NCBI RefSeq assembly: GCF_004564275.1
Contig: NZ_SPDV01000008.1
Location: 62,001 to 126,000, forward strand
Direction: 5' to 3'
Source of the DNA: Sphingomonas parva (ex Maeng et al. 2020)
GTDB taxonomy: Bacteria; Pseudomonadota; Alphaproteobacteria; Sphingomonadales; Sphingomonadaceae
Length of the DNA: 64,000 bases
The translations under genes were made by a program, and so were the position numbers. The notes beneath the pieces are model-generated. The model saw only the letters and a program-made list of their open reading frames with translations. It searched no databases and was not told the DNA's origin. Of this stretch, positions 1-64,000 are shown piece by piece (position 1 is the stretch's first letter; each line of letters starts with the position of its first letter).

Positions 1-1047
1 GCGGAGTTCGACGTCGAGCCGCACGGCGAGGGGTTCGCCGTCCGCTACGCCCTCGGCGCGCTGAAGGGCGTCGGCGAGAAAGCGATGGAGCAGCTCGTCG
101 ACGAGCGGAAGACCAAGGGGCGCTTCAAGTCGCTCGACGATTTCGCCGAGCGGGTCGATCCGCGCCTGCTCAACCGCCGCCAGATCGAGAGCCTCGCCGC
201 CGGCGGTGCGTTCGATGCGCTGGCGCCGAACCGCGCCGCCGTTTTCGCCGCGGCCGAGACCATCCTCGCCCATGCCGCAAGCGCGGCCGACGAGCGCGCG
301 AGCGGCCAGGGCGGCCTGTTCGGCGGCGAGAGCAATGTCGTGCCGATCCGCATGCCGGTCGCCGCGGCCTGGTCGATGGCCGAGAGCATGGCGGCCGAGA
401 AGGAGGCGTTCGGCTTCTATTTCTCAGCCCATCCGGTCGATCGCTTCCGCCATCTCGCCGAGGCGCACGGTGCGCGCAGCTTCGGTGCGCTCTGCGCAAT
501 GCCGGCGCCGCCCGACGGCGGCCGGTCGAACGGCGTCATGGCCGGCCTGATCGAGGATGCCCGCTGGCGGACCTCGGCGCGCGGCCGCCGCTATTTGATG
601 GCGACGCTGTCCGACGCGTCGGGCCAGTTCATCGCCACCGTCTTCGACGACGATGTCGCCGAGCGGGTGGAGGAGGGCGCGAAGAGCGGCGCCTGCGCCC
701 TGCTCACCGTCGAGCTCGATCGCCGGCCCGGCGAGGACACGCCGCGAGTGACCATCAAGCAGCTGCAGATGTTCGACAGCCTGTCCAAGCGCGCCCGCCT
801 GCAGCTCGAGGTCGAGGTGGAGGATGCCGCTGCGCTCCGCCGCCTCGCCGAAGCGCTGGCGAGCGAGCGCGGCGGCAGCGGCGATCTGCGCCTCAAGGCG
901 CGCTTCGACGGCGGCAATGCCGAGGTGCTGCTCGGCCGCGACTACCGCCTCGATGCGGATCTTGCCGCCCGTATCGAGCGCATTCCCGGCGTTGTCGTGG
1001 CGCGTCTCTCGGCGGCTCCCGCGCCGCGGCTCGCGCTGGTCTCCTGA
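1..1047 (+). CDS. dnaE: DNA polymerase III subunit alpha, C-terminal part (5' end outside window)
   Basis: The open frame runs in from the left edge and its last 348 codons are visible. The opening residues (FAVRYALGALKGVGEKAMEQ) and the following FKSLDDFAERVDPRLLNRRQ match the helix-hairpin-helix region of the replicative polymerase alpha subunit. The remainder fits the C-terminal OB-fold and tau-binding region. The family is about 1,150 residues, so roughly the first two thirds lie outside the window. The protein is the catalytic subunit of the replisome and would work with the gamma/tau subunit encoded at 38.1 kb. It ends in TGA about 100 bp before an unrelated acyl-CoA synthetase gene. 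Confidence 0.93.
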   Translation, partial: AEFDVEPHGEGFAVRYALGALKGVGEKAMEQLVDERKTKGRFKSLDDFAERVDPRLLNRRQIESLAAGGAFDALAPNRAAVFAAAETILAHAASAADERASGQGGLFGGESNVVPIRMPVAAAWSMAESMAAEKEAFGFYFSAHPVDRFRHLAEAHGARSFGALCAMPAPPDGGRSNGVMAGLIEDARWRTSARGRRYLMATLSDASGQFIATVFDDDVAERVEEGAKSGACALLTVELDRRPGEDTPRVTIKQLQMFDSLSKRARLQLEVEVEDAAALRRLAEALASERGGSGDLRLKARFDGGNAEVLLGRDYRLDADLAARIERIPGVVVARLSAAPAPRLALVS

Positions 1048-1098
1048 GGGTACACGTCGCCAGCACCACATACCGCTGAACGGAGTGTGGGTGCCCGC

Positions 1099-1126
1099 TT
1101 GTGCTTGCTCCGGGACCGCATACACT
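1099..1126 (+). promoter_or_regulatory. possible sigma-70 promoter for the acyl-CoA synthetase gene
   Basis: A TTGTGC element at 1099-1104 and a TACACT element at 1121-1126 are separated by 16 bp and end 21 bp before the ATG at 1148. The match is moderate. The placement in the only gap before this gene, on the correct strand, is the main support. Confidence 0.35.
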
Positions 1127-1147
1127 CTCCTCGCAAAAGGAGAGACG

Positions 1148-2782
1148 ATGCTCGGAGGAATGCAGGACTGGCCGCTCCGCGTCACGCGGATCCTCGATCA
1201 TGCGGAGCGCGAGCACGGCACGCGCGATATCGTCTCCCTCTATGCCGACGGAACGAGGACGCGGACCGACTGGCGGGGCATCGCCCATGACAGCCGCAGG
1301 GTCGCCCAGGCGCTCGAGCGGCTCGGCATCCGCCGTGGAGAGCGGGTCGCGACGCTGGCGATGAACCACGCCCGCCATCTCGCTGCCTGGTACGGCACGA
1401 TCGGCGTGGGCGGCGTCATCCACACGATCAATCCGCGCCTGTTCGACGATCAGCTCGTCTACATCGCCAACCATGCCGAGGATCGCGTGCTTTTCTACGA
1501 CGCGGCCTTTGCGCCGATCGTCGAGCGGCTGAAGCCCCACTGGACCAGCATCGAGCATTTCATCTGCTTCGATCCCGCCCCGGGCCGCGAGGGGTTCGAG
1601 GACCTGATCGCGGGCGAGAGCGGCGACTATTCCTGGGTGGAAGGGGACGAGCGCGACCCCTGCATGCTCTGCTACACCAGCGGCACCACCGGCAATCCCA
1701 AGGGCGTGCTCTACGAACATCGCTCGACCGTACTCGAGGCGATGGTAATCAGCTCCGGAGACGTCTTCGATCTCAGGGCCAGCGCGGTGGTGCTGCCGGT
1801 CGTGCCGATGTTCCATGCCGCCGCCTGGGCGCTGCCGTTCGCCAGCCCGATGGTCGGCGCGAAGATGGTCTTCTCGGCCGATTACACGCCGAGCGTGATG
1901 TGCGATCTGCTGCGCGAGGAACGCGTCACCCATACGGCGGGCGTGCCGACCGTATGGCTGGCGCTGATCAACCATGTCGAATCGACCGGCGCCGATCCCG
2001 GCAACCTGAAGATCGTCCACATCGGCGGCGCGGCGGCACCGCGCGCGATGATCGAGTGGTTCCGCGGCCGCGGCATCCGCGTCGGCCACGCCTGGGGCAT
2101 GACCGAGATGTCGCCGCTCGGCACCTGCGGCGCGCCGCCGGCCCATTGGGAGGAGCTCGGCGACGAGCAGCAGCTCGATTATTTGTGCCGGCAGGGACGG
2201 GCGCCGTTCGGCGTCGAGCTGCGCATCGTCGACGACGCAGGCAATGTCCTGCCGCGCGATGGCATCACCTCCGGCCGGCTGCAGGCGCGGGGCCCCTGGG
2301 TGATCCAGCAGTACTTCCAGGACCAGAACGGCCCGATCGCCGACGCGGACGGATGGTTCGACACCGGAGACGTCGCCATCCTCCATCCCGACGGGGTGAT
2401 GCAGATCACCGATCGCGCGAAGGACGTGATCAAGTCCGGCGGGGAATGGATCAGCTCGATCGAGCTCGAGAATGCCGCGATCGGCTGCCCCGGCGTTGCC
2501 GAGGCGGCCGCGGTCGCCGTGCCCCATCCCAAATGGGACGAGCGGCCGCTGCTGCTCGTCGTCCGGAAGGAGGGTTCCGACGTCGGCCCGGACGCGATCC
2601 GCGCCCATCTTGCCGGCCAGGTCGCGAAATGGTGGCTGCCCGACGAGATCCTGTTCGTCGAAAGCCTTCCCCACACCGCCACCGGCAAATTGCTTAAGAC
2701 GGCAATCCGGGAGCAATACAAGGACTACCGGCTGGGCGTGGCGGGGGAGCCACTGTCCGTGGCGCAAGCTAGCCGCGCCTGA
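1148..2782 (+). CDS. AMP-dependent fatty acyl-CoA synthetase (medium/long chain)
   Basis: 544 residues, starting at an ATG preceded by AAAGGAGAG. The frame is open further upstream, but that part is out-of-frame dnaE. The AMP-binding signature [12 protein letters not shown] lies at about residues 175-186, the GWFDTGD motif at about 400, and the C-terminal catalytic lysine region ATGKLLKTA near the end, as in ANL-family ligases. The enzyme should activate a fatty acid to acyl-CoA via an acyl-adenylate, feeding beta-oxidation or lipid assembly. The sequence resembles FadD3/AlkK-type medium-to-long-chain ligases; chain-length preference cannot be read from sequence. It appears to be a stand-alone gene. 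Confidence 0.9.
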
Positions 2783-2906
2783 GCCGCGCACCCCATATTC
2801 GTTTCCTCGTCGGAGGCCGGGGCCTCAGCCCGGAAGAGGCGGAGGACTCAAGGGCGCGCTCCATTTGCGCCGCGGGAACTCTCCCTGGGACTCCGACAAT
2901 AGTCCA

Positions 2907-2938
2907 TCCTGAGCGCCGCCACAGGCGGCGTCGAAGGG
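2907..2938. repeat. dispersed intergenic hairpin repeat (TCCTGAGC...GTCGAAGG type)
   Basis: The gap 2783-2989 contains TCCTGAGC, then CGCCGCC-ACA-GGCGGCG, which can form a 7-bp hairpin, then GTCGAAGG. Similar words recur at 26297-26340, suggesting a short dispersed element of the kind common between convergent sphingomonad genes. No gene or promoter was seen in the rest of this gap. Confidence 0.45.
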
Positions 2939-2989
2939 CCGGGGTGACAATCGGGACGGGGATGACCTTCGGGGATTGATCCCGAAAGG

Positions 2990-4066
2990 TCACAGCAATC
3001 GCAGCTGCGGCCCCTGTGGCGGGACGAACAGGTCGGTCCGAAGCTTCTTCTTCTCCCTGTTCAGCCCGTGCTTGGCCGCCGCCACCCTCAGCCTGGTCGC
3101 CATCAGCTCCGCCCAGGGGCCGAAGCCCTGCAGGCGGGTGAAGAAATTGGGATCGTTGTCGCGGCCGCCGCGCAAGGCGCGGATGATGTTCATCACCTTG
3201 TCGGCGCGGTCGGGGAAATGCTCGTCGAGCCAGGCCCGGAACAGCGGCGCGACCTCGTGGGGCAGGCGCACCGGCAGGAAGAAGGTGCCGCTGGCGCCCG
3301 CTTCCGCCGCTGCGGCGACGATCTGCTCGACCTCATGATCGGTGATCCCCGGCACCACCGGCGCGATCGCCACCGTGACCGGGATCCCCGCCGCGCTCAG
3401 CGCCCGCACTGCGGCCAGCCGCTTGCGCCCGGACGGCGCCCGCGGCTCGAGCGTCCGCGAGATGTCCGGCGTCAGCGAGGTCACCGAGATCGCCACCGAG
3501 GCGAGGCCGTCCGCCGCCATCGGCGCGAGGATGTCGATATCGCGCGTCACCCGATCCGAGTTGGTGGTGATGGTCAGCGGATGCCGGGTCTCGGCGAGCA
3601 CCTCCAGCACGCTGCGCGTGATCCGCCATCTCGCCTCGATCGGCTGGTAGGGATCGGTGTTGGTGCCGAGCGCGATCGGCCGCACGTCGTAGCCGCTCTT
3701 GCCGAGCTCGGTGCGCAGCAGCGCCGCGGCGTCGGGCTTGGCGAACAGCTTCGATTCGAAGTCGAGGCCGGGGGAAAGGTCGTGATAGGCGTGGGTCGGC
3801 CGGGCGAAGCAATAGATGCAGCCGTGCTCGCAGCCGCGGTACGGATTTATCGAACGATCGAAGCCGATGTCAGGCGAGGTGTTGCGGGTGATGATCGTCT
3901 TCGGCTTCTCGACCGTCACCGTCGTCCGGAGCGGCGGGGGGCCGTCGTCCAGCGCCTCGCGCGCATCCAGCCAGTCGCCGTCGGCCTCCCGCACGGGAAG
4001 GTTGAAGCGCGTCGGCGTCCGGTTCTCGGGCGCGCCGCGGCCATGACGCACGTCGGGGCGACTCAT
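2990..4066 (-). CDS. PA0069-family radical SAM protein
   Basis: 358 residues from the ATG at 4066, chosen because the upstream in-frame extension lacks similarity and a ribosome site. The [4Fe-4S] motif CEHGCIYCFAR (CX3CX2C, cysteines about 79, 83 and 86) follows NPYRGC, the hallmark of the PA0069 / SPL-like radical SAM subgroup. Further conserved blocks are GTNTDPYQPIE and TITTNSDRVTRDI. It is predicted to cleave S-adenosylmethionine and act on an unknown substrate; the family has no settled role. It is transcribed convergently with the acyl-CoA synthetase. Confidence 0.88.
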   Translation of the reverse strand: MSRPDVRHGRGAPENRTPTRFNLPVREADGDWLDAREALDDGPPPLRTTVTVEKPKTIITRNTSPDIGFDRSINPYRGCEHGCIYCFARPTHAYHDLSPGLDFESKLFAKPDAAALLRTELGKSGYDVRPIALGTNTDPYQPIEARWRITRSVLEVLAETRHPLTITTNSDRVTRDIDILAPMAADGLASVAISVTSLTPDISRTLEPRAPSGRKRLAAVRALSAAGIPVTVAIAPVVPGITDHEVEQIVAAAAEAGASGTFFLPVRLPHEVAPLFRAWLDEHFPDRADKVMNIIRALRGGRDNDPNFFTRLQGFGPWAELMATRLRVAAAKHGLNREKKKLRTDLFVPPQGPQLRLL

Positions 4067-4241
4067 CCGGGAACCATGCGCCCCGAACAAGAACAAAGCA
4101 AGAACTTTGCGGCCTAGACCATCCTGCTCGAACACCGTTCGGCCCGAGCTTAAGGCCGCACCTTCTCCTCATCGGGGTTCCGAAAGGCAAGGCGGGCTTC
4201 AACGGGCTCCGCCCATACGGGTTTACATTTGCTGAGGCGCT

Positions 4242-5993
4242 TCAGTCCGCGCCGCTGGCGAGCTCGCGATTGCCCTGCAGCCGGACTCCGGCGGCGCCGG
4301 CCATGCCGGGGAATTTGGGCCAAAGGCCCTGGGCCAGCGCGTGCCGGCTCGGCGAGCTCTTGCCGTTCGCCTGGTCGTAGACCCAGTAATTGCGCAGTAC
4401 GATCGGCACGTAGCCGCGCGTCTCCCAATAGGGGATCGACTCGATGTAGAGCAACGGGTCGCTCTGGTCGGTCGCCCGGAAGTTCCACTCGCCGATCGGC
4501 TTCGGTCCGGCATTGTAGGCGGCGATCACCTTCGGCAGCAGGCCGCCTGTCTCGGCGCGATCGCGGAGGAACTCGATGTAGCTTTGCCCGTACTCGAGGT
4601 TCGGCCCCGGCTGGCCGAGCTCGTCGCGGCTGAACGCCTGGCCGCGGCTGCGCGCGATGTCGCCGGCGGTGCCGGGCCGTACCTGGAGCAGGCCCTGGGC
4701 GCCGGCCGGACTCACCACCTGAGTGCGGAAGTTCGACTCCTGCAGCGCATGGCCGAAGACCAGCGCCTGGTCGACCCGCCAGCCGCGGGTCGGGCTCCAG
4801 TCCGGCCGCGGGTAGCGTGCGCCGAGGTTCACCGAGGTGCCGCGCGGCGCATTGTGGGCGAGCCAGAACTGGGTGGAGGCGAGGTTGAGGTCCGCGGCGA
4901 GGTGGAGGAGGGCGTGATGGTCGCTCGGCCCGCCGATCCGCGCCTGGTGGCGGATGAAGCTGTCGGCGAGATTGGTCTCGCCGATCTCGGCGAGCGCGAT
5001 CGCGGTCCTGACGTTCGGCTTGGTCGCGATGCCGCGCCACTCGGCGTCGCGATAATCGTGCAGGCCCACATAATTGGGCGTGCGGATGCCGAGCGCGGTC
5101 GCCGCCAGCATGCCGTAGAAGGTTTCCTTGAGCCGGGCCGCGCTGCGCAGCTGGGATTGGACCCGCTCGGGCCGTCCGCAGATCATGTCGGCGCGCGATG
5201 CCCAATAATGGCCCGCGGCGGCGAGCTCGACGTCAGTGGCACGCCCGCCGACGGTGGCGAACGCCTCGGCCGCGGCCTTGCAGTCCTTCATCCGCCAGGC
5301 GGCGAGGCCGGAGGTCCAGGCGGCGTGCAGCACGAACTCGCCGCTGCCCTGCCGCGCCTCATCGGACAGCCGTCGCGCGTCGGCGGAATTGCCGATCAGA
5401 TAATGGGCCCAGCCGATCCTCTGGAGGAACTCGGTGCGCGCTTGGGGTGCGAGCATCACTTCGCGCTCGCGCAGCAGGGCCTCGGCCTCGGCCGGCCGGT
5501 CGGCGACGATCAGCGGCTGAACCAATTGGTCGAGCTCGGCGGCGAGGGGATCGTTCTTGCTGCCGCTCTGGGCACGGGCCCGGCGAGGCTGGCCGCCCTG
5601 CCAGATCAGTGGCTGGGCCTGCGGGAGGACGGGGAGGGCGGTGGCGCCGCGCGTCGTGGCGAGCCGCGAAAGCTGCTCGGCGCCGGGCAGCTCCGGCGCC
5701 TTCTCGAGCAGCGCCAGCAGGGGCTGGAGCTCGACCTTTGGACTGTTCTTGGCGAGATAGAGCTCGGCGCGCGCAGCGGCGTGGAGGGGCCCTTCGGCCA
5801 AAGCGTCGAGCTTCGCGGCCGCGCCGGCCCAGTCCTCCGCCCGGATCGCCGCGAAGATCTCGCGATAGGCGGTGCGCTGGTCGGCCGTCAGCTGGGCCGG
5901 CACGGCGGCGCGCGCGGCGGCGGCGCTCTCGGCGAGGGCGGGAGCCGCCGGAAGCGCGATGGCGGCGGCGAGGAGCAGGGCTCGAAGCCTCAT
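4242..5993 (-). CDS. soluble lytic murein transglycosylase (Slt70-like), secreted
   Basis: 583 residues with a signal peptide (MRLRALLLAAAIALPAAPA), a long alpha-helical superhelical region, and a C-terminal SLT domain. The catalytic glutamate is in HALQESNF, followed by SPAGAQGLLQVRPGTA and AAYNAGP, the standard goose-lysozyme-like blocks. It should cleave peptidoglycan glycan strands to 1,6-anhydro products in the periplasm. The start overlaps the stop of the upstream uracil-DNA glycosylase gene (ATGA, 5990-5993), so translation is probably coupled. An in-frame extension beyond 5993 is only out-of-frame reading of that gene. Confidence 0.92.
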   Translation of the reverse strand: MRLRALLLAAAIALPAAPALAESAAAARAAVPAQLTADQRTAYREIFAAIRAEDWAGAAAKLDALAEGPLHAAARAELYLAKNSPKVELQPLLALLEKAPELPGAEQLSRLATTRGATALPVLPQAQPLIWQGGQPRRARAQSGSKNDPLAAELDQLVQPLIVADRPAEAEALLREREVMLAPQARTEFLQRIGWAHYLIGNSADARRLSDEARQGSGEFVLHAAWTSGLAAWRMKDCKAAAEAFATVGGRATDVELAAAGHYWASRADMICGRPERVQSQLRSAARLKETFYGMLAATALGIRTPNYVGLHDYRDAEWRGIATKPNVRTAIALAEIGETNLADSFIRHQARIGGPSDHHALLHLAADLNLASTQFWLAHNAPRGTSVNLGARYPRPDWSPTRGWRVDQALVFGHALQESNFRTQVVSPAGAQGLLQVRPGTAGDIARSRGQAFSRDELGQPGPNLEYGQSYIEFLRDRAETGGLLPKVIAAYNAGPKPIGEWNFRATDQSDPLLYIESIPYWETRGYVPIVLRNYWVYDQANGKSSPSRHALAQGLWPKFPGMAGAAGVRLQGNRELASGAD

Positions 5994-6772
5994 CCTTTCA
6001 CCTCTTCGATCAGCATCTGGAGATCCGCCCAGGCCAGCGCCTTGTGGGCCGGATGGGTGAGGAGGAAGGAGGGCGGGAGCGAGACCAGCGCCTTGATCGG
6101 CCCCGATTGCGTCCGCACCTCGTGCCAGCGGCCGCGCGCCTGCGCCATTGCCAGGCCGGTCAGCGCCTTGGAGCAGGCGTCGCCGAGCAGCAGCAGCGCC
6201 TTGGGCTGGACCAGGCCGGCGTGGTGGAGCGCCAGCGTCGTGCAATTGCGCGCCGCGTCGCTGGCCAGTCGGCCGTCGGGCGAGCGCAGGCAGGAGAGCG
6301 CGGCAAGATAGATGCTGTCCCGGTCGCGTCCGATCGCCGCAAGCATCCGGTCGAACAGGCGCCCGCTCTCGCCGGAAAGCAGCGTACCGGTCGTGCAATC
6401 CTCGGCCGAGGGCATGTCGGTCATGATCATCAGCCCGGACGCCGGATCGCCCGCGGGGCAGACTCGCGGCGCGGCCGGCGCGGCGAAGCTCAGCCGGTCG
6501 CTGGTGCGCAGCCATGCCTGGAAGAGATCGAGCTGGTCGGGCAGGGCCTCGGGCGGCGCGTCCGCGGGCGCCGCGGGCGGGGTGGCGCGGGCGCGGGATG
6601 CCGGCGCCTCGGGCGCCGGCGCCGTCGTCTCGAAGACGGCGGGACGAACGGGCTCGGGGCGCAACCAGTCGCGCGGCTGCTCGTCGATGAGAACATCGAC
6701 GCCCGCGTCCGACCACCATTGCAGGACGCTCGCCGCGTCCGCAGGGGATAATGGATCGTTGCCCCGCTCCAT
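5990..6772 (-). CDS. uracil-DNA glycosylase superfamily protein (type 4/5-like)
   Basis: 260 residues. An N-terminal low-complexity Ala/Pro-rich linker (about residues 45-80) precedes the UDG fold: MIMTDMPSAEDCTTGTLLSGESGRLFDRML, here GESGRLFDRML as in family 4, then YLAALSCLRSPDGR, LLLLGDACSKAL and the C-terminal LLTHPAHK motif. Cysteines at about positions 109, 128, 163 and 176 could ligate an Fe-S cluster, as in family 4 and 5 enzymes, but this is inferred. The expected role is removal of uracil from DNA for base-excision repair. It is the first gene of a two-gene unit with the lytic transglycosylase, an odd functional pairing. Confidence 0.82.
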   Translation of the reverse strand: MERGNDPLSPADAASVLQWWSDAGVDVLIDEQPRDWLRPEPVRPAVFETTAPAPEAPASRARATPPAAPADAPPEALPDQLDLFQAWLRTSDRLSFAAPAAPRVCPAGDPASGLMIMTDMPSAEDCTTGTLLSGESGRLFDRMLAAIGRDRDSIYLAALSCLRSPDGRLASDAARNCTTLALHHAGLVQPKALLLLGDACSKALTGLAMAQARGRWHEVRTQSGPIKALVSLPPSFLLTHPAHKALAWADLQMLIEEVKG

Positions 6773-6887
6773 CCTCGGCCATCAAAGGGGGTGAGTTGCC
6801 GGGCTGGTCAACCGCAAAATTGCCTTATATCTGCCAGACGTTGGCTCCTTGCGACGATCAGAGCGCGAGCGGGCGAGGGAGAGCTGA

Positions 6888-8534
6888 ATGTCCGAACGCG
6901 AGTCGATGGCCTATGACGTGGTGATCGTCGGTGCGGGGCCGGCGGGCCTCGGCGCCTCGATCCGCCTGAAGCAGCTGGCGGAAGCGGCCGGCCGCGAGCT
7001 CTCGGTCTGCATCCTGGAAAAGGGCTCCGAGGTCGGCGCCCACATCCTGTCCGGCGCCGTGGTCGATCCGCGCGCGCTCGACGAATTGCTGCCGAACTGG
7101 CGCGATCTCGACAGCCCGCTGACCGTCCCGGTCACCGAGAACCACCATTGGGTGCTCAGCGCCACCGGCAAGCGCGCGATGCCCCATGCGCTGATGCCGC
7201 CGTTCATGCGCAACAAGGGCACCTACACGCTGAGCCTGGGCAATCTCTGCCGCTGGCTCGCCGGTCAGGCCGAGGCGCTCGGCGTCGAGATCTTCCCCGG
7301 CTTCGCCGCCGCCGAAGTGCTGTTCAACGAGGACGGCTCGGTGAAGGGCGTCGCCACCGGAGACATGGGCGTCGCCCGCGACGGCACCCGCAAGCCCGAA
7401 TATCAGCCGGGCATGGAGCTGCACGGCCGCTACACCTTCTTCGCGGAAGGCGCGCGCGGCCACCTCACCAAGGAGCTGAAGCGGATCTTCGCGCTCGATG
7501 CCGAGAGCGAGCCGCAGGTCTACGGGATCGGCCTCAAGGAGCTCTGGGACGTGGATCCGGCGAAGCATGCGCCGGGCCGCGTGATCCACACCCAGGGCTG
7601 GCCGCTGAGCGACGCCTGGGGCGGGGGCTTCCTCTACCATCAGGAGAACAACCAGGTCGCTTTGGGCTTCGTGGTCGCGCTCAACTACCGCAATCCGCAC
7701 CTCTCCCCGTTCGAGGAATTCCAGCGCTGGAAGCAGCACCCCGCGATCCGCGCGGTGCTCGAGGGCGGCCGTCGCGTCAGCTACGGCGCGCGCGCGATCA
7801 ACGAGGGCGGCTACCAGGCCATTCCGAAGCTGGTCTTCCCGGGCGGCGCGCTGATCGGCTGCTCGGCCGGCTTCGTCAATGTGCCCCGGATCAAGGGCAG
7901 CCACACGGCGATGAAATCGGGGATGCTCGCCGCCGAGGCGGCGTTCGACGCGATCGTCGCGGAGCGCTCGGGCGATGTGCTCGACGCCTACGATTCCAGT
8001 CTCCACGCCAGCTGGGTGGCGGACGAGCTGAAGATGGTCCGCAACGTCGAGCCGATGGTCGCGAAATTCGGCGGCACGGTCGGCACCCTGCTCGCCGGCA
8101 TCGACATGTGGATGCGCACGCTGAAGATCGGGCTGCCGTTCACCATGGGCCATCATCCCGACGACAAGACGCTGTGGCGCAGGGACCTCGCGCCGAAGAT
8201 CGATTATCCCAAGCCCGACGGCGTGATCAGCTTCGACCGCCTCTCCTCCGTGTTCCTGTCGAACACCAATCACGAGGAAGATCAGCCGATCCATCTCACC
8301 CTGAAGGACGCGGCGATCCCGACCGAGGTCAACCTGCCGCTCTACGACGGGCCGGAGCAGAGATATTGCCCTGCCGGAGTTTATGAGTTCGTCGAGGAAG
8401 GCGGGCGTCCGCGGCTCCAGATCAACGCCCAGAATTGCGTCCATTGCAAGACGTGCGACATCAAGGACCCGACCCAGAACATCAACTGGGTCGTTCCCGA
8501 AGGCGGAGGAGGGCCGAACTATCCCAACATGTAG
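6888..8534 (+). CDS. electron transfer flavoprotein-ubiquinone oxidoreductase (ETF-QO)
   Basis: 548 residues, ATG preceded by GAGGGAGAG. It has an N-terminal FAD-binding motif (VVIVGAGPAGLGAS, about residues 10-23). The C-terminal [4Fe-4S] ferredoxin-like domain includes RYCPAGVYEF and NCVHCKTCDIKDP. The ending VVPEGGGGP is typical of the family. The enzyme passes electrons from ETF, reduced by acyl-CoA dehydrogenases, to the membrane quinone pool. This fits the acyl-CoA synthetase and enoyl-CoA hydratase found elsewhere in the window. The gene stands apart from etfAB, which is not in the window. Confidence 0.96.
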   Translation: MSERESMAYDVVIVGAGPAGLGASIRLKQLAEAAGRELSVCILEKGSEVGAHILSGAVVDPRALDELLPNWRDLDSPLTVPVTENHHWVLSATGKRAMPHALMPPFMRNKGTYTLSLGNLCRWLAGQAEALGVEIFPGFAAAEVLFNEDGSVKGVATGDMGVARDGTRKPEYQPGMELHGRYTFFAEGARGHLTKELKRIFALDAESEPQVYGIGLKELWDVDPAKHAPGRVIHTQGWPLSDAWGGGFLYHQENNQVALGFVVALNYRNPHLSPFEEFQRWKQHPAIRAVLEGGRRVSYGARAINEGGYQAIPKLVFPGGALIGCSAGFVNVPRIKGSHTAMKSGMLAAEAAFDAIVAERSGDVLDAYDSSLHASWVADELKMVRNVEPMVAKFGGTVGTLLAGIDMWMRTLKIGLPFTMGHHPDDKTLWRRDLAPKIDYPKPDGVISFDRLSSVFLSNTNHEEDQPIHLTLKDAAIPTEVNLPLYDGPEQRYCPAGVYEFVEEGGRPRLQINAQNCVHCKTCDIKDPTQNINWVVPEGGGGPNYPNM

Positions 8535-10188
8535 GCACGCGCTCGGCGCCCTCGCGGCGGCTGCCCTCCTCCTGCCGCTCGCCCCCGCGGCGGCGCGGGT
8601 GGAGGAGGGCGATGCGCTCGCCGCTTATGCCCGCGCTCTCGCCGCCGACAGCTTCGGCGCGCAGCGCCAGGCCATCGCCGGCTATGCGGCTGCGCTCGAT
8701 CTCGCGCCGGACAATGAGGTGCTCGCCGCCCGCGCGCTCGAGGAGGCGCTCGCCGCAGGGGACCAGCCGCTCGCCGTCCGCGCCGCGAAGGTGCTCGAGG
8801 CGCGCAACAAGCTCGGTCCCGACGCGCGCCTCGTCCTTCTCGCCGACGCGGTGCGCCGCAAGGACTGGCGGGCAGCGGGCCTTAACGCCGATCGAATGGC
8901 CGAGGACCGGGTGTTCGTCTTCACCGCGCCGCTGCTCCACGCCTGGATCGCGGTCGGCACCGGCAAGGGCGATCCGGTCGCGCCGATCGTCGCGGCGGCG
9001 CGCGATCCGCTGGCGACCGCTTATGGCGCCGAGCAGCGTCCCTTGCTGCTGATCGCCGCCGGGCGGACGAAGGAGGGTCTCGCCGCGCTTGCCCCGCTGA
9101 TCGAGGGAAAAGAGCCCCGCGCCGAGCGCCTGCGCCTCGCTGCGGCGGCGCTCCTTGCCCGCAAGAAGGCGCGCAAGGACGCGCTGGCGCTCCTGCCCGA
9201 GGACCAGCCGAGCTTCGCCCGCGCCCGCAGCCTGATTGCCCGCGGCAAGCCGCTGATCGAAGGCGATCTCGCTGCCTGGGGCATTTCCTCCTTCCTCGTT
9301 CGAATCGCAGCCGATCTGCGCGGGCAGGAGGTCCCGGCGCTCGCCTTCAACCTCGCCCGCATCGCCACCTTCGCGGCGCCCCGCAACAGCGAGGCCTGGC
9401 TTGCCACCGCCGAGATGCTCGCGGGGCGCGGCCAGAACGAGGCGGCGCTCGCCGCTTTGGCGCAGGTTCCCGCCGACGACCTGCTCGGCCAGGCGGCGAT
9501 GGATCGGCGCCTGTCGCTTCTGGTCGAGAACGGCAACGCCGAGAGCGCCCTCGCCGATGCCCGCGCCGCGGCCGAAGCCCAGCCGAATTCGCCGGCGGCC
9601 TGGACCCGCCTCGCCGACCTCTTCGCCAAGCTCGAGCAGCATCGCGAGGCCGCCGACGCCTACGGCAAGGCGCTGCAGGCGATTGCCGCGGGCGCGGAGA
9701 GCGACACGCCGGAATGGGCGCTGTGGCTGCTGAGCGGCGCAGAGCTCAGCCGCGCGGGCGATTGGGAGCGGGGCAAGACAGCCCTGCAGCGTGCCTACAC
9801 GCTCGCGCCCCAGCAGCCGGTGGTGCTGAACCACCTCGGCTATTCGCAGCTCGAGCGGCGGGAGAATCTCGACGAGGCCGAACGGCTGATCCGCGAGGCG
9901 AGCAAGCTCGATCCGGACAGCGCCGCGATCACCGACTCGCTCGGCTGGGCGCTCTACGTGCGCGGCGATTATTCCAGGGCGATCGAGCTGCTCGAGCGCG
10001 CCGCCAAGGGAGAGCCGGCGGATTCCGCGATCAACGAGCATCTCGGCGACGCTTATTACAGCGCCGGCCGCCGCTACGAGGCGCGCTACGCCTGGCAGGC
10101 GGCTCTGATCTATGCCGAAGCCGAGGCGGCCGAGCGCCTGCGCGCCAAGATACTCCGCGGCCTCCATCCGGAGCTCGCCGCGCCCTGA
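8383..10188 (+). CDS. tetratricopeptide repeat protein, probably periplasmic; start unresolved
   Basis: The stop and reading frame are secure. The body has multiple TPR units, for example around 9830-10110 (LNHLGYSQLERRENLDEAER, then DSLGWALYVRGDYSRAIELL and EHLGDAYYSAGRRYEA). Near 8536 the frame reads CRHALGALAAAALLLPLAPA, a clear signal-peptide core, but no ATG, GTG or TTG lies just before it. The only upstream in-frame ATG is 8383, with GGAG 5 nt before it; using it adds about 50 Arg/Ser-rich residues that overlap ETF-QO by 152 bp. The next downstream start is GTG 8599, which loses the signal. The coordinates given are the maximal version. The product is probably an envelope scaffold protein; no specific function is recognisable. 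It is coupled to ispE. Confidence 0.8.
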   Translation: MSSSRKAGVRGSRSTPRIASIARRATSRTRPRTSTGSFPKAEEGRTIPTCRHALGALAAAALLLPLAPAAARVEEGDALAAYARALAADSFGAQRQAIAGYAAALDLAPDNEVLAARALEEALAAGDQPLAVRAAKVLEARNKLGPDARLVLLADAVRRKDWRAAGLNADRMAEDRVFVFTAPLLHAWIAVGTGKGDPVAPIVAAARDPLATAYGAEQRPLLLIAAGRTKEGLAALAPLIEGKEPRAERLRLAAAALLARKKARKDALALLPEDQPSFARARSLIARGKPLIEGDLAAWGISSFLVRIAADLRGQEVPALAFNLARIATFAAPRNSEAWLATAEMLAGRGQNEAALAALAQVPADDLLGQAAMDRRLSLLVENGNAESALADARAAAEAQPNSPAAWTRLADLFAKLEQHREAADAYGKALQAIAAGAESDTPEWALWLLSGAELSRAGDWERGKTALQRAYTLAPQQPVVLNHLGYSQLERRENLDEAERLIREASKLDPDSAAITDSLGWALYVRGDYSRAIELLERAAKGEPADSAINEHLGDAYYSAGRRYEARYAWQAALIYAEAEAAERLRAKILRGLHPELAAP

Positions 10189-11006
10189 TGGAAGAGACGG
10201 CGCGCGCCAAGCTCAATCTCGCGCTCCATGTCCGCGGGCGCGAGCCCGACGGCTACCATCGCATCGAGACGATCTTCGCCTTCTGCACGGACGGAGACCT
10301 GCTGCGCGTGGCGGCGGGGGAGGATCTCGGTCTCGAGCTCGTCGGGCCCTTCGCTGCGGGTCTCGCAGCGGAGCACGACAATCTCGTGCTGCGCGCGGCG
10401 CGTGCGCTCGCTGAGCGGCACGCGCCGGGCAGGGGCGCCCGCCTCACGCTCGACAAGCGCCTGCCGGTCGCCTCGGGGATCGGCGGCGGCTCGGCCGATG
10501 CCGCCGCGGCGCTGCGCCTGCTCGACCGCTGGTGGGGGCTGGATCTCGGCGAGGCGGGGCTGCTTGACATCGCCCGCGGCCTCGGCGCCGACGTTCCCGC
10601 CTGTCTGCTGTCGCGGCCGACCCGCGGCACCGGCCGCGGCGACGTGCTCGAGGAGATCGAGGATGCGCCCTTCCGCGGCCTTCCGGCGCTGCTCGTCAAT
10701 CCGCGCGTCGCCGTCTCCACCCCGGCCGTGTTCCGCGCCTGGGACGGCGTTGATCGCGGCCCGCTGCCTGGCGATGTCCGCGACGGCCGCAATGACCTTC
10801 AGCCTGCCGCCATCGCGGTGGCGCCGATCGTCGCCGACTGCCTGCGCCTGCTCGGCGAGCGCTTCGGCGCCACGCTGGTGCGCATGTCCGGCTCCGGCGC
10901 CACCTGTTTCGCCTTGTTCGACAATGAGGTGGACCGGGACCGGGCGGCCGCGAAGATGGCCGAGGAACGCCCCGGCTGGTGGCGGCTGGCGACCCGTCTT
11001 GCCTGA
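10188..11006 (+). CDS. ispE: 4-(cytidine 5'-diphospho)-2-C-methyl-D-erythritol kinase
   Basis: 272 residues. The ATG overlaps the TPR stop by one base (TGATG). GHMP-kinase motifs are present: ARAKLNLALHVRGREPDGYH at the N-terminus, PVASGIGGGSADAAAALR (the phosphate-binding loop) at about 92-109, and MSGSGATCFALF near the C-terminus. IspE phosphorylates CDP-methylerythritol in the non-mevalonate isoprenoid pathway that supplies quinones, undecaprenyl phosphate and carotenoids. Its length is normal. It is the last gene of the ETF-QO/TPR/ispE run and is followed by a structured intergenic region. Confidence 0.95.
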   Translation: MEETARAKLNLALHVRGREPDGYHRIETIFAFCTDGDLLRVAAGEDLGLELVGPFAAGLAAEHDNLVLRAARALAERHAPGRGARLTLDKRLPVASGIGGGSADAAAALRLLDRWWGLDLGEAGLLDIARGLGADVPACLLSRPTRGTGRGDVLEEIEDAPFRGLPALLVNPRVAVSTPAVFRAWDGVDRGPLPGDVRDGRNDLQPAAIAVAPIVADCLRLLGERFGATLVRMSGSGATCFALFDNEVDRDRAAAKMAEERPGWWRLATRLA

Positions 11007-11072
11007 TCCGGACGTCCCGTCGCGGGACGCATTTTCAACGCCTTAACCATCGTCGGCCGCACCCGTCCGTCG

Positions 11073-11088
11073 TGGCATGCTTCTTGCT
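11073..11088 (+). promoter_or_regulatory. sigma-54 (-24/-12) promoter
   Basis: TGGCATGCTTCTTGCT matches the RpoN consensus TGGCACG-N4-TTGCW at every defined position except one C-to-T change. It keeps GG and GC exactly 10 nt apart (11074-11075 and 11086-11087). A TTAACCAT word, the half-site recognised by alphaproteobacterial CtrA, lies just upstream at 11043-11050. Transcription would start near 11099, inside a region without a gene, and point toward the terminator at 11188-11218. Confidence 0.72.
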
Positions 11089-11098
11089 GCCAGCTCCG

Positions 11099-11218
11099 CG
11101 ACGAGTCGATGCGCCGCTCAGGGCGACGCTGACATTCGCGCATGCCCCCTCCGCCGTCCGCGGCGGAGGCGCCATGCTCAAACTCGAGAGCCGGTGCCGC
11201 GAGGCGCCGGCTCTTTTT
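11099..11218 (+). ncRNA. candidate sigma-54-dependent small RNA
   Basis: The predicted transcript runs about 120 nt from the sigma-54 start to the U-tract of the terminator. It can fold into three stem-loops: an outer ATGCGC/GCGCAT helix (11109-11114 with 11138-11143), a 9-bp CCTCCGCCG/CGGCGGAGG hairpin with a TCCG loop (11148-11156 with 11161-11169), and the terminator. The possible ORFs inside are very short (for example an 8-codon ORF at 11109) or run through the terminator, so a non-coding RNA is more likely than a gene. A leader for the enoyl-CoA hydratase gene at 11257 is the alternative, but the terminator lies in between. Function unknown. Confidence 0.55.
11188..11218 (+). terminator. 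strong intrinsic terminator
   Basis: GAGCCGGTGCC and GGCGCCGGCTC form an 11-bp stem with one G-U wobble around a GCGA tetraloop (11199-11202), immediately followed by TTTTT at 11214-11218. It should end transcripts from ispE and from the sigma-54 promoter at 11073. Confidence 0.88.
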
Positions 11219-11256
11219 ATCGGGACAAAGCCGCGCCGCCGCGCCATTCAGCCGCG

Positions 11257-11991
11257 ATGTTCGATCTCGCGCTCGCCGGCTCCGTCGCCCGCCTGACCCT
11301 CGTCCGGCCCGAGGCGCGCAACGCGATCCCCGCGCATGGCTGGGGCGATCTCGCCGCGCGGGCCGAGGAGGCCGTCGCGGCCGGCGCGCGCCTGCTCCTC
11401 GTCGGAGGGGCGGGTGCGGCCTTCTGCGCCGGGGCCGATCTCGGCGATTTCGATGCGCTGCGGGACGATCCGGACGCGCGCGCCCGCTTCCGCACCAACA
11501 TGGAGGACGCGCTCGAGCGCCTGGCCCGCGTGCCGATTCCGACGCTGGCCCTGATCCATGGCGCCTGTTTCGGCGCCGGCGTCGCCCTTGCCATGGCCTG
11601 CGACTTGCGCCTCGCCGCGCCCGCCGCCCGCTTCGGCATCACGCCGGCCAAGCTCGGAATCGCCTATCCACAATCGGACGTGGCCCGCCTGGTCGCGCTC
11701 GTCGGCCCCGGCCAGGCCTCGCGGCTGCTGTTCACCGCCGGGACGATCGACGCCGGCGAAGCCGCGCGGATCGGATTGGTCGAGATCGTCAGCGACGATC
11801 TCGAGAGCAGCGCGGAGGCGCTCACCCAGGTAGTGCTGGCGAATAGCGCGGGAAGCCTTGCCGCGTTGAAGCGCGGCATCGGCCTCGCCTCGGCGGGGCA
11901 CGCGCGCGATGCGGGGCAGGACGAGAGCTTCGAGGCGCTGTTCGGAGGCGAGGATCTCGCCGCCCGCCTCGCTGCGTTCCGGGGCCGCTAG
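11257..11991 (+). CDS. enoyl-CoA hydratase/isomerase family protein
   Basis: 244 residues, from the first ATG downstream of the terminator. The crotonase fold is evident from LTLVRPEARNAI, the oxyanion-hole segment FCAGADLGDF, and HGACFGAGVALAMACDLRLA, followed by FGITPAKLGIAYP. It is expected to hydrate or isomerise enoyl-CoA thioesters. Exact substrate and whether it is a true beta-oxidation hydratase cannot be judged, because the crotonase family is catalytically diverse. It is slightly short for the family (about 255-265), with a reduced C-terminal helix region. Confidence 0.85.
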   Translation: MFDLALAGSVARLTLVRPEARNAIPAHGWGDLAARAEEAVAAGARLLLVGGAGAAFCAGADLGDFDALRDDPDARARFRTNMEDALERLARVPIPTLALIHGACFGAGVALAMACDLRLAAPAARFGITPAKLGIAYPQSDVARLVALVGPGQASRLLFTAGTIDAGEAARIGLVEIVSDDLESSAEALTQVVLANSAGSLAALKRGIGLASAGHARDAGQDESFEALFGGEDLAARLAAFRGR

Positions 11992-12031
11992 CCGCCTTGC
12001 CAGCGCAGCGGCATTGGACCAGAAGCGGGCG

Positions 12032-12448
12032 ATGATCCGGCCGATCCTCTTGCTCTCGCTGATCCTTCCGCTCGCCGCCTGCGGCGACGCGCCGGAAGAG
12101 GGGCAGACCGTGCCGATCACCGAGGGCGGCAAGACGGTCGAGAGGCCCGCCGCGCCGCTTGCCGAGGGCGCCGAGCGCGTCGAATGCGCGGTCGCCGGCG
12201 CCGAGACGTTCGAGCCGGTCTGCGCGGTCGAGCGCAGCCCGAGCGATCAAGGCCTGGTCCTCACCATCCGCGCACCAAGCGGCGGCTTCCGGCGGCTGCT
12301 CGTCACCAGGGACGGGCGCGGCGTGATCGCCGCGGACGGCGCGATGCCGGCGGCCGTGACGCCGCTCGGCCCCGATCGCATCGAGGTGGCGATCGAGGGC
12401 GATCGCTACCGGCTTCCCGCCACCGTCCGCCCGATCGCCGGACAGTGA
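12032..12448 (+). CDS. small lipoprotein of unknown function
   Basis: 138 residues. MIRPILLLSLILPLAACGD is a lipoprotein signal with lipobox LAAC (Cys 17). The mature part contains a C-x-C pair (VECAVAG...PVCAVER) and a beta-rich domain. It is probably anchored to the envelope. The stop overlaps the GTG start of nnrE/nnrD (GTGA at 12445-12448), so the two are co-translated. No characterised family is recognised. Confidence 0.8.
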   Translation: MIRPILLLSLILPLAACGDAPEEGQTVPITEGGKTVERPAAPLAEGAERVECAVAGAETFEPVCAVERSPSDQGLVLTIRAPSGGFRRLLVTRDGRGVIAADGAMPAAVTPLGPDRIEVAIEGDRYRLPATVRPIAGQ

Positions 12449-13833
12449 CTCCCGGCCCGATCCTGACGGCCGCCGAGATGCGTGCGGCCGAGGCGGCCGT
12501 GATCGCCGCCGGCACTCCGGAGAGGCTGCTAATGGAACGCGCCGGCCTTGCCGCCGCGGACGCGATCCGGCTCTACGCCGGCAACCTTCCCGCCCTGGTC
12601 GTCTGCGGTCCGGGCAACAACGGCGGCGACGGCTATGTCGTCGCGCGTTTGCTGCGCGAACGCGGACTCGACGTCCGGGTTGCCGCGCTCGCCGATCCGC
12701 GCAGCGAGGCGGCCCGCCAGGCCCGCTCCCGCTGGCCGGGAGAGGTCGAGAGCCTCGGCGAAGCGAGGCCCGCGCCGCTGCTGATCGATGCGCTGTTCGG
12801 CACGGGCCTCACCCGTCCGCTCGACGAGCCCGTGGCGCAGGCGCTGGCGCGGCTCGCCGCGGCCGCACGGATAAGGGCCTCGCTCGACCTCCCGAGCGGC
12901 GTCGCGACCGACGACGGCGCCATTCTCTCGCCGGTCACCGATTACGATCTCACGATCACGTTCGGCGCGCTGAAGCCGTCCCACCGTCTCCAGCCCGCCG
13001 CCCGCCACATGGGCCGTCTGGTTCTCGCCGACATCGGCGTGCCGGTCGAGAGCCGCCTTCAGGACATCGTCCGGCCCTTGCTCGTCGCGCCCGGGCCGGC
13101 CGACTACAAGTACAGCCGCGGCTATGTCGCGACCATCGCCGGAGAGATGCCGGGCGCGGCGGCGCTCACCGCGGTCGCGGCGCTGCGCGGCGGCGCCGGC
13201 TACGTCCGCCTCGTCGCCCCTGAGATCGTGCCGGGGGTGCCGAGCGCGATCGTCCAGGGTAAGGGCGAGGCTGCGGAGGTGCTGGCCGATCCGCGGGTCA
13301 GCGCGGCGGCGATCGGGCCGGGTCTGGGCAAAAGCGACGAGGCCCGCGCCCTGCTCGAGCAGGTGCTCGCCGCCGATGCCAAATTGGTGCTCGACGCCGA
13401 TGCCCTGACGCTCGCCGCCGAGGCGGGAAGCGACATCCTCCACCGCGCCCGCTTCACGCCGGTCCTCACCCCGCACGCCGGAGAGTTCTCGCGGCTCTTC
13501 CCCGCATGCCAGGGCAGCAAGGTCGATCGTGCCCGCCAGGCGGCGCGGGAGGCCCGGGCGGTGATCGTCTACAAGGGGCCGGACACGGTGATTGCCGATC
13601 CCGAGGGGCGCGCCGCCATCGCCGCCGCGGCGCCGCACTGGCTGGCCACCGCCGGCACCGGCGACGTGCTCACCGGCGTGATCGCGGCGATGCGTGCCTG
13701 GGGCTTCGAGGCGTTCGAGGCGGCCTGCGCCGGCGTCTGGCTGCACGGACGTGCGGCCGAGCTCGCTGGCCCCGGCATGATCGCCGACGATCTGCCCGGC
13801 CATCTGCCGGCCGCCTTCGCGGAATGCCTATGA
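12445..13833 (+). CDS. nnrE/nnrD: bifunctional NAD(P)H-hydrate epimerase / ADP-dependent NAD(P)H-hydrate dehydratase
   Basis: 462 residues with a GTG start (GTG-ACT-CCC) overlapping the previous stop. The N-terminal YjeF_N epimerase domain (residues 1-200) has VVCGPGNNGGDGYVVARLL. The C-terminal ribokinase-like dehydratase domain (about 215-460) has LTPHAGEFSRLFP and GTGDVLTGVIAAM. Together they repair NADHX/NADPHX formed by damage to the nicotinamide cofactors. The two-domain fusion and the length are usual for bacteria. The 3' end overlaps the next gene by ATGA. Confidence 0.94.
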   Translation: MTPGPILTAAEMRAAEAAVIAAGTPERLLMERAGLAAADAIRLYAGNLPALVVCGPGNNGGDGYVVARLLRERGLDVRVAALADPRSEAARQARSRWPGEVESLGEARPAPLLIDALFGTGLTRPLDEPVAQALARLAAAARIRASLDLPSGVATDDGAILSPVTDYDLTITFGALKPSHRLQPAARHMGRLVLADIGVPVESRLQDIVRPLLVAPGPADYKYSRGYVATIAGEMPGAAALTAVAALRGGAGYVRLVAPEIVPGVPSAIVQGKGEAAEVLADPRVSAAAIGPGLGKSDEARALLEQVLAADAKLVLDADALTLAAEAGSDILHRARFTPVLTPHAGEFSRLFPACQGSKVDRARQAAREARAVIVYKGPDTVIADPEGRAAIAAAAPHWLATAGTGDVLTGVIAAMRAWGFEAFEAACAGVWLHGRAAELAGPGMIADDLPGHLPAAFAECL

Positions 13834-15035
13834 GCGGGGAGCTCCCTCCCGGCGATCTGGTCGTCCGGCTCGCCGCCCGCGGCGACGGCGTCACCGCCGA
13901 CGGCCGCTTCGTCCCGCTCACCGCGCCGGGCGATCTGGTCGCCGCCGATGGAAGCGTCACGCCGGGACCGCACCATCGGGTACCGCCGTGCCGCCACTTC
14001 CCGGAATGCGGCGGCTGCCAGCTCCAGCAACTCGATGACGCCGCGTTTGGTGCCTACCTCCAGGACCGGATCGCCGCCGCTTTGGGGAGCCAAGGCATCG
14101 CCGCGCCCGACATCCGTCCGGTCCATATCTCGCCGCCGAACAGCCGCCGCCGCGCCTCGCTGCGCGCCGAGCGGCGCGGCAGGCAGGTGCTGCTCGGCTT
14201 CAACGCGGAGGCGAGCCACCGCATCGTCGACATGCGCGAATGCCACATTCTACGGCCCGAGCTCTTCGCCCTCGTGCCGCCGCTTCGCGCCCTGCTCGCC
14301 GATCTCCTGCCGCAGCGCGGGCAGGGCGGCGTGCGCATGACGCTGACCGATCAGGGCGTCGATCTGCTGCTCGAGAAGGTCGACGCGGACGATCTGCGCG
14401 CCGCGGAGGCGCTCGGCGCGTTCGCGCAGAGCCACGGCCTCGCTCGCCTCGCGCTCGACGACGGCTACGGGCCGCAGACGCGCTGGGAGCCCGATCCGGT
14501 GACCGTCACCCTCGGCGGCGTGGCGGTGCCCCTCCCGCACGGCGCCTTCCTCCAGGCGACGCAGGAAGGGGAGGGCGCGCTCGTCGCCGCGGTCCGCGAG
14601 GCGATCGGCGCCGCCGCCGTGATTGCCGACCTGTTCGCCGGCCTCGGCACCTTCGCTCTGTCGCTGCCCGGCCGGGTGCTCGCCGTCGAAGGGGCGCGGG
14701 GCGCGGCGCTGGCGCTGAAGGCGGCGGCCAATCGCGTCCAGCGCCCGGTGTTCGTCGATCATCGCGATCTTTTCCGCCGCCCGCTCACCAGCGAGGAAGC
14801 CGGGCGGTTCGAGGCGATCGTCCTCGATCCGCCGCGCGCCGGCGCCAAGGAGCAGGTGCCGCTGCTCGCCGCCTCGGCGGTGCCGCGCATCGCCTATGTC
14901 TCGTGCAACCCCGCCACCTTCGCCCGCGACGCCAGGGCGCTGATCGATGGCGGCTTCAAGCTGGAATGGGTGCAGCCGGTCGGCCAGTTCCGCTGGTCCA
15001 CCCACGTCGAACTGGCCGCCAGCTTCGCGCGCTGA
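13830..15035 (+). CDS. class I SAM-dependent RNA m5U methyltransferase (RlmD/TrmA family)
   Basis: 401 residues, starting in the ATGA overlap with nnrE/nnrD. It contains the iron-sulphur motif PCRHFPECGGCQLQQ, the SAM-binding motif DLFAGLGTFALS, LDPPRAG, and the catalytic-cysteine block YVSCNPATFARD near the C-terminus. It should methylate a uridine at C5 in 23S rRNA, by similarity to RlmD/RlmC. The N-terminal TRAM domain is short (about residues 1-50). The specific target nucleotide is not deducible. A hairpin follows at 15044-15063. Confidence 0.87.
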   Translation: MSGELPPGDLVVRLAARGDGVTADGRFVPLTAPGDLVAADGSVTPGPHHRVPPCRHFPECGGCQLQQLDDAAFGAYLQDRIAAALGSQGIAAPDIRPVHISPPNSRRRASLRAERRGRQVLLGFNAEASHRIVDMRECHILRPELFALVPPLRALLADLLPQRGQGGVRMTLTDQGVDLLLEKVDADDLRAAEALGAFAQSHGLARLALDDGYGPQTRWEPDPVTVTLGGVAVPLPHGAFLQATQEGEGALVAAVREAIGAAAVIADLFAGLGTFALSLPGRVLAVEGARGAALALKAAANRVQRPVFVDHRDLFRRPLTSEEAGRFEAIVLDPPRAGAKEQVPLLAASAVPRIAYVSCNPATFARDARALIDGGFKLEWVQPVGQFRWSTHVELAASFAR

Positions 15036-15043
15036 CCCTCATT

Positions 15044-15063
15044 CCTCCCCGAAGCCGGGGAGG
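15044..15063. terminator. GC hairpin after the RNA methyltransferase gene
   Basis: CCTCCCCG and CGGGGAGG form an 8-bp stem around AAGC. No U-tract follows, so it may be an inefficient terminator or an RNA-stabilising hairpin. Similar CCTCCCCG hairpins recur near 59986. Confidence 0.4.
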
Positions 15064-15131
15064 GATCCGGACCGCCTTGCCCTGCGCATCTGAAACACCG
15101 AAGGTCGGCCGGTCGATAGGGGAGGTCACCG

Positions 15132-15428
15132 ATGCGCGCAATTTCCATCTCGCCGCGCCGCCTGGCGCTGGTTCTCGGCCTGTCGCTGGCGCTCGCCGCC
15201 TGCGCGACCGCGGTGCCATCCGCCGCCTCGGCGCAGCAGCCCGGGTTCCTGCTCGGCCTGCTCCACGGCTTCATCCTGCCGTTCGCCTGGATCGGCTCGT
15301 TGTTCAGCGACACGATCGCGATCTACGCCGTTCCCAACAACGGCGGCTGGTACGATTTCGGCTTCGTCGTGGGGGTCGTGATCTTGGGCGGCGGCTCGCA
15401 CGGGCGGCGCAGCCGCGCTGCGGACTAA
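15132..15428 (+). CDS. small membrane or lipoprotein, unknown function
   Basis: 98 residues. The N-terminus RRLALVLGLSLALAACATA has a lipobox-like LAAC, followed by a hydrophobic GFLLGLLHGFILPFAWIGSLF segment and a C-terminal hydrophobic stretch (GFVVGVVILGGG). It is compatible with a small envelope protein. A GGGGAGG at 15118-15124 gives a good ribosome site. The gene ends convergently with the cytochrome c gene, and the two stop codons overlap (15425-15428). No family is recognised. Confidence 0.72.
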   Translation: MRAISISPRRLALVLGLSLALAACATAVPSAASAQQPGFLLGLLHGFILPFAWIGSLFSDTIAIYAVPNNGGWYDFGFVVGVVILGGGSHGRRSRAAD

Positions 15429-15817
15429 CGTTCCGCCCTCAGCGCCGCGAGGTAAGCGAGCAGGTCCGTCCGCTCGATCGGATTCTTCATGCCCGGGTAG
15501 CTCATCGCCGTGCCAGGTGCGATCGCATCCGGATCGGCGATGAACCGATCGAGCAGTTCAGGGTCCCAGCGCCCGTTCTGCACCGCGAGCGCCTTGAGCG
15601 CCGGCGAATAGGCGAAGCCCTTCTCCGTCGCGATCGGGCGTTCGACGATGGCGTGGAGAGTGGGACCGGAGAGATCGTTTCTGCCCGGCTCCACCGCATG
15701 ACACGCATAGCATTTTTGGTACGCCCGCTCGCCGCGCGTGGCGTCCCCCTGCGGCGCCGCCGCGGCTCCGAGCGCCAGCAGCATCACGGCGGCGCCGGCA
15801 AGGGCGGCGGCTCTCAC
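15425..15817 (-). CDS. class I c-type cytochrome, periplasmic
   Basis: 130 residues from a GTG start that overlaps the stop of the upstream beta-propeller gene (GTGA, 15814-15817). A signal peptide (RAAALAGAAVMLLALGAAAA) precedes the haem motif CYACH, and the distal ligand region MSYPGMKNP sits at about residue 110. The type resembles cytochrome c-552/c550 small electron carriers. The start was chosen because no ATG occurs before the signal peptide. Coupling to the propeller protein suggests a shared periplasmic redox job, which is an inference. Confidence 0.87.
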   Translation of the reverse strand: MRAAALAGAAVMLLALGAAAAPQGDATRGERAYQKCYACHAVEPGRNDLSGPTLHAIVERPIATEKGFAYSPALKALAVQNGRWDPELLDRFIADPDAIAPGTAMSYPGMKNPIERTDLLAYLAALRAER

Positions 15818-16803
15818 TGTGCCGTGCGCACGATCATCAGCCGGTCGGCGCCGGATTCCGGCAGGAAGACCTCGCCCGGGCGGCCGAGGATCTGGCGGAC
15901 GCGCGCGTCCGGCGCGCTTCCCGGATAGGTCTTCCACGTCTCCCGCGCCGGATCGAAGGCGAGGGTGGCGTTGGCCGCGAAATCGGTCACCCAGACGATG
16001 TCGCGTTCGTCGACATAAACGGCGTAGGTCTGGGGCTTGGCGCCCGGCAGCTTCCAACTCTTCCAGGCGCGGCTGGAGGGCGTGAAGCGGCTGAGCTGGC
16101 CGCTGTTCCATTCGGAGATCCAGAGATTGCCCTTGCTGTCGGACCAGACGCGTCGCGCTCCCTGGCTCGGCGTCGGCGGCTCGATGATCTCGGCGGCGCC
16201 GGTCCTTCGATCGATGCGGGCGAGATGGTTGCCGGCCAGCGAGACGTAATAGATCTCGCCTGCCGGCGTCGCGGCGATGCCATAAGGCCCGCGGCCGTCC
16301 GGGTCCTTCCACACCTTGATCGCCCCCGTCTTCGGATCGAGGCGGCCGTAGATGCCGTTCTGGCCGGTGAACCAGTGCATGCCGTCGCCGTCGAAGGCGC
16401 CGGTGTTGAGATTGGCGTAGCCGGTCTCCTCCGGCAGCTTCCAGACGTCGATCCGGCCGCTCTTCGGCTCGTAGCGGACGATCGCATTCTGGCCGCCATC
16501 GGTGATCCAGGCCGCCCCGTCCGGCCCCTGGATCACGCCGTGCGGCGCCGAATCCGGCCCGAGCGGCACCTGACGCACCGCGCCGGTCGCGGGATCGAGG
16601 ATGCCGAGCGCGCCCTGGTGCTGGGCCGTGTACCAGATCTTGCCGTCGGACGCCGGCGCGACGTCGTGCGGGTGCGAGCCCTTGGGCAGGTCGAACACCC
16701 GGATCTCGACGGCGGCGGGCGCCACGGCGGAATTGCCCTCGGTCTGCTCGGCGCAGGCGGGCGTCGCCAGTAAGGCCAAAGCGAGCAAGGCGGAACGGCG
16801 CAT
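15814..16803 (-). CDS. Vgb-like (virginiamycin B lyase-type) beta-propeller protein, secreted
   Basis: 329 residues from the ATG with GGGAGGAGATC upstream. It has a signal peptide (MRRSALLALALLATPACA) followed by repeated blades: PKGSHPHDVAPASDGKIWYT, GPDGAAWITDGG, DGDGMHWFTGQNGIYGRLDP and SKGNLWISEWNSGQLSRF. The fold matches streptogramin lyase/SMP-30-like propellers. Family members bind or lyse lactone substrates, but most environmental homologues are uncharacterised and should not be called antibiotic lyases. It forms an operon with the cytochrome c gene. Confidence 0.82.
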   Translation of the reverse strand: MRRSALLALALLATPACAEQTEGNSAVAPAAVEIRVFDLPKGSHPHDVAPASDGKIWYTAQHQGALGILDPATGAVRQVPLGPDSAPHGVIQGPDGAAWITDGGQNAIVRYEPKSGRIDVWKLPEETGYANLNTGAFDGDGMHWFTGQNGIYGRLDPKTGAIKVWKDPDGRGPYGIAATPAGEIYYVSLAGNHLARIDRRTGAAEIIEPPTPSQGARRVWSDSKGNLWISEWNSGQLSRFTPSSRAWKSWKLPGAKPQTYAVYVDERDIVWVTDFAANATLAFDPARETWKTYPGSAPDARVRQILGRPGEVFLPESGADRLMIVRTAQ

Positions 16804-16876
16804 GATCTCCTCCCTTCCGGATGCGGCGAGTCTACCGCATCGCAAGGGGCGGGCAAGGCCGCTCCGCGCGCCGCGC

Positions 16877-17437
16877 TCAGTCCGCCTCGTGCACCTCGGG
16901 CGGAGTCACCCGTTTGCGCTGCGCCTCGAAGGGCTTCGGCTTGGACCCGCGCAGCAGCAGGAACAGGCCTGCCGAGACCGCGGTGAGCACCGCCACCTTG
17001 GTCGCGAGCCCTTTCTTGTTGTGCTGCCACTCGGCCCTGACGCCCATCTCCGCCGGAATGTTCGGCACCTTGCCGCGGCTGAGGTCCTGGGCGACGCCTT
17101 CGACGACGTTGATCCGGTCGGCCCCCATCAGCAGCAGCCAGTGCAGCCAGTTGGATTCGCTCCAGCGGAAGGCGAGGCGGCGAATCATGCCGCTGAGCCC
17201 GCTCGGCGGAGTGGAGGTGCCGACCACCGCCGGCCGCGTCTTGTGCTCGATCGACTGCAGGATCTCGACGTCGGTCTCCTGGATCGGCGGCCGCTGCCAG
17301 TTGAACAGCAGCCCGTCGTCCTTCGATCGGTCGCGATAGGGATAGGTCGGATCGTTTTCCGGATCGGCGTCGACGCCCCAGCCGGGAATGGCGGAGGTGT
17401 CGACCAGCGGTTTACGCTCGGTGCTGAGTGCGTCCAT
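16877..17437 (-). CDS. hypothetical protein with C-terminal membrane segment
   Basis: 186 residues, ATG with TTGAGGAG 8 nt upstream. The N-terminal half is hydrophilic (GWGVDADPENDPTYPYRDRS). One hydrophobic helix near the C-terminus (VAVLTAVSAGLFLLL, about residues 150-164) is followed by a basic tail. It lies 11 bp downstream of the zinc alcohol dehydrogenase gene on the same strand, so the two probably form an operon. No domain is recognised. Confidence 0.78.
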   Translation of the reverse strand: MDALSTERKPLVDTSAIPGWGVDADPENDPTYPYRDRSKDDGLLFNWQRPPIQETDVEILQSIEHKTRPAVVGTSTPPSGLSGMIRRLAFRWSESNWLHWLLLMGADRINVVEGVAQDLSRGKVPNIPAEMGVRAEWQHNKKGLATKVAVLTAVSAGLFLLLRGSKPKPFEAQRKRVTPPEVHEAD

Positions 17438-17448
17438 CTCGCGTCTCC

Positions 17449-18597
17449 TCAATGCGTGCTCGGCACCAGCACCGGCTTGATGCAGCCGTCGAGCTTGGCC
17501 GAGAAGATGTGATAGGCGTCGGCGACGTCCTCCAGCGGCACCTTGTGGGTGATCAGCGCCTTGGGATTGATGTGGCCGTCACGCACATGGTCGATCAGCC
17601 GCGGCAGCAGGCGCTTCACCGAGGCCTGGTTGGCGCGCAGCGTCAGGCCCTTGTTCACGACGTTGCCGATCGGGATCATGTTGCCGGTCGGGCCGTAGAC
17701 GCCGACGATCGACACCACGCCGCCCTTCTTCACCGAGTTGATTGCCCAGTGGAGCGGGATCGCATTGCCGGCCTCGAGCTTCAGCTTGGTGCCGAACAAG
17801 GTCTGCAGGAAATTGCCTTCGGCGTCGCCGCCCACGGCCTCGATCGCCACGTCGGCGCCGAGGCCGTCGGTCGTCTTCTTCATGAACACGACGACGTCGT
17901 CGACCTCCTTGAAATTGTAGACTTCGGCCGGCGCATAGGTGCGGGCGAACTCCAGTCTATAGTCGACATGGTCGAAGACGATGACGCGGCCCGCGCCAAA
18001 CAGCCAGGCGCAGCGCGCCGCCATGATGCCAACCGGTCCGGCGCCGAACACGACGACGGTATCGCCTTTCTTGATGCCGCCCATCTCGGCGGCCTGGTAG
18101 CCGGTCGGCACCACGTCGGTGAGCAGCACGGCGTCGTCGGGGTCCATCCAGTCGGGGATCACCGTCGGGCCGAAGTCGGCATAAGGCACGCGGACATATT
18201 CCGCCTGGCCGCCGTCATAGCCGCCGGCGGTGTGCGAATAGCCGAAGATGCCGCCCACGGCGGTCGCCTGCGCATTGCTCTCGTGGCAATTGCCGAACAG
18301 GCCCTGCTTGCAGAAATGGCATTGGCCGCAGGCGATGTTGAACGGCACGAGCACATGGTCGCCGCGCTTGAGGTTGGTCACCTCGGGGCCGACCTCCTCG
18401 ACGATGCCGCAGAATTCGTGGCCGAAGGTCATGCCGATCCGGGTGTCGGGCACCATGCCGTGGTAGAGATGGAGATCGGATCCGCAGATGCACGAGCGCG
18501 TCACCCGGACAATCGCGTCGCGGGGATGGAGGATCTTCGGCATCGGCTTTTCTTCGATGCGAACCCGATAGGGGCCGCGATAGTCCATGGCGCGCAT
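17449..18597 (-). CDS. zinc-dependent alcohol dehydrogenase (formaldehyde-dehydrogenase-like MDR)
   Basis: 382 residues, with the start at ATG 18597 preceded by AAGGAGCCCTCA. The catalytic zinc site is in CICGSDLHLYHG and GHEFCGIVEE. The structural zinc loop is CGQCHFCKQGLFGNC. The NAD-binding motif is VVVFGAGPVGIMAARCA. It resembles glutathione-independent formaldehyde dehydrogenase-like medium-chain dehydrogenases, with a long mid-domain. Substrate unknown. It is divergent from the esterase gene at 18826, and the 228-bp gap between them must hold both promoters. Confidence 0.9.
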   Translation of the reverse strand: MRAMDYRGPYRVRIEEKPMPKILHPRDAIVRVTRSCICGSDLHLYHGMVPDTRIGMTFGHEFCGIVEEVGPEVTNLKRGDHVLVPFNIACGQCHFCKQGLFGNCHESNAQATAVGGIFGYSHTAGGYDGGQAEYVRVPYADFGPTVIPDWMDPDDAVLLTDVVPTGYQAAEMGGIKKGDTVVVFGAGPVGIMAARCAWLFGAGRVIVFDHVDYRLEFARTYAPAEVYNFKEVDDVVVFMKKTTDGLGADVAIEAVGGDAEGNFLQTLFGTKLKLEAGNAIPLHWAINSVKKGGVVSIVGVYGPTGNMIPIGNVVNKGLTLRANQASVKRLLPRLIDHVRDGHINPKALITHKVPLEDVADAYHIFSAKLDGCIKPVLVPSTH

Positions 18598-18825
18598 TGA
18601 GGGCTCCTTCGTTGTGCGTCCCCAACAGGAACGAGCCTCCTCGGTTCCGCGTCGCTGCGCCCGTTTGCCGATGGCGAGAGACGGGCCGAGGTGTTGTTTG
18701 GCAGGTTCGGCGACCGTTCGCCGGGCGCCGCGTAACATCCCGGTCTTGTATTTTGCTGCGGCGCAACAAACGTGGCCCTACGCTGTTGAGGCGCAAGGCC
18801 TTTCGGCAGAGTGAGTGGAGTGACC

Positions 18826-19914
18826 ATGCCCGTGATCAGACCCGGACTGCGTGTCCGCAGAAGCGCCAGGGGGCGCAGCGCCTTCGCCCCGCCGTCGCAG
18901 ATCCGGGACAGGCTCTCCGATCTTCCCGATTTTGGAGCCAACCCCGGCAGTCTGCTCGCCCGCTTTTATGTTCCCGAGGGAATGAAGGAGAATGCGCCGC
19001 TCGTCGTCGTGCTCCACGGCTGCACCCAGAATGCCGCGGCCTATGATCACGGCGCCGGCTGGTCGCGTCTCGCGGACCGCCACGGCTTCGCTCTGCTCTA
19101 CCCCGAGCAGCAGCGTGCCAACAATCCGATGCTGTGCTTCAACTGGTTCTCCGACGGCGACACGCGACGCGGGGAAGGGGAGCCGGCCTCGATCCGCGCG
19201 ATGATCGAGGCGATGCGCGTTCGCTACGGCATCGACCCCGCCCGGATCTTCGTCACCGGCCTGTCCGCCGGCGGGGCGATGGCGAGCGTGATGCTCGCCG
19301 CCTATCCCGAGGTGTTCGCGGCGGGCGCGATCATCGCCGGCGTTCCCTACGGCTGCGCGAGCGATGCCGCGCAGGCGTTCGAATGCATGGCGGGCCGCGG
19401 CCGCGGCGGCGCCACCCGGGATCTTGCCGCGCGCGTGCGTCGCGCCTCTCCCCACCAAGGCCCTTGGCCGCGCGTCCAGGTCTGGCAGGGCAGCGCCGAC
19501 CGCACCGTCGCCGCCAGCAATGCGGACGCGATCGTCCGCCAATGGACCGGCCTCCACGGCTTGCCGGCCGCGCCGCAGCGGTCCGATCTCGTCGCCGGCC
19601 ACCCGCGCCGCCAGTGGCTCGACGCGTCGGGGGCCCTGCTGGTCGAGCAATATGAGATCACTGGCATGGCGCATGGCACGCCGCTCGATCCCGGAACCGA
19701 CGAAGGTCGGTCGGGCGAAGCGGGCGCGCACATGCTCGACGTCGGGCTGAGCTCGACCGATCGGATCGCCGCCTTCTTCGGCATCGCTCCGGCCGTCGAG
19801 CCGCCCGCCCGGCGTCGTGCGAGGCCGAGGGTGGAGCCGACCCGCCCGCGCCCCGCCGGCGATGTCCAGGCCCTTATCGAGGATGCCCTTCGTGCCGCCG
19901 GGCTGATGCGCTGA
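18826..19914 (+). CDS. PHB depolymerase-family esterase
   Basis: 362 residues from ATG 18826, which has GTGGAG 5 nt upstream (an in-frame GTG at 18811 is less likely). Oxyanion motif HGCTQNAAAYD is at about 64-74, lipase box GLSAGG with Ser 147, and the C-terminal histidine region GMAHGTPLDP. This matches short-chain-length poly(3-hydroxyalkanoate) depolymerase/feruloyl-esterase-like hydrolases. No signal peptide is visible, although some members are exported. The C-terminal tail is Arg/Pro-rich. It may hydrolyse an ester polymer or xenobiotic ester; the substrate is unproven. Confidence 0.86.
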   Translation: MPVIRPGLRVRRSARGRSAFAPPSQIRDRLSDLPDFGANPGSLLARFYVPEGMKENAPLVVVLHGCTQNAAAYDHGAGWSRLADRHGFALLYPEQQRANNPMLCFNWFSDGDTRRGEGEPASIRAMIEAMRVRYGIDPARIFVTGLSAGGAMASVMLAAYPEVFAAGAIIAGVPYGCASDAAQAFECMAGRGRGGATRDLAARVRRASPHQGPWPRVQVWQGSADRTVAASNADAIVRQWTGLHGLPAAPQRSDLVAGHPRRQWLDASGALLVEQYEITGMAHGTPLDPGTDEGRSGEAGAHMLDVGLSSTDRIAAFFGIAPAVEPPARRRARPRVEPTRPRPAGDVQALIEDALRAAGLMR

Positions 19915-19930
19915 GCGCCGCCGGCGACCG

Positions 19931-22186
19931 TCAGGCCTGATCCAGCGCCCTGCGCACGCGCCTCGCCAGCTCGGCCCGACCGTAAGGCTTCTGGAGCGTG
20001 GCGCCCGCAGCCGCGCCGTTCCCGCCATTGTCTGCCGCGTCGGGCGTATAGCCGGTGGTGAACAGGATCTTCAGATCCGGCCGGCGCGCGCGCGCTTCTT
20101 CGGCGAGGCGCCGGCCGTTCATCCCGGGCATGACAATGTCGGTGAACAGCAAGGTGATGTCGCCCCGTTCTGCCATCATGGCGAGCGCCTCCTCGCCGCC
20201 GGCCGCCGCGACCACTGAATAGCCGAGGTCGCGCAGCGCCTCGGTCGCCATGTCGCGCACCTGCTCCTCGTCCTCGACGACGAGGACGAGCTCATTCTCG
20301 CGGCCCGGCGGCAGGTCGTCATCGGCCGGGCGATGCTCGCTTCGCACCGCTTCCGCCTCGCCCTCGTGGCGCGGAAGATAGATGTCGATCGAGGTGCCGC
20401 GGCCAGGCGTGGAGCGGATCCGCAGATGACCTCCCGACTGCTTGACGAAGCCATAGACCTGGCTGAGGCCGAGGCCAGTGCCGCGGCCGACCTCCTTGGT
20501 GGTGAAGAACGGCTCGATCGCGCGGGCGGTCACCTCCGGGCTCATGCCAACGCCGGTATCGCTGACCGTGATCAGCACGAGCTCGCCGGGTCTCAGCCCG
20601 TCGCGGTGCCGGTCCGATCCCTCGGCGACCGAGATGTTGGCGGTGGCGACGCGCAGCGTCCCGCCATCGGGCATCGCATCGCGGGCGTTGATCGCGAGGT
20701 TGAGGATCGCGTTCTCGAGCTGCGCGGGATCGGCGTGGACGCGCCAAAGCCCGTCGGCGAGGTCGGTCTCGTGGCGCACGGTGGCGCCGAGGCTGCGCTC
20801 GAGCAGCTCGGACATTCCCGCGATCAGCGCATTGGCGTCGATCACCCGCGGCGAAAGCGGCTGCCGGCGGCCGAAGGCGAGCAGCCGGCGGGTCAGCTCG
20901 GCGGCCTTGTCCGCGCCCTGCCGCGCGTTGGAGATCGCGCGGCTCAGCCGGCTGGGGTCGTCGAGCCGCCGCTCGGCGACGTCGAGGTTGCCGATGATCA
21001 CCGCCAGCATGTTGTTGAAGTCGTGCGCGATGCCGCCGGTCAGCTGGCCCACCGCCTCCATCTTCTGCATCTGCCGGACCTGCGCCTCGGCCTGCTCGCG
21101 CGCCGCCGCTTCCTCGTGCAGCCGCTCCATCGCCTTGCGCAGCTGGCCGGTGCGGCTGCGCACCTCGCGCTCGGTGGTCTCCTTCGCGCGCACCTGCTGG
21201 AGCATCAGCGTCGCGAGCAGCAGGGTGATCAGCGCGCCGGCGGCGCCGACCAGAGCGCCGAACAGCATCGGCGGCCCGCTGTCGAAGCTCTCGGACGAGG
21301 AAAGCCGGACGATCCACGGGCGCCCCGCCACCTCCATCCGGCGCGACACGATCTGGCCGGCGCCGGCGCGCGGCGCGGCGCTGCGGTAGAGCAGGCGCTG
21401 CGGCTCCACCCGCTCGTCGTAGATCTCGACCACCAGCTCGCTGAGATCGTGCTCGGAGAAGATCGCCCCGAACAGGTCGTTGGCGCGCAACGGGCTGTAG
21501 ACCCAGCCGTAGAGCCCGCCGGCCGGGCGGAAGAGGGGCGCGTAGATCAGGAAGCCCGCCTGCTTCACTGGATCGATCTCCTGGACGAGCCGGACCTTGC
21601 CGCTCATCCGAGCGTGACCGGACGCTGCGGCCCCTTCCATCGCCGCGCGCCGGGTCGGCTCGCTGGTCATGTCGAAGCCGAGCGCCTGGAGGTTCATCCG
21701 GTTCATCGGCTCGAGGAAGAGGATCGCCGATCGCGCTTCCTTGCCGCCGGCGGCCCAGGGACGAAGGCCCGGCGCGCGCTCGTCCCGCGCCGCGCTCGCC
21801 AGCCGGGCGAGCGCGTCCGGGTTCGCGGCATAAACGGCATAGCCGATGCCGAGCACGCCGGGATAATTCTCCTCCAGCCGAAGCCCGCCGATGAAATCGC
21901 GAAAGTCGTCGCGGTCGATCGCGTCGGAGGCCTGGAAGAAGCCCGATGTGCCGCGCAGCAGGGTGAGCTGCGCCAGCATCCGGCTCTGGATCGCGGCCAC
22001 GGCGCCGCTCGCCAGCCCCTCGAACCGGGCTTCCCGTCGCCCGGCTTCGGCCTGGGCGGTGAGGAAGGCCGCGAGGAGCGTGGCCGCAACCCCGACGATC
22101 AGCGCGATCAGGGGCGCGGCATATCGGTGCACGAACGGCATGCCGCGCGATAGCAGGCGGATACCGCCAGTCAACGCCGGCCGCAT
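19931..22186 (-). CDS. hybrid sensor histidine kinase: CHASE - HisKA - HATPase - receiver
   Basis: 751 residues. One membrane helix at about 24-45 is followed by a periplasmic CHASE domain (about 75-300), a second helix at about 308-330, and a coiled coil. The HisKA box is QLTGGIAHDFNNMLAV (phospho-His about 387). ATPase motifs are NLAINARDAM, DTGVGM and GRGTGLGLSQVYG. The C-terminal receiver is LVVEDEEQV with LLFTDIVMPGMNG and a KPY lysine. It senses an unknown extracellular ligand, possibly a nucleobase or small molecule as in other CHASE sensors. No cognate regulator is adjacent. Confidence 0.9.
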   Translation of the reverse strand: MRPALTGGIRLLSRGMPFVHRYAAPLIALIVGVAATLLAAFLTAQAEAGRREARFEGLASGAVAAIQSRMLAQLTLLRGTSGFFQASDAIDRDDFRDFIGGLRLEENYPGVLGIGYAVYAANPDALARLASAARDERAPGLRPWAAGGKEARSAILFLEPMNRMNLQALGFDMTSEPTRRAAMEGAAASGHARMSGKVRLVQEIDPVKQAGFLIYAPLFRPAGGLYGWVYSPLRANDLFGAIFSEHDLSELVVEIYDERVEPQRLLYRSAAPRAGAGQIVSRRMEVAGRPWIVRLSSSESFDSGPPMLFGALVGAAGALITLLLATLMLQQVRAKETTEREVRSRTGQLRKAMERLHEEAAAREQAEAQVRQMQKMEAVGQLTGGIAHDFNNMLAVIIGNLDVAERRLDDPSRLSRAISNARQGADKAAELTRRLLAFGRRQPLSPRVIDANALIAGMSELLERSLGATVRHETDLADGLWRVHADPAQLENAILNLAINARDAMPDGGTLRVATANISVAEGSDRHRDGLRPGELVLITVSDTGVGMSPEVTARAIEPFFTTKEVGRGTGLGLSQVYGFVKQSGGHLRIRSTPGRGTSIDIYLPRHEGEAEAVRSEHRPADDDLPPGRENELVLVVEDEEQVRDMATEALRDLGYSVVAAAGGEEALAMMAERGDITLLFTDIVMPGMNGRRLAEEARARRPDLKILFTTGYTPDAADNGGNGAAAGATLQKPYGRAELARRVRRALDQA

Positions 22187-22235
22187 GTCGACCGCCCTGC
22201 TTCCTGCCGGGCCAAGCTCGGGAAGTTGCCTGCCG

Positions 22236-22268
22236 AAAAAAAAGCCCCCGCCGTTGCCGGCAGGGGCT
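22236..22268 (-). terminator. intrinsic terminator after the deoxyhypusine synthase gene
   Basis: On the minus strand AGCCCCTGCCG and CGGCGGGGGCT pair around GCAA with one internal mismatch. Eight U residues follow (the A run at 22236-22243). It separates the polyamine genes from the histidine kinase downstream. Confidence 0.85.
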
Positions 22269-22291
22269 CCTGTTTCCGTCCAGACGGGCGC

Positions 22292-23347
22292 TTACTTGCG
22301 GTCGAACAGCTTGGCGAAGCTGCGCTTGGCGCGGTCGCGCCAGTGGCCGCGGTGATAGGCGTCGGAGGCGATCAGCGGGATCGCGGTGGTCGCCTCGGCG
22401 AACACCATCTGCTCGAGCGCGGTCGAGACCTTGCCCCAGCTCGCCGCCTCCTGCAGCGTCGAGGACGAGCAGGCGCCGTCGCGCACGTCGGCGACGGTGA
22501 TCTGCACCGCATATTTGTGGACGTCCACTTCCTTGCCGAGGATCTCGGCGCAGACCACGGTGTCCTGGACGAAGTTCTTCGGCACGCCTCCGCCGATCAT
22601 CAGCAGGCCCGAGACGCCCGCCTCGATCTTGATGTCGGTCAGCTCGCGGAAGTCGGCGATGGAGTCGATCGTGAGGTAGGGCTTGCCCTCCTTCATCCGG
22701 TCGACCTGGTGCTTGACCAGGCCGAAGCCGGCCGAGCTGTCGGTGAACGCCGGGCAGAAGATCGGCACGTCATGCTCGTAGGCGAGCTTGACCAGGCTGT
22801 TCTCCTTCTTGCCGTTCACCGTCAGCCACTTGCCCATCTCGCGGATGAACTCGCGCGAGGAATAAGGGCGCGGCTCGAGCGAATTGGCGATCTCGCCGAT
22901 CGTGTGATCGGTCTGCTGGAGCTGCTCCTCGTCGATGTACGTGTCGTAGATCCGATCGATGTAGAGCGAGCGCAGGGTGTCGTCGTCGGGGATCTCGAGC
23001 GCCTGATAGTGCTTGTGGCCGAGCGCCTCGAAGAAATCCATGTCGACGATGGTCGCACCGGTGGCGACCACCGCGTCGACCATGTTGTTGCGGATCAGCT
23101 CGGCATAGAGGTCCATGCAGCCGCCCGCCGAGGTCGAGCCGGCGATCACGAGGAAGATCGAGCAATCCTTGTCGGCCAGCATCTGGTTGTAGATGTCGGC
23201 GGCGCGGCCGAGGTCGCGGCTCGAGAAGCTCATCTTCTTCATCGCATCGACGATCGGGCGCGCGTCGAAGCTCTTGATGTCGATATGCTCGACGACGTTG
23301 GAGAGCAGCTCGGCCTTGCGAGTGTCGTTGCGGGTCAGATCGTTCAT
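22292..23347 (-). CDS. deoxyhypusine synthase-family protein (probable homospermidine synthase)
   Basis: 351 residues from ATG 23347 with AAAAGGAAG upstream. The family signature lysine is retained in EAASWGKVS (about Lys 306), equivalent to the catalytic lysine of deoxyhypusine synthase. Further conserved blocks are IAGSTSAGG and IGGGVPKNFVQDT. Bacteria lack eIF5A, so an ordinary deoxyhypusine role is unlikely; alphaproteobacterial members are linked to homospermidine formation from putrescine. The neighbour at 23476-24657 makes putrescine, supporting that reading. The function remains inferred. Confidence 0.85.
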   Translation of the reverse strand: MNDLTRNDTRKAELLSNVVEHIDIKSFDARPIVDAMKKMSFSSRDLGRAADIYNQMLADKDCSIFLVIAGSTSAGGCMDLYAELIRNNMVDAVVATGATIVDMDFFEALGHKHYQALEIPDDDTLRSLYIDRIYDTYIDEEQLQQTDHTIGEIANSLEPRPYSSREFIREMGKWLTVNGKKENSLVKLAYEHDVPIFCPAFTDSSAGFGLVKHQVDRMKEGKPYLTIDSIADFRELTDIKIEAGVSGLLMIGGGVPKNFVQDTVVCAEILGKEVDVHKYAVQITVADVRDGACSSSTLQEAASWGKVSTALEQMVFAEATTAIPLIASDAYHRGHWRDRAKRSFAKLFDRK

Positions 23348-23424
23348 TCCAGCTTCCTTTTCACATATGCAACGCCGTGCCAGCCGCAGCTGACAAGGTA
23401 TTGAAAACACGAAATTGATAGGGA

Positions 23425-23450
23425 CGGGACCGAGCCTCGCTCAGGTCCCG
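23425..23450. other. stable hairpin between the decarboxylase and synthase genes
   Basis: CGGGACC and GGTCCCG flank GAGC/GCTC, giving an 11-bp interrupted stem. There is no U-tract on either strand. It lies 26 bp after the decarboxylase stop and may act as a processing or partial termination site within the polyamine operon. Confidence 0.5.
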
Positions 23451-23475
23451 CACCCTTTACACAAACGCGGCTTGC

Positions 23476-24657
23476 TTAAAGCTGAACCGCTTTCTCGCGG
23501 GCGTCCTCGAGGACGTCCCCATAGAGGCTCGCCATCGGCTCGTCGTCGACGATCACTTTGGCGGTGGCGCCGAAGCCGTTGAACGCGGTCCGCATCGCGC
23601 AGCCATAGGCGCCGAGCATGCCGATCTCGATATAGTCGCCGGCGGCGATGTCGGCGGGGAGATGGAACGGCCCGGCCATATGGTCGAGATCGTCGCAGGT
23701 CGGCCCGTAGAAGCTGAACGCCATCGGCTTCGACTCCGAAGCCTCGTCGCGAACCAGCCTCACAGGGAAGCGCCAGCCGATATGCGCCGCATCGAACAAA
23801 GCGCCGTACGCGCCGTCGTTGATGTAGAGCTGGTCGCCGCGGCGCTTCTCGACGCGGACGAGCACGCTCGCATATTCGGCGCACAGGGCACGACCCGGCT
23901 CGCACCAGAGCTCGGCCGAATAGCTGACCGGCAGGCTCTCGAACGCGGCCGCGATGACCTCGAAATAGCCTTCGAGCTCGGGCGGCTCCATGCCCGGATA
24001 GACCGACGGGAAGCCGCCGCCGACGTCGACGATGTCGACCGTCACCGCCGCCTCGACGATCGCCGCGCGAACCCGCTCCATCGCCTCGGCATAGGCCTTG
24101 GGCGACATCGCCTGGCTGCCGACGTGGAAGCAGATGCCGAGTGCGTCCGCCGCCTGGCGGGTAGCGAACAGCAATTCCTTCATTTCGGCCGGATCGGCGC
24201 CGAACTTGGAGGCGAGGCTGAGCTTCGAATGATCGGACGAAACCCGGATCCGCACGCACAGGTTCAGGTCCTGGGCGCCGTCGGTCGCGCGGACGATCTT
24301 CTCCAGCTCCTCCATCGTATCGAGCGAGAAGGTGCGGACGCCGAGCTCGTACGCTTCGGCGATCGCTTCCTCGGCCTTGACCGGGTGCATGAAGCACAGG
24401 GTCGCCTGCGGCAGCGTCTCGTTGACCAGGCGCACCTCGGCGAGCGAGGCGACGTCATAATGGGTGACGCCGCTCTCCCACAGGATGCGGAGCAGGTCCG
24501 GAGACGGATTGGCCTTCACCGCATAAAGCGACCGGCCCGGAAACTTCTCGATGAAGAAGCGGGCGGCGCGCCGGGCGGCGTGCGGACGAATGAGCGTGAC
24601 CGGCTGAACCGGACGAAGGGCAGCAGCTAGCCCCAGCGCATTATGGTGCGTGTGCAA
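23476..24657 (-). CDS. type III PLP-dependent ornithine/lysine decarboxylase
   Basis: 393 residues, beginning at a TTG at 24655-24657; GGAGG lies 9 nt before it and no better in-frame ATG exists. The PLP lysine is Lys 48 in SLYAVKAN, with HVGSQ, the glycine-rich DIVDVGGGFP, WCEPGRALCAEY and the cysteine loop GPTCDDLDH. It is an alanine-racemase-fold decarboxylase, most like ornithine decarboxylases that make putrescine. Its mRNA leader masks the ribosome site (24663-24716). The homospermidine-type synthase gene follows. Confidence 0.9.
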   Translation of the reverse strand: MHTHHNALGLAAALRPVQPVTLIRPHAARRAARFFIEKFPGRSLYAVKANPSPDLLRILWESGVTHYDVASLAEVRLVNETLPQATLCFMHPVKAEEAIAEAYELGVRTFSLDTMEELEKIVRATDGAQDLNLCVRIRVSSDHSKLSLASKFGADPAEMKELLFATRQAADALGICFHVGSQAMSPKAYAEAMERVRAAIVEAAVTVDIVDVGGGFPSVYPGMEPPELEGYFEVIAAAFESLPVSYSAELWCEPGRALCAEYASVLVRVEKRRGDQLYINDGAYGALFDAAHIGWRFPVRLVRDEASESKPMAFSFYGPTCDDLDHMAGPFHLPADIAAGDYIEIGMLGAYGCAMRTAFNGFGATAKVIVDDEPMASLYGDVLEDAREKAVQL

Positions 24658-24727
24658 CTCAAGGGACCTCCAACGGGGTAGTTGACGAAAAAGCTGCCTT
24701 GCGGTTGGAAGTCCCCATGGGGCAGCG
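24658..24727 (-). promoter_or_regulatory. structured 5' leader of the ornithine decarboxylase mRNA (speF-like RNA)
   Basis: In the transcript GGGGACTTCCAAC (complement of 24704-24716) can pair with GTTGGAGGTCCC (complement of 24663-24674), a helix of about 12 bp with one G-U pair. It encloses the GGAGG ribosome site, and the 29-nt loop lies at 24675-24703. Position, strand and host group fit the speF RNA motif described upstream of alphaproteobacterial ornithine decarboxylase genes, but a covariance-model match is needed. It would let an unknown signal control translation initiation at the TTG start. Confidence 0.62.
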
Positions 24728-24733
24728 GCGGCC

Positions 24734-24762
24734 GATATATGGGCCGCTCCCCTCTCTGTAAA
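24734..24762 (-). promoter_or_regulatory. sigma-70 promoter for ornithine decarboxylase
   Basis: Reading the minus strand, TTTACA (24757-24762) and TATATC (24734-24739) are 17 bp apart. A start near 24727 gives a leader of about 70 nt that matches the folded region exactly. The match is good though not perfect. Confidence 0.55.
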
Positions 24763-24797
24763 GAGTTGCTTTTTTCCACTTAAAACCAGGAGCTTAC

Positions 24798-25760
24798 GTG
24801 ACAGAGAGGAGGGTGTCGCCGGAGGGTGTCGCAGCTGCGGCGAGACGAGTGGCGAGTCACGTGACTCGCACGCCTCTGCTGCCGCTCCAATGGGGCGAAG
24901 TCTCCCTTTGGGTGAAGGCGGAGTGCCTGCAGCAGGGCGGCAGCTTCAAGCTGCGCGGCGCGACCAACCGCCTGCTCCAGCTCAGCGATTCGGAGCGGGC
25001 GCGCGGAGTCGTCGCTTTCTCGTCCGGCAACCACGCTCAGGGCGTGGCGATCGCCGCCCGGCGGCTCGGCATCGCCGCGACCATCGTCATGCCGGCCGAC
25101 GCTCCCGCGGTGAAGCGCGACGCGACGCTCGCCGAGGGCGCGAAAGTGGTCGCCTACGATCGCGCGACGGAGAGCCGCGAGGCCATCGCCGCCCGGATCG
25201 CGGCGGAGGAGGGCTCGACCGTGGTGCCGTCGTTCGATGACGTCGACGTGATCGAAGGGCAGGGGAGCGTCGGCGTCGAGATTGCCGGGCAGCTCGGCGG
25301 CGCGCCCGACAAGGTGGTCGTGCCCTGCGGCGGCGGCGGGCTTGCCGCCGGCATCGCGCTGGCGCTGCCGGGCACCGAGATCGTCACCGCCGAGCCCGAG
25401 GGTTGGGACGATATGGCCCGCTCGCTCGTCGCCGGCGCGCCGGTGCCGGTGGTCGAGCCGGCGCCGGCGACTCTGTGCGACGCGCTCCAGACCAAGCTGG
25501 TCTCGCCGCTCACCCTCGGCGCGTTGCGCGCGGCCGCAGCCCGCGGCGTCGTGGTCACCGAGGCGGAGATCGAATCCGCGGTCGCTTTCGCGATGCGCCG
25601 CCTCCGCCTCGTCGCCGAGCCGGGCGGCGCCGCCGCTCTCGCCGCTTTGCTCGCCGGCAAGGTCGGCCCGGTCAGCGAACGGACGGTTGTCGTGGTCTCG
25701 GGCGGTAACGTCGACGCGGCGCTCTACGCGAACATTCTGGAGCGCGGCGCGAATCTTTGA
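24798..25760 (+). CDS. threonine/serine dehydratase (PLP fold type II)
   Basis: 320 residues with a GTG start, AGGAG 7 nt upstream. The PLP lysine is Lys 51 in GGSFKLRGATNR. The phosphate cup is VVPCGGGGLAAG, and the C-terminal serine-type motif is VVVVSGGNVD. There is no C-terminal ACT domain, so it resembles biodegradative or serine-racemase-like enzymes of about 320 residues rather than IlvA. It would make 2-oxobutyrate or pyruvate plus ammonia. It is divergent from the decarboxylase gene, sharing the short region 24658-24797. Confidence 0.88.
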   Translation: MTERRVSPEGVAAAARRVASHVTRTPLLPLQWGEVSLWVKAECLQQGGSFKLRGATNRLLQLSDSERARGVVAFSSGNHAQGVAIAARRLGIAATIVMPADAPAVKRDATLAEGAKVVAYDRATESREAIAARIAAEEGSTVVPSFDDVDVIEGQGSVGVEIAGQLGGAPDKVVVPCGGGGLAAGIALALPGTEIVTAEPEGWDDMARSLVAGAPVPVVEPAPATLCDALQTKLVSPLTLGALRAAAARGVVVTEAEIESAVAFAMRRLRLVAEPGGAAALAALLAGKVGPVSERTVVVVSGGNVDAALYANILERGANL

Positions 25761-26007
25761 AAAAGGAGTCTTCCTCGAGCGGCGGCGTCAACGGACTCTC
25801 CGACGTCGCTCGGTGGGACGCTGGATCTGCACGCGAAGACGCGAAGTAAAGGAAAGGCGCGAAGAGCCTACGGACCAGCACCGGATTGCACGGACCGGTT
25901 TTGACCGGATCATTGATCGGCACGCAAAGCGTGCCGTTTCCTGCATGTCTGATTCGATATCTGAGCACGCCTGGACAGGCACGAGCCCTGCGCGGCGACG
26001 CGGCGGA
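25761..26007. other. intergenic region with no gene; CG-rich repeat words and a small hairpin
   Basis: The tract has ACGCGAAGACGCGAAG words of a type often seen between sphingomonad genes, and a perfect 8-bp hairpin CGGCACGC-AAA-GCGTGCCG (25918-25936) followed by only TTT. It could be a weak terminator for the dehydratase gene. No convincing ORF or RNA gene was found. Confidence 0.5.
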
Positions 26008-26253
26008 TCAGGCGGCTGTGGCGCGCTGGACCAGGGCGGGGCTGGAGAGCATCGATACCTGGCGGGTGACCGAGTCGAGCTCGGCGGCCAGGCTCCTGAT
26101 CTCGGCCGCGACGAACGCCGCATCTTCTCCCGGCCGCGCCGTCGCCGCCGCGTCGAGCAAAGCGTCGAGCATCATCGTCAGGCTCGGCAGGATCGACGAT
26201 TCGATCCGTCCGAAATCGGCATCGAGGCTGGGCTGCGACTCGGCATGGGTCAT
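26008..26253 (-). CDS. small hypothetical protein
   Basis: 81 residues, acidic and predicted helical (SLTMMLDALLDAAATARPGE), with no signal peptide. No clear ribosome site precedes the ATG. The composition is protein-like and there is no competing frame on the other strand. No domain is recognised. It may be an orphan regulator or scaffold. Confidence 0.5.
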   Translation of the reverse strand: MTHAESQPSLDADFGRIESSILPSLTMMLDALLDAAATARPGEDAAFVAAEIRSLAAELDSVTRQVSMLSSPALVQRATAA

Positions 26254-26296
26254 GTCGAGGAAGCTACGAGCCGCGGTTTAACGCCCGGTAAACCCT

Positions 26297-26340
26297 GTCC
26301 TGAGCCCCGTCGAAGAGCCCGGCCTGAGCGAAGTCGAAGG
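26297..26340. repeat. two half-units of the CCTGAGC...GTCGAAGG repeat
   Basis: TCCTGAGCCCCGTCGAAG and GCCTGAGCGAAGTCGAAGG are adjacent at about 25-bp spacing. They share the words seen at 2907-2938, supporting a dispersed element. Confidence 0.4.
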
Positions 26341-26428
26341 CGTGCCCTCCCCGGTCTCGCTGGCGGAGCGACGGGGAAGAGGGGCGCCGCCCCTTTCCCG
26401 TCCGCCCGCGCAATGCCAGAAGCGCCCG

Positions 26429-26608
26429 ATGACCTCGCTCTTCTCCGTCGCCCTCTCGGTCGCGATCCTCGCCGCCTTCGCCCTGACGATCGGCGGCCTC
26501 TACCTGCTGATCAAGCGCCGGGAGGTGAAGCAGGGCCTGCTGATGCTGCTCTGTGCCGCGGTGTTTTTCGTCAACGTGCTGATCTGGACCCTGCCGACGC
26601 CGTCCTGA
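26429..26608 (+). CDS. small two-helix membrane protein
   Basis: 59 residues, starting MTSLFSVALS. Two hydrophobic helices (about 4-28 and 37-55) flank the basic turn KRREVKQG. This is a typical small inner-membrane protein. The ATG was chosen because upstream in-frame sequence is repeat DNA. No ribosome site is obvious. Function unknown. Confidence 0.62.
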   Translation: MTSLFSVALSVAILAAFALTIGGLYLLIKRREVKQGLLMLLCAAVFFVNVLIWTLPTPS

Positions 26609-26745
26609 GCCCTCTGTCCCGCTCGTCTTCTCATCCGGCCGAGCCGTCGTAACGAGCGGCGCCTTCACCGTGCCGCGCTTGCCGAATCTCGCCGGCCGCC
26701 GCCCATTGCCGCCGCCCGCACCAGCGGTCGTAGGAGAAATCTGCC

Positions 26746-27303
26746 ATGTCGCGAATCCTGATGTTCCTGATCGGCCTCGTCGCCAGCGCAAGCGTCGCCT
26801 ATGCGATGCAGACCGGCGATCCTTATATCGACGCGGTCACCGCAGTGGTCGCCACGCCGAAGCCGGCGGACGAGGTGATGCGGATCGTAGATGAGGGGCA
26901 GGTCGATCCGAACCAGCATTATTCGGACGGCATGACGCTGATGCATTACGCCGTGGTCGCCGGGCGCACCGACGTGGTGAAGGGCCTGCTCGCCCGCGGC
27001 GGTCGGCTCGACGTGCCGCGCAACCAGTCGGATCACGCGACCGCGCTCCAGCTCGCGAGGGCGCCGGCGCTGGTCGCCTATCTCAACAGCATCGGCAAGG
27101 TCGCGACGCGCGCCGAGAGCCCGGCGCCTGCCGCCGCGTCGGCGAAGAAGCCGGCGCCCGTCGCGGCCGAGGTCTCGCCGCGCCGCAAGATGTGCAACGA
27201 GCGCCATTATTCCTCGTCAGCCCTGTGCGGAGACAGCAGCACCTGCAAGATGCGCGAGTATCGCAAGTGGCAGACCTGCCTGAAGACGGGCAGCTACATC
27301 TGA
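26746..27303 (+). CDS. ankyrin-repeat-like secreted protein
   Basis: 185 residues, ATG with GGAG upstream. A signal peptide (MFLIGLVASASVAYAMQ) is followed by ankyrin-type helices (GMTLMHYAVVAGRTDVVKGL, then HATALQLARAPALVAYL). An Ala/Pro linker precedes a C-terminal cysteine-rich region (CNERH, LCGDSSTC, TCLKTG), which suggests disulphide bonds in the periplasm. Its role is unknown, perhaps protein-protein contact in the envelope. Confidence 0.75.
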   Translation: MSRILMFLIGLVASASVAYAMQTGDPYIDAVTAVVATPKPADEVMRIVDEGQVDPNQHYSDGMTLMHYAVVAGRTDVVKGLLARGGRLDVPRNQSDHATALQLARAPALVAYLNSIGKVATRAESPAPAAASAKKPAPVAAEVSPRRKMCNERHYSSSALCGDSSTCKMREYRKWQTCLKTGSYI

Positions 27304-27412
27304 CCGGACCCTGGACAGCGAAAGCGGCGCTGGGTCGGGCGGCGGCGGAGACATTGCATTTGGCCCTCCCGCGTCGCGGTGGCATGGTGCCGCCTCAACG
27401 AGGGGGGAGCCT

Positions 27413-28531
27413 ATGCGAAAGAGGACGGGCGGCGTCGGGGCGCTGATGCTGCTGGCGGCGTGCGGGGGCGGCGCCTCGGACGTCGCGCAGGGCAACACCG
27501 CCTCGGCCGCCGACGCCAATGCCAGCGGCGACGTCGTGGCCGCCGCCGCTGCGCCCGCCGCCGCCGTTGCGCCGGCCAGGCCCGTGCCCGGCGAGGTGAA
27601 AACTTTTTCCGACTGGGCGGTCGGCTGCGACAATCTCGGGACCTGCAAGGCCGCGGCGCTCGCGCCGGAGGGCGAGGAATTCCCGGCCGTGCTGATGTCG
27701 ATCACCCGCGCCGCGGGTCCGAACGGCGCGCTCAGCGTCGCCTTCCTGTCGAGCGAGGCGATCCCGCTGCCGTTGCGCGTCGCGGTCGACGGCAGACCGG
27801 CCGGGGAGGGCGGCCGCACCGACGATGACGCCACCCGGATCGAGGGCGAGGAGGCGGCGCGCATCGTCGCCGCCGCCGCCAGTGGAAAGACGCTCAGCGT
27901 CTCCGACGGCGGCAACGCGGCGACCAGCGACATCTCGCTCGCCGGCCTCTCCGCCGCCCTGCGCTACATCGACGACCGGCAGGGCCGCGCCGGCACCACC
28001 GGCGCGCTGGTCGCCCGCGGCAATGCGCCCGATACGCGCGCCGCGCCCACCGCGCCGGTCCTCACCCTAGCTGCGCCGGGCGGCGGCGCCGCCGCCCCGT
28101 CTGCGCAGCAGCTCGCCGAGTTCCGCAAGGCGGGCGAGTGCGACGTCGACATGGCGTCGAACGGCGCCGCGGCGCCCGAGACGCACGCGCTGGGCGGCGG
28201 CAAGACCCTGTTGCTGCTGCCCTGCTCGATGGGCGCCTACAACGTCATGGCCCTGGTCTACGTCGGCGACACGGCCGGCTTCCGCCCGGCCGGCTTCGAC
28301 GCCCCGACCGGCATGGGCGAGGAAGGCGGCGTGCCGAGCGTTGTCAACGGCGCCTGGGAGAACGGCCTGCTCGAGAGCTACGACAAGGGCAGGGGGCTCG
28401 GCGATTGCGGCGTCAGCGCGTCATGGGGCTGGGACGGCGCCGGCTTCCGCCTCGTCGAGCAGGCGGTGATGCCCGAATGCCGCGGCAACATCGATTTCAT
28501 CCGCACCTGGCACGCCGAGGTTCGGCGGTAG
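27413..28531 (+). CDS. DUF1176-type lipoprotein
   Basis: 372 residues. The N-terminus (GALMLLAACGGG) is a lipoprotein signal. An Ala-rich linker leads to a domain beginning FSDWAVGCDNLGTCKAAAL, the start typical of DUF1176 proteins. Later segments include LLLLPCSMGAYN and SASWGWDG, with paired cysteines at FRKAGECDVD and GDCGVS. The protein is probably in the envelope. Family function is unknown. It precedes the hydrolase gene by only 11 bp, so they probably form one operon. Confidence 0.8.
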   Translation: MRKRTGGVGALMLLAACGGGASDVAQGNTASAADANASGDVVAAAAAPAAAVAPARPVPGEVKTFSDWAVGCDNLGTCKAAALAPEGEEFPAVLMSITRAAGPNGALSVAFLSSEAIPLPLRVAVDGRPAGEGGRTDDDATRIEGEEAARIVAAAASGKTLSVSDGGNAATSDISLAGLSAALRYIDDRQGRAGTTGALVARGNAPDTRAAPTAPVLTLAAPGGGAAAPSAQQLAEFRKAGECDVDMASNGAAAPETHALGGGKTLLLLPCSMGAYNVMALVYVGDTAGFRPAGFDAPTGMGEEGGVPSVVNGAWENGLLESYDKGRGLGDCGVSASWGWDGAGFRLVEQAVMPECRGNIDFIRTWHAEVRR

Positions 28532-28542
28532 GGGGGTACAAG

Positions 28543-29901
28543 ATGACCAAGGCTTTCGTGAGGGCGCTGGCTGCGATCGGCGCGCTGCTTCTCGCGGCCT
28601 CGCCGGCGTCGGCGCAGCAGGCGGTGGGCGCCTGGAACGGGCGCCTGACGGTCGGGGCGATGTCGCTGCGCATCGGCGTCGAGGTGACCAGGGGCGCCGA
28701 CGGCACGCTGTCGGGCACGATGTCGAGCCCGGACCAGGGCGCGGCGGGCATTCCGCTGTCCGCCGTCACTCTGGCCGGCACGCATTTCTCGTTCGAGGCG
28801 CCGTCGATCCGCGGCCGCTATCAGGCCGAGTGGGACGCGGCGCAGGGCGGCTGGGCCGGGACCTGGACACAGGGGCAGGCGCTGCCTCTGGTGCTGCGGC
28901 CCGGCGCGGTCGCCGCGCCGGCGCGCCCGCAGGCGCCGAAGCCGCCCTTTCCTTATTCGGAGGAAGAGGTGGCGATCGACGCGGCGGCGGGCGTCCGCCT
29001 CGCCTGCACCTTCACCCGGCCACGCGGCACCGGTCCCGTCCCGGCGGTGTTCCTGGTCAGCGGATCGGGCCCGCAGGACCGCGACGAGGCGCTGGCGGGG
29101 CACCGTCCGTTCGCCGTTCTTGCCGATCATCTCACCCGCGCCGGAATTGCGGTGCTGCGCTGCGACGACCGGGGCTTCGACAGGTCGACCGGCGATTTCG
29201 CCACGTCGGTGACCCAGGATTATGCCGCCGACGCCATCGCCGTGCTCGCCTGGCTGCGCCGGCAGCAGGGCATCGGCAAGGTCGGCCTGGTCGGCCACAG
29301 CGAGGGCGGCGTGGTCGGGCCGATGGTCGCCGCGCGCGACCCGAAGCTCGCCTTTCTCGCCCTGCTGGCGGCACCGGGCATTCCGATGGCCGATCTGCTC
29401 GTCGCCCAGGCGGAGGCGGTCGCCCGGTCGATCGGCATGCCGGCGGAGCGGGCCGCCCAGGAGGGACAGGTGACCCGCCGGGTCATCGAGGCGGTGGCCG
29501 GCGCGCCCTCGGCCGAGGCGGCACGCGCCGCGGCGAGCCGGACCCTCGCCGAGGCCGGCGCCGGATCGGAGGCGATCGCGAACCAGTCGGCGATGGTCGC
29601 CACCCCCTGGTTCCGCGGCATCGCCGCTTACGATCCGCGCCCGGCGCTCGCCGCGCTGCGCCTGCCGGTGCTCGCGATCAACGGCGCCACCGACACCCAG
29701 GTGCTCGCCGGCCCGAACCTCGCCGGCATCCGCGAGGCGACCCGCGGCAACGCGGACGTCACTATCGTCGAGCTCCCCGGCCTCAACCATCTGCTCCAGA
29801 CCAGCGCGAGCGGTGCCCCGACCGCCTACGCCGCAACCGAGGAGACCATGTCCCCCTCCGCGCTGAACCTGATCGCCGAGTGGATCCTGAAGCGCAGGTG
29901 A
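28543..29901 (+). CDS. secreted alpha/beta hydrolase with N-terminal beta domain
   Basis: 452 residues with signal peptide (ALAAIGALLLAASPASA). Residues about 25-130 form a beta-rich domain (GTMSSPDQGAAGIPLSAV). The hydrolase domain has the nucleophile elbow VGHSEGGVVG, a preceding oxyanion loop LVSGSGPQDRDE, and an aspartate/histidine pair (DTQVLAGPN, LPGLNHLLQ). This layout matches S33-like peptidases/esterases of the YbbA/EstT type. Substrate unknown. It is co-transcribed with the DUF1176 gene. Confidence 0.85.
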   Translation: MTKAFVRALAAIGALLLAASPASAQQAVGAWNGRLTVGAMSLRIGVEVTRGADGTLSGTMSSPDQGAAGIPLSAVTLAGTHFSFEAPSIRGRYQAEWDAAQGGWAGTWTQGQALPLVLRPGAVAAPARPQAPKPPFPYSEEEVAIDAAAGVRLACTFTRPRGTGPVPAVFLVSGSGPQDRDEALAGHRPFAVLADHLTRAGIAVLRCDDRGFDRSTGDFATSVTQDYAADAIAVLAWLRRQQGIGKVGLVGHSEGGVVGPMVAARDPKLAFLALLAAPGIPMADLLVAQAEAVARSIGMPAERAAQEGQVTRRVIEAVAGAPSAEAARAAASRTLAEAGAGSEAIANQSAMVATPWFRGIAAYDPRPALAALRLPVLAINGATDTQVLAGPNLAGIREATRGNADVTIVELPGLNHLLQTSASGAPTAYAATEETMSPSALNLIAEWILKRR

Positions 29902-29935
29902 GGAGCGGCGCCGGCGGAGCAGCTGCGCCGCGGGC

Positions 29936-31045
29936 TCAGCGGCTTGTTCGCGCCAGCCGTTCCACGTCGTTCGCGATCGCCAGCGAGGCGGTGAGCCCGG
30001 GCGATTCGATGCCGAACAGGTTGATCACGGCCGGGGTGCCGGTCTCGGTCGGGCCCTGGACGAGGAAGTCCTGGGCCGGGGCGCCCGGCGGAACGATCTT
30101 CGGCCTGATGCCGGCATAAGCGGGCTCGAGCACCCCGCTCGGCAGATCCGGCCAGTAGCGCCGGATCGCCGCCTCGAAGGCCGGGCGGCGGCTGTCGTCG
30201 GTGCGATAGTCGATCCGGTCCACCCACTCGACGTCCGGGCCGAACCGCGCCTGCCCGGCGATGTCGAGCGTCAGGTGCACGCCGAGGCCGCCCGGCACCG
30301 GCACCGGGTAGATCAGCCTCGCGAACGGCACGCGGCCGCTCAGGGTCATGTAATGCCCCTTCGCGTAATAGGCCGTCGGGACGGAGCCGGGCCTCAATCC
30401 GTCGATCCGTGCGGCGAGCGCCGGAGCGTGCAGCCCGGCCGCGTTGACGAGCAGGCGTGCGCGGAGCGCCAGCGGCGCGTCGCCGCCGACGCGGATCTCG
30501 ATTCCCGCGCCGGTCGCACGCGCGCCCTCCACCGGGCTTCTGAGCACAAAGAGCGCGCCGGCATTCTCCGCGTCGCCCTGCAGCGCCAGCATCAGCGCAT
30601 GGCTGTCGACGATCCCGCTGGAGGGGGAGAGCAGGGCGCCCTCGCAGCGCAGCGCCGGCTCGAGCCGGAGCGTCTCTTCGCGGCTGAGCAGGACGAGGTC
30701 GTCGACGCCATTGGCAGCGGCCCGTGATCTGATCGCGTGCAGCGTCGCAAGCTCCGCGTCCTCGGTGGCGACGATCAGCTTGCCGATCCGGCGATGGAGT
30801 ACCCCGCGGGCGGCGGCATAAGCGTAGAGGGCCTCTCGGCCGGCGACGCAGGTGCGCGCCATCAGGCTTCCCGCGGGATAATAGAGGCCGGCGTGGATCA
30901 CCTCGCTGTTGCGCGAGGAGGTCTCGCTGCCGATCGCCTCCCCGGCTTCCAGCACGAGCACCTCGCGACCGGCGAGCGCCAGCGCCCGGGCGATCGCGAT
31001 CCCGATCACGCCGGCCCCGGCCACCACGACGTCGACTGTGTCCAC
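29936..31045 (-). CDS. FAD-dependent oxidoreductase, L-2-hydroxyglutarate oxidase-like
   Basis: 369 residues from a GTG at 31045 with GGAGG 6 nt upstream; the longer upstream frame runs through an intergenic repeat. It has the Rossmann FAD motif [35 protein letters not shown] typical of the LhgO/DAO family, and C-terminal [11 protein letters not shown] and [16 protein letters not shown]. It should oxidise L-2-hydroxyglutarate or a related 2-hydroxyacid and pass electrons to quinone. The physiological substrate is inferred from family features. Confidence 0.83.
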
Positions 31046-31111
31046 CTTCGTCCTCCGCCCCCGCGCTCGACTAATCGACCGAGACACCCCCGGCAACCGG
31101 CGCCCCCGCCA

Positions 31112-31148
31112 TAAATCGGGAACACAATACCAATTAGCGGTGCCGCCG
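31112..31148 (+). repeat. RAYT-type intergenic repeat, copy A
   Basis: Contains TAAATCGGG then the 19-nt core ACACAATACCAATTAGCGG followed by TGCCGCC. The same sequence recurs at 33902 and 33967. The type resembles sequences flanking REP-associated tyrosine transposases in other genomes; no transposase is in the window. Confidence 0.75.
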
Positions 31149-31171
31149 TTCGGGTCCATGCGTGGACCGCG

Positions 31172-32062
31172 CTAGGTGCCGGCCCTGCGGCTGGCCATGG
31201 CGACGCCGGCGGCGGTGAGCAGCATTCCGGCCAGCGCCGCCGCCCCGAGCGTCTCGCCGAAAAGGGGCCAGGCGATCAGCGCGGTGCAGGGCGGGACCAG
31301 GAAGAACAGGCTGGCGACCTCGGCCGCGGCGCCGCGGCGGATCAGCAGATAGAGCAGGGTCACCGCGCCGATCGACAGCACCAGCACCAGCCAGAGAAGC
31401 GCGAAGACGAATTCGCCGGTCCAGTCCACCGCCCAGCCCTCGCCTAGCAACGCCAGCGGCGCCGTCGCCAGGCCGGCGGCGGCGAACTGGACGACGCCGC
31501 CGGTGCGCAGGTCCATGTCGGCGCAGAAGCGCTTCTGGTAGAGGGTCCCCGCCGTGATCCCAAGCAGGGCCGCGACGCAGGCGAGGCTGCCGAGCGCGTC
31601 GCCCGGGCCCTGGCCGAGCTTGCCGGCGAGGACCAGCGCCACGCCGGCGAGCCCCAGAGCGAGGCCGAGCCATTGCCGGGCGCTCACCCGCTCGCCGAGC
31701 AGCGCCCCGGCGAGCGCCGCGGTGAGCAGCGGCTGCAGCCCGACGATCAGCGCCGAGACGCCGGCCTCGACGCCGAGCGAGATGCCGACGAACACGCCGC
31801 CGAGATAGAGGCCGTGGACCAGCAGCCCCGCCACCGCATAATGGCCGATCGCCGCCGGCCGCCGCGGCCATGGCGCCCGCGTCGCCAGCGCGACGAGGGC
31901 GAGCAGGACGAGGGCGACGCCGTAGCGCAGCGACAGGAAGGTCAGCGGGCCGGAATGGGGCAGGCCGAGCCGGGCGCCGATGAAGCCGGTGCTCCAAAGC
32001 AGCACGAACAGCGCCGGCACGCCCGCCGTTCGAAGCAACGCGGAAGGGGCGGTTCTGCGCAT
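31172..32062 (-). CDS. EamA-family drug/metabolite transporter
   Basis: 296 residues from ATG 32062 (AGGAG 12 nt upstream). Ten hydrophobic helices in two EamA repeats are visible (VPALFVLLWSTGFIGARLGL early; VASLFFLVPPCTALIAWPLF in the second half). It is an inner membrane exporter of metabolites or amino acids, with unknown specificity. The GTP/PRP-like second-helix motif WSTGFIGARLG is family-typical. It lies upstream of a repeat copy, not obviously in an operon. Confidence 0.88.
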   Translation of the reverse strand: MRRTAPSALLRTAGVPALFVLLWSTGFIGARLGLPHSGPLTFLSLRYGVALVLLALVALATRAPWPRRPAAIGHYAVAGLLVHGLYLGGVFVGISLGVEAGVSALIVGLQPLLTAALAGALLGERVSARQWLGLALGLAGVALVLAGKLGQGPGDALGSLACVAALLGITAGTLYQKRFCADMDLRTGGVVQFAAAGLATAPLALLGEGWAVDWTGEFVFALLWLVLVLSIGAVTLLYLLIRRGAAAEVASLFFLVPPCTALIAWPLFGETLGAAALAGMLLTAAGVAMASRRAGT

Positions 32063-32269
32063 CTCGCTCGCACGATCTCCTCGTCCCGCCGGTGGCATGC
32101 GGCGGCCGCGCGGCTATGTCTCAGCGGCGAGGGAACGGCCAGCCGGAAAGCGCCGCCCGCGTCGCAGCAGCACCCGTCCGGCGGCGATCGGACCGGCGGC
32201 GCCGGGAAGAGCGGCGGTGCGGCCTGCCTTGATCCCGGCCCGGCGCGAAACCGTGGATGGTCGCACCAG

Positions 32270-32518
32270 TCATTTGTGTCTTGCGAGCGCCTCCGCGTCG
32301 ACGCCGGCGATGAGGAGGGTGAACAACACGGTTCCCCAGATGTCCGTCGCCTCGATCCTCAGCTCGGCGCCCTTCCAGACCCGCTCGGGCTCGCTTTTCA
32401 ACATCTCTCCGGCGAAGCGGACAGCTTCCATGCGCGCGATCTCCGGGTTCGCGTAATCGGCCCCGACCGTATCGATCTTGTGATCATTCTCGACAATGTT
32501 GAAGAAGTAGCGCGCCAC
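32270..32518 (-). CDS. DUF6894-family small protein
   Basis: 82 residues, opening MARYFFNIVENDHKIDTVGA, the standard start of DUF6894 proteins of alphaproteobacteria (RYFFN-x-x-D pattern). It includes ARMEAVRFAGEML in the middle. No signal peptide. These proteins are widespread and uncharacterised, often in several copies per genome. Confidence 0.8.
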   Translation of the reverse strand: MARYFFNIVENDHKIDTVGADYANPEIARMEAVRFAGEMLKSEPERVWKGAELRIEATDIWGTVLFTLLIAGVDAEALARHK

Positions 32519-32575
32519 GGCCGGACCATCCGCGAACCGGCTTCGTTTGACAAGCGTCCGTACCTGCCGCCTCGG

Positions 32576-32935
32576 TTACTGATAGCGCAGCAGCTTGTCG
32601 AACCCGTCGTTCGTCCTGGTCATCCTGGCCAGCTTGCGAAGGTGGCTGCGGACATGCCGTTCGAAACGCGCATCGTCGTGGATACCGGTCACAGCATAAT
32701 CGTCCTGCCCGGCCAGCTGCTTGATCCTTCCTGCGAATGCGGCCTGCTCGCTCGTCCACGCCGCGTCGTTCAATGCCCGGCAGACCCATTCCTCGGCGGC
32801 GGCCTGGTCATAATCGTGGCGCGCCTCATAGCCGCGCCGGTCCGCCGCCGCCTGATCGAGCTTCGCAGCCTCGCACCGGCGCGCCAGCCATGTCCGCACC
32901 TGCTCCCCGTTCCACGCTCTTGCCGCATCGCCCAT
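32576..32935 (-). CDS. small hypothetical cytoplasmic protein
   Basis: 119 residues from the second of two adjacent ATGs (32935; GGAGG 6 nt upstream, while ATG 32938 has only 3 nt spacing). It is charged and helical (WNGEQVRTWLARRCEAAKL, then RFERHVRSHLRKLARMTRT). There is no signal peptide or known domain. It lies between the DUF6894 and phosphatidylserine decarboxylase genes, on the same strand. Confidence 0.6.
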   Translation of the reverse strand: MGDAARAWNGEQVRTWLARRCEAAKLDQAAADRRGYEARHDYDQAAAEEWVCRALNDAAWTSEQAAFAGRIKQLAGQDDYAVTGIHDDARFERHVRSHLRKLARMTRTNDGFDKLLRYQ

Positions 32936-33003
32936 CATCGTCCTCCCACTTGCCGAGCAGGCGCGTCCTTGCCGCAAAAACGGCACGAGCGACAGGCGCT
33001 GCG

Positions 33004-33888
33004 TCAGCCGGCGGGCCGGCCGCCGAGGGCGCGCGGCGAGGCCGGGCGATTGCCCATCGGCTCGCCGAGGCGTACCGGCCGTTCCGGGGCCCAGTCTTCG
33101 TTGAAGACGATCCTGTCCTTCGCGAACAGCATCACGATCGTGGAGCCGAGCAGGAAGCGGCCCATTTCCTCGCCCTTGTTCAGCACGATCGACCGGTCGT
33201 CGTAGCGCCATTCGGACACCCTGCCGGTTCTCTTCGGATTGACGACGCCGTGCCACACGGTCGCCATGCTGCCGACGATGGTGGCGCCGACCAGCACCAT
33301 CACGAACGGGCCGTGTTCCGGCGAGTCGAACACGCACACCACGCGCTCGTTGCGCGCGAACAGGTTCGGCACGCCGCGCGCCGTCGTCGGATTCACCGAG
33401 AAGAGGGTGCCCGGAACGTAGATCATCTGCGTCAGCCTCCCCTCGCAGGGCATGTGCAGCCGGTGGTAATCGCGGGGCGAGAGATAGAGATTGGCAAAGC
33501 TGCCGTGGCGGAACCGGCTCGCCAGCGCGGCGTCGCCGCCGACCAGCTCGGTGGTCGTGAAGGCATGGCCCTTGGCCTGCAGGATGCGATGGTCGTCGAT
33601 GGCGCCGAACTGGCTGATCGCGCCGTCCACCGGGCAAACGAAGTCGGCCCGTGCGATCGGGCGCGCTCCGTCGCGGAGCGAGCGGGTGAAGAAGTCGTTG
33701 AAGCTGGCGTAGCCGGCGATGTCCGGATCGGCGGCCTCGGCCATGTCGACCTTGTACTTGCGGACGAACCAGCGGATCAGCCGGGTCGTCATCCTTCCCC
33801 CCTTCGCGCCGGCGACGCGGCCGGCGAGCCTTGTCAGGCCTTGCTTGGGCAGGACGTGCTGAAGCAGAATTTTCAGGCGATCGGACAT
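33004..33888 (-). CDS. psd: phosphatidylserine decarboxylase proenzyme
   Basis: 294 residues. The self-cleavage/pyruvoyl serine lies in EEMGRFLLGSTIVMLF (LGST motif at about 250). Other family blocks are SFNDFFTRSLRDGARPI, FVCPVDGAISQFG and LSPRDYHRLHMP. The enzyme converts phosphatidylserine to phosphatidylethanolamine at the membrane. The form resembles the E. coli-like Psd type I of about 290 residues. It sits alone between repeats B/C and the hypothetical gene. Confidence 0.93.
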   Translation of the reverse strand: MSDRLKILLQHVLPKQGLTRLAGRVAGAKGGRMTTRLIRWFVRKYKVDMAEAADPDIAGYASFNDFFTRSLRDGARPIARADFVCPVDGAISQFGAIDDHRILQAKGHAFTTTELVGGDAALASRFRHGSFANLYLSPRDYHRLHMPCEGRLTQMIYVPGTLFSVNPTTARGVPNLFARNERVVCVFDSPEHGPFVMVLVGATIVGSMATVWHGVVNPKRTGRVSEWRYDDRSIVLNKGEEMGRFLLGSTIVMLFAKDRIVFNEDWAPERPVRLGEPMGNRPASPRALGGRPAG

Positions 33889-33901
33889 CGTGAACCTCGG
33901 T

Positions 33902-33943
33902 TAAATCGGGGACACAATACCAATTAGCGGTGCCGCCGCCCGG
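33902..33943 (+). repeat. RAYT-type intergenic repeat, copy B
   Basis: TAAATCGGGG followed by the core ACACAATACCAATTAGCGG and TGCCGCCGCCCGGG. It is nearly identical to copy C, 65 bp downstream, and matches copy A across the core. Confidence 0.82.
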
Positions 33944-33966
33944 GTGGACTGCATCCCTGAGCCGGG

Positions 33967-34008
33967 TAAATCGGGGACACAATACCAATTAGCGGTGCCG
34001 CCGCCCGG
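33967..34008 (+). repeat. RAYT-type intergenic repeat, copy C
   Basis: Direct repeat of copy B with the same core and TGCCGCCGCCCGG extension, in the same orientation. Confidence 0.82.
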
Positions 34009-34060
34009 TTGGAGTGCGCCCCTGACCCGAGACACGGAAATCGGGGAATGCTCGGTTGCA

Positions 34061-34360
34061 TCAAGGCCGTGGGCCGCCGCGCTGCTTGCCGCCGCGGCGC
34101 GAGCGGCCGGCGGTGAGCGGGTCGGGTTTGCGCGGCGGCGTCCAGCCGGGCGGCGGGGTGACGCGCTGCTGGCTGGTGCCGAGGCCCATCGCCCCCGGCT
34201 GCTGACGCTCGAGGCCGGCGGTGTCGGCGCGTTCGGCCTCCGCGCGGCTCGCGCCGCCGCGCATCAGGTTCAGCATGTCGCGGAGCCGCCGCGCCTCCTC
34301 GAAATCGAGAGCCGCCGCCGCTTCGTCCATCCGCCTCTGGATATCGTCCTGCTCGTCCAT
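34061..34360 (-). CDS. UVR (UvrB/UvrC motif) domain protein
   Basis: 99 residues from ATG 34360 with GGGAG upstream. The start MDEQDDIQRRMDEAAAALDF followed by EEARRLRDMLNLM is the UVR helical-hairpin motif that mediates UvrB-UvrC contact. The rest is basic and low-complexity (PPPGWTPPRKPDP, RSRRGGKQRGG). It is much shorter than UvrB or UvrC. Its role is unclear; homologues also occur near chaperone or protease genes. Confidence 0.75.
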   Translation of the reverse strand: MDEQDDIQRRMDEAAAALDFEEARRLRDMLNLMRGGASRAEAERADTAGLERQQPGAMGLGTSQQRVTPPPGWTPPRKPDPLTAGRSRRGGKQRGGPRP

Positions 34361-34676
34361 GCCAGGCTCCCGGTTCGGAGCCGCAAACGAGCGACGCGCG
34401 GCGAAGGTTCTGGCGCCACGCGATGGGAACTCACGGCGAGCGGAATGACGGCACCGATCTGATATGAACGCGTCCTCGAGGCCCAGACCGCGGACGCCGC
34501 GCAAAGTCAGTGTCGTCGACCCGGATCTCTCCCGCGTTTCGTGGCGGTTACGCGGAGCGCCGGCGGACGACCGCGGAGCCGTCGGTTTGCTGTATTTTTC
34601 CTGTTTCAACAGCAGCCGTGCGCGGCGGGCCGGCGGGGCGGCGCTTGGCGCCGCCCGCGCCGCCGCGGCGCCAGGC
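34361..34676. other. 316-bp intergenic region without a supported gene
   Basis: The minus-strand downstream side of the hydrolase gene contains a GC hairpin GGGCGGCGC-CAA-GCGCCGCCC near 34635-34655, without a T-run, and short AT-rich words (GCTGTATTTTTCCTG) around 34589-34603. No ORF with a plausible start or composition was found. It probably holds the UVR promoter (minus strand). Confidence 0.45.
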
Positions 34677-35333
34677 TCAGCGGATCGGGCAGCTCGGGTC
34701 GAGCCGGAAGTCGAGATAATCGTCCACCGACTTCATCAGCTGCGGCATCTCGTTGGCGAAGAAGTGGTTCGCGCCGGGGATGGTGTCGTGGTGGATGGTG
34801 ATGTGCTTCTGGGTGCGGAGCTTGTCGACCAGCTTCTGCACCGCCGACGGGGTCACCACCTCGTCGCTGTCGCCCTGGATGATGATGCCCGAGGCGGGGC
34901 AGGGGGCGAGGAAGGTGAAATCGTACATGTTGGCCGGCGGCGCGATCGAGATGAAGCCGCGCACCTCGGGCCGGCGCATCAGCAATTGCATGCCGATCCA
35001 GGCGCCGAAGCTCACGCCGGCGATCCAGGTCGTCTCGGCCTCCGGGTGGACCTGCTGCACCCAGTCGAGCGCCGACGCCGCGTCGGAGAGCTCGCCGATG
35101 CCGTTGTCGAAGATGCCCTGGCTCTTGCCGACGCCGCGAAAGTTGAAGCGCAGCGTGGCGAAGCCGCGGCGCACGAAGGTCTTGTAGAGCGCCTGGACCA
35201 TCGCGTTGTTCATCGTCCCGCCGCCCTGGGGGTGCGGGTGGAGGATAAGCGCGACCGGCGCGCGGGGCCGCGGACCAGGGCTGAAACGACCTTCGAGCCG
35301 GCCTTCCGGTCCGGGAAAAATGACTTCGGGCAT
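34677..35333 (-). CDS. alpha/beta hydrolase (YcjY/PA2201-like)
   Basis: 218 residues. Nucleophile elbow GVSFGAWIGMQ, oxyanion segment LHPHPQGGG, aspartate in GDSDEVVTP and a C-terminal histidine (GANHFFA). The family is a compact serine hydrolase with little evidence for specific substrates. The 107-bp gap to the divergent cysteine desulfurase region (35334-35440) holds both promoters. Confidence 0.84.
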   Translation of the reverse strand: MPEVIFPGPEGRLEGRFSPGPRPRAPVALILHPHPQGGGTMNNAMVQALYKTFVRRGFATLRFNFRGVGKSQGIFDNGIGELSDAASALDWVQQVHPEAETTWIAGVSFGAWIGMQLLMRRPEVRGFISIAPPANMYDFTFLAPCPASGIIIQGDSDEVVTPSAVQKLVDKLRTQKHITIHHDTIPGANHFFANEMPQLMKSVDDYLDFRLDPSCPIR

Positions 35334-35440
35334 TGCACCTGCGCTTGGCTTGGCGTGATAAGGATCCGGGGGCTGCCCCCGCTTGCGTGCCCGCTATATA
35401 GGGCTCGGACGCTCCCGCGCAATTTGAAAGGGACTTCGCC

Positions 35441-36358
35441 GTGCCGCGCCGAATCTATCTCGACCACGCCTCGACCACGCCGATCCTGCCGCAGGCGGTC
35501 GAGGCGATGCGGGAGGCCTGCGGTCTCTGGGCCAATCCGTCCTCGCCGCACGCCGAGGGGCGGGCGATCCGCGCCAGGCTGGAGGAGGCGCGAGGCCGGC
35601 TCGCCAAGGCACTCGACTGGGGCGGCACGATCGTCTTCACCTCGGGCGCGACGGAAGCGATCGCCCTGGTCTTCGAGCGCGGCCAGGCCAAGGACCGGAT
35701 CGTCTCGGCGGGCGAGCATCCGGCGGTGCTGCGCAGCGCCCCCGATGCGCGCCAGGTCGCGCTCCGCCGCGACGGGACGCTCGATCTCGACGATCTCGAC
35801 GCTGCGCTGGCGGGGGCCGAGCGGCCTCTGGTCGCCGTCCAGCAGGTCAACAACGAGACCGGGGTGATCAACCCGATCGACACGGTCGCGGCGCGGGTTG
35901 CTGCGGCGGGCGGCCTGCTGCTCGTCGATTGCGCGCAGAGCGCCGGCAAGCTGCCGATCCCCGACGTCGATTTCGCCATCGTCGCCGCCCACAAATTCGG
36001 TGGACCGCCAGGCATCGGCGCCCTGCTGGTCCGGGACACGTCCGCGCTCGACGCGATCGGCGGGCAGGAGGGCGGCTACCGCCCGGGCACCGTGCCCGTT
36101 CCGGCGATCATGGCCTTCGCCGCCGCGGCCGAGGCCGATCACGGTTGGTTCGAGGAGGCGAAAAGGCTGCGGGCGAGGCTCGATGCGGCGATCGTCGACG
36201 CGGGCGGCGAGATCGTCGCTGCGGAGGCGCCGCGCATCGCCACCATCTCGGCCTATCGCATGCCTGGCGTACCGGGCGCGTCGCAGATGATGCAGCTCGA
36301 TCTCGCCGGCATCGCCGTCTCGGCGGGCAGCGCCTGCGCCTCGGGCACTGGCAGCTGA
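35441..36358 (+). CDS. cysteine desulfurase (class V aminotransferase), C-terminally truncated
   Basis: 305 residues. PLP lysine Lys 185 in VAAHKFGGP, an HPAVL/GEHPA substrate region, and the sulphur-transfer cysteine loop SAGSACASGT (Cys about 299). A normal family member continues for another 50-80 residues after this loop; here the frame stops after TGS. The start of the family motif YLDHASTTP is intact. The gene is followed directly by the C-terminal piece of a second cysteine desulfurase in another frame, so the structure looks like a deletion product. Whether the truncated enzyme works is unknown. Confidence 0.8.
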   Translation: MPRRIYLDHASTTPILPQAVEAMREACGLWANPSSPHAEGRAIRARLEEARGRLAKALDWGGTIVFTSGATEAIALVFERGQAKDRIVSAGEHPAVLRSAPDARQVALRRDGTLDLDDLDAALAGAERPLVAVQQVNNETGVINPIDTVAARVAAAGGLLLVDCAQSAGKLPIPDVDFAIVAAHKFGGPPGIGALLVRDTSALDAIGGQEGGYRPGTVPVPAIMAFAAAAEADHGWFEEAKRLRARLDAAIVDAGGEIVAAEAPRIATISAYRMPGVPGASQMMQLDLAGIAVSAGSACASGTGS

Positions 36359-36648
36359 ACGGCTCCGCCGAGCAGCGCTACCGCGGCAACCTCAATCTGA
36401 GGCGTGACGGCGTCGATGCGGCCCGCCTGCTGTCGGAGGTGCGGGCGGTCGCCTTTTCGGCCGGATCGGCTTGCGCCAGCGGCTCCGGGCGTCCGAGCCA
36501 CGTCCTCTCCGCGCTGGGTCTCGGCGAGCGCGCGGCGCGGTCGAGCATCCGCCTCGGCTTCGGCCGCTACACGCAGGAGGAGGATCTCCTCCGCGCCTTG
36601 TCCCTGATCGACGAGGCCGCCGGCCGCCAGCTGGCGTTCGCGGCATGA
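36346..36648 (+). pseudogene. C-terminal remnant of a second cysteine desulfurase
   Basis: From 36346 the frame reads HWQLNGSAEQRYRGNLNLRR, then AFSAGSACASGSGRPSHVL and a normal C-terminus (SIRLGFGRYTQEEDLLRAL). This is the last third of a cysteine desulfurase, without its first ~270 residues and without its own start. The frame differs by one from the preceding gene, so no fusion can be read through. The stop overlaps the ferredoxin start. Confidence 0.78.
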
Positions 36649-36980
36649 CCCTGGTCCGCTTCGTCTCGGCCGACGGCCAGCGCGTCCAGGAGATCGAGGC
36701 CCCGGCCGGCGAGCGGCTGCTCGACGTCGCCCAGGCCGCCGGCCAGCCGCTCGAGGGCACGTGCGAGGGCCAGATGGCGTGTTCGACCTGTCACGTCATC
36801 GTCGCCGACGAGGATTTCGGGAACCTGCCGCGCGCCAGCGAGGAGGAGGAGGACATGCTCGATCTCGCCTCCCACGTCACCCGCACCTCGCGCCTCTCCT
36901 GTCAGATCTGGCTCGTCGACACGCTCGAACGCCTCACCGTCCGAATCCCCGGCGGGTCGCACAACATGCAGGGCCGATGA
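36645..36980 (+). CDS. 2Fe-2S ferredoxin
   Basis: 111 residues, starting in an ATGA overlap with the desulfurase remnant. The plant/adrenodoxin-type cluster motif CEGQMACSTCHVIV fits the [2Fe-2S] ligands CX5CX2C, and the fourth cysteine is in LSCQIWLV. It resembles Isc-type (Fdx) ferredoxins used in Fe-S cluster assembly. Its position after the cysteine desulfurase supports that role. It is followed by the beta-lactamase with another ATGA overlap. Confidence 0.9.
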   Translation: MTLVRFVSADGQRVQEIEAPAGERLLDVAQAAGQPLEGTCEGQMACSTCHVIVADEDFGNLPRASEEEEDMLDLASHVTRTSRLSCQIWLVDTLERLTVRIPGGSHNMQGR

Positions 36981-37861
36981 TCGACCGCCGCACCTTCTGC
37001 GCCGGCGGGGCGCTGCTGCTCGGGGCGTGCGCGGCCTCGCCGGCGTCGCCGCCGCGGGACGAGGATGCGGGGCATGCCGAGGCGGCGCTCGAGGCGATCC
37101 GCGCCACCCTCGGCAATGGCGCGCGGCTCGGCGTCGCGGCGATCGATACCGCCACCGGAAGCCGCCTGCTGTTCGATGCCGACAGCCGTTACGCGATGTG
37201 CTCGACCTTCAAGGCGCCCCTCGCCGCCGCGATCCTCTCCGCCGCCGAACGGGGCACGCTCTCGCTCGACGAGGAGATCGCCTTCGGTCCCGCCGACCTG
37301 CTGGATCATGCGCCGGTGGTGAGAGCAAATCTGGCCAAGCCCCGTTTGCCGGTCCGCACCCTCTGCGCCGCGATCGTCGAGGTCAGCGACAACAGCGCTG
37401 CAAATCTCCTGCTGGCGAGGATCGGCGGACCCGCCGGCCTGACCCGCTTCGTCCGCGCGGCTGGCGATTCTGTGACCCGGCTCGACCGGACGGAGCCCGA
37501 GCTCAACAGCAACCTGCCCGGCGATCCGCGCGACACGACGAGCCCCGCCGCCTTCGCGGCGTTGATCCAGCGGCTCGTGCTCGGGGACGTGCTGCGGCCG
37601 GCGTCGCGCGACCTGCTCGCCGGCTGGCTGCGGAGCGCATCGACCGGCCTCGACCGGCTTCGCGCCGGCCTGCCGCAGGGCTGGACGGCCGGCGACAAAA
37701 CCGGAACCGGCAACGGCGCCAACAACGACGTTGCGGTCGCCTGGCGGCCCGACGGCAGCGCGCTGGTGATCGCCAGTTTCACCAACGGCGATGCCCCGGC
37801 GGGAGTCCGCAACGCCGCCCATGCCGAGGTCGCGCGCCTCGTGGTCCGACAGCTCGGCTGA
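36977..37861 (+). CDS. class A beta-lactamase, probable lipoprotein
   Basis: 294 residues. It carries all class A motifs: S-x-x-K in STFK (76-79), SDN (137-139), the omega-loop EPELN (173-177) and KTG (241-243). The N-terminus has LLLGAC (Cys 18), a possible lipobox. The ATG overlaps the ferredoxin stop, so it is probably cotranscribed with Fe-S genes, an unusual setting. It should hydrolyse beta-lactams; spectrum cannot be inferred. It looks chromosomal and no mobile element flanks it. Confidence 0.9.
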   Translation: MIDRRTFCAGGALLLGACAASPASPPRDEDAGHAEAALEAIRATLGNGARLGVAAIDTATGSRLLFDADSRYAMCSTFKAPLAAAILSAAERGTLSLDEEIAFGPADLLDHAPVVRANLAKPRLPVRTLCAAIVEVSDNSAANLLLARIGGPAGLTRFVRAAGDSVTRLDRTEPELNSNLPGDPRDTTSPAAFAALIQRLVLGDVLRPASRDLLAGWLRSASTGLDRLRAGLPQGWTAGDKTGTGNGANNDVAVAWRPDGSALVIASFTNGDAPAGVRNAAHAEVARLVVRQLG

Positions 37862-37901
37862 GCGGCCGCGGCTGCCGTGATCTTGCGCGATGGGGTGAGG
37901 T

Positions 37902-37991
37902 GGGAGCCGGGACGACCCGACACGAAACTCGTTGCGGCTGCTTCCTTCCGGACCTGACCGGGTTGGCGAGAGCATCGTCCGCCCGACTCCC
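37902..37991 (-). ncRNA. ffs: signal recognition particle RNA (small, 4.5S-type)
   Basis: The minus strand carries GGGAGTCGGGCGGACGA at the 5' end, the universal SRP core GGTCAGGTCCGGAAGGAAGC, and a closing TCGTCCCGGCTCCC at the 3' end. The two ends can pair. The size (about 90-97 nt) and position next to dnaX are typical of alphaproteobacteria. It would work with Ffh and with the FtsY encoded at 62.3 kb in co-translational membrane targeting. Ends are approximate to a few nucleotides. Confidence 0.93.
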
Positions 37992-38098
37992 GCTGCGCAT
38001 ATGGCCGCTGATCGGCAGCGATGCAAGGTGGCTGCTCGGCGGGACCCCGTAGTTCATCGGCTTCGACACGCCGGAGCCGTTCGTCTAGTGTTCCGGCG

Positions 38099-39892
38099 AT
38101 GACCAGCGAATCCGATTCCCCTGACGATCTCTCCTTCGGCCTCGGCCTCGAAGAGCCGCCGCAGCCCCAGAAAGCCGCCGCCGCGGCTCAGCCTTATCGG
38201 GTGCTCGCCCGCAAATACCGGCCGCAGAGCTTCGAGGAGCTGATCGGCCAGGACGCGATGGTCCAGACCCTTGGCAATGCAATCCGGCGTGACCGGCTCG
38301 CCCACGCATTTCTGATGACCGGCGTGCGCGGGGTCGGCAAGACGTCGACCGCGCGGCTGATCGCCAAGGCACTCAACTGCATCGGGCCGGACGGGCAGGG
38401 CGGTCCGACGATCAGCCCGTGCAACGTCTGCGAGCCGTGCCGCGCGATCGCCGAGGGGCGGCATATCGACGTGGTCGAGATGGACGCCGCCAGCCACACC
38501 GGCGTCGACGACGTGCGCGAGATCATCGAGGCGGTGCGTTACGCCGCCGTCTCGGCGCGCTACAAGATCTACATCATCGACGAAGTCCACATGCTGTCGA
38601 AGAACGCGTTCAACGCGCTCTTGAAGACGCTCGAGGAGCCGCCGGCGCACGTCAAATTCCTGTTCGCCACCACAGAGGTGAACAAGGTCCCGATTACCGT
38701 CCTGTCGCGCTGCCAGCGGTTCGATCTTCGCCGCATTCCGGCGGAGAAGCTCGCCGAGCATTTCGCCGACGTCTCGCGCCAGGAAGGCGTCGAGGTGGAG
38801 CCCGAGGCGCTGGCGCTGATCGCCCGCGCCGCCGAGGGCTCGGCCCGCGACGGTCTGTCGATCCTCGACCAGGCGATCGCCCACGGCGCGGGCGGCGTTA
38901 CCGCCGATCAGGTGCGGACGATGCTCGGCCTCTCCGATCGCGGCGCGATCCGTGGCCTGCTCGGCCTGCTCCTCGCCGGCGACGCCCGCGGCGCGCTCGC
39001 GGCGCTGAAGAGTCAGTATGAGCTCGGCGTCGAGCCGTCGGCGGTGCTGCGCGGGCTGCTCGAGAGCGTCCACGGCATCACCCGCGCCAAGGTCGGCGGC
39101 AGCGACGATCGCGCCCTCTCCGCCGAGGAGCGGGACGCCTATGCGACCTGGTCGGGTGGCCTTTCCTACGCCGCCATCCACCGGCTCTGGCAATTGCTGC
39201 TCAAGGGGCTCAGCGAGGTCAACAGCGCGCCGATGCCGCTCGAGGCGGCCGAGATGGCGCTGCTGCGCGTCATCCACGCCGCCGAGATGCCGGATCCGGG
39301 CGCCCTGCTCGAGCGACTCGCCAATGGCGAGGCGGTGAGCCTGCAGGGCCGCGCCGCCGCGGCCGCACCGCCGGCGCCGCCGGAGGCGCAGGGCGCCGCG
39401 TCCGAAGCATCGGCCGAGCTCGCGCGGTCGCCGCAGGCGGCGAGCGAGCCGCCGCCCTGGGAAGAAGCGCCCGCGCCGGCCACAGCTGCCGCCGCCGCCG
39501 AGCCGGCCGGGCCGCCCAGGGCGCCGGCGAGCTACAAGGATCTGGTCGAGGCGCTCGCCTTGAACGGCAAGCCGCACCTTGCCCAGCAGCTCCACGATTT
39601 CTGCGGCGTGATCCGCTACGCTCCGCCCGAGATCGCCATCCGGCCGGTGAAGCCGATGTCGGGCGATCTGATCCGCGAGCTCGGCGCCGCGCTTCACAAG
39701 CTCACCGGCGAGACCTGGCAGGTCTCGGCGGAGGACGGCCCAGCCGAGCCGACCCTGCTCGAGCAGGAAAAGATGGCCGCCGAGCAGGAGCGGCAGGACG
39801 TGCTCGATTCCCCCTTGATCAAGGCGGCGTTCGAGGCTTTTCCGGGCGCCGAGCTCACGGGCTACACCCTCGACGAACAACGGAGCGCGTAA
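38099..39892 (+). CDS. dnaX: DNA polymerase III subunits gamma and tau
   Basis: 597 residues from ATG 38099. Walker A is GVRGVGKTS (75-83). The zinc-binding cysteines lie at about 94, 108, 111 and 114 (PCNVCEPC). The DExx box is IIDEVHML, and the sensor region includes SRCQRFDLRRI. After about residue 420 a low-complexity Ala/Pro linker leads to the tau C-terminal domain that contacts DnaE and DnaB. A programmed frameshift for gamma production was not located. It forms the clamp loader of the replicative polymerase; ybaB follows immediately. Confidence 0.95.
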   Translation: MTSESDSPDDLSFGLGLEEPPQPQKAAAAAQPYRVLARKYRPQSFEELIGQDAMVQTLGNAIRRDRLAHAFLMTGVRGVGKTSTARLIAKALNCIGPDGQGGPTISPCNVCEPCRAIAEGRHIDVVEMDAASHTGVDDVREIIEAVRYAAVSARYKIYIIDEVHMLSKNAFNALLKTLEEPPAHVKFLFATTEVNKVPITVLSRCQRFDLRRIPAEKLAEHFADVSRQEGVEVEPEALALIARAAEGSARDGLSILDQAIAHGAGGVTADQVRTMLGLSDRGAIRGLLGLLLAGDARGALAALKSQYELGVEPSAVLRGLLESVHGITRAKVGGSDDRALSAEERDAYATWSGGLSYAAIHRLWQLLLKGLSEVNSAPMPLEAAEMALLRVIHAAEMPDPGALLERLANGEAVSLQGRAAAAAPPAPPEAQGAASEASAELARSPQAASEPPPWEEAPAPATAAAAAEPAGPPRAPASYKDLVEALALNGKPHLAQQLHDFCGVIRYAPPEIAIRPVKPMSGDLIRELGAALHKLTGETWQVSAEDGPAEPTLLEQEKMAAEQERQDVLDSPLIKAAFEAFPGAELTGYTLDEQRSA

Positions 39893-40216
39893 ATGCCGAA
39901 CCTCGATGATCTGATGAAGATGGCCCAGGAGGCCCAGGCGAAGCTGATGCAGGCCAACGAAGGCCTCGACAAGGTCGAGGTCACCGGCGCCTCGGGTGGC
40001 GGACTGGTCAAGGTCCGGGCGACCGCCAAGGGTCGCATCCTCGGCGTCGAGATCGACGAGAGCCTGCTCCAGCCGAACGAGAAGCAGATGGTCGAGGATC
40101 TGGTCGCCGCCGCAATCAACGACGCCCGCGCCAAGGCCGACGAAGCCGCCCAGGGCGCGATGTCCGACGTCACCGGCGGCCTCCAGCTTCCTCCCGGCTT
40201 CAAGATGCCGTTCTGA
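39893..40216 (+). CDS. YbaB/EbfC-family nucleoid-associated protein
   Basis: 107 residues, MPNLDDLMKMAQEAQAKLMQ, with the family core VRATAKGRILGVEID and a C-terminal helix. It starts directly after the dnaX stop. YbaB proteins bind DNA as tweezers-like dimers and are usually encoded with dnaX and recR; no recR follows here. Confidence 0.93.
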   Translation: MPNLDDLMKMAQEAQAKLMQANEGLDKVEVTGASGGGLVKVRATAKGRILGVEIDESLLQPNEKQMVEDLVAAAINDARAKADEAAQGAMSDVTGGLQLPPGFKMPF

Positions 40217-40234
40217 GCCTCACAAGGGGAGGCT

Positions 40235-40315
40235 CACCCCGGCGAAGGCCGGGGTCCCAGGTCGCCAAGGGCGCAGCGCCTCTTCAGCGCTGAGACCCCG
40301 GCTTTCGCCGGGGTG
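40235..40315. repeat. inverted repeat element (CACCCCGGC...GCCGGGGTG)
   Basis: CACCCCGGCGAAGGCCGGGG at 40235 and its near-perfect reverse complement ending at 40315 (21 of 22 matched) flank a 37-bp spacer. Further GC-rich repeat words lie at 40330-40500. Similar CACCCCGGCG words are common between sphingomonad genes; the arms could form a cruciform or RNA hairpin. No gene was identified in 40217-40511. Confidence 0.65.
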
Positions 40316-40511
40316 ACGGATGTGGGGGAGGTTCGACGCGGCCCTCCAGATCCCCGCGGAACGGGGAGGGGGACCGCGCCGCGGAGCGGCGGGGTGGTGG
40401 GGGGCCTCCACCCGCGGGGGCGCTTGTCATGAGATTGCACAGCGGCGTTCAACGGACCCCCTCCACCACCGCCTGCCGGCGGCGGTCCCTCTCTCGGTGC
40501 CGGGAGAGGAG

Positions 40512-41459
40512 CTAAAGGACGTTGCCTTCGACAGGCTCGGCAGGGGTCTCGCGCGGCGCTTGCACCGGAGACTCGACCTTCGGCTCGGGCAGCTCGATCG
40601 CCTGCGGCCGCTCATATTCCTCGCCGGGGAGCGCGGCCGGAGCAGGGGCGGCCTTCCTGGGCGCCGCTTTCTTCTTCGCCGGGGCGGGCGCTTCCTTCGG
40701 ATCGCGCGCCGCGGCCGCGTTCTGGTAGACGCAGGCGTCCAGCCCGTCCCGCGCCACCACGCCGATCCTCGCGGCGATCGAATTGCCGTAGCGGCGGGTG
40801 AAGCCCTTCGGCGCCACCGCGCCCCGCTGCTTGGGGAGCGGCAAAACGGCGGCGATCCGCGCCGCCTCGACGCGGCTCAGGGTCGAGGCGTCATGGTCGA
40901 AGTAGCGCTGCGCGCCGGCGTTGACGCCATAGGTGCCGATGCCGGTCTCAGCGACGTTGAGATAGACCTCCATGATCCGGCGCTTGCCCCAGAGGTTCTC
41001 GATCAGCAGGGTGAACCAGGCTTCCAGGCCTTTGCGAAAATAGCCGCCGCCCTGCCAGAGGAAGGCGTTCTTCGCGGTCTGCTGACTGATCGTCGAGCCG
41101 CCGCGGATCACCGATCCGCCATTGGCGTTGCGTCGCATCGCCTCGGCGATCGCGTCCTGATCGAAGCCGGAATGGCTGCAGAACTTGCTGTCCTCGGCCG
41201 AAACCACGGCGCGAACCATGTCGCGGTCGATCTCCTCGATCGCCATCCAGTCCCGCTCGGCCGAGCGGCCCGAGACCATGTCCCCGATCATCGTGAAGGT
41301 GATCGGCGGATTGACGAAGCGATAGACGAACACCCAGAGGACGCTGAGCAGCACGAACAGGAACACGCCCTTCACCGCCCAGCCGAGGATGCGGCCGGGC
41401 CAGCCGCGGCGCGTGGCGCGGCGGCGGGCGGGAGCAGGGCGGGAGGCGGCGCGGGCCAT
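40512..41459 (-). CDS. mtgA: monofunctional biosynthetic peptidoglycan transglycosylase
   Basis: 315 residues, with one N-terminal membrane helix (GVFLFVLLSVLWVFVYRFV) and a GT51 domain (SAEDSKFCSHSGFD, the catalytic glutamate in AEDSKFC; RGGSTISQQTAKN; WGKRRIMEVYLN). It polymerises glycan strands from lipid II in the periplasm. The C-terminus carries an Ala/Pro/Lys-rich tail (KKKAAPRKAAPAPA) not typical of the family core. It is followed by a repeat-rich region and is separated from rpoH by a terminator. Confidence 0.93.
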   Translation of the reverse strand: MARAASRPAPARRRATRRGWPGRILGWAVKGVFLFVLLSVLWVFVYRFVNPPITFTMIGDMVSGRSAERDWMAIEEIDRDMVRAVVSAEDSKFCSHSGFDQDAIAEAMRRNANGGSVIRGGSTISQQTAKNAFLWQGGGYFRKGLEAWFTLLIENLWGKRRIMEVYLNVAETGIGTYGVNAGAQRYFDHDASTLSRVEAARIAAVLPLPKQRGAVAPKGFTRRYGNSIAARIGVVARDGLDACVYQNAAAARDPKEAPAPAKKKAAPRKAAPAPAALPGEEYERPQAIELPEPKVESPVQAPRETPAEPVEGNVL

Positions 41460-41462
41460 CAG

Positions 41463-41499
41463 AAAGGAAAAGCCCCTCCGCCGCGGGGGAGGAGGGGCT
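41463..41499 (-). terminator. intrinsic terminator after rpoH
   Basis: On the minus strand AGCCCCTCC and GGAGGGGCT form a 9-bp stem with an 11-nt loop, followed by TTTTCCTTTC. It lies between rpoH and mtgA and should end the rluD-rpoH transcript. Confidence 0.8.
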
Positions 41500-41514
41500 C
41501 GTTCGCGTCCAGGA

Positions 41515-42417
41515 TCAGCCCGCGGGCAGCAGCCGGCGCTCGCCGGCCAGATTCATCAGCGCCTTCTGGAGCTTCTCGAACGCCCGGACCTCGATCTGCC
41601 GGATGCGCTCGCGGCTGACGTCATAGACCTGGCTCAGCTCCTCGAGCGTCTTCGGCTCGTCGGTCAGGCGCCGCTCGGTGAGGATGTGCTTCTCGCGCTC
41701 GTTGAGGGCCTGCATCGCCTCGAGCAGAAGCTCGTGACGCACCTTCGACTCCTGCGCCTCCGCGACGCGCTCGTCCTGCAAGGGATCGGTGTCGACCAGC
41801 CAATCCTGCCACTGGCCTTCGCCTTCCTCGCGCAGCGAGACGTTGAGCGAGGTGTCGCCGCCCATCGCCATGCGGCGGTTCATCGAAACCACGTCCTCTT
41901 CGGACACGCCGAGGTCGGTGGCGATCTTGGTGACGTCCTCGGGGCGCAGATCGCCGTCCTCGAACGCCTCGATCTGGTTCTTCATCCGCCGCAGGTTGAA
42001 GAAGAGCTTCTTCTGCGCGGCGGTGGTGCCCATCTTCACCAGGCTCCACGAGCGGAGGATATATTCCTGGATCGAGGCGCGGATCCACCACATCGCGTAG
42101 GTCGCAAGGCGGAAGCCCCTCTCGGGCTCGAACTTCTTGACGCCCTGCATCAGGCCGATGTTGCCCTCCGAGATCAGCTCCGAGGTCGGCAGGCCGTAGC
42201 CGCGATAGCCCATCGCGATCTTGGCGACGAGGCGGAGGTGCGAGTTGACCAGCTTGGCGGCAGCCTCAGTGTCCTGATGCTCCGTCCACCGCTTGGCCAG
42301 CATATATTCCTCCTCGGGGGCGAGGATCGGAAATTTCTTGATCTCGGCGAGGTAGCGGTTGAGGCCCGCTTCGCCGCCCATGGCGGGGATCGTCGCCACG
42401 TTTCTTCCGCTAGCCAT
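41515..42417 (-). CDS. rpoH: RNA polymerase sigma-32 (heat-shock) factor
   Basis: 300 residues. Region 2 is present (LISEGNIGLMQGVKKFEPERG, then FRLATYAMWWIRASIQEYIL), as is the RpoH-box-type region QKKLFFNLRR and the region 4 helix-turn-helix LEELSQVYDVSRERIRQIEV. It directs transcription of chaperone and protease genes. The ATG follows AGGGAGTTTAAGT. It lies 48 bp after rluD on the same strand and ends before a terminator. Confidence 0.96.
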   Translation of the reverse strand: MASGRNVATIPAMGGEAGLNRYLAEIKKFPILAPEEEYMLAKRWTEHQDTEAAAKLVNSHLRLVAKIAMGYRGYGLPTSELISEGNIGLMQGVKKFEPERGFRLATYAMWWIRASIQEYILRSWSLVKMGTTAAQKKLFFNLRRMKNQIEAFEDGDLRPEDVTKIATDLGVSEEDVVSMNRRMAMGGDTSLNVSLREEGEGQWQDWLVDTDPLQDERVAEAQESKVRHELLLEAMQALNEREKHILTERRLTDEPKTLEELSQVYDVSRERIRQIEVRAFEKLQKALMNLAGERRLLPAG

Positions 42418-42465
42418 ACTTAAACTCCCTGGATTCCAGCTCTGTTCTGCTCTCTGCCGGTCCGT

Positions 42466-43428
42466 TCAGCCAGATAACGTGAGGCCGCTTAACAGTTCCT
42501 GCATATCGGACGGAACGGCGCTTTTGAACGACAAGTTTTCGCGCGAGACCGGATGGATGAAGCCGAGCTCGGCCGCGTGCAGGGCCTGCCGTTCGAAATT
42601 CAATCTTTTCAACAACTCGCGGTGGGCGGATCGGGTCCGCCCGTAGACCGGATCGCCGATCAGCGGATGACCGAGCGAGGTCATGTGGACGCGCACCTGA
42701 TGGGTGCGGCCGGTCTCGAGCCGGCATTCGACCAGCGCCGCCTCGTAGAGCGGGCGCACCATCCGATAGTGAGTCACCGCGCGCTTTCCGCGCCCGTCCA
42801 CAACGATCGCCATCTTCTGACGGTTGGCGGACGAACGGGCGAGCGGCGCGTCCACGGTGCCCGACGGCGGGTTCGGCACGCCCGCGACGATCGCCTGGTA
42901 GCGGCGGTCGATGCTGTGCCTGGCGAATTGCGCCGCAAGACCTTCGTGGGCGACGTCGGTCTTGGCCACGACCAGCAGGCCGGACGTGTCCTTGTCGATG
43001 CGATGGACGATCCCCGGCCGCGCCACCCCGCCGATGCCCGAAAGCCGCCCCGCGCAATGGTGGAGCAAGGCGTTGACAAGGGTCCCGTCGAAATTGCCGG
43101 CCGCCGGATGGACGACCATGCCGGCCGGCTTGTCGACGACCAGCAGGTGCTCGTCCTCGTGAACGATGTCGATCGCGATCGCCTGCGGCACGTTGTGCGC
43201 CGGCTCCGGCTCGGGAACGGACACTTCGTAGGCCGCGCCGGCCACCGCCTTGGACGAAGGATCCCGCACTGGCTGGCCGGCGGGGCCGAGGACCCGGCCG
43301 CTGCTGATCAGCGCCTTCAGGCGCTCGCGGGACAGGGTCGGCACCGCCGCCGCGAGCGCTCGATCGAGACGCCAGCCTTCGGCATCGGCGGCGAGCGTTG
43401 CGGTGATCGTGTTTCCCCCCCGGGTCAT
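42466..43428 (-). CDS. rluD: 23S rRNA pseudouridine synthase RluD-type
   Basis: 320 residues. An N-terminal S4 RNA-binding domain (about 18-65) precedes the catalytic VHRIDKDTSGLLVVAK (Asp about 145). Other conserved segments are VVDKPAGMVVHP and LETGRTHQVRVHM. The start ATG 43428 was preferred to the upstream ATG 43449, which lacks a good ribosome site. It modifies helix 69 uridines in 23S rRNA. It is the first gene of the rluD-rpoH unit and divergent from chpT. Confidence 0.92.
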   Translation of the reverse strand: MTRGGNTITATLAADAEGWRLDRALAAAVPTLSRERLKALISSGRVLGPAGQPVRDPSSKAVAGAAYEVSVPEPEPAHNVPQAIAIDIVHEDEHLLVVDKPAGMVVHPAAGNFDGTLVNALLHHCAGRLSGIGGVARPGIVHRIDKDTSGLLVVAKTDVAHEGLAAQFARHSIDRRYQAIVAGVPNPPSGTVDAPLARSSANRQKMAIVVDGRGKRAVTHYRMVRPLYEAALVECRLETGRTHQVRVHMTSLGHPLIGDPVYGRTRSAHRELLKRLNFERQALHAAELGFIHPVSRENLSFKSAVPSDMQELLSGLTLSG

Positions 43429-43581
43429 CAGGGACCTGATGTGGTGCACTGCAGCGGAAATTCAAGGGGCTTGCGACCAGAGCGACATTCTCAGCGTCGG
43501 GTCTGACGTCATGGCCTTGCAAGGCGGAGCGTGCGGGGCCAATAGGCAGACAGACGCCAGGGACTGGGGCAAGACAGCGAC

Positions 43582-44223
43582 ATGAAATCTTACGAATTTG
43601 CGAGCCTTCTGTGTTCGCGCCTCTGTCATGATCTGCTCTCGCCGGTGGGAGCATTGAACAACGGCATCGAATTGCTGGCCGACGAGCACGATCCGGAGAT
43701 GCGGGCCCGCTGCCTCGACCTGCTCGGCGAGAGCGCGCGGGCCTCGGCCAACAAGCTCAAGTTCTTCCGCCTCGCCTTCGGCGCCGCCGGCGGCTTCGCC
43801 GACGAGGTCGACACGCGCGAGGCACGGGTGGCGATCGAGGGCCTGTTCGGCGGCGACGGGCGCGTCCAGCTCGGCTGGATGGTGGACGAGCCGACGATGT
43901 CGAAATCGGCGCTCAAGATCCTGCTCAATCTCGTGCTGATCGCCGGCGACGCGCTGGTCCGCGGCGGGCGGCTCGACGTCGGCGCCGAGCGCCACGCGTC
44001 CGGGCTCGACATCGTCGTCCGCGCCGAGGGACCGCGGATCGTCCTCGATCCGGAGCTGAAGCGTGCCCTGGTCGGCGAGAGCGACGAGCAGTCGATCGCC
44101 CCGCGCGCCGCCGCCGCCTGGCTGGTCCATTCCCTGGTCGTGGAGACCGGCGGCGAGATCCAGGTCGCCGACCAGGAAGAGAACGTGCTCCTGATCGGCG
44201 CGGCGGTTCCGACCGCCGCCTGA
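43582..44223 (+). CDS. chpT: histidine phosphotransferase ChpT
   Basis: 213 residues. The phospho-acceptor histidine is His 16 in SRLCHDLLSPVGAL; the domain resembles a histidine kinase dimerisation unit with a degenerate ATPase-like fold. ChpT passes phosphate from CckA to CtrA and CpdR in alphaproteobacteria. Its location beside chemotaxis genes is conserved in sphingomonads. The 153-bp gap to rluD holds the divergent promoters; none is unambiguous. Confidence 0.92.
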   Translation: MKSYEFASLLCSRLCHDLLSPVGALNNGIELLADEHDPEMRARCLDLLGESARASANKLKFFRLAFGAAGGFADEVDTREARVAIEGLFGGDGRVQLGWMVDEPTMSKSALKILLNLVLIAGDALVRGGRLDVGAERHASGLDIVVRAEGPRIVLDPELKRALVGESDEQSIAPRAAAAWLVHSLVVETGGEIQVADQEENVLLIGAAVPTAA

Positions 44224-44258
44224 TCCGCCGTTCCACCGCGGTCTGCCACGCGGGCGGT

Positions 44259-44277
44259 GGTAAACTCCTTCTTTACC
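44259..44277. promoter_or_regulatory. palindromic operator candidate upstream of cheA
   Basis: GGTAAA-CTCCTTC-TTTACC is a perfect 6-bp inverted repeat with a 7-bp spacer, 42 bp before the cheA ATG. The arrangement resembles a regulator binding site; no factor can be assigned. Confidence 0.45.
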
Positions 44278-44319
44278 TCTCGGCTCCCATAACCTGCATC
44301 AGGATTGACGGCGGGGGCC

Positions 44320-46659
44320 ATGGACGACCTGATCGGCGAATTCATCGCGGAAACGCGGGACATGCTTGGTGCCCTCGGCGGAGAGATCGTCGCCTGGGAA
44401 GCCGAGCCGCACGATCGCGCGCGTCTCGATGCCATCTTCCGCTTCGTGCATACGGTGAAGGGCAATTGCGGCTTCTTCGATCTGCCGCGCCTCGCCGCGC
44501 TCAGCCACGCCGCGGAGGATGCGCTGGCCGAGGTCCGTTCGGGCAAGCGCAATGCCGATCTCGCTCTGGTCAGCGGGGTTCTTGCCATCGTCGATCGGAT
44601 CGGCGAGCTGATCGAGGCGATGGACGCCTCGGAGGATCCGCCCGAGGATGACGATTCGCGGCTGATCGCGGCGCTCTCGACGGGGTCGGAGATCGCCGCG
44701 ATCGTCGGCGATTCCGCCGTCCGCCGCCGTGCCCCGGCGCGCAGCATCCGTCTTTCGATCGAGCTGCTCGACCGGATGATGAACGGCGTCTCCGATCTGG
44801 TGCTCGCCCGCAACGAGCTCGCCCGCCGCCTTCGCGACGCCTCGCTTCCGGTCGAGACCGACGAGGCGTTCGAGCGCGTCTCGGCTTCGATCGCCGAGGT
44901 GCGTGAGGCGATCACCCGCACCCGCATGCAGCGCGTCGAGACCCTGTTCGCCGCCATTCCGCGCATGGTGCGCGACCTCGGCTCGGCGACCGGCAAGAAG
45001 GTGCTGCTCGATATCGACGGCGGCGACGTCGAGCTCGATCGCGAGATGATCGAGATGATCCGCGATCCGCTCACCCATATCGTCCGCAACGCGATCGATC
45101 ACGGCATCGAGCCGGCGGCGGCGCGGCGCCGCGCCGGCAAGAGCGAAACCGGGCTGCTGCGAGTCAGCGCCCGCCAGGCCGGCAACCAGATCCTGATCGA
45201 GGTCGCGGACGACGGCCGCGGCATCGACGGCGACGCGCTTGTCGGGCGCGCTCTGGCGGCAAGCCTTCTGACGCCCGATCAGGCCGCCCGCCTTACCCCC
45301 GACCGCCGGCTCTCCCTGATCTTCGAGCCAGGTCTTTCGACCGCCACCAAGGTCACCTCCCTGTCCGGGCGCGGCGTCGGCATGGACGTGGTGCGCGCGA
45401 ACATCGAGCGGATCGGCGGTCTCGTCGACGTCGATTCCACGGTGGGGCAGGGCGTGCGCTTCACCCTGCGCGTGCCGTTGACGCTGACCATCATTCCCGG
45501 CCTCACCGTCGAGGTCGGCGGCCAGAGCTTCGCCATTCCGCGATCGGCGATCGAGGAGATCGTCCGCACCCGCGCGGCCGGCGTCCGGGTCGAGATCGTC
45601 GCCGGAGCCGGGGTCGTCACCCTCCGCGGCGAGCGTTTCCCCGTCGTCGCGCTTGCCGGCGTGCTCGGCACGGAGAGCCGAATCGATGTCTCCGAACAAT
45701 TGCTGGTCCTGCTCAAGACGACCGGCGGCGGCGCCTATGCGCTGGCGGTCGACGACGTCCACGATCACGAGGAGCTCGTCGTGAAGCCCGCCTCGCCGGC
45801 GGTGATGGCGACCGGCCTCTACGCGGGGACGACGCTGGACGGCGATGGCCGCCCGGTGCTGCTGCTCGATCCCGCCGGTCTCGCCGCCGCCGCGGGCGTC
45901 TCCCTCGATCGCGGCGAGCTCGCCGCGGCCGCGGACAGCGAGTGCCAGGCCGACGAGCAGCGCCCGGTGCTGCTCTTCACCACGCTCGCCGGTGCCCGGC
46001 GCGCCGTCAGCCTGCCCGCCGTCCACCGGATCGACGAAGTGCCGCCGGCCACGATTGCGGCCAGCGGCGGCCGTTTCCATATCACCCTCGACGACCGCAT
46101 CCTGCCGCTCGCCGGCTGCGATCGCGTGCCCGATCGGGCCAAGATCCCGATCCTCCGCCTCACCGACGGCTGCGACGAGATCGCCTACGCCGTGGACGAG
46201 GTCATCGACACGGTCATGCTCGGCTCGGGGCTCGTCCCGCCGCCCCAGCCCGGTGAGATCCAGGGTGTGGCGCTGGTCGACGGCGAGCAGGTGGAGGTCG
46301 TCGACCTGTTCTGGATCTTCGCGCATCACGCCGCCGGGGCGCCCGCGGCCGACCGACCGCTCTGCCTGATCCCGGAAGCCGATCCGTGGATGGACACCTT
46401 CCTGCGCCCGCTGATCGAGAGCGCCGGCTATCGCGTCGTCCGGGGCGGCGAGGCGGCCGCCGAGCTGCCGTCCGCCGATCTCGTCGTGGTCGACGTCGAG
46501 ACGGGCGCCGAGCCGCCGTCGGGCGCTGGTCAGGTGCTGAGGTTGCGCGCCACCCCCGAGCCGCGCGGAGCCAGGGACGACAGCATCCATCGCTACGATC
46601 GCGCCGCCTTGCTGGCCGTCCTCGGTGACGCCGCGCGCGCGGCGAGGAAGGAGGCCTAA
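44320..46659 (+). CDS. cheA: chemotaxis histidine kinase CheA with degenerate C-terminal receiver
   Basis: 779 residues from ATG 44320 (an in-frame TTG at 44305 is less likely). HPt domain with phospho-histidine His 44 in FVHTVKGNC. Dimerisation region about 145-215, ATPase motifs (HIVRNAIDHGIEP, DDGRGID, GRGVGMDVVR). Two CheW-like segments (about 385-520 and 545-670). The last 100 residues look like a receiver without the full acidic pocket, so it may be a regulatory remnant. The kinase would phosphorylate the CheY and CheB encoded downstream. Confidence 0.9.
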   Translation: MDDLIGEFIAETRDMLGALGGEIVAWEAEPHDRARLDAIFRFVHTVKGNCGFFDLPRLAALSHAAEDALAEVRSGKRNADLALVSGVLAIVDRIGELIEAMDASEDPPEDDDSRLIAALSTGSEIAAIVGDSAVRRRAPARSIRLSIELLDRMMNGVSDLVLARNELARRLRDASLPVETDEAFERVSASIAEVREAITRTRMQRVETLFAAIPRMVRDLGSATGKKVLLDIDGGDVELDREMIEMIRDPLTHIVRNAIDHGIEPAAARRRAGKSETGLLRVSARQAGNQILIEVADDGRGIDGDALVGRALAASLLTPDQAARLTPDRRLSLIFEPGLSTATKVTSLSGRGVGMDVVRANIERIGGLVDVDSTVGQGVRFTLRVPLTLTIIPGLTVEVGGQSFAIPRSAIEEIVRTRAAGVRVEIVAGAGVVTLRGERFPVVALAGVLGTESRIDVSEQLLVLLKTTGGGAYALAVDDVHDHEELVVKPASPAVMATGLYAGTTLDGDGRPVLLLDPAGLAAAAGVSLDRGELAAAADSECQADEQRPVLLFTTLAGARRAVSLPAVHRIDEVPPATIAASGGRFHITLDDRILPLAGCDRVPDRAKIPILRLTDGCDEIAYAVDEVIDTVMLGSGLVPPPQPGEIQGVALVDGEQVEVVDLFWIFAHHAAGAPAADRPLCLIPEADPWMDTFLRPLIESAGYRVVRGGEAAAELPSADLVVVDVETGAEPPSGAGQVLRLRATPEPRGARDDSIHRYDRAALLAVLGDAARAARKEA

Positions 46660-46660
46660 G

Positions 46661-47092
46661 GTGGCCGAATTGCTCCTCATCGTCACGCTCGCCGGCGAGC
46701 AGGTCGCCGTGCTTGCCTCGGAAGTCGAATCGGTCGTCGAGGTCGAGGGCCTGACGCCGGTGCCGCGCGCCGGCGGCCATGTCGCGGGCCTCACCGCGCT
46801 GCGCAGCCGGGTGCTGACCGTGATCGACTGCATGGCTTCGCTCGAGCCCGGCGGCCGGATCGACAATCCGCGCGACGCCATCGTCGTGGTCGCCGACGGA
46901 CATCCCTACGCCCTGCTGGTCGATCGCGTCGAGGACGTGGTCGAGGCCGAGGGCGAGATTGCGCCGGTCCCGGCCTCGCTCGCCTCCGGCTGGGCGGGGG
47001 TGGCGACCGGCTACGTGCCGGCCGAGGGACGCTTGTTCCTGCTGGTCGACATCCATGCCCTCATTGCCGGCCCGACCGCAGAGGCCGCATGA
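46661..47092 (+). CDS. cheW: chemotaxis coupling protein CheW
   Basis: 143 residues with a GTG start; AAGGAGG is 6 nt upstream. The CheW fold is clear from VTLAGEQVAVLASEVESVVE, GLTALRSRVLTVIDCMASL and VVVADGHPYALLVDRVEDVV. It couples receptors to CheA. It follows the cheA stop by 1 bp, so it is in the same operon. Confidence 0.88.
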   Translation: MAELLLIVTLAGEQVAVLASEVESVVEVEGLTPVPRAGGHVAGLTALRSRVLTVIDCMASLEPGGRIDNPRDAIVVVADGHPYALLVDRVEDVVEAEGEIAPVPASLASGWAGVATGYVPAEGRLFLLVDIHALIAGPTAEAA

Positions 47093-47156
47093 GCCCCTTT
47101 AATCCCGTGCTTACCCTTGGCGGCGTAGCCGTCCGTTCGAACAGCGAGTGAAGATC

Positions 47157-47522
47157 ATGAAGAGCTGCCTTGTCGTCGACGATTCGAAGGTCATTCGAAA
47201 GGTCGCACGCCATATTCTGGAGACGCTGAACTTCACCGTGGAGGAGGCCGGCGACGGGCGAGAGGCGCTTGCGCGGTGCGAGGAGCACATGCCGGACGTC
47301 GTCCTGCTCGACTGGAACATGCCGGTAATGGGCGGAATGGAATTCCTCCGCACGCTGCGCCAGCGCGACATCGAGCCGCAGCCCAAGGTGGTCTTCTGCA
47401 CCACCGAAAACGATGCGGCCCACATTCGCGCGGCGATCGACGCCGGCGCCGACGAATATGTGATGAAGCCGTTCGATCGCGAGACTCTCGAAAGCAAGCT
47501 GCAGATCGTCGGCGTCGCGTGA
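47157..47522 (+). CDS. cheY: chemotaxis response regulator CheY
   Basis: 121 residues, single receiver domain: Asp 8 and Asp 9 (LVVDDSK), phosphorylation site Asp 52 in LLDWNMPVMGG, and Lys 104 in YVMKPFD. The start ATG 47157 was chosen over GTG 47148, which is also in frame and only 9 nt earlier. The stop overlaps cheB. Confidence 0.88.
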   Translation: MKSCLVVDDSKVIRKVARHILETLNFTVEEAGDGREALARCEEHMPDVVLLDWNMPVMGGMEFLRTLRQRDIEPQPKVVFCTTENDAAHIRAAIDAGADEYVMKPFDRETLESKLQIVGVA

Positions 47523-48613
47523 CCTCCGCCGCTTCCGCGGCACCGCGCTCTCCTGTCGGGACCGAGGACCGGCCGCCTCCGATACGCCTGATGATCGTCG
47601 ACGATTCGCCGGTGGCGCGGGCGGTGCTGGCGCGCATGCTGGCGCCGCACGGGGATATGGAGGTGGTGGCGATCGCCGGCAATGCGCCGGAGGCGCTCGA
47701 TGCGCTCGCCGGCACCCGCGTCGACATCGTGCTCCTCGACATCGAGATGCCGGGCACCAGCGGCCTGGAAGCGCTTCCGGAGATCCTGCGCAGGGGGCAG
47801 GGAGCCAGGGTTCTCGTCGTCTCCTCGGCGTGCGACGAAGGCGCTGCGGCGGTGGTCAAGGCGCTCTCGCTCGGCGCCGCCGACACGCTCCCCAAGCCCG
47901 GCATCGGCCGCTTCGCCGGACGTTTCTCCGACGAGCTGGTCGATCGGCTGCGGCGGATCGGTCCCGCGGCTCGCCACGGCCAGTCGGCGCCGATCGACGC
48001 GCTCCGGTTGCGGCCCCCGTCGGAGCACCGCCTCGGGTGCCTCGCGCTCGGCGCCTCGACCGGGGGACTTCACGCGATCACCGGCATCCTCAAGGCGCTG
48101 CCGGCGATGATCGGCGCGCCGATCCTCGTGACCCAGCATCTTCCGCCGGCATTCATGCCGTTCTTCGCCCGCCAGATCGAGGGCGCATGCGGGCGGGCGA
48201 CCCGGCTTGCCGAGCCCGGGCTCGTCCTTCAGCCCGAAGAGGTCGTTCTCGCGCCCGGCGACGCGCACCTCGCGCTCGATCAGCACGGCAGCCGGGTGCT
48301 GGTGCGGCTCGACACGACGCCCGTGGCGAGCGGCTGCCTGCCGTCGGTCGACGTCATGCTCGGCGCCACGGCGGAGATCTACGGGCGCAGCGCGGTGGGG
48401 GTCGTGCTCAGCGGCATCGGGCGCGACGGCCTGGAAGGCGCGCGGCGGATCGTCGAGCGGGCAGGGACGATCTTCGTCCAGGACCGCGCCAGCTCCGCCG
48501 TATGGGGCATGCCGCGCGCGGTTGCGGAAGCCGGGCTCGCTTCGGCGATCCTGCCGCCGGCCGATCTCGGCCGCCGGATCGCCGCCCGAACGGAGGCAAA
48601 GCCATGGAGGTGA
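47519..48613 (+). CDS. cheB: chemotaxis protein-glutamate methylesterase/deamidase CheB
   Basis: 364 residues from a GTG within the GTGA overlap with cheY. N-terminal receiver with Asp 74 (VLLDIEMPGTSGLE), and C-terminal methylesterase with the triad Ser 180 (LGASTGGLHAI), His 207 (TQHLPPAFM) and Asp 303 (LSGIGRDG). It removes methyl groups from chemoreceptors. It overlaps cheR by 10 nt. Confidence 0.92.
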   Translation: MTSAASAAPRSPVGTEDRPPPIRLMIVDDSPVARAVLARMLAPHGDMEVVAIAGNAPEALDALAGTRVDIVLLDIEMPGTSGLEALPEILRRGQGARVLVVSSACDEGAAAVVKALSLGAADTLPKPGIGRFAGRFSDELVDRLRRIGPAARHGQSAPIDALRLRPPSEHRLGCLALGASTGGLHAITGILKALPAMIGAPILVTQHLPPAFMPFFARQIEGACGRATRLAEPGLVLQPEEVVLAPGDAHLALDQHGSRVLVRLDTTPVASGCLPSVDVMLGATAEIYGRSAVGVVLSGIGRDGLEGARRIVERAGTIFVQDRASSAVWGMPRAVAEAGLASAILPPADLGRRIAARTEAKPWR

Positions 48614-49455
48614 GCGAGGCTGCGATCCGCGTGCTCGGCTCCCTGCTCGGCGCGCGCACCGGCCAGCAGCTGGCGATGAGCCGCAGCTGGCGTATCCACA
48701 CCGTCCTGCAGTCGCTGGTGCGCGAGCGCGGACTCGGCTCGCTGGATCGGCTCGTCCATGCCGTCGCGGCCGGCGGGGAGCCGGAGCTGGCCGATGCGGT
48801 GGTCGACGCTTTGCTCAACAACGAGACCAGCTTCTATCGCGACCGCACCAGCTTCGAGCAATTGCTCGGTCCGGCGCTGGCACGGCTCGAGGAGGCGCGC
48901 GCCCGGACGCGGCGCCTCTCCATCTGGTCCGCCGGCTGCTCGACGGGCCAGGAAGCCTATTCGCTCGCCATGTGGTTCGCCGAGCGCAAGAGCCGCTGGG
49001 CCGGCTGGACGATCGAGATCGTCGCCAGCGACGTCTCCCGCGCCGCGGTCGAGCAGGCGCGCGGCGGCCTTTATTCCCAGTTCGAGGTGCAGCGCGGCCT
49101 GCCGGTGACGCAGATGATGCGCTGGTTCGAGGAGCGGCCCGGCGCCAATTGGCAGATCTCCGACGAGCTTCGCGCGATGGTTCGCTTCGAGATGCGCAGC
49201 CTGATCGACGCGCCGCCCGCGCCGGGCCGCTTCGACATCATCCTGTGCCGCAACGTCCTGCTCTATTTCGCCGAGCCGGTGCGGCGGACCGTCTTCTCGC
49301 GGCTCGCCGAGGCCGCGGCAGAGGACGGCGTGCTGATGCTCGGCGCCGGAGAGACGGTGATCGGCCAGACGCGTGCCTTCGTCTCCGATCCGGACTGTCG
49401 CGGCCTGTATTTGCGTCATCCGGAAGCCATGGCGCCTTGCCGCGCCGCCTCTTGA
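48604..49455 (+). CDS. cheR: chemoreceptor methyltransferase CheR
   Basis: 283 residues. N-terminal helical domain (about 1-70), then the methyltransferase: TSFYRDRTSFEQL, SAGCSTGQEAYSLAMW (SAM loop) and FDIILCRNVLLYF. It methylates receptor glutamates with SAM. The start lies inside the end of cheB (10-nt overlap). No receptor gene is in the window. Confidence 0.93.
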   Translation: MEVSEAAIRVLGSLLGARTGQQLAMSRSWRIHTVLQSLVRERGLGSLDRLVHAVAAGGEPELADAVVDALLNNETSFYRDRTSFEQLLGPALARLEEARARTRRLSIWSAGCSTGQEAYSLAMWFAERKSRWAGWTIEIVASDVSRAAVEQARGGLYSQFEVQRGLPVTQMMRWFEERPGANWQISDELRAMVRFEMRSLIDAPPAPGRFDIILCRNVLLYFAEPVRRTVFSRLAEAAAEDGVLMLGAGETVIGQTRAFVSDPDCRGLYLRHPEAMAPCRAAS

Positions 49456-49486
49456 CGCACGCGCCATTTTCCTGCCCGAAGGCTTC

Positions 49487-50179
49487 ATGAGCGAAATCAT
49501 CGACTGTCCTTCGCCCAATTTCAGCGAGCGAAGCCTGCCGATCTCGATGCTCGTGCTTCATTACACAGGGATGGTCGACGCCCGCTCTGCAATCGACCGG
49601 CTGCGCGATCCGGACGCGGGAGTTTCCTGCCATTATCTGGTGACCGAAGAAGGCCAGGTGCTGCGCATGGTCGATGAGGAGAAGCGCGCCTGGCACGCCG
49701 GAAACTCCTTCTGGCGCGGCGTCACCGACATCAACTCCGCGTCGATCGGCATCGAGATCGTCAATCCAGGCCATGAGTTCGGCTACACGCCCTATCCGGA
49801 CGAACAGATCGACGCGCTCGTGCCGCTCGTCGCCGGGATCGTCGAACGCCACAGGATCACGCGCGGCAACGTCGTCGGCCATTCCGACATCGCGCCGCGG
49901 CGCAAGCAGGATCCGGGCGAGCTCTTTCCCTGGAATCGCCTTGCCCGCCTGCGGCTGGCGCTGCCGCGGCCGACCAAGAATTTGATGGATCCGCAGTGGA
50001 CCGATGCCGGCTTCCTGCTCGCGCTCGAGCGGTTCGGCTACGACGTCACCGATCCCCTGGCGGCGACCGTCGCGTTCCAGCGCCGCTTCCGGCCGGAGCT
50101 GATCGACGGCACCATCGACGGCGAGTGCCGCGCGATCCTGCTCGCGCTGCTCCTTCCCAAGCCGCGCGGGGATGACTAG
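49487..50179 (+). CDS. N-acetylmuramoyl-L-alanine amidase (AmpD-like) with peptidoglycan-binding domain
   Basis: 230 residues. Zinc-site residues are visible in VLHYTGM (His 25) and GHSDIAPRRKQDPGELFPW (His and Asp). The C-terminal part (about 165-225) resembles a peptidoglycan-binding domain (AATVAFQRRFRPELIDG). There is no signal peptide, consistent with cytosolic anhydromuropeptide recycling like AmpD. It ends just before rnpB. Confidence 0.9.
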   Translation: MSEIIDCPSPNFSERSLPISMLVLHYTGMVDARSAIDRLRDPDAGVSCHYLVTEEGQVLRMVDEEKRAWHAGNSFWRGVTDINSASIGIEIVNPGHEFGYTPYPDEQIDALVPLVAGIVERHRITRGNVVGHSDIAPRRKQDPGELFPWNRLARLRLALPRPTKNLMDPQWTDAGFLLALERFGYDVTDPLAATVAFQRRFRPELIDGTIDGECRAILLALLLPKPRGDD

Positions 50180-50186
50180 ATAGCGC

Positions 50187-50585
50187 TTGCCAGAGGGCCG
50201 GGCGGCCGCGCGCCGAAGCTTCAGCGAGGTGCGAGGAAAGTCCGGGCTCCACGGAACGACGGTGCCGGGTAACGCCCGGCGGGGGCGACCCCAGGGACAG
50301 TGCAACAGAAAGCAGGTCGCGCCAGGCCTCGGCCGAGATCTTCGGAGGCGTGACATTGAAAGGGTGCGGTAAGAGCGCACCGCGGCCCCGGCAACGGCGG
50401 CCGGCACGGTAAACCCCACCGGGAGCAAGACCGAATAGGGATGGCTGGGCTCGTTCCGCCCTTTGCCGTCCGGGTTGGTTGCTGGAGGGGCGGAGCGATC
50501 CGTCTCCTAGAGGAATGGCCGCACATCCGTCGATGCCTCACGGCTATGGCGGAGGACAGAACCCGGCTTACAGGCCCTCTGGCAA
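50187..50585 (+). ncRNA. rnpB: RNase P RNA (bacterial class A)
   Basis: The 5' end TTGCCAGAGGG pairs with 3' CCCTCTGGCAA. Conserved elements are present: GAGGAAAGTCCGGGCTCC near the 5' end, ACAGAAAGCAG, and the 3' AACCCGGCTTACAGG. The molecule is about 400 nt, followed by TTTTT at 50586-50590. It processes tRNA 5' ends with RnpA. Ends are approximate. Confidence 0.95.
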
Positions 50586-50627
50586 TTTTTGTCCCCGCCG
50601 TCGCAGGGACCGGATAGATGAGAGTGT

Positions 50628-51155
50628 ATGGCTCGGCAGACGCGATCGAACGACTGGGGATTTCCGCGCTGGCGGAGCTACGGCTCGGAGCGGCAGGCGC
50701 AGCAGGTGCGCCTGTGCGATCGCGAAGGCTGCGACAATCCCGGTGATCGGCCGGCGCCCAAATCCCCAAACAGCCCCGAGCGCTGGTATTTCTGCGAAAC
50801 GCATGCCGCCGAATACAATCGCAACTGGAACTATTTCGAAGGCCTGTCAGCCGAGGACGCCGCCCGCCGCGAGGCCGACGAGCGCCGCGGCGCCAACGGC
50901 TATCGCCAGGCCAACCATTATGCCTGGGGCGGGCCGGGGGATGGCAGCCGCAGCCGAGAGGAGATGCGGGCGCTCGACGTGCTGGAGCTGGAGAGCGACG
51001 CCGGCTTTGAAGAGGTGAAGGCCGCCTATCGCCGCCTCGCCAAGCTCAACCATCCCGATGTCACGCCCGGCGATTCGGAGGCCGCCGCGCGTTTCCAGGC
51101 GATCCAGACCGCCTACGAGGTCCTGCGCAAGGCGGAGGAGCGGCGCGTCGGCTAG
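50628..51155 (+). CDS. J-domain protein with N-terminal cysteine motif
   Basis: 175 residues. The N-terminus has a possible metal site (Cys 30, Cys 35, Cys 56, His 59: LCDREGCDNPG and FCETHAAEY). A helical linker leads to a C-terminal J-domain (DVLELESDAGFEEVKAAYRR) with the HPD tripeptide at 142-144 (LNHPDVTPGD). It should stimulate an Hsp70-type chaperone. The architecture, J-domain at the C-terminus, is unlike classical DnaJ. It follows rnpB by about 40 bp. Confidence 0.86.
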   Translation: MARQTRSNDWGFPRWRSYGSERQAQQVRLCDREGCDNPGDRPAPKSPNSPERWYFCETHAAEYNRNWNYFEGLSAEDAARREADERRGANGYRQANHYAWGGPGDGSRSREEMRALDVLELESDAGFEEVKAAYRRLAKLNHPDVTPGDSEAAARFQAIQTAYEVLRKAEERRVG

Positions 51156-51227
51156 GTCGTGATCGTCCGAGGTGGAAGCGCAGGGCGCTTTCGGGAACGA
51201 ACCATCGCGCGTCGTGTTGCCCGCATC

Positions 51228-52109
51228 ATGACCGACACAGCCGATTACACGCCGCCCAAGATCTGGACCTGGGACCAGGAGAGCGGCGGCCGCTTCGCCA
51301 GCATAAACCGTCCCACCGCCGGGGCCACCCACGACAAGGCGCTGCCGGTCGGGAAGCACCCCCTGCAGCTTTATTCGCTGGGAACGCCGAACGGGGTGAA
51401 GGCGACGATCATGCTCGAGGAGCTGCTCGAAGCCGGTCATGAGGGGGCCGAATACGACGCCTGGCTGATCCGCATCCAGGAGGGGGAGCAATTCTCGAGC
51501 GGCTTCGTCGAGGCCAATCCGAATTCCAAGATCCCGGCGATGGTCGACCGCAGCGGCGCCGAGCCTGTCCGCGTGTTCGAATCCGGCGCGATCCTGGTCT
51601 ATCTGGCCGAGAAGTTCGGCGCCTTCCTTCCCACCGAGCAGCCGGCCCGGGCCGAGACGCTGGCCTGGCTGTTCTGGCAGGTCGGCAGCGCGCCGTTTCT
51701 CGGCGGCGGCTTCGGCCATTTCTATGTCTACGCGCCGACGAAGATCGAATATGCGATCAACCGCTACGCGATGGAGGCGAAAAGGCAGCTCGACGTACTC
51801 GACCGACGCCTTGCGGAGAGCCGGTTCGTCGCCGGCGATGATTATACCGTCGCCGACATGGCGATCTGGCCCTGGTACGGCGTGCTCGCGCTCGGCGAGA
51901 TCTACGAGGACGCCGCCACCTTCCTGCAGGTCCAGGACTATGGCCATCTGCAGCGCTGGGCCGCGGAGATCGCTGCCCGCCCGGCCGTCCGGCGCGGCAG
52001 GATGGTCAACCGTGTGACGGGCGAGCCGTCCAGCCAGCTCCACGAGCGTCACGACCGCGACGATTTCGAGACCCGCACCGAGGACAAGCTCCAGCGCGAG
52101 GGCGAGTGA
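51228..52109 (+). CDS. glutathione S-transferase (YghU-like)
   Basis: 293 residues. Opening MTDTADYTPPKIWTWDQESG, then a thioredoxin-like domain (NPNSKIPAMVD, SGAILVYLAEKFG) and an all-helical C-terminal domain (DYTVADMAIWPWYG). This matches the YghU class of dual glutathione-binding disulphide reductases. Start chosen at the ATG that begins the family N-terminus. It is likely cytosolic; substrate unknown. Confidence 0.88.
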   Translation: MTDTADYTPPKIWTWDQESGGRFASINRPTAGATHDKALPVGKHPLQLYSLGTPNGVKATIMLEELLEAGHEGAEYDAWLIRIQEGEQFSSGFVEANPNSKIPAMVDRSGAEPVRVFESGAILVYLAEKFGAFLPTEQPARAETLAWLFWQVGSAPFLGGGFGHFYVYAPTKIEYAINRYAMEAKRQLDVLDRRLAESRFVAGDDYTVADMAIWPWYGVLALGEIYEDAATFLQVQDYGHLQRWAAEIAARPAVRRGRMVNRVTGEPSSQLHERHDRDDFETRTEDKLQREGE

Positions 52110-52220
52110 GCATTGGCCGCGGAGGCATCGCGCGCCGCGTGATGCGGTGATTGCGGCTCGCAACTTGCCTGCCCTCGCCGAGCCTTGCTAGCCCTTCAGC
52201 CACGGACAGGCGGGGGGACC

Positions 52221-53039
52221 ATGGCGCGCGCATCGGAATTGACGAAGACTTTTGGCGCCGTGCTGCTGGCGGTCTGCTCGACCGCGGCGCTGGCCGAGGA
52301 AGCGGCGACCTTTCGCTGCGTCAACAACGGCTTCAAGCAGGACTACAGGATCTCCTCCGAGGACTGGCTGGTGCGGGAGGCCGGGCAGGCGGACTGGAAG
52401 CCGATCGGCTGTGGCAAGGAGAGGCCGGACGCAGGGGCGGTGCTGCGGATCGATTGCTCGGTTCGGGACGGCAGCTTCGTCGTCGAACGGGTGAGCACCT
52501 ATCCGGGCGGCAGCAGGATGGTGCTCCGCCGAACGGTCGACCCCTCGACGCTCGCTTATAGCGTCCAGTCCAACGCAGATGCCCCTGAAACGGGTGCCTG
52601 TGCGAAGCTGGAAAACGATGAGGCGCGGCCCGAGGATGGCTGGAGCCTCTCGCGCAAGCTCTCGCTCGGGTTGCCCTTCCTGCTCGTCACCGACGCAAGG
52701 AGCCTGCAGCTGCGGCCCGGCGAATGGACCTGGCCGAACGGCCGGTGGGTGATCATCGAGGGCAAGTATCACACCGACAGCGGCACCTGGGACGTCGGCG
52801 GCGTCGGCTTCAATCCTGGGCGGACCAACAGCGCGCACAGCTGCCCGCCGGACGCGCTGCGGGCGAAGACTCTGCCGCCGTGCGGGGGCATTCACCAGGC
52901 CGGCTACTCGATGGATCGCTGGTACCGGCCGGAGGAGCACGATCTGGTCGTCTACGGCCGCGTCTATCGCTACGACGAGGGCGGCGCCGTCTATTCCGAA
53001 GGCAAGCGCATCGGCCGGCTGATCGTCCCCGACCTTTGA
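52221..53039 (+). CDS. secreted protein of unknown function
   Basis: 272 residues from ATG 52221 with GGGGGGACC upstream. Signal peptide AVLLAVCSTAALAEEAATF. Seven cysteines (for example FRCVNNG, IGCGKERPD, SCPPDAL, PPCGG) suggest disulphides in the periplasm. It has two beta-rich halves with a charged linker between them. No family is recognised. It ends convergently with the DksA-like gene. Confidence 0.72.
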   Translation: MARASELTKTFGAVLLAVCSTAALAEEAATFRCVNNGFKQDYRISSEDWLVREAGQADWKPIGCGKERPDAGAVLRIDCSVRDGSFVVERVSTYPGGSRMVLRRTVDPSTLAYSVQSNADAPETGACAKLENDEARPEDGWSLSRKLSLGLPFLLVTDARSLQLRPGEWTWPNGRWVIIEGKYHTDSGTWDVGGVGFNPGRTNSAHSCPPDALRAKTLPPCGGIHQAGYSMDRWYRPEEHDLVVYGRVYRYDEGGAVYSEGKRIGRLIVPDL

Positions 53040-53067
53040 TTCGACCCGGGGCGGCGAAGCCTGCGCG

Positions 53068-53331
53068 TCAGCGCAGCTGGCTGTCCTTGCTGCCGCGGCG
53101 GTTGATGCCGATGCTTCGCGTCCTGCCGTCGCGCTCCCCCTGGCAGGGCACGCAGGTTCGTGCGCCCGGCAACGCGCGGCGCCGGCCCTCCGGTATCTCC
53201 TCGCCGCATTCCTCGCAGTGCGTCGTGCCTTCGCCGGCCGGCATGCGCGCGCGGGCGGAGAGCACTGCGTCGCTGACGGTATCGTCGATCTGGTCCTGAA
53301 CCGCGCCGTCGCGCGCCCATCCTCCGGCCAT
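53068..53331 (-). CDS. DksA/TraR-family C4 zinc-finger protein
   Basis: 87 residues. The TraR/DksA zinc knuckle is CEECGEEIPEGRRRALPGAR with TCVPCQ (C4). It lacks the long coiled coil of DksA, so it is a short TraR-like form that might bind the RNA polymerase secondary channel. ATG 53331 was preferred to 53379 because the upstream extension is not conserved. Confidence 0.83.
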   Translation of the reverse strand: MAGGWARDGAVQDQIDDTVSDAVLSARARMPAGEGTTHCEECGEEIPEGRRRALPGARTCVPCQGERDGRTRSIGINRRGSKDSQLR

Positions 53332-53429
53332 GCTGCCCGATCCCTCTTTGCCGCGCCGCGGATCGATCCCGATCCGCAACGTCCTGAACGCGCCGGAGGC
53401 CGGGCAGGCTCCCAGGCGCCCTCCGGACG

Positions 53430-53870
53430 CTATTTGGTGAACATGAAGGTGCCGGTGACGTGCGCCACCGGATCGTCCGGATCGCCGTCATGCGCGACTC
53501 CCCGCACGAAGCCGATGCTGCGCGTGACGCGATAGCATTCTCCGCGTCCGACGATACGGCGGCCCGGCAGGGCAGGGCGGAGATAATCGACCCGCATGTC
53601 GAGAGTCGCCTGGTGTCGGAAGCGTCCGAGCTTCACCCAGATCGCCATGCTCGTCGCCATGTCCATCAGGCTGATGATCGGCCCGGAGGCGATGACTCCC
53701 GTCTCCACTACGCCGACAAGCTTCTCGGAATAACCGAGGCCGAGCTCGACCCAGTCTTCGCCATGATCGACATAGAGGATGCCGAGCGCGCCGCCGTGGC
53801 CGACCTGGCTGGCATATTGGGTGAACAGCTTCGGATCGAAGCCGGCCGAGAGGTCCGGTCGCTCGGTCAC
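53430..53870 (-). CDS. PaaI-like hotdog-fold thioesterase
   Basis: 146 residues. The hotdog core includes SGPIISLMDMATSMAIWV and DMRVDYLRPALPG. It hydrolyses a small acyl-CoA or thioester; exact substrate unknown. The start overlaps the sufE stop (ATGA at 53867-53870). Confidence 0.82.
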   Translation of the reverse strand: MTERPDLSAGFDPKLFTQYASQVGHGGALGILYVDHGEDWVELGLGYSEKLVGVVETGVIASGPIISLMDMATSMAIWVKLGRFRHQATLDMRVDYLRPALPGRRIVGRGECYRVTRSIGFVRGVAHDGDPDDPVAHVTGTFMFTK

Positions 53871-54274
53871 CCGGCGAGCCGCTCCGCGGTCTCGCGGATC
53901 AGGGCGATCATGTTGGGAATGCCCTGGGTGCGATTGGAGCTCAGCTGCGCGTTGAGGGCGAACGGTGCCAATTCCGCCTCGATGTTCGTGGCGACGATCT
54001 GCTGAGGCGTGCGGTCCTGCACGATCAGCAGGATCAGGGCGACGATGCCCTTGGTGATTGCCGCGTTGCTGTCGGCGAGGAAATGGAGCGTGCCGTCCTC
54101 GCGCGGGATCGGGTAGACCCAGACCGAGGCGGAGCAGCCGCGCACCAGCGTCGCGTCGGTCTTCAGTGGCTCCGGCATCGTCTCGAGGGCGCGACCGAGG
54201 TCGATCAGCAGGCGGTAGCGGTCGTCCGCCTCGAGCAGCTCGTAATCGGCATAGACATCGTCGATCTTGGTCAT
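53867..54274 (-). CDS. sufE: SufE-family sulphur acceptor protein
   Basis: 135 residues. The conserved sulphur-accepting cysteine is in VRGCSASVWV. It accepts persulphide from a cysteine desulfurase (SufS) for Fe-S assembly. It lies downstream of the Psp cluster, 40 bp after the last small membrane protein gene, possibly sharing its transcript. No SufS is in the window. Confidence 0.88.
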   Translation of the reverse strand: MTKIDDVYADYELLEADDRYRLLIDLGRALETMPEPLKTDATLVRGCSASVWVYPIPREDGTLHFLADSNAAITKGIVALILLIVQDRTPQQIVATNIEAELAPFALNAQLSSNRTQGIPNMIALIRETAERLAG

Positions 54275-54314
54275 GGCAGCCCGCTACCAGAGCCGCCGCG
54301 GGCGGAGAAGCCCG

Positions 54315-54530
54315 TCAGGCGCGACCGTCGGCGATCGCCTCGAGCCGACGAATGCGGTCGCGTAGGGCCGCGAGCTCGGACCGGGCGCGGCTCGGCGCCT
54401 GGGGCGTCGAGAGCTCGAGCCGCTTCAGCTCCAGCCAGCCACGCCACCCGCGCAGCGCTGCCAGGCTGAAAAGCCCCGCGCCCAGAGTGCCGGCGCCCGC
54501 CACGGCGAGAAGGGAGAGCGGGTCGGTCAC
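54315..54530 (-). CDS. small membrane protein of the Psp cluster, PspB-like
   Basis: 71 residues: a membrane helix (LLAVAGAGTLGAGLFSLAAL) and a C-terminal helix RSELAALRDRIRRLEAIADG. The RLEAIAD tail is a shortened form of the LERI signature shared by the next four genes. Overlaps the upstream gene by ATGA (54527-54530). Function unknown. Confidence 0.72.
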   Translation of the reverse strand: MTDPLSLLAVAGAGTLGAGLFSLAALRGWRGWLELKRLELSTPQAPSRARSELAALRDRIRRLEAIADGRA

Positions 54531-54763
54531 CGGTCCCTCAATTCCTCGATCTGGCGGGCAAGGCTGTTCTCGCGGTCGGTCGCGATCCGCTCGAGAACGG
54601 CGATCCGCTCCTTCAGCGTCTTGAGCTCCTCGCGCATCCGCAGCGTCTCGGCGCTCTCCTCATTCGTCATCCCCGGGCCGCTTTGGTGGCGATACCGCGC
54701 CTTGAGCACGGTCGCGACCATGACGATCAGAACGATCAGCACGACCATCGAATATTGGTTCAT
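54527..54763 (-). CDS. PspB-like small membrane protein (LERIATD signature)
   Basis: 78 residues: an N-terminal transmembrane helix (MVVLIVLIVMVATVLKA) and a C-terminal coiled coil ending AVLERIATDRENSLARQIEE then LRDR. The C-terminal signature recurs in several neighbouring proteins. It is likely an envelope-stress partner of PspA. Function inferred from context. Confidence 0.78.
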   Translation of the reverse strand: MNQYSMVVLIVLIVMVATVLKARYRHQSGPGMTNEESAETLRMREELKTLKERIAVLERIATDRENSLARQIEELRDR

Positions 54764-54800
54764 GTTCTTCTCTCTTTATCGGCTGCGGGCCGTGCATCGC

Positions 54801-55070
54801 TCAGTTGAGCGGCTCGTCGCGCAATTTCTCGATCTCGTCGGCGACGACGATGCCGCGATCGGTGACGATCCGCTCCAGCACCCGCACCCTCTGCTCGAGA
54901 CGCTCGGTGTGCGCCGCATATTGCGCGGCCTTCTCGGCGGTCTGGTTGCCGAGCAGCTCCAGCTGTCGTTCCTTGAACTTCAGCTGGCGCTTGTAGACGT
55001 CGGCCAGGAGGCCCGCGACGACCGGAATCCCCACCACGATCAGGAAGAAGATCAGCATCGAATTCGGCAT
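54801..55070 (-). CDS. PspB-like small membrane protein (LERIVTD signature)
   Basis: 89 residues with a hydrophobic N-terminal helix (SMLIFFLIVVGIPVVAGLLA), then a charged coiled coil ending VLERIVTDRGIVVADEIEKL and RDEPLN. Gaps to neighbours are 10 bp upstream and 37 bp downstream. Confidence 0.78.
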   Translation of the reverse strand: MPNSMLIFFLIVVGIPVVAGLLADVYKRQLKFKERQLELLGNQTAEKAAQYAAHTERLEQRVRVLERIVTDRGIVVADEIEKLRDEPLN

Positions 55071-55080
55071 GGCGGGTTCC

Positions 55081-55395
55081 TCAGTTGCGCGGCGCGCGCA
55101 GCGCCTCGATTTCCTGGGTCAGGCGGTGGCCGTCGTCGGTGACGATCCGCTCGACCGTGGCAAGGCGATCCTTGATCGCGCCGAGCTCGGCGCGAAGCTG
55201 CGCATTTTCGCTCGACAGCAGCTTCACCCGCTCGGTCGTCTCCTCGCTGCTGCGCGGGTAGACAGCCTGGCCCCAGGCGCCGTCGAGAGGATAGCCGTGG
55301 CGGATCCTGAGCCACGTCGTGAGGATCCAGCCGCCGATGGCGAGCACGCCGAGAATGCCGATCAGCGGCGCCAGCTCGTGAAATTGAATGTCCAT
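55081..55395 (-). CDS. PspB-like small membrane protein (VERIVTD signature)
   Basis: 104 residues with an N-terminal helix (LIGILGVLAIGGWILTTWL), a polar linker and a coiled coil ending VERIVTDDGHRLTQEIEALR and APRN. The longest of the small set downstream of pspC. Confidence 0.78.
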   Translation of the reverse strand: MDIQFHELAPLIGILGVLAIGGWILTTWLRIRHGYPLDGAWGQAVYPRSSEETTERVKLLSSENAQLRAELGAIKDRLATVERIVTDDGHRLTQEIEALRAPRN

Positions 55396-55417
55396 GTCTT
55401 TCCCCCTGGTTGCGGGC

Positions 55418-55675
55418 TCAGCGCAGCAGCTCGATCTCTCTCGACGTCCGCTCAGCCGGATCGACGGCGATCCGTTCGAGCACGTGCAGCCGGCTTTCGA
55501 GCTTGGCGACCTGCGCCTTCAGCGTCTCGTTTTCATTCTTGAGCGTCGTCACGGCGGCGGGCTGCAATTCCAGGGCCCGACGCTTGGTCCGGATCCAGCT
55601 CATCGAGATGGTGAGGATGAGGGCGGCGTTGATCGCGATCGCAAGGATCAGGAAAATCGCGAGATTGTCGTCCAT
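55418..55675 (-). CDS. PspB-like small membrane protein (LERIAVD signature)
   Basis: 85 residues: N-terminal helix (LAIFLILAIAINAALILTIS) and coiled coil ending VLERIAVDPAERTSREIELL then R. Located 12 bp after the pspC stop. Same signature as the other three. Confidence 0.78.
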   Translation of the reverse strand: MDDNLAIFLILAIAINAALILTISMSWIRTKRRALELQPAAVTTLKNENETLKAQVAKLESRLHVLERIAVDPAERTSREIELLR

Positions 55676-55687
55676 TTTCCTGCCCTC

Positions 55688-56068
55688 CTAGCGGAGCTGC
55701 TCGATTTCGCGGGCGAGGCGCCCGTTCGAGCTGGTCACGTAGGTCTCGACCTCGGCGAGCCGGCGGTCGATCTCACGAAAACGCGAGCGAACGTCGCGGA
55801 CGGTGCGGGCCGGCGAGGCGCGGACGCCCTGCCAGAACTTCGCCTGCTCCGGAGTCTCGTACTTGAGCTCGTGCGGCTTGGACGGCGCCATCCATGCGAT
55901 GATGAAATAGGCGGCGATCGGCATGCCGGAGCCCATGAAGGTGAGCAGCAGCATGCCCAGGCGGATCAGGGTCACGTCGAGGCCGGTGTAATCGGCAATT
56001 CCGGCGCAGACCCCGAGCCACTTCTTGTTCTGCTTGTCGAGGTAGAATTTGGTGTGACGCGGTGTCAT
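55688..56068 (-). CDS. pspC: phage shock protein PspC-like with extended C-terminus
   Basis: 126 residues. PspC domain (YLDKQNKKWLGVCAGIADYT) with two hydrophobic segments (RLGMLLLTFMGSG and PIAAYFIIAWM). The C-terminal tail RRLAEVETYVTSSNGRLARE then IEQLR resembles the signature of the small proteins downstream. PspC senses envelope stress and regulates PspA. Start overlaps the pspB stop (ATGA). Confidence 0.85.
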   Translation of the reverse strand: MTPRHTKFYLDKQNKKWLGVCAGIADYTGLDVTLIRLGMLLLTFMGSGMPIAAYFIIAWMAPSKPHELKYETPEQAKFWQGVRASPARTVRDVRSRFREIDRRLAEVETYVTSSNGRLAREIEQLR

Positions 56069-56400
56069 CGGCCGATCCTTCTCGGCTGGTTGGTGACGCT
56101 GGAATCGCTGCTCGTGCCGCCAAGCGCGGAGCGCCCGGTGCCACGATCCTCGAGGGCATCGGCGAGTGGGTCGCAGCCGACGGCGCGCCAGTTCGGATTC
56201 TCGGCGTTCATGATCCGCTCGATCGAGCAGAGACGATCGTCGAGGCGGCGCGCCATCTCGTGCAGCTCGTCGAGCAATTGCTCGTCCTCGCGGGTGAGGG
56301 TCGCCTGGCTCTTCCACCGCGTGATGTAGTGGAAGATCAGCCAGGGCAGGCCGATGAACAGGATCGGGACGATGACGATCGGAACGATGATGTCTTCCAT
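56065..56400 (-). CDS. pspB: phage shock protein PspB-like
   Basis: 111 residues. N-terminal membrane helix (VPIVIVPILFIGLPWLIFHY) and PspB-type coiled coil (LLDELHEMARRLDDRLCSIE, followed by RIMNAE). The C-terminus is extended by about 40 low-complexity residues (TGRSALGGTSSDSS), unlike the 75-residue E. coli PspB. It lies 4 bp after pspA. Confidence 0.85.
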   Translation of the reverse strand: MEDIIVPIVIVPILFIGLPWLIFHYITRWKSQATLTREDEQLLDELHEMARRLDDRLCSIERIMNAENPNWRAVGCDPLADALEDRGTGRSALGGTSSDSSVTNQPRRIGR

Positions 56401-56404
56401 CGCC

Positions 56405-57079
56405 TCAACCCTCCTGCGTCTTGCCGAGGCGGGCCTTCAGCGCCTCGAGCTCGGCATCGACCTTCTCCGCATTGCGGAGCTCGGCGATCTCCTCCTCGAG
56501 GGTCTTCGGCGGCGCCCCGAGGGCCAGCGCGTCGGCGCGGCCCTCGGCCATGTCGGCACGGCGCTCGAGCACGTCGAAGCGCGAGAAGGCGTCGTCGACC
56601 TTGGAGCCGGAATACATCTCGCGGAGGCGCATCCGGTTCTCGGCGCTCTCGAGCCGGCTCTGGATCGCGCTCTGCCGGGTCCGCGCCTCGCGGATCTTGC
56701 CCTGCAGCTTGGCGATGTCCGCCTCCGAGGCGCGCAGCGCGTCGTCCAGGACGTCGATCTCGGCCTTGAGGCTGTCGGCCATGTCGCCGGCCTTCTGCTT
56801 CTCGACCAGCGCCGCCTTGGCGAGATCCTCGCGGCCCTTGGACAACGCCAGCTCCGCTTTCTCGGTCCAGCTGTCCTGCAGCTTCTCGAGTCGGCCGATC
56901 TGCCGGCGCATCTCCTTCTGGTCGGCGATCGTGCGCGCGGCGGACGCGCGCACCTCGACCAGTGTCTCCTCCATCTCGAGGATGATCATCCGGATCATCT
57001 TCGCCGGGTCCTCCGCCTTGTCCAGGAGGTCGGCGAAATTGGCGGCGACGATGTCGCGTGTCCGCGAGAAAATACCCAT
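56405..57079 (-). CDS. pspA: phage shock protein A (PspA/IM30 family)
   Basis: 224 residues, predicted almost entirely helical. MGIFSRTRDIVAANFADLLD is the typical amphipathic membrane-binding start. Coiled coils follow (EMRRQIGRLEKLQDSWTEKA). PspA assembles on damaged inner membranes and inhibits PspF. ATG is preceded by AAAGGAG. It is transcribed with the upstream small gene and pspB. Confidence 0.94.
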   Translation of the reverse strand: MGIFSRTRDIVAANFADLLDKAEDPAKMIRMIILEMEETLVEVRASAARTIADQKEMRRQIGRLEKLQDSWTEKAELALSKGREDLAKAALVEKQKAGDMADSLKAEIDVLDDALRASEADIAKLQGKIREARTRQSAIQSRLESAENRMRLREMYSGSKVDDAFSRFDVLERRADMAEGRADALALGAPPKTLEEEIAELRNAEKVDAELEALKARLGKTQEG

Positions 57080-57159
57080 TCGAAACTCCTTTGACCTGGC
57101 TCCGGCGGAAGCGACCGGGCGGCGCGGGGTGCTGCGCCGCGCCGGCCGTCCGCCCGGGA

Positions 57160-57318
57160 TCAGGCGTAAGCCTGACCCGAAACCCCCGCCGCGACAAGAC
57201 TGATCGGCGTGGTTTCGACCGCACGGGCCGGCCCGACCGCCGCGCCGACGGCGGTTGCCGTCAGCAGCAGGGCGGCGAGGGTGGCCACGGCGCTCTGTCC
57301 AATTCCGCTCAGTTTCAT
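57160..57318 (-). CDS. small exported protein, first gene of the Psp unit
   Basis: 52 residues, ATG 57318 preceded by GGGAGATACGAG. Signal peptide-like sequence (VATLATALLLTATAVGA-like; actual core LAALLLTATAVGAAVGPARA) and a short mature part (VETTPISLVAAGVSGQAYA). Located between the sigma-54-like promoter and pspA, separated from pspA by 80 bp. It may be a small envelope-stress effector. No homologue is recognised. Confidence 0.55.
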   Translation of the reverse strand: MKLSGIGQSAVATLAALLLTATAVGAAVGPARAVETTPISLVAAGVSGQAYA

Positions 57319-57374
57319 CTCGTATCTCCCTGTCACACATTCGCCCGTCCCATCGGGCTGTACGACCCAAGCTA

Positions 57375-57390
57375 TCCAAGCTCCGTGCCA
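57375..57390 (-). promoter_or_regulatory. sigma-54-like promoter for the Psp operon
   Basis: Minus-strand TGGCACGGAGCTTGGA has a perfect -24 TGGCACG and the correct 4-nt spacing to TTGG (consensus TTGC), one mismatch at -12. The divergent pspF gene encodes the required activator, and the site is about 57 bp before the first small gene. Transcription would start near 57364. Confidence 0.65.
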
Positions 57391-57491
57391 GATTGCGGAA
57401 GTGGCGGATTTCTGCGGTTTCTCGCTGACCGGGAGGTGGGGCAAAATCATAGTTCTTGCCAACAGCTAGGAAAAATGGCCAACAATCGGGA

Positions 57492-58526
57492 ATGGAGCGC
57501 AGTACCCAGCTGGTCGGACAATCCTCGTCCTTTCTCGACGCGGTCGAGCGGGCCAGCCGCGCCGCGCCGCTCGACCGCCCGGTCCTGGTGATCGGCGAGC
57601 GGGGCACCGGCAAGGAGCTGATCGCCGAGCGTCTGCACCATCTGTCGGCACGGTGGGACGGCCCCCTGGTGGCGATGAACTGCGCCGCGCTTCCCGAGAC
57701 CCTGATCGAGGCCGAATTGTTCGGCCACGAGGCGGGGGCCTTCACCGGCGCCGCCAAGGCGCGCGCCGGCCGCTTCGAGGAAGCCGACGGCGGCACCCTG
57801 TTCCTCGACGAGCTGGCGACGCTCAGCCAGGCCGCGCAGGAGCGCCTGCTGCGAGTCGTCGAATATGGCGAGGTCACCCGGATCGGGGCGTCGAAGCCGG
57901 TGCAGGTCGACGTCCGCATCGTCGCCGCCACCAACGAGGATCTGCCGAGACTCGCCGAGCGCAATCGCTTCCGCGCCGACCTCCTCGATCGTCTGTCGTT
58001 CGAGGTCGTCACCCTGCCGCCGCTGCGGCACCGCAGCAGCGACATTCCGATCCTCGCGGATCACTTCGCCCGGCGGATGGCGCTCGAGCTGGAATGGCCG
58101 CGCTGGACCGGCTTCTCGAGCCGCGCGCAGGATCGGCTGTTGGCCTATGACTGGCCGGGGAACGTCCGCGAGCTGCGCAACGTCGTGGAGCGCGCCGTCT
58201 ATCGCTGGGAGCAGCCTGACGAGCCGGTCGACACCATCCAGTTCGATCCGTTCGAATCGCCGTGGCGGCCGAAAACCTCGCTGGCCGCCCCGACCGAGGC
58301 GTCGGCGGAGAGCGGGCCGGCGGCGCTGCCGCCGCCCGCGCAGGCCACGGCCTACGATCCTGCCTCTTGCGCCGATTTCCGTCTGGCGATCGCGGAATAT
58401 GAGAAAGCGATTCTCGCTGCCGCGCTGGAGAAATGCCGCTGGAACCAGCGCGCTGCCGCGGCCGCGCTCAGCCTCAGCTACGATCAGCTCCGCCACGCCA
58501 TGAAGCGGCACCAGCTCGCCGGCTGA
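57492..58526 (+). CDS. pspF: Psp operon sigma-54 activator
   Basis: 344 residues. AAA+ domain with Walker A GERGTGKE (35-42), the sigma-54 contact loop GAFTGA (82-87) and Walker B GGTLFLDE (100-107). C-terminal Fis-type helix-turn-helix (WNQRAAAAALSLSYDQLRHA). It lacks an N-terminal regulatory domain, as expected for PspF, which PspA inhibits directly. Start ATG 57492 was preferred to TTG 57456. Divergent from the Psp unit. Confidence 0.93.
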   Translation: MERSTQLVGQSSSFLDAVERASRAAPLDRPVLVIGERGTGKELIAERLHHLSARWDGPLVAMNCAALPETLIEAELFGHEAGAFTGAAKARAGRFEEADGGTLFLDELATLSQAAQERLLRVVEYGEVTRIGASKPVQVDVRIVAATNEDLPRLAERNRFRADLLDRLSFEVVTLPPLRHRSSDIPILADHFARRMALELEWPRWTGFSSRAQDRLLAYDWPGNVRELRNVVERAVYRWEQPDEPVDTIQFDPFESPWRPKTSLAAPTEASAESGPAALPPPAQATAYDPASCADFRLAIAEYEKAILAAALEKCRWNQRAAAAALSLSYDQLRHAMKRHQLAG

Positions 58527-58602
58527 CCCGGCGGATTTACGGGCGCCCCTGCCGCGACTCGGCGCGATCTGCTAGACTGGCGGCTCCAGGAGGAGCTGGA
58601 CC

Positions 58603-59157
58603 ATGACCGGAAGATTCCTCTTCGCGCTGGCGGCGACCGCCGCCGCTTTTCCCGCCACCGCTGCCGTCACCGTGATCGGAAACAGCTCGGCACGCACCTG
58701 CTATCTCTCCGCCGAAAACCGTACGCGGCCGGGGCCTTCGGTGCTCGGCGATTGCGACCTCGCGCTGACGGCCGAAAACCTGGTGACCAGCGATCGCGTC
58801 GCCACCTTCGTCAATCGCGGCATCCTCAAGCTGCGCATGGGCCGCACCGATGCGGCGATCGCCGATTTCGATGCCGCGATCGCGCTCGATGGCGACGAGG
58901 GCGAAGCCTATCTCAACAAGGGGATGGCGCTGCTTCGGATGGACCAGGGCTGGCAGCAGGCGGTGGGCCTGTTCGACACCGCGCTGTCCAAGCGCACCCG
59001 CAAGCCCGAGGTCGCCTATTACGGGCGCGGGATCGCCAACGAGATCGGCGGCAAGATCCGCGCGGCCTATGACGATTATCGGCAGGCGAGCGCGCTCGCG
59101 CCGGAGTGGGCCGAGCCGAAGGCCGAACTCGCGCGCTTCACGGTGCGGCAGCCCTGA
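58603..59157 (+). CDS. secreted TPR protein
   Basis: 184 residues; AGGAGGAG at 58590-58597 precedes the ATG. Signal peptide (FALAATAAAFPATAAVT), an N-terminal region with two cysteines (TCYLSAE, GDCDLAL), and TPR units (VNRGILKLRMGRTDAAIADF, LNKGMALLRMDQG). A TAGACT -10-like element is at 58572-58577. Function unknown. Confidence 0.82.
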   Translation: MTGRFLFALAATAAAFPATAAVTVIGNSSARTCYLSAENRTRPGPSVLGDCDLALTAENLVTSDRVATFVNRGILKLRMGRTDAAIADFDAAIALDGDEGEAYLNKGMALLRMDQGWQQAVGLFDTALSKRTRKPEVAYYGRGIANEIGGKIRAAYDDYRQASALAPEWAEPKAELARFTVRQP

Positions 59158-59351
59158 CCACGTCGCGATTGCCCGAAGTTCGCGAGGCGAGGGGAGGCGA
59201 CGCGCCTTTCCCCTTGCTCCCGGCGCGCTTTCCCGCTTGAGGCGGTAGCGCATCGCGGACCCGCCTGCGTCGTCCCGACTCCGCCCGAGCCGGAAACGCG
59301 CATGGGCCCGCGGCAGTGCGTTGTCGCGATCCAGACGAGGAGACACTTCCG

Positions 59352-59978
59352 ATGCCGTTCATCCTTCCCGAGCTTCCCTTCGACAAAGGGGCCCTGGGCG
59401 ACTTCATGTCCGCCGAGACGCTCGATTATCACCACGGCAAGCACCACAAGGCCTATGTCGACAAGGTCAACACGATGGTCGGCGACAAGGGGCTCGAGGG
59501 CGCGTCTCTGTCACAGGTGATCCGAGCGGCCGCCGATCGGGGCGACGCCGGGCTGTTCAACAATTCGGGCCAGATCTGGAACCACAATTTCTTCTGGCAG
59601 TGCCTTGCGCCGCCGCAGGGCCAGCGGCCGTCGGGCAAGCTCGCCGTGCTGATCGAGGAAGGCTTCGGCACCACCGAGGCGATGCTCGCCAAGCTGAAGG
59701 ACGAGGCCGTCGGCCACTTCGCCAGCGGCTGGGCCTGGCTGGTGCTCGATCAGGACAAGCTTCGCATCACCTCGCTCCATGACGGCGACAGCCCGGTGAC
59801 CCACGAGGGTATGAAGCCGCTGCTCACCGTCGACGTGTGGGAGCACGCTTATTACATCGACTATCGCAACCAGCGCCCGGCCTTCGTCGACGCGGTGCTC
59901 AACAATCTGATCAACTGGGAATTCGTCGCCCAGAACCTGGACGGCAACGGCATCGGCCGCGCCGACCAGCAAGGCTGA
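59352..59978 (+). CDS. sodB: superoxide dismutase (Fe/Mn)
   Basis: 208 residues from ATG 59352. The metal-ligand histidines and aspartate are in YHHGKHHKAYVDK, IWNHNFFW and DVWEHAYYIDYRNQ. The N-terminus FILPELPFDKGALGDFMSAE is typical of the iron type in alphaproteobacteria. It detoxifies superoxide in the cytosol. No operon partner. Confidence 0.94.
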   Translation: MPFILPELPFDKGALGDFMSAETLDYHHGKHHKAYVDKVNTMVGDKGLEGASLSQVIRAAADRGDAGLFNNSGQIWNHNFFWQCLAPPQGQRPSGKLAVLIEEGFGTTEAMLAKLKDEAVGHFASGWAWLVLDQDKLRITSLHDGDSPVTHEGMKPLLTVDVWEHAYYIDYRNQRPAFVDAVLNNLINWEFVAQNLDGNGIGRADQQG

Positions 59979-59985
59979 TCCATTT

Positions 59986-60010
59986 CCTCCCCGAGCTTCG
60001 CTCGGGGAGG
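59986..60010. terminator. bidirectional GC hairpin between convergent genes
   Basis: CCTCCCCGAGC and GCTCGGGGAGG form an 11-bp stem around TTC between sodB and the ABC permease gene, which converge. No clear U-tract follows on either strand, so termination efficiency is uncertain. The stem word resembles that at 15044. Confidence 0.55.
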
Positions 60011-60014
60011 ACCG

Positions 60015-60787
<773 letters not shown>

Positions 60788-60791
<4 letters not shown>

Positions 60792-61726
60792 GCCGCGCGC
60801 TCCCTGCGATCGCTGGTCAGCGAGACGAAGATGTCCTCCAGCGAGCTCTGCTCGGTGGCGAGATCCTTGAAGCCGATCCCGAGGTCGCTCATCCGGCGCA
60901 GCAGCGACGGAACGCCGGTCCGCTCGGCATTGGCGTCGAACTCGTAGCGAAGCTCCGATCGGTCGTCGGAGAGGGTGAGGTCCCATTCGGAGAGGCCTTC
61001 GGGCACCGTCTCCATCGGCTCGGCGAGGTTCAGCGTCAGGCGCTTGCGGCCGAGCTTGCGCATCAGCGCATGCTTTTCCTCGACGAGGATCAGCTCACCC
61101 TTGGAGATCACGCCGACGCGGTCCGCCATCTCCTCCGCCTCCTCGATATAATGGGTGGTGAGGATGATGGTGACGCCGCTGTCGCGCAGCCGCCGGACGA
61201 GTGCCCACATGTCGCGGCGCAGCTCGACGTCGACGCCGGCGGTCGGCTCGTCCAGGAACAGGATGTCGGGCTCGTGGGCGAGCGCCTTGGCGATCATCAC
61301 CCGGCGCTTCATGCCGCCGGAGAGCTCCTTGATCTTGGCCTTGCGCTTGTCCCAGAGCGACAGGTCGCGAAGGATCTGCTCGATCTTCGCGGAATCGGAC
61401 GGCTTGCCGAACAGGCCGCGGCTGAACGCAACGGTCGACCAGACCGGTTCGAACGCATCGGTGTGGAGCTCCTGCGGGACCAGCCCGATCCTGGTGCGCG
61501 CTGCGCGATAGTCCCGCACGATGTCGTGGCCGTCGGCCTCGACGGTGCCGGCGCTCGGCGTGACGATGCCGCAGACGATGCTGATCAGCGTCGTCTTGCC
61601 GGCGCCGTTCGGGCCGAGCAGGGCAAAGATCTCGCCGCGCCTGATGTCGAGCGAGACATGCTTCAGCGCCTCGTGCCCGCCGGCATATCTTTTCGACAGG
61701 TTGCGGATCGAGATCACCGGCTGCAT
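60788..61726 (-). CDS. ABC transporter ATP-binding protein (YadG-like)
   Basis: 312 residues. Walker A GPNGAGKT (38-45), signature ELSGGMKRR (about 134-142), Walker [11 protein letters not shown], and the H-loop [13 protein letters not shown]. The C-terminal domain is about 90 residues. It powers the permease encoded downstream. Confidence 0.92.
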
Positions 61727-61742
61727 CGGGCGGCGGTCCTTC

Positions 61743-62345
61743 TTACTGCGTGGGAGGGATGGGCGGCTCTTCCTTGTCGTTGCCGAGCTGCAGGCCGTGG
61801 CGGACGAGCATCGGAACGTTGGCGGCAGCGAAGAGGAAGGTGGCCGGAATGAAGCCCCAGAGCTTGAAGCCGGCCCAGAAGCTGGTGCTGCTGTTGCGCC
61901 AGACGAGTTCGTTGGCCAGGGCCATGACCAGGAAGAAGATCGCCCAGTTGCGCGAGAGCAATTGCCAGCCGCGCTCCGACAGCCCCGGATAGGCGGTTCC
62001 CAGCGCCATCTTCAGCAGGTTGCGCTTCGTCGCCAGGCCGAAGGCGAGCAGGGCGGCGACGATCAGATAGTAGATCGTCGGCTTGATCTTGATGAACACC
62101 TCGCTGTGGAACCACAAGGTGGCGCCGCCGAGCACGATCACCATGACCGCCGAGAACCAGAGCAATGGCGAGACGTGGCGGTAGCGAGCCAGCGAAATTC
62201 CGACGGCGGCGGTGATCGCCACCATGAAGGCGCCCGTGGCGGCGAAGATGCCGAAGGCGAGGTTGGCGGCGAAGAACACCACCAGCGGCCCGAGATCGAT
62301 CAGCAGGCGCTCGCCGGCGCCCGGCTCCTTGCGGGTCTCGCTCAT
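61743..62345 (-). CDS. yciB: inner membrane protein YciB/IspZ (septation-related)
   Basis: 200 residues with about six hydrophobic helices. Family motifs include [29 protein letters not shown] and [13 protein letters not shown]. YciB proteins affect cell-envelope integrity and septation through an unknown mechanism. The start overlaps the ftsY stop (ATGA at 62342-62345). Confidence 0.93.
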
Positions 62346-63268
62346 GCCGGGAGCCCGGCAATCGCACGCGCCGTGACGCGCGGATCGAACGGGCGCAGGT
62401 CGTTCATCCCTTCGCCGATACCGATGGCGTGGATCGGCAGGCCGTAGCGCTCGGCCGCGGCAACCAGGACGCCGCCGCGCGCGGTGCCGTCCAGCTTGGT
62501 CATGATCAGTCCGGTCACGCCGGCCACCTCCTTGAACACCTCGATCTGGCTCAGCGCATTCTGCCCCGTCGTCGCGTCGAGGACGAGCACCACGTCGTGC
62601 GGCGCCGCCGGGTTGAGCCGGCCCAGCACGCGCCGGATCTTGGCGAGCTCGTCCATCAGATCCTTCTTGTTCTGGAGCCGGCCGGCGGTGTCGACGATCA
62701 GCGTGTCGATGCCTTCGGCGGTCGCCTTCTTCACGCCATCGAAGACGATCGCCGAGCTGTCGCCGCCCTCAGGTCCGGAGATGATCGGAACGCCGATCCG
62801 GTCCGCCCAGACCTTGAGCTGGCCGATCGCCGCAGCGCGGAACGTGTCGCCGGCGGCGAGCAGCACGCCGTAATCCTGCTCGAGGAAGAGATGGCCGAGC
62901 TTCGCGATCGTGGTGGTCTTGCCCGATCCGTTGACGCCGACGATCAGGATCACCTGCGGGCGCGGGAAGGCGTCGATCTCGAGCGGCTGCGCGACCGGCG
63001 CGAGGATCTTCTCGATCTCCTCGGCCACGATCTCGCGCACGGCGGTCTCCGTGAGGCCGAGCGGGAAGGTCTCGCCGGCCAGGCGGACGCGGATGCGCCC
63101 TGCGGTGGCGGGGCCGAGGTCCGAGGCGATCAGCGCCTCCTCGATCTCGTCGAGCGTCTGCTCGTCCAGGGCCGCACGGTTGAACAGCCCGGTGAGATTG
63201 TCGCCGAGCCGTTCCGAGGTCTTGCGGAAGCCCGCCTGGAGCCGGTCGAGCCAGGAAGCCTCGCTCAT
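62342..63268 (-). CDS. ftsY: signal recognition particle receptor FtsY
   Basis: 308 residues. Short N-terminal region (no long acidic A domain), then N domain (LDEQTLDEIEEALIASDLG) and G domain: GVNGSGKTTT (111-120), AGDTFRAAAIGQL, DTAGRLQNK and TKLDGTARGG. It docks SRP-ribosome complexes at the membrane, with the SRP RNA encoded at 37.9 kb. Overlaps mtaB and yciB by 4 nt each. Confidence 0.95.
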   Translation of the reverse strand: MSEASWLDRLQAGFRKTSERLGDNLTGLFNRAALDEQTLDEIEEALIASDLGPATAGRIRVRLAGETFPLGLTETAVREIVAEEIEKILAPVAQPLEIDAFPRPQVILIVGVNGSGKTTTIAKLGHLFLEQDYGVLLAAGDTFRAAAIGQLKVWADRIGVPIISGPEGGDSSAIVFDGVKKATAEGIDTLIVDTAGRLQNKKDLMDELAKIRRVLGRLNPAAPHDVVLVLDATTGQNALSQIEVFKEVAGVTGLIMTKLDGTARGGVLVAAAERYGLPIHAIGIGEGMNDLRPFDPRVTARAIAGLPA

Positions 63269-64000
63269 GCCGCTCTGCCCGTCAGCACGTCGCCGTCTAT
63301 TCCGGTGATCACCACGTCCACGATCTGTCCTGCATCCTTGCTCTGGGCGAGGCGGACCGGTGCGAAGCTCTCCGCATGGCCCGGCGCGTCGCCGCGTTCG
63401 GTCAAAATTCTCTGGCGGCTGCCGACGAGGCCGGCCAGCCACGCGCGCCGCCGCCGCTCGCTGGCCTCGCGCAAATTCCGCGCCCGTTCCTTGATAAGGG
63501 GCGGCGGCACCTGCGGCATCCGGGCTGCCGGCGTGCCCTTCTTGGGCGAGAAGGGGAAGATGTGGCCCATCACGATGTCGCAATCGTCGATCAGCCGCAG
63601 GCTGTTCTCGGCCATCTTGTCGGTCTCGGTGGGAAAGCCCGCGATGAGATCGGCGCCGATCGCGATCTCCGGCCTTTTCGCCTTCAGCCGTTCCACGATC
63701 GCCACCGCCTCGCGGCGGCTGTGCCGGCGCTTCATCCGCTTGAGCACCATGTCGTCGCCCGCCTGGAAGCTCATGTGGAGGTGCGGCATGAAGCGCGGCT
63801 CGCCCGTCACGATCTCGAACATCCGGTCGTCGATCTCGATGCAGTCGAGCGACGACAGGCGCAGCCGCGGCAGCGCCGGCACGTGACGAAGGATCCTCTC
63901 GACCAGCAGGCCGAGCGACGGGGCGCCCGGGAGGTCCGGGCCGTAGCTGGTCACGTCGACGCCGGTCAGCACGACCTCGCGATAGCCCTCGTCGACCAGG
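63265..64000 (-). CDS. mtaB: tRNA t6A37 methylthiotransferase MtaB, C-terminal part (5' end outside window)
   Basis: 245 codons are visible, running out of the right edge. Segments VVLTGVDVTSYGPD, LRLSSLDCIEIDD, HLHMSFQAGDDMVLKRMKRR and GADLIAGFPTE match the radical SAM methylthiotransferase. The C-terminal TRAM-like end is ITGIDGDVLTGRAA. The Fe-S cysteines lie in the missing part. It forms ms2t6A37 in tRNAs reading ANN codons. It overlaps ftsY by ATGA. Confidence 0.9.
   Translation of the reverse strand, partial: LVDEGYREVVLTGVDVTSYGPDLPGAPSLGLLVERILRHVPALPRLRLSSLDCIEIDDRMFEIVTGEPRFMPHLHMSFQAGDDMVLKRMKRRHSRREAVAIVERLKAKRPEIAIGADLIAGFPTETDKMAENSLRLIDDCDIVMGHIFPFSPKKGTPAARMPQVPPPLIKERARNLREASERRRRAWLAGLVGSRQRILTERGDAPGHAESFAPVRLAQSKDAGQIVDVVITGIDGDVLTGRAA

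Follow-up and report, generated by a model that had tools for sequence, protein, structure and literature searches.

Does the gap between ispE and an enoyl-CoA hydratase gene in Sphingomonas parva hold a sigma-54-dependent small RNA (sRNA) gene, as the original prediction proposed, or only the ispE terminator beside a chance promoter match? We addressed this question by comparative analysis of the window, i.e. the whole 64,000-nt stretch of DNA under study, in whose positions coordinates are given.

Layout of the ispE-hydratase interval

The predicted unit occupies a 250-bp gap, flanked upstream by ispE (10188-11006) and downstream by an enoyl-CoA hydratase/isomerase family gene (11257-11991); Pfam bore out both identities, ispE being a GHMP kinase gene. 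A sigma-54 −24/−12 promoter element, TGGCATGCTTCTTGCT, lies at 11073-11088 on the plus strand, with GG-N10-GC intact and, as had been claimed, a single mismatch from TGGCACGN4TTGCW. Judged from spacing, transcription is predicted to start at 11099 (+), 12 nt past the C of the −12 element. Further upstream, the CtrA-like half-site TTAACCAT was found where described (11043-11050, +), albeit 22 rather than 23 bases before the TGGC. Overlooked in the original prediction was a perfect 15-bp palindrome, GTCCCGTCGCGGGAC, at 11014-11028 (−85 to −71 from the predicted start; no strand assigned). It represents a candidate enhancer (upstream activator) site, based on its consensus and on matrix matches before the activator genes described below.

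Taken alone, the promoter match is not beyond chance. Exact matches to TGGCAYGN4TTGCT number four in the 4.49-Mb genome versus none for the reversed pattern; the level of the 11073 site, one mismatch from TGGCACGN4TTGCW, is reached 21 times versus 31 times for the reversed control, so that the match by itself proves little and conservation decides. This chance level, together with the position directly 3′ of ispE, speaks for an accidental −24/−12 match, with hairpins that belong to nothing more than the ispE terminator or 3′ UTR. The arrangement TTAACCAT-N22-TGGC without mismatch occurs a single time in the genome, at this locus, and rpoN is present in all 26 genus genomes.

Folding of the RNA (11090-11220) yielded −72.5 kcal/mol (z = −4.57), matched by none of 200 shuffles, and three stem-loops in all, in agreement with the claim of two stem-loops besides the terminator. 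Stem-loop 1 (11102-11138, +) has a CGAGU/AUUCG closing helix and an internal loop, CGAN/NGAC, that is kept within the genus. Stem-loop 2 (11140-11177, +) has 94.4% of its cells paired and two-sided changes in nine of ten pairs. Stem-loop 3 runs into a T5 tract (11214-11218) and forms a putative intrinsic terminator (11186-11218, +), whose end at 11218 had been placed correctly and whose stem comprises 13 pairs instead of the 11 originally counted. Although a simple terminator scan of 10000-12500 reported no site, the fold and a run of at least four Ts in 19 of 21 genus members (only 5 of 14 modules from other genera) point to intrinsic termination. The predicted sRNA is ~120 nt long (11099-11218, +). 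In some genomes, the 3′ end of ispE looked, by eye, able to pair with the 5′ end of the RNA; others lacked this pairing, and the idea was discarded.

Conservation and separability of promoter and RNA

Homologues were first collected by BLASTN of 11007-11240 against 60 relatives, nearly all of them lying beside ispE, and a covariance model (R1) was built from 12 RNAs aligned from the predicted start, i.e. with the promoter excluded. Of the 26 genomes of the genus, 21 gave an R1 match at E ≤ 1.3e-9, all other matches being 0.003 or worse. Each of the 21 positive genomes contains TTAACCA-N23-TGGC-N7-TTGC, which places TTAACCA exactly 30 bp ahead of TGGC; since the 12 training RNAs had been picked with this pattern, the remaining nine form the independent set, and here promoter and spacing were kept in nine of nine. 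Within stem-loop 1, CGRGTCGA was found in all 21 genus members, GACATYCG in 20 of them. The conserved block begins 2-5 nt after the predicted +1 (the motif being sought only from about −4 to +20) and positions −11 to +1 differ among relatives, as expected of a true start.

In an alignment fitted to the model, which hence leans towards it and to which 29 of 38 offered sources matched at E ≤ 0.01, 92.0% of cells are paired (76.1% in shuffles), compensatory changes on both sides affect 21 of 25 base pairs (13.0 in shuffles), and covariation scores 0.517 (0.224 in shuffles). None of 500 shuffles reached any of five structure measures, and sliding the pairing partners lowered pairing to 32-45%. Indeed, 14 of 25 pairs are already changed on both sides in an unfitted alignment of 12 RNAs. 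Linkers and apical loops vary, in contrast to the conserved helices and stem-loop 1 internal loop. The check named in the original prediction, namely that sister species retain the −24/−12 element and covarying stems, thus came out in its favor.

Start codons occur inside the RNA in most genomes, which might suggest that the locus encodes a small protein. However, no ORF is common to the 29 aligned RNAs, nearly all ORFs stay open through the 3′ end, and conservation follows the helices; a coding function is scarcely credible, in line with the initial judgment that the transcript lacks a convincing ORF. Conserved structure with covariation and the lack of a common ORF, both seen here, are features of a bacterial sRNA gene.

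Three relatives keep ispE and the hydratase gene at a distance of 3 bp (G017), 44 bp (G012) or 114 bp (G019), these intervals containing neither a sigma-54 element nor TTAACC nor a palindrome, and no unit was found after ispE in G007. No ispE match was found in G023, whose RNA status was therefore left unassigned in the counts. Because these three relatives retain the gene pair without promoter and RNA, the unit is not merely the ispE terminator. Their example, a unit with no ispE match beside it (L139 in G002), the nine independent genus matches and the covariation of the stems all argue against an ispE 3′ UTR with a fortuitous −24/−12 match, which we regard as most unlikely.

The same genomes bear on the idea that the unit serves the hydratase gene as a leader under sigma-54 control, be it a 5′ UTR or an attenuator, as might be suspected from the hydratase match that follows the unit in 19 of 21 genus loci. 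Yet the terminator precedes the hydratase gene, the latter stands without the unit in three genomes, and no hydratase match was found after the unit in G018, G021, G165, G070 and G083 (loci L060, L144, L068/L172, L177 and L189); a leader is very unlikely. By eye, a short GACAA-like word is discernible after the terminator (about 11220-11232 in the window), and likewise in many relatives. The unit-less G012 and G019 retain it in their ispE-hydratase interval; it is perhaps part of the hydratase promoter.

The conserved promoter, the covarying stems and the joint absence of both while ispE stays support the RpoN-dependent sRNA that had been proposed, and the locus is very probably a real, undescribed sigma-54 sRNA gene.

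Beyond the genus, R1 gave 16 matches over 397 family genomes searched with stricter filters, eight of them in the genus. Four matches in other genera (L066-L069) lie after ispE, each with its own −24/−12 element; those at L070-L073 lie away from ispE and were taken as chance. Over 296 genomes from the order, many of the same family, R1 gave four matches, none of them new. When the stretch after ispE was scored for promoter, palindrome and 5′ motif in 60 of the 146 ispE-containing family genomes, taken roughly from those with better scores and hence weighted towards near relatives, 13 of the 60 genomes, all from other genera, scored at least 15, as compared to a maximum of 14 in 300 shuffles; the score was devised after examples had been seen, and the shuffles were mononucleotide and of slightly shorter stretches. 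Finally, a promoter and RNA motif scan of an 84,980-species collection returned 37 places, 16 beside ispE and 21 elsewhere, the latter being taken as chance from a hand estimate of ~18 and not inspected singly. Some other genera keep the predicted promoter and RNA at the same place, after ispE, and as far as these searches show, the putative sRNA family is restricted to sphingomonads and to one neighborhood.

As for the CtrA-like half-site, all 21 genus members have TTAACCA at this distance of 30 bp from TGGC, and none of the 14 modules from other genera does. The full CtrA site has the consensus TTAA-N7-TTAA, and only the half-site was found at the locus. The claim of a CtrA-like element therefore stands for an invariant word within the genus, but not for a complete site or for a part common to all modules.

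A candidate activator

In 33 of 35 modules the best palindrome gives GTSCC-N5-GGSAC (L069 and L132 lie outside this set). It starts 57-60 bp before the TGGC in 31 of these 33 and at −48 and −68 in one each; palindromes were chosen as the best match 25-75 bp upstream, a procedure that favors finding a match without favoring any single position. Displacements by roughly one turn of the helix fit an enhancer at sigma-54 promoters.

By PF00158 matches, genus genomes encode at least 3-9 activators each. EBP-C is an orphan NtrC-type activator of 485 aa encoded in the same genome (C65:771-2225); at 413 bits against TIGR01818 (NtrC; cut-off 558.6), it is NtrC-like, not NtrC. Within the genus, EBP-C was found in 20 of 21 RNA-positive genomes at 79-100% identity and was not found in the RNA-positive G011 (300 contigs). 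Identity is 58-60% in the RNA-negative G007, G012 and G019, 85% in the RNA-negative G017 and 84% in G023. If identities of at least 79% are counted as presence, Fisher's test for EBP-C versus RNA gives p = 0.007, uncorrected for kinship. The divergence in G007, G012 and G019, which have also lost the sRNA, may reflect either relaxed constraint or replacement. The survey covered 80 genomes, including 37 of 47 non-carriers, with the ambiguous other-genus genomes G133, G147 and G098 excluded from the carrier counts. In other genera, EBP-C was present in all 14 clear carriers (at least 663 bits) versus 23 of 37 non-carriers (Fisher p = 0.005, uncorrected for kinship), and in the non-carriers G190, G191 and G124 it is as well conserved as in carriers (653-674 bits). 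EBP-C presence thus tracks the predicted sRNA unit, with exceptions. Its DNA-binding tail is nearly identical in 33 of 47 loci, namely those that were readable, with or without a module, which argues that EBP-C has other work too.

Scanning the surroundings of 47 EBP-C genes (169.5 kb) with a matrix built from the 33 module palindromes gave 37 matches of at least 8 bits. Ten of them, including the three best, lie within 80 nt before the EBP-C start (0.82 expected); the genomes concerned (G156, G070, G133, G099, G098, G060, G175, G135, G131 and G018) include non-carriers and ambiguous genomes besides clear carriers, and of the seven genus loci only that of G018 is represented. The 200 column-shuffled matrices hit 1.5 EBP-C loci on average and 9 at most, compared to 10 for the real matrix. 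In several genera, EBP-C seems to control its own gene via GTSCC-N5-GGSAC.

Could a different activator drive the sRNA? PEP-CTERM-type, PspF-type, NtrX-like, exporter-linked or unlisted activators come into question; the majority of these types appear to occur in almost every genus genome (among the matches listed), and the exceptions to the EBP-C pattern (G011, G017, G190, G191, G124 and the single palindrome among seven genus loci) leave room for them. Against this, the exporter and tolC sites use a different, 14-bp palindrome, and none of 21 other activator genes, all from the genus, has a module-type palindrome in the preceding 80 nt, as opposed to ten EBP-C genes; with 0.41 expected, this is a weak control. 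We consider another activator possible but rather unlikely, and EBP-C is probably the activator of the sRNA gene, being the likeliest candidate by these patterns.

The exporter and tolC promoters belong to another sigma-54 regulon in the same genome (L031/L195 on C7, about 58.3-58.9 kb, and L032 at C8:16552). L031/L195 lie where a response-regulator activator gene diverges from an HlyD-like exporter gene, and the L032 promoter lies between isoaspartyl-methyltransferase-like and TolC-like genes (gene names assigned by eye). Their common palindrome, GTYCG-N4-CGRAC, often in doublets and also seen in G005, G012 and G020, speaks against an enhancer shared with the sRNA. The window itself holds a PspF-type activator gene (57375-58001, C8:119375-120001; 497 bits versus a TIGR02974 cut-off of 443.6), with a one-mismatch −24/−12 match just before it on the opposite strand.

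A role in motility, one of the functions originally suggested, is weakly disfavored by the distribution of activators, which were grouped by length, score and position (for G000, five of six are among the matches listed). The RNA-positive G018 has five activators among the matches listed, none recognized as flagellar-type: four were sorted by their tails as PEP-CTERM-type, EBP-C, exporter-linked and PspF-type, and the fifth was taken as NtrX-like. The RNA-negative G007, G017 and G019, in turn, seem to have flagellar-type activators (among the matches listed), so flagellar control appears doubtful.

Proposed mode of action and known systems

Promoter, palindrome, RNA structure, conservation and joint absence can be read from the DNA; from them we infer transcription, EBP-C binding and action in trans. 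An NtrC-type response regulator, likeliest EBP-C, would bind the palindrome at 11014-11028 and, together with sigma-54 RNA polymerase at 11073-11088, would start transcription near 11099. The resulting ~120-nt RNA is predicted to fold into two conserved stem-loops plus the terminator and would act in trans. That EBP-C and sigma-54 switch on a free-standing, structured, trans-acting sRNA is likely in our estimation. Given this pattern of variable linkers and apical loops but conserved helices and internal loop (stem-loop 1), our guess is that targets would be recognized via RNA structure or the 5′ end rather than a loop seed. More speculatively, EBP-C, autoregulated via GTSCC-N5-GGSAC, might form the core of an undescribed sphingomonad circuit with the structured RNA as a main output, acting as a GlmY-like protein-binding decoy and not by conventional antisense; we hold this bolder version to be improbable.

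If true, the unit adds a sigma-54 sRNA family to the sphingomonads, for which our search of the openly accessible literature showed none. It comes with a complete control region, EBP-C as candidate activator and genomes in which the unit is naturally deleted, so that its regulon, signal and target are open to direct tests.

At gathering thresholds, Rfam 15 identified only RNase P RNA (class A; 50190-50586, +) and small SRP RNA (37898-37992, −) in the window. The scan suggested by the original prediction thus returned no family at the sRNA locus, GlmY/GlmZ, Qrr, ar35 and suhB included. The best sub-threshold scores belong to two alphaproteobacterial sRNAs, ar35 (RF02346; 17.9 bits, gathering 45, E = 0.29) and suhB/mmgR (RF00519; 15.4 bits, gathering 41, E = 0.97), both at chance level in this 351-base search.

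The Qrr sRNAs of Vibrio are transcribed by sigma-54 with LuxO, and CrcZ and NrsZ of Pseudomonas likewise depend on sigma-54 and an enhancer-binding protein. The same combination is proposed to drive the sRNA here, which differs from these RNAs in having no Rfam match at gathering; EBP-C reaches 360 bits against the LuxO profile, whose cut-off is 800. GlmY of E. coli, as described in PMC7073468, is transcribed by sigma-54 with the response regulator QseF/GlrR and serves as a decoy of RapZ. The present sRNA has no Rfam match to GlmY and lies in another gene neighborhood, and in the promoter scan no sigma-70 match overlaps the window's sigma-54 promoter. What it would have in common with GlmY (PMC7073468) is the overall design, i.e. 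a structured, stem-loop sRNA whose sigma-54 promoter depends on a response regulator of the NtrC type, for which EBP-C is the candidate here.
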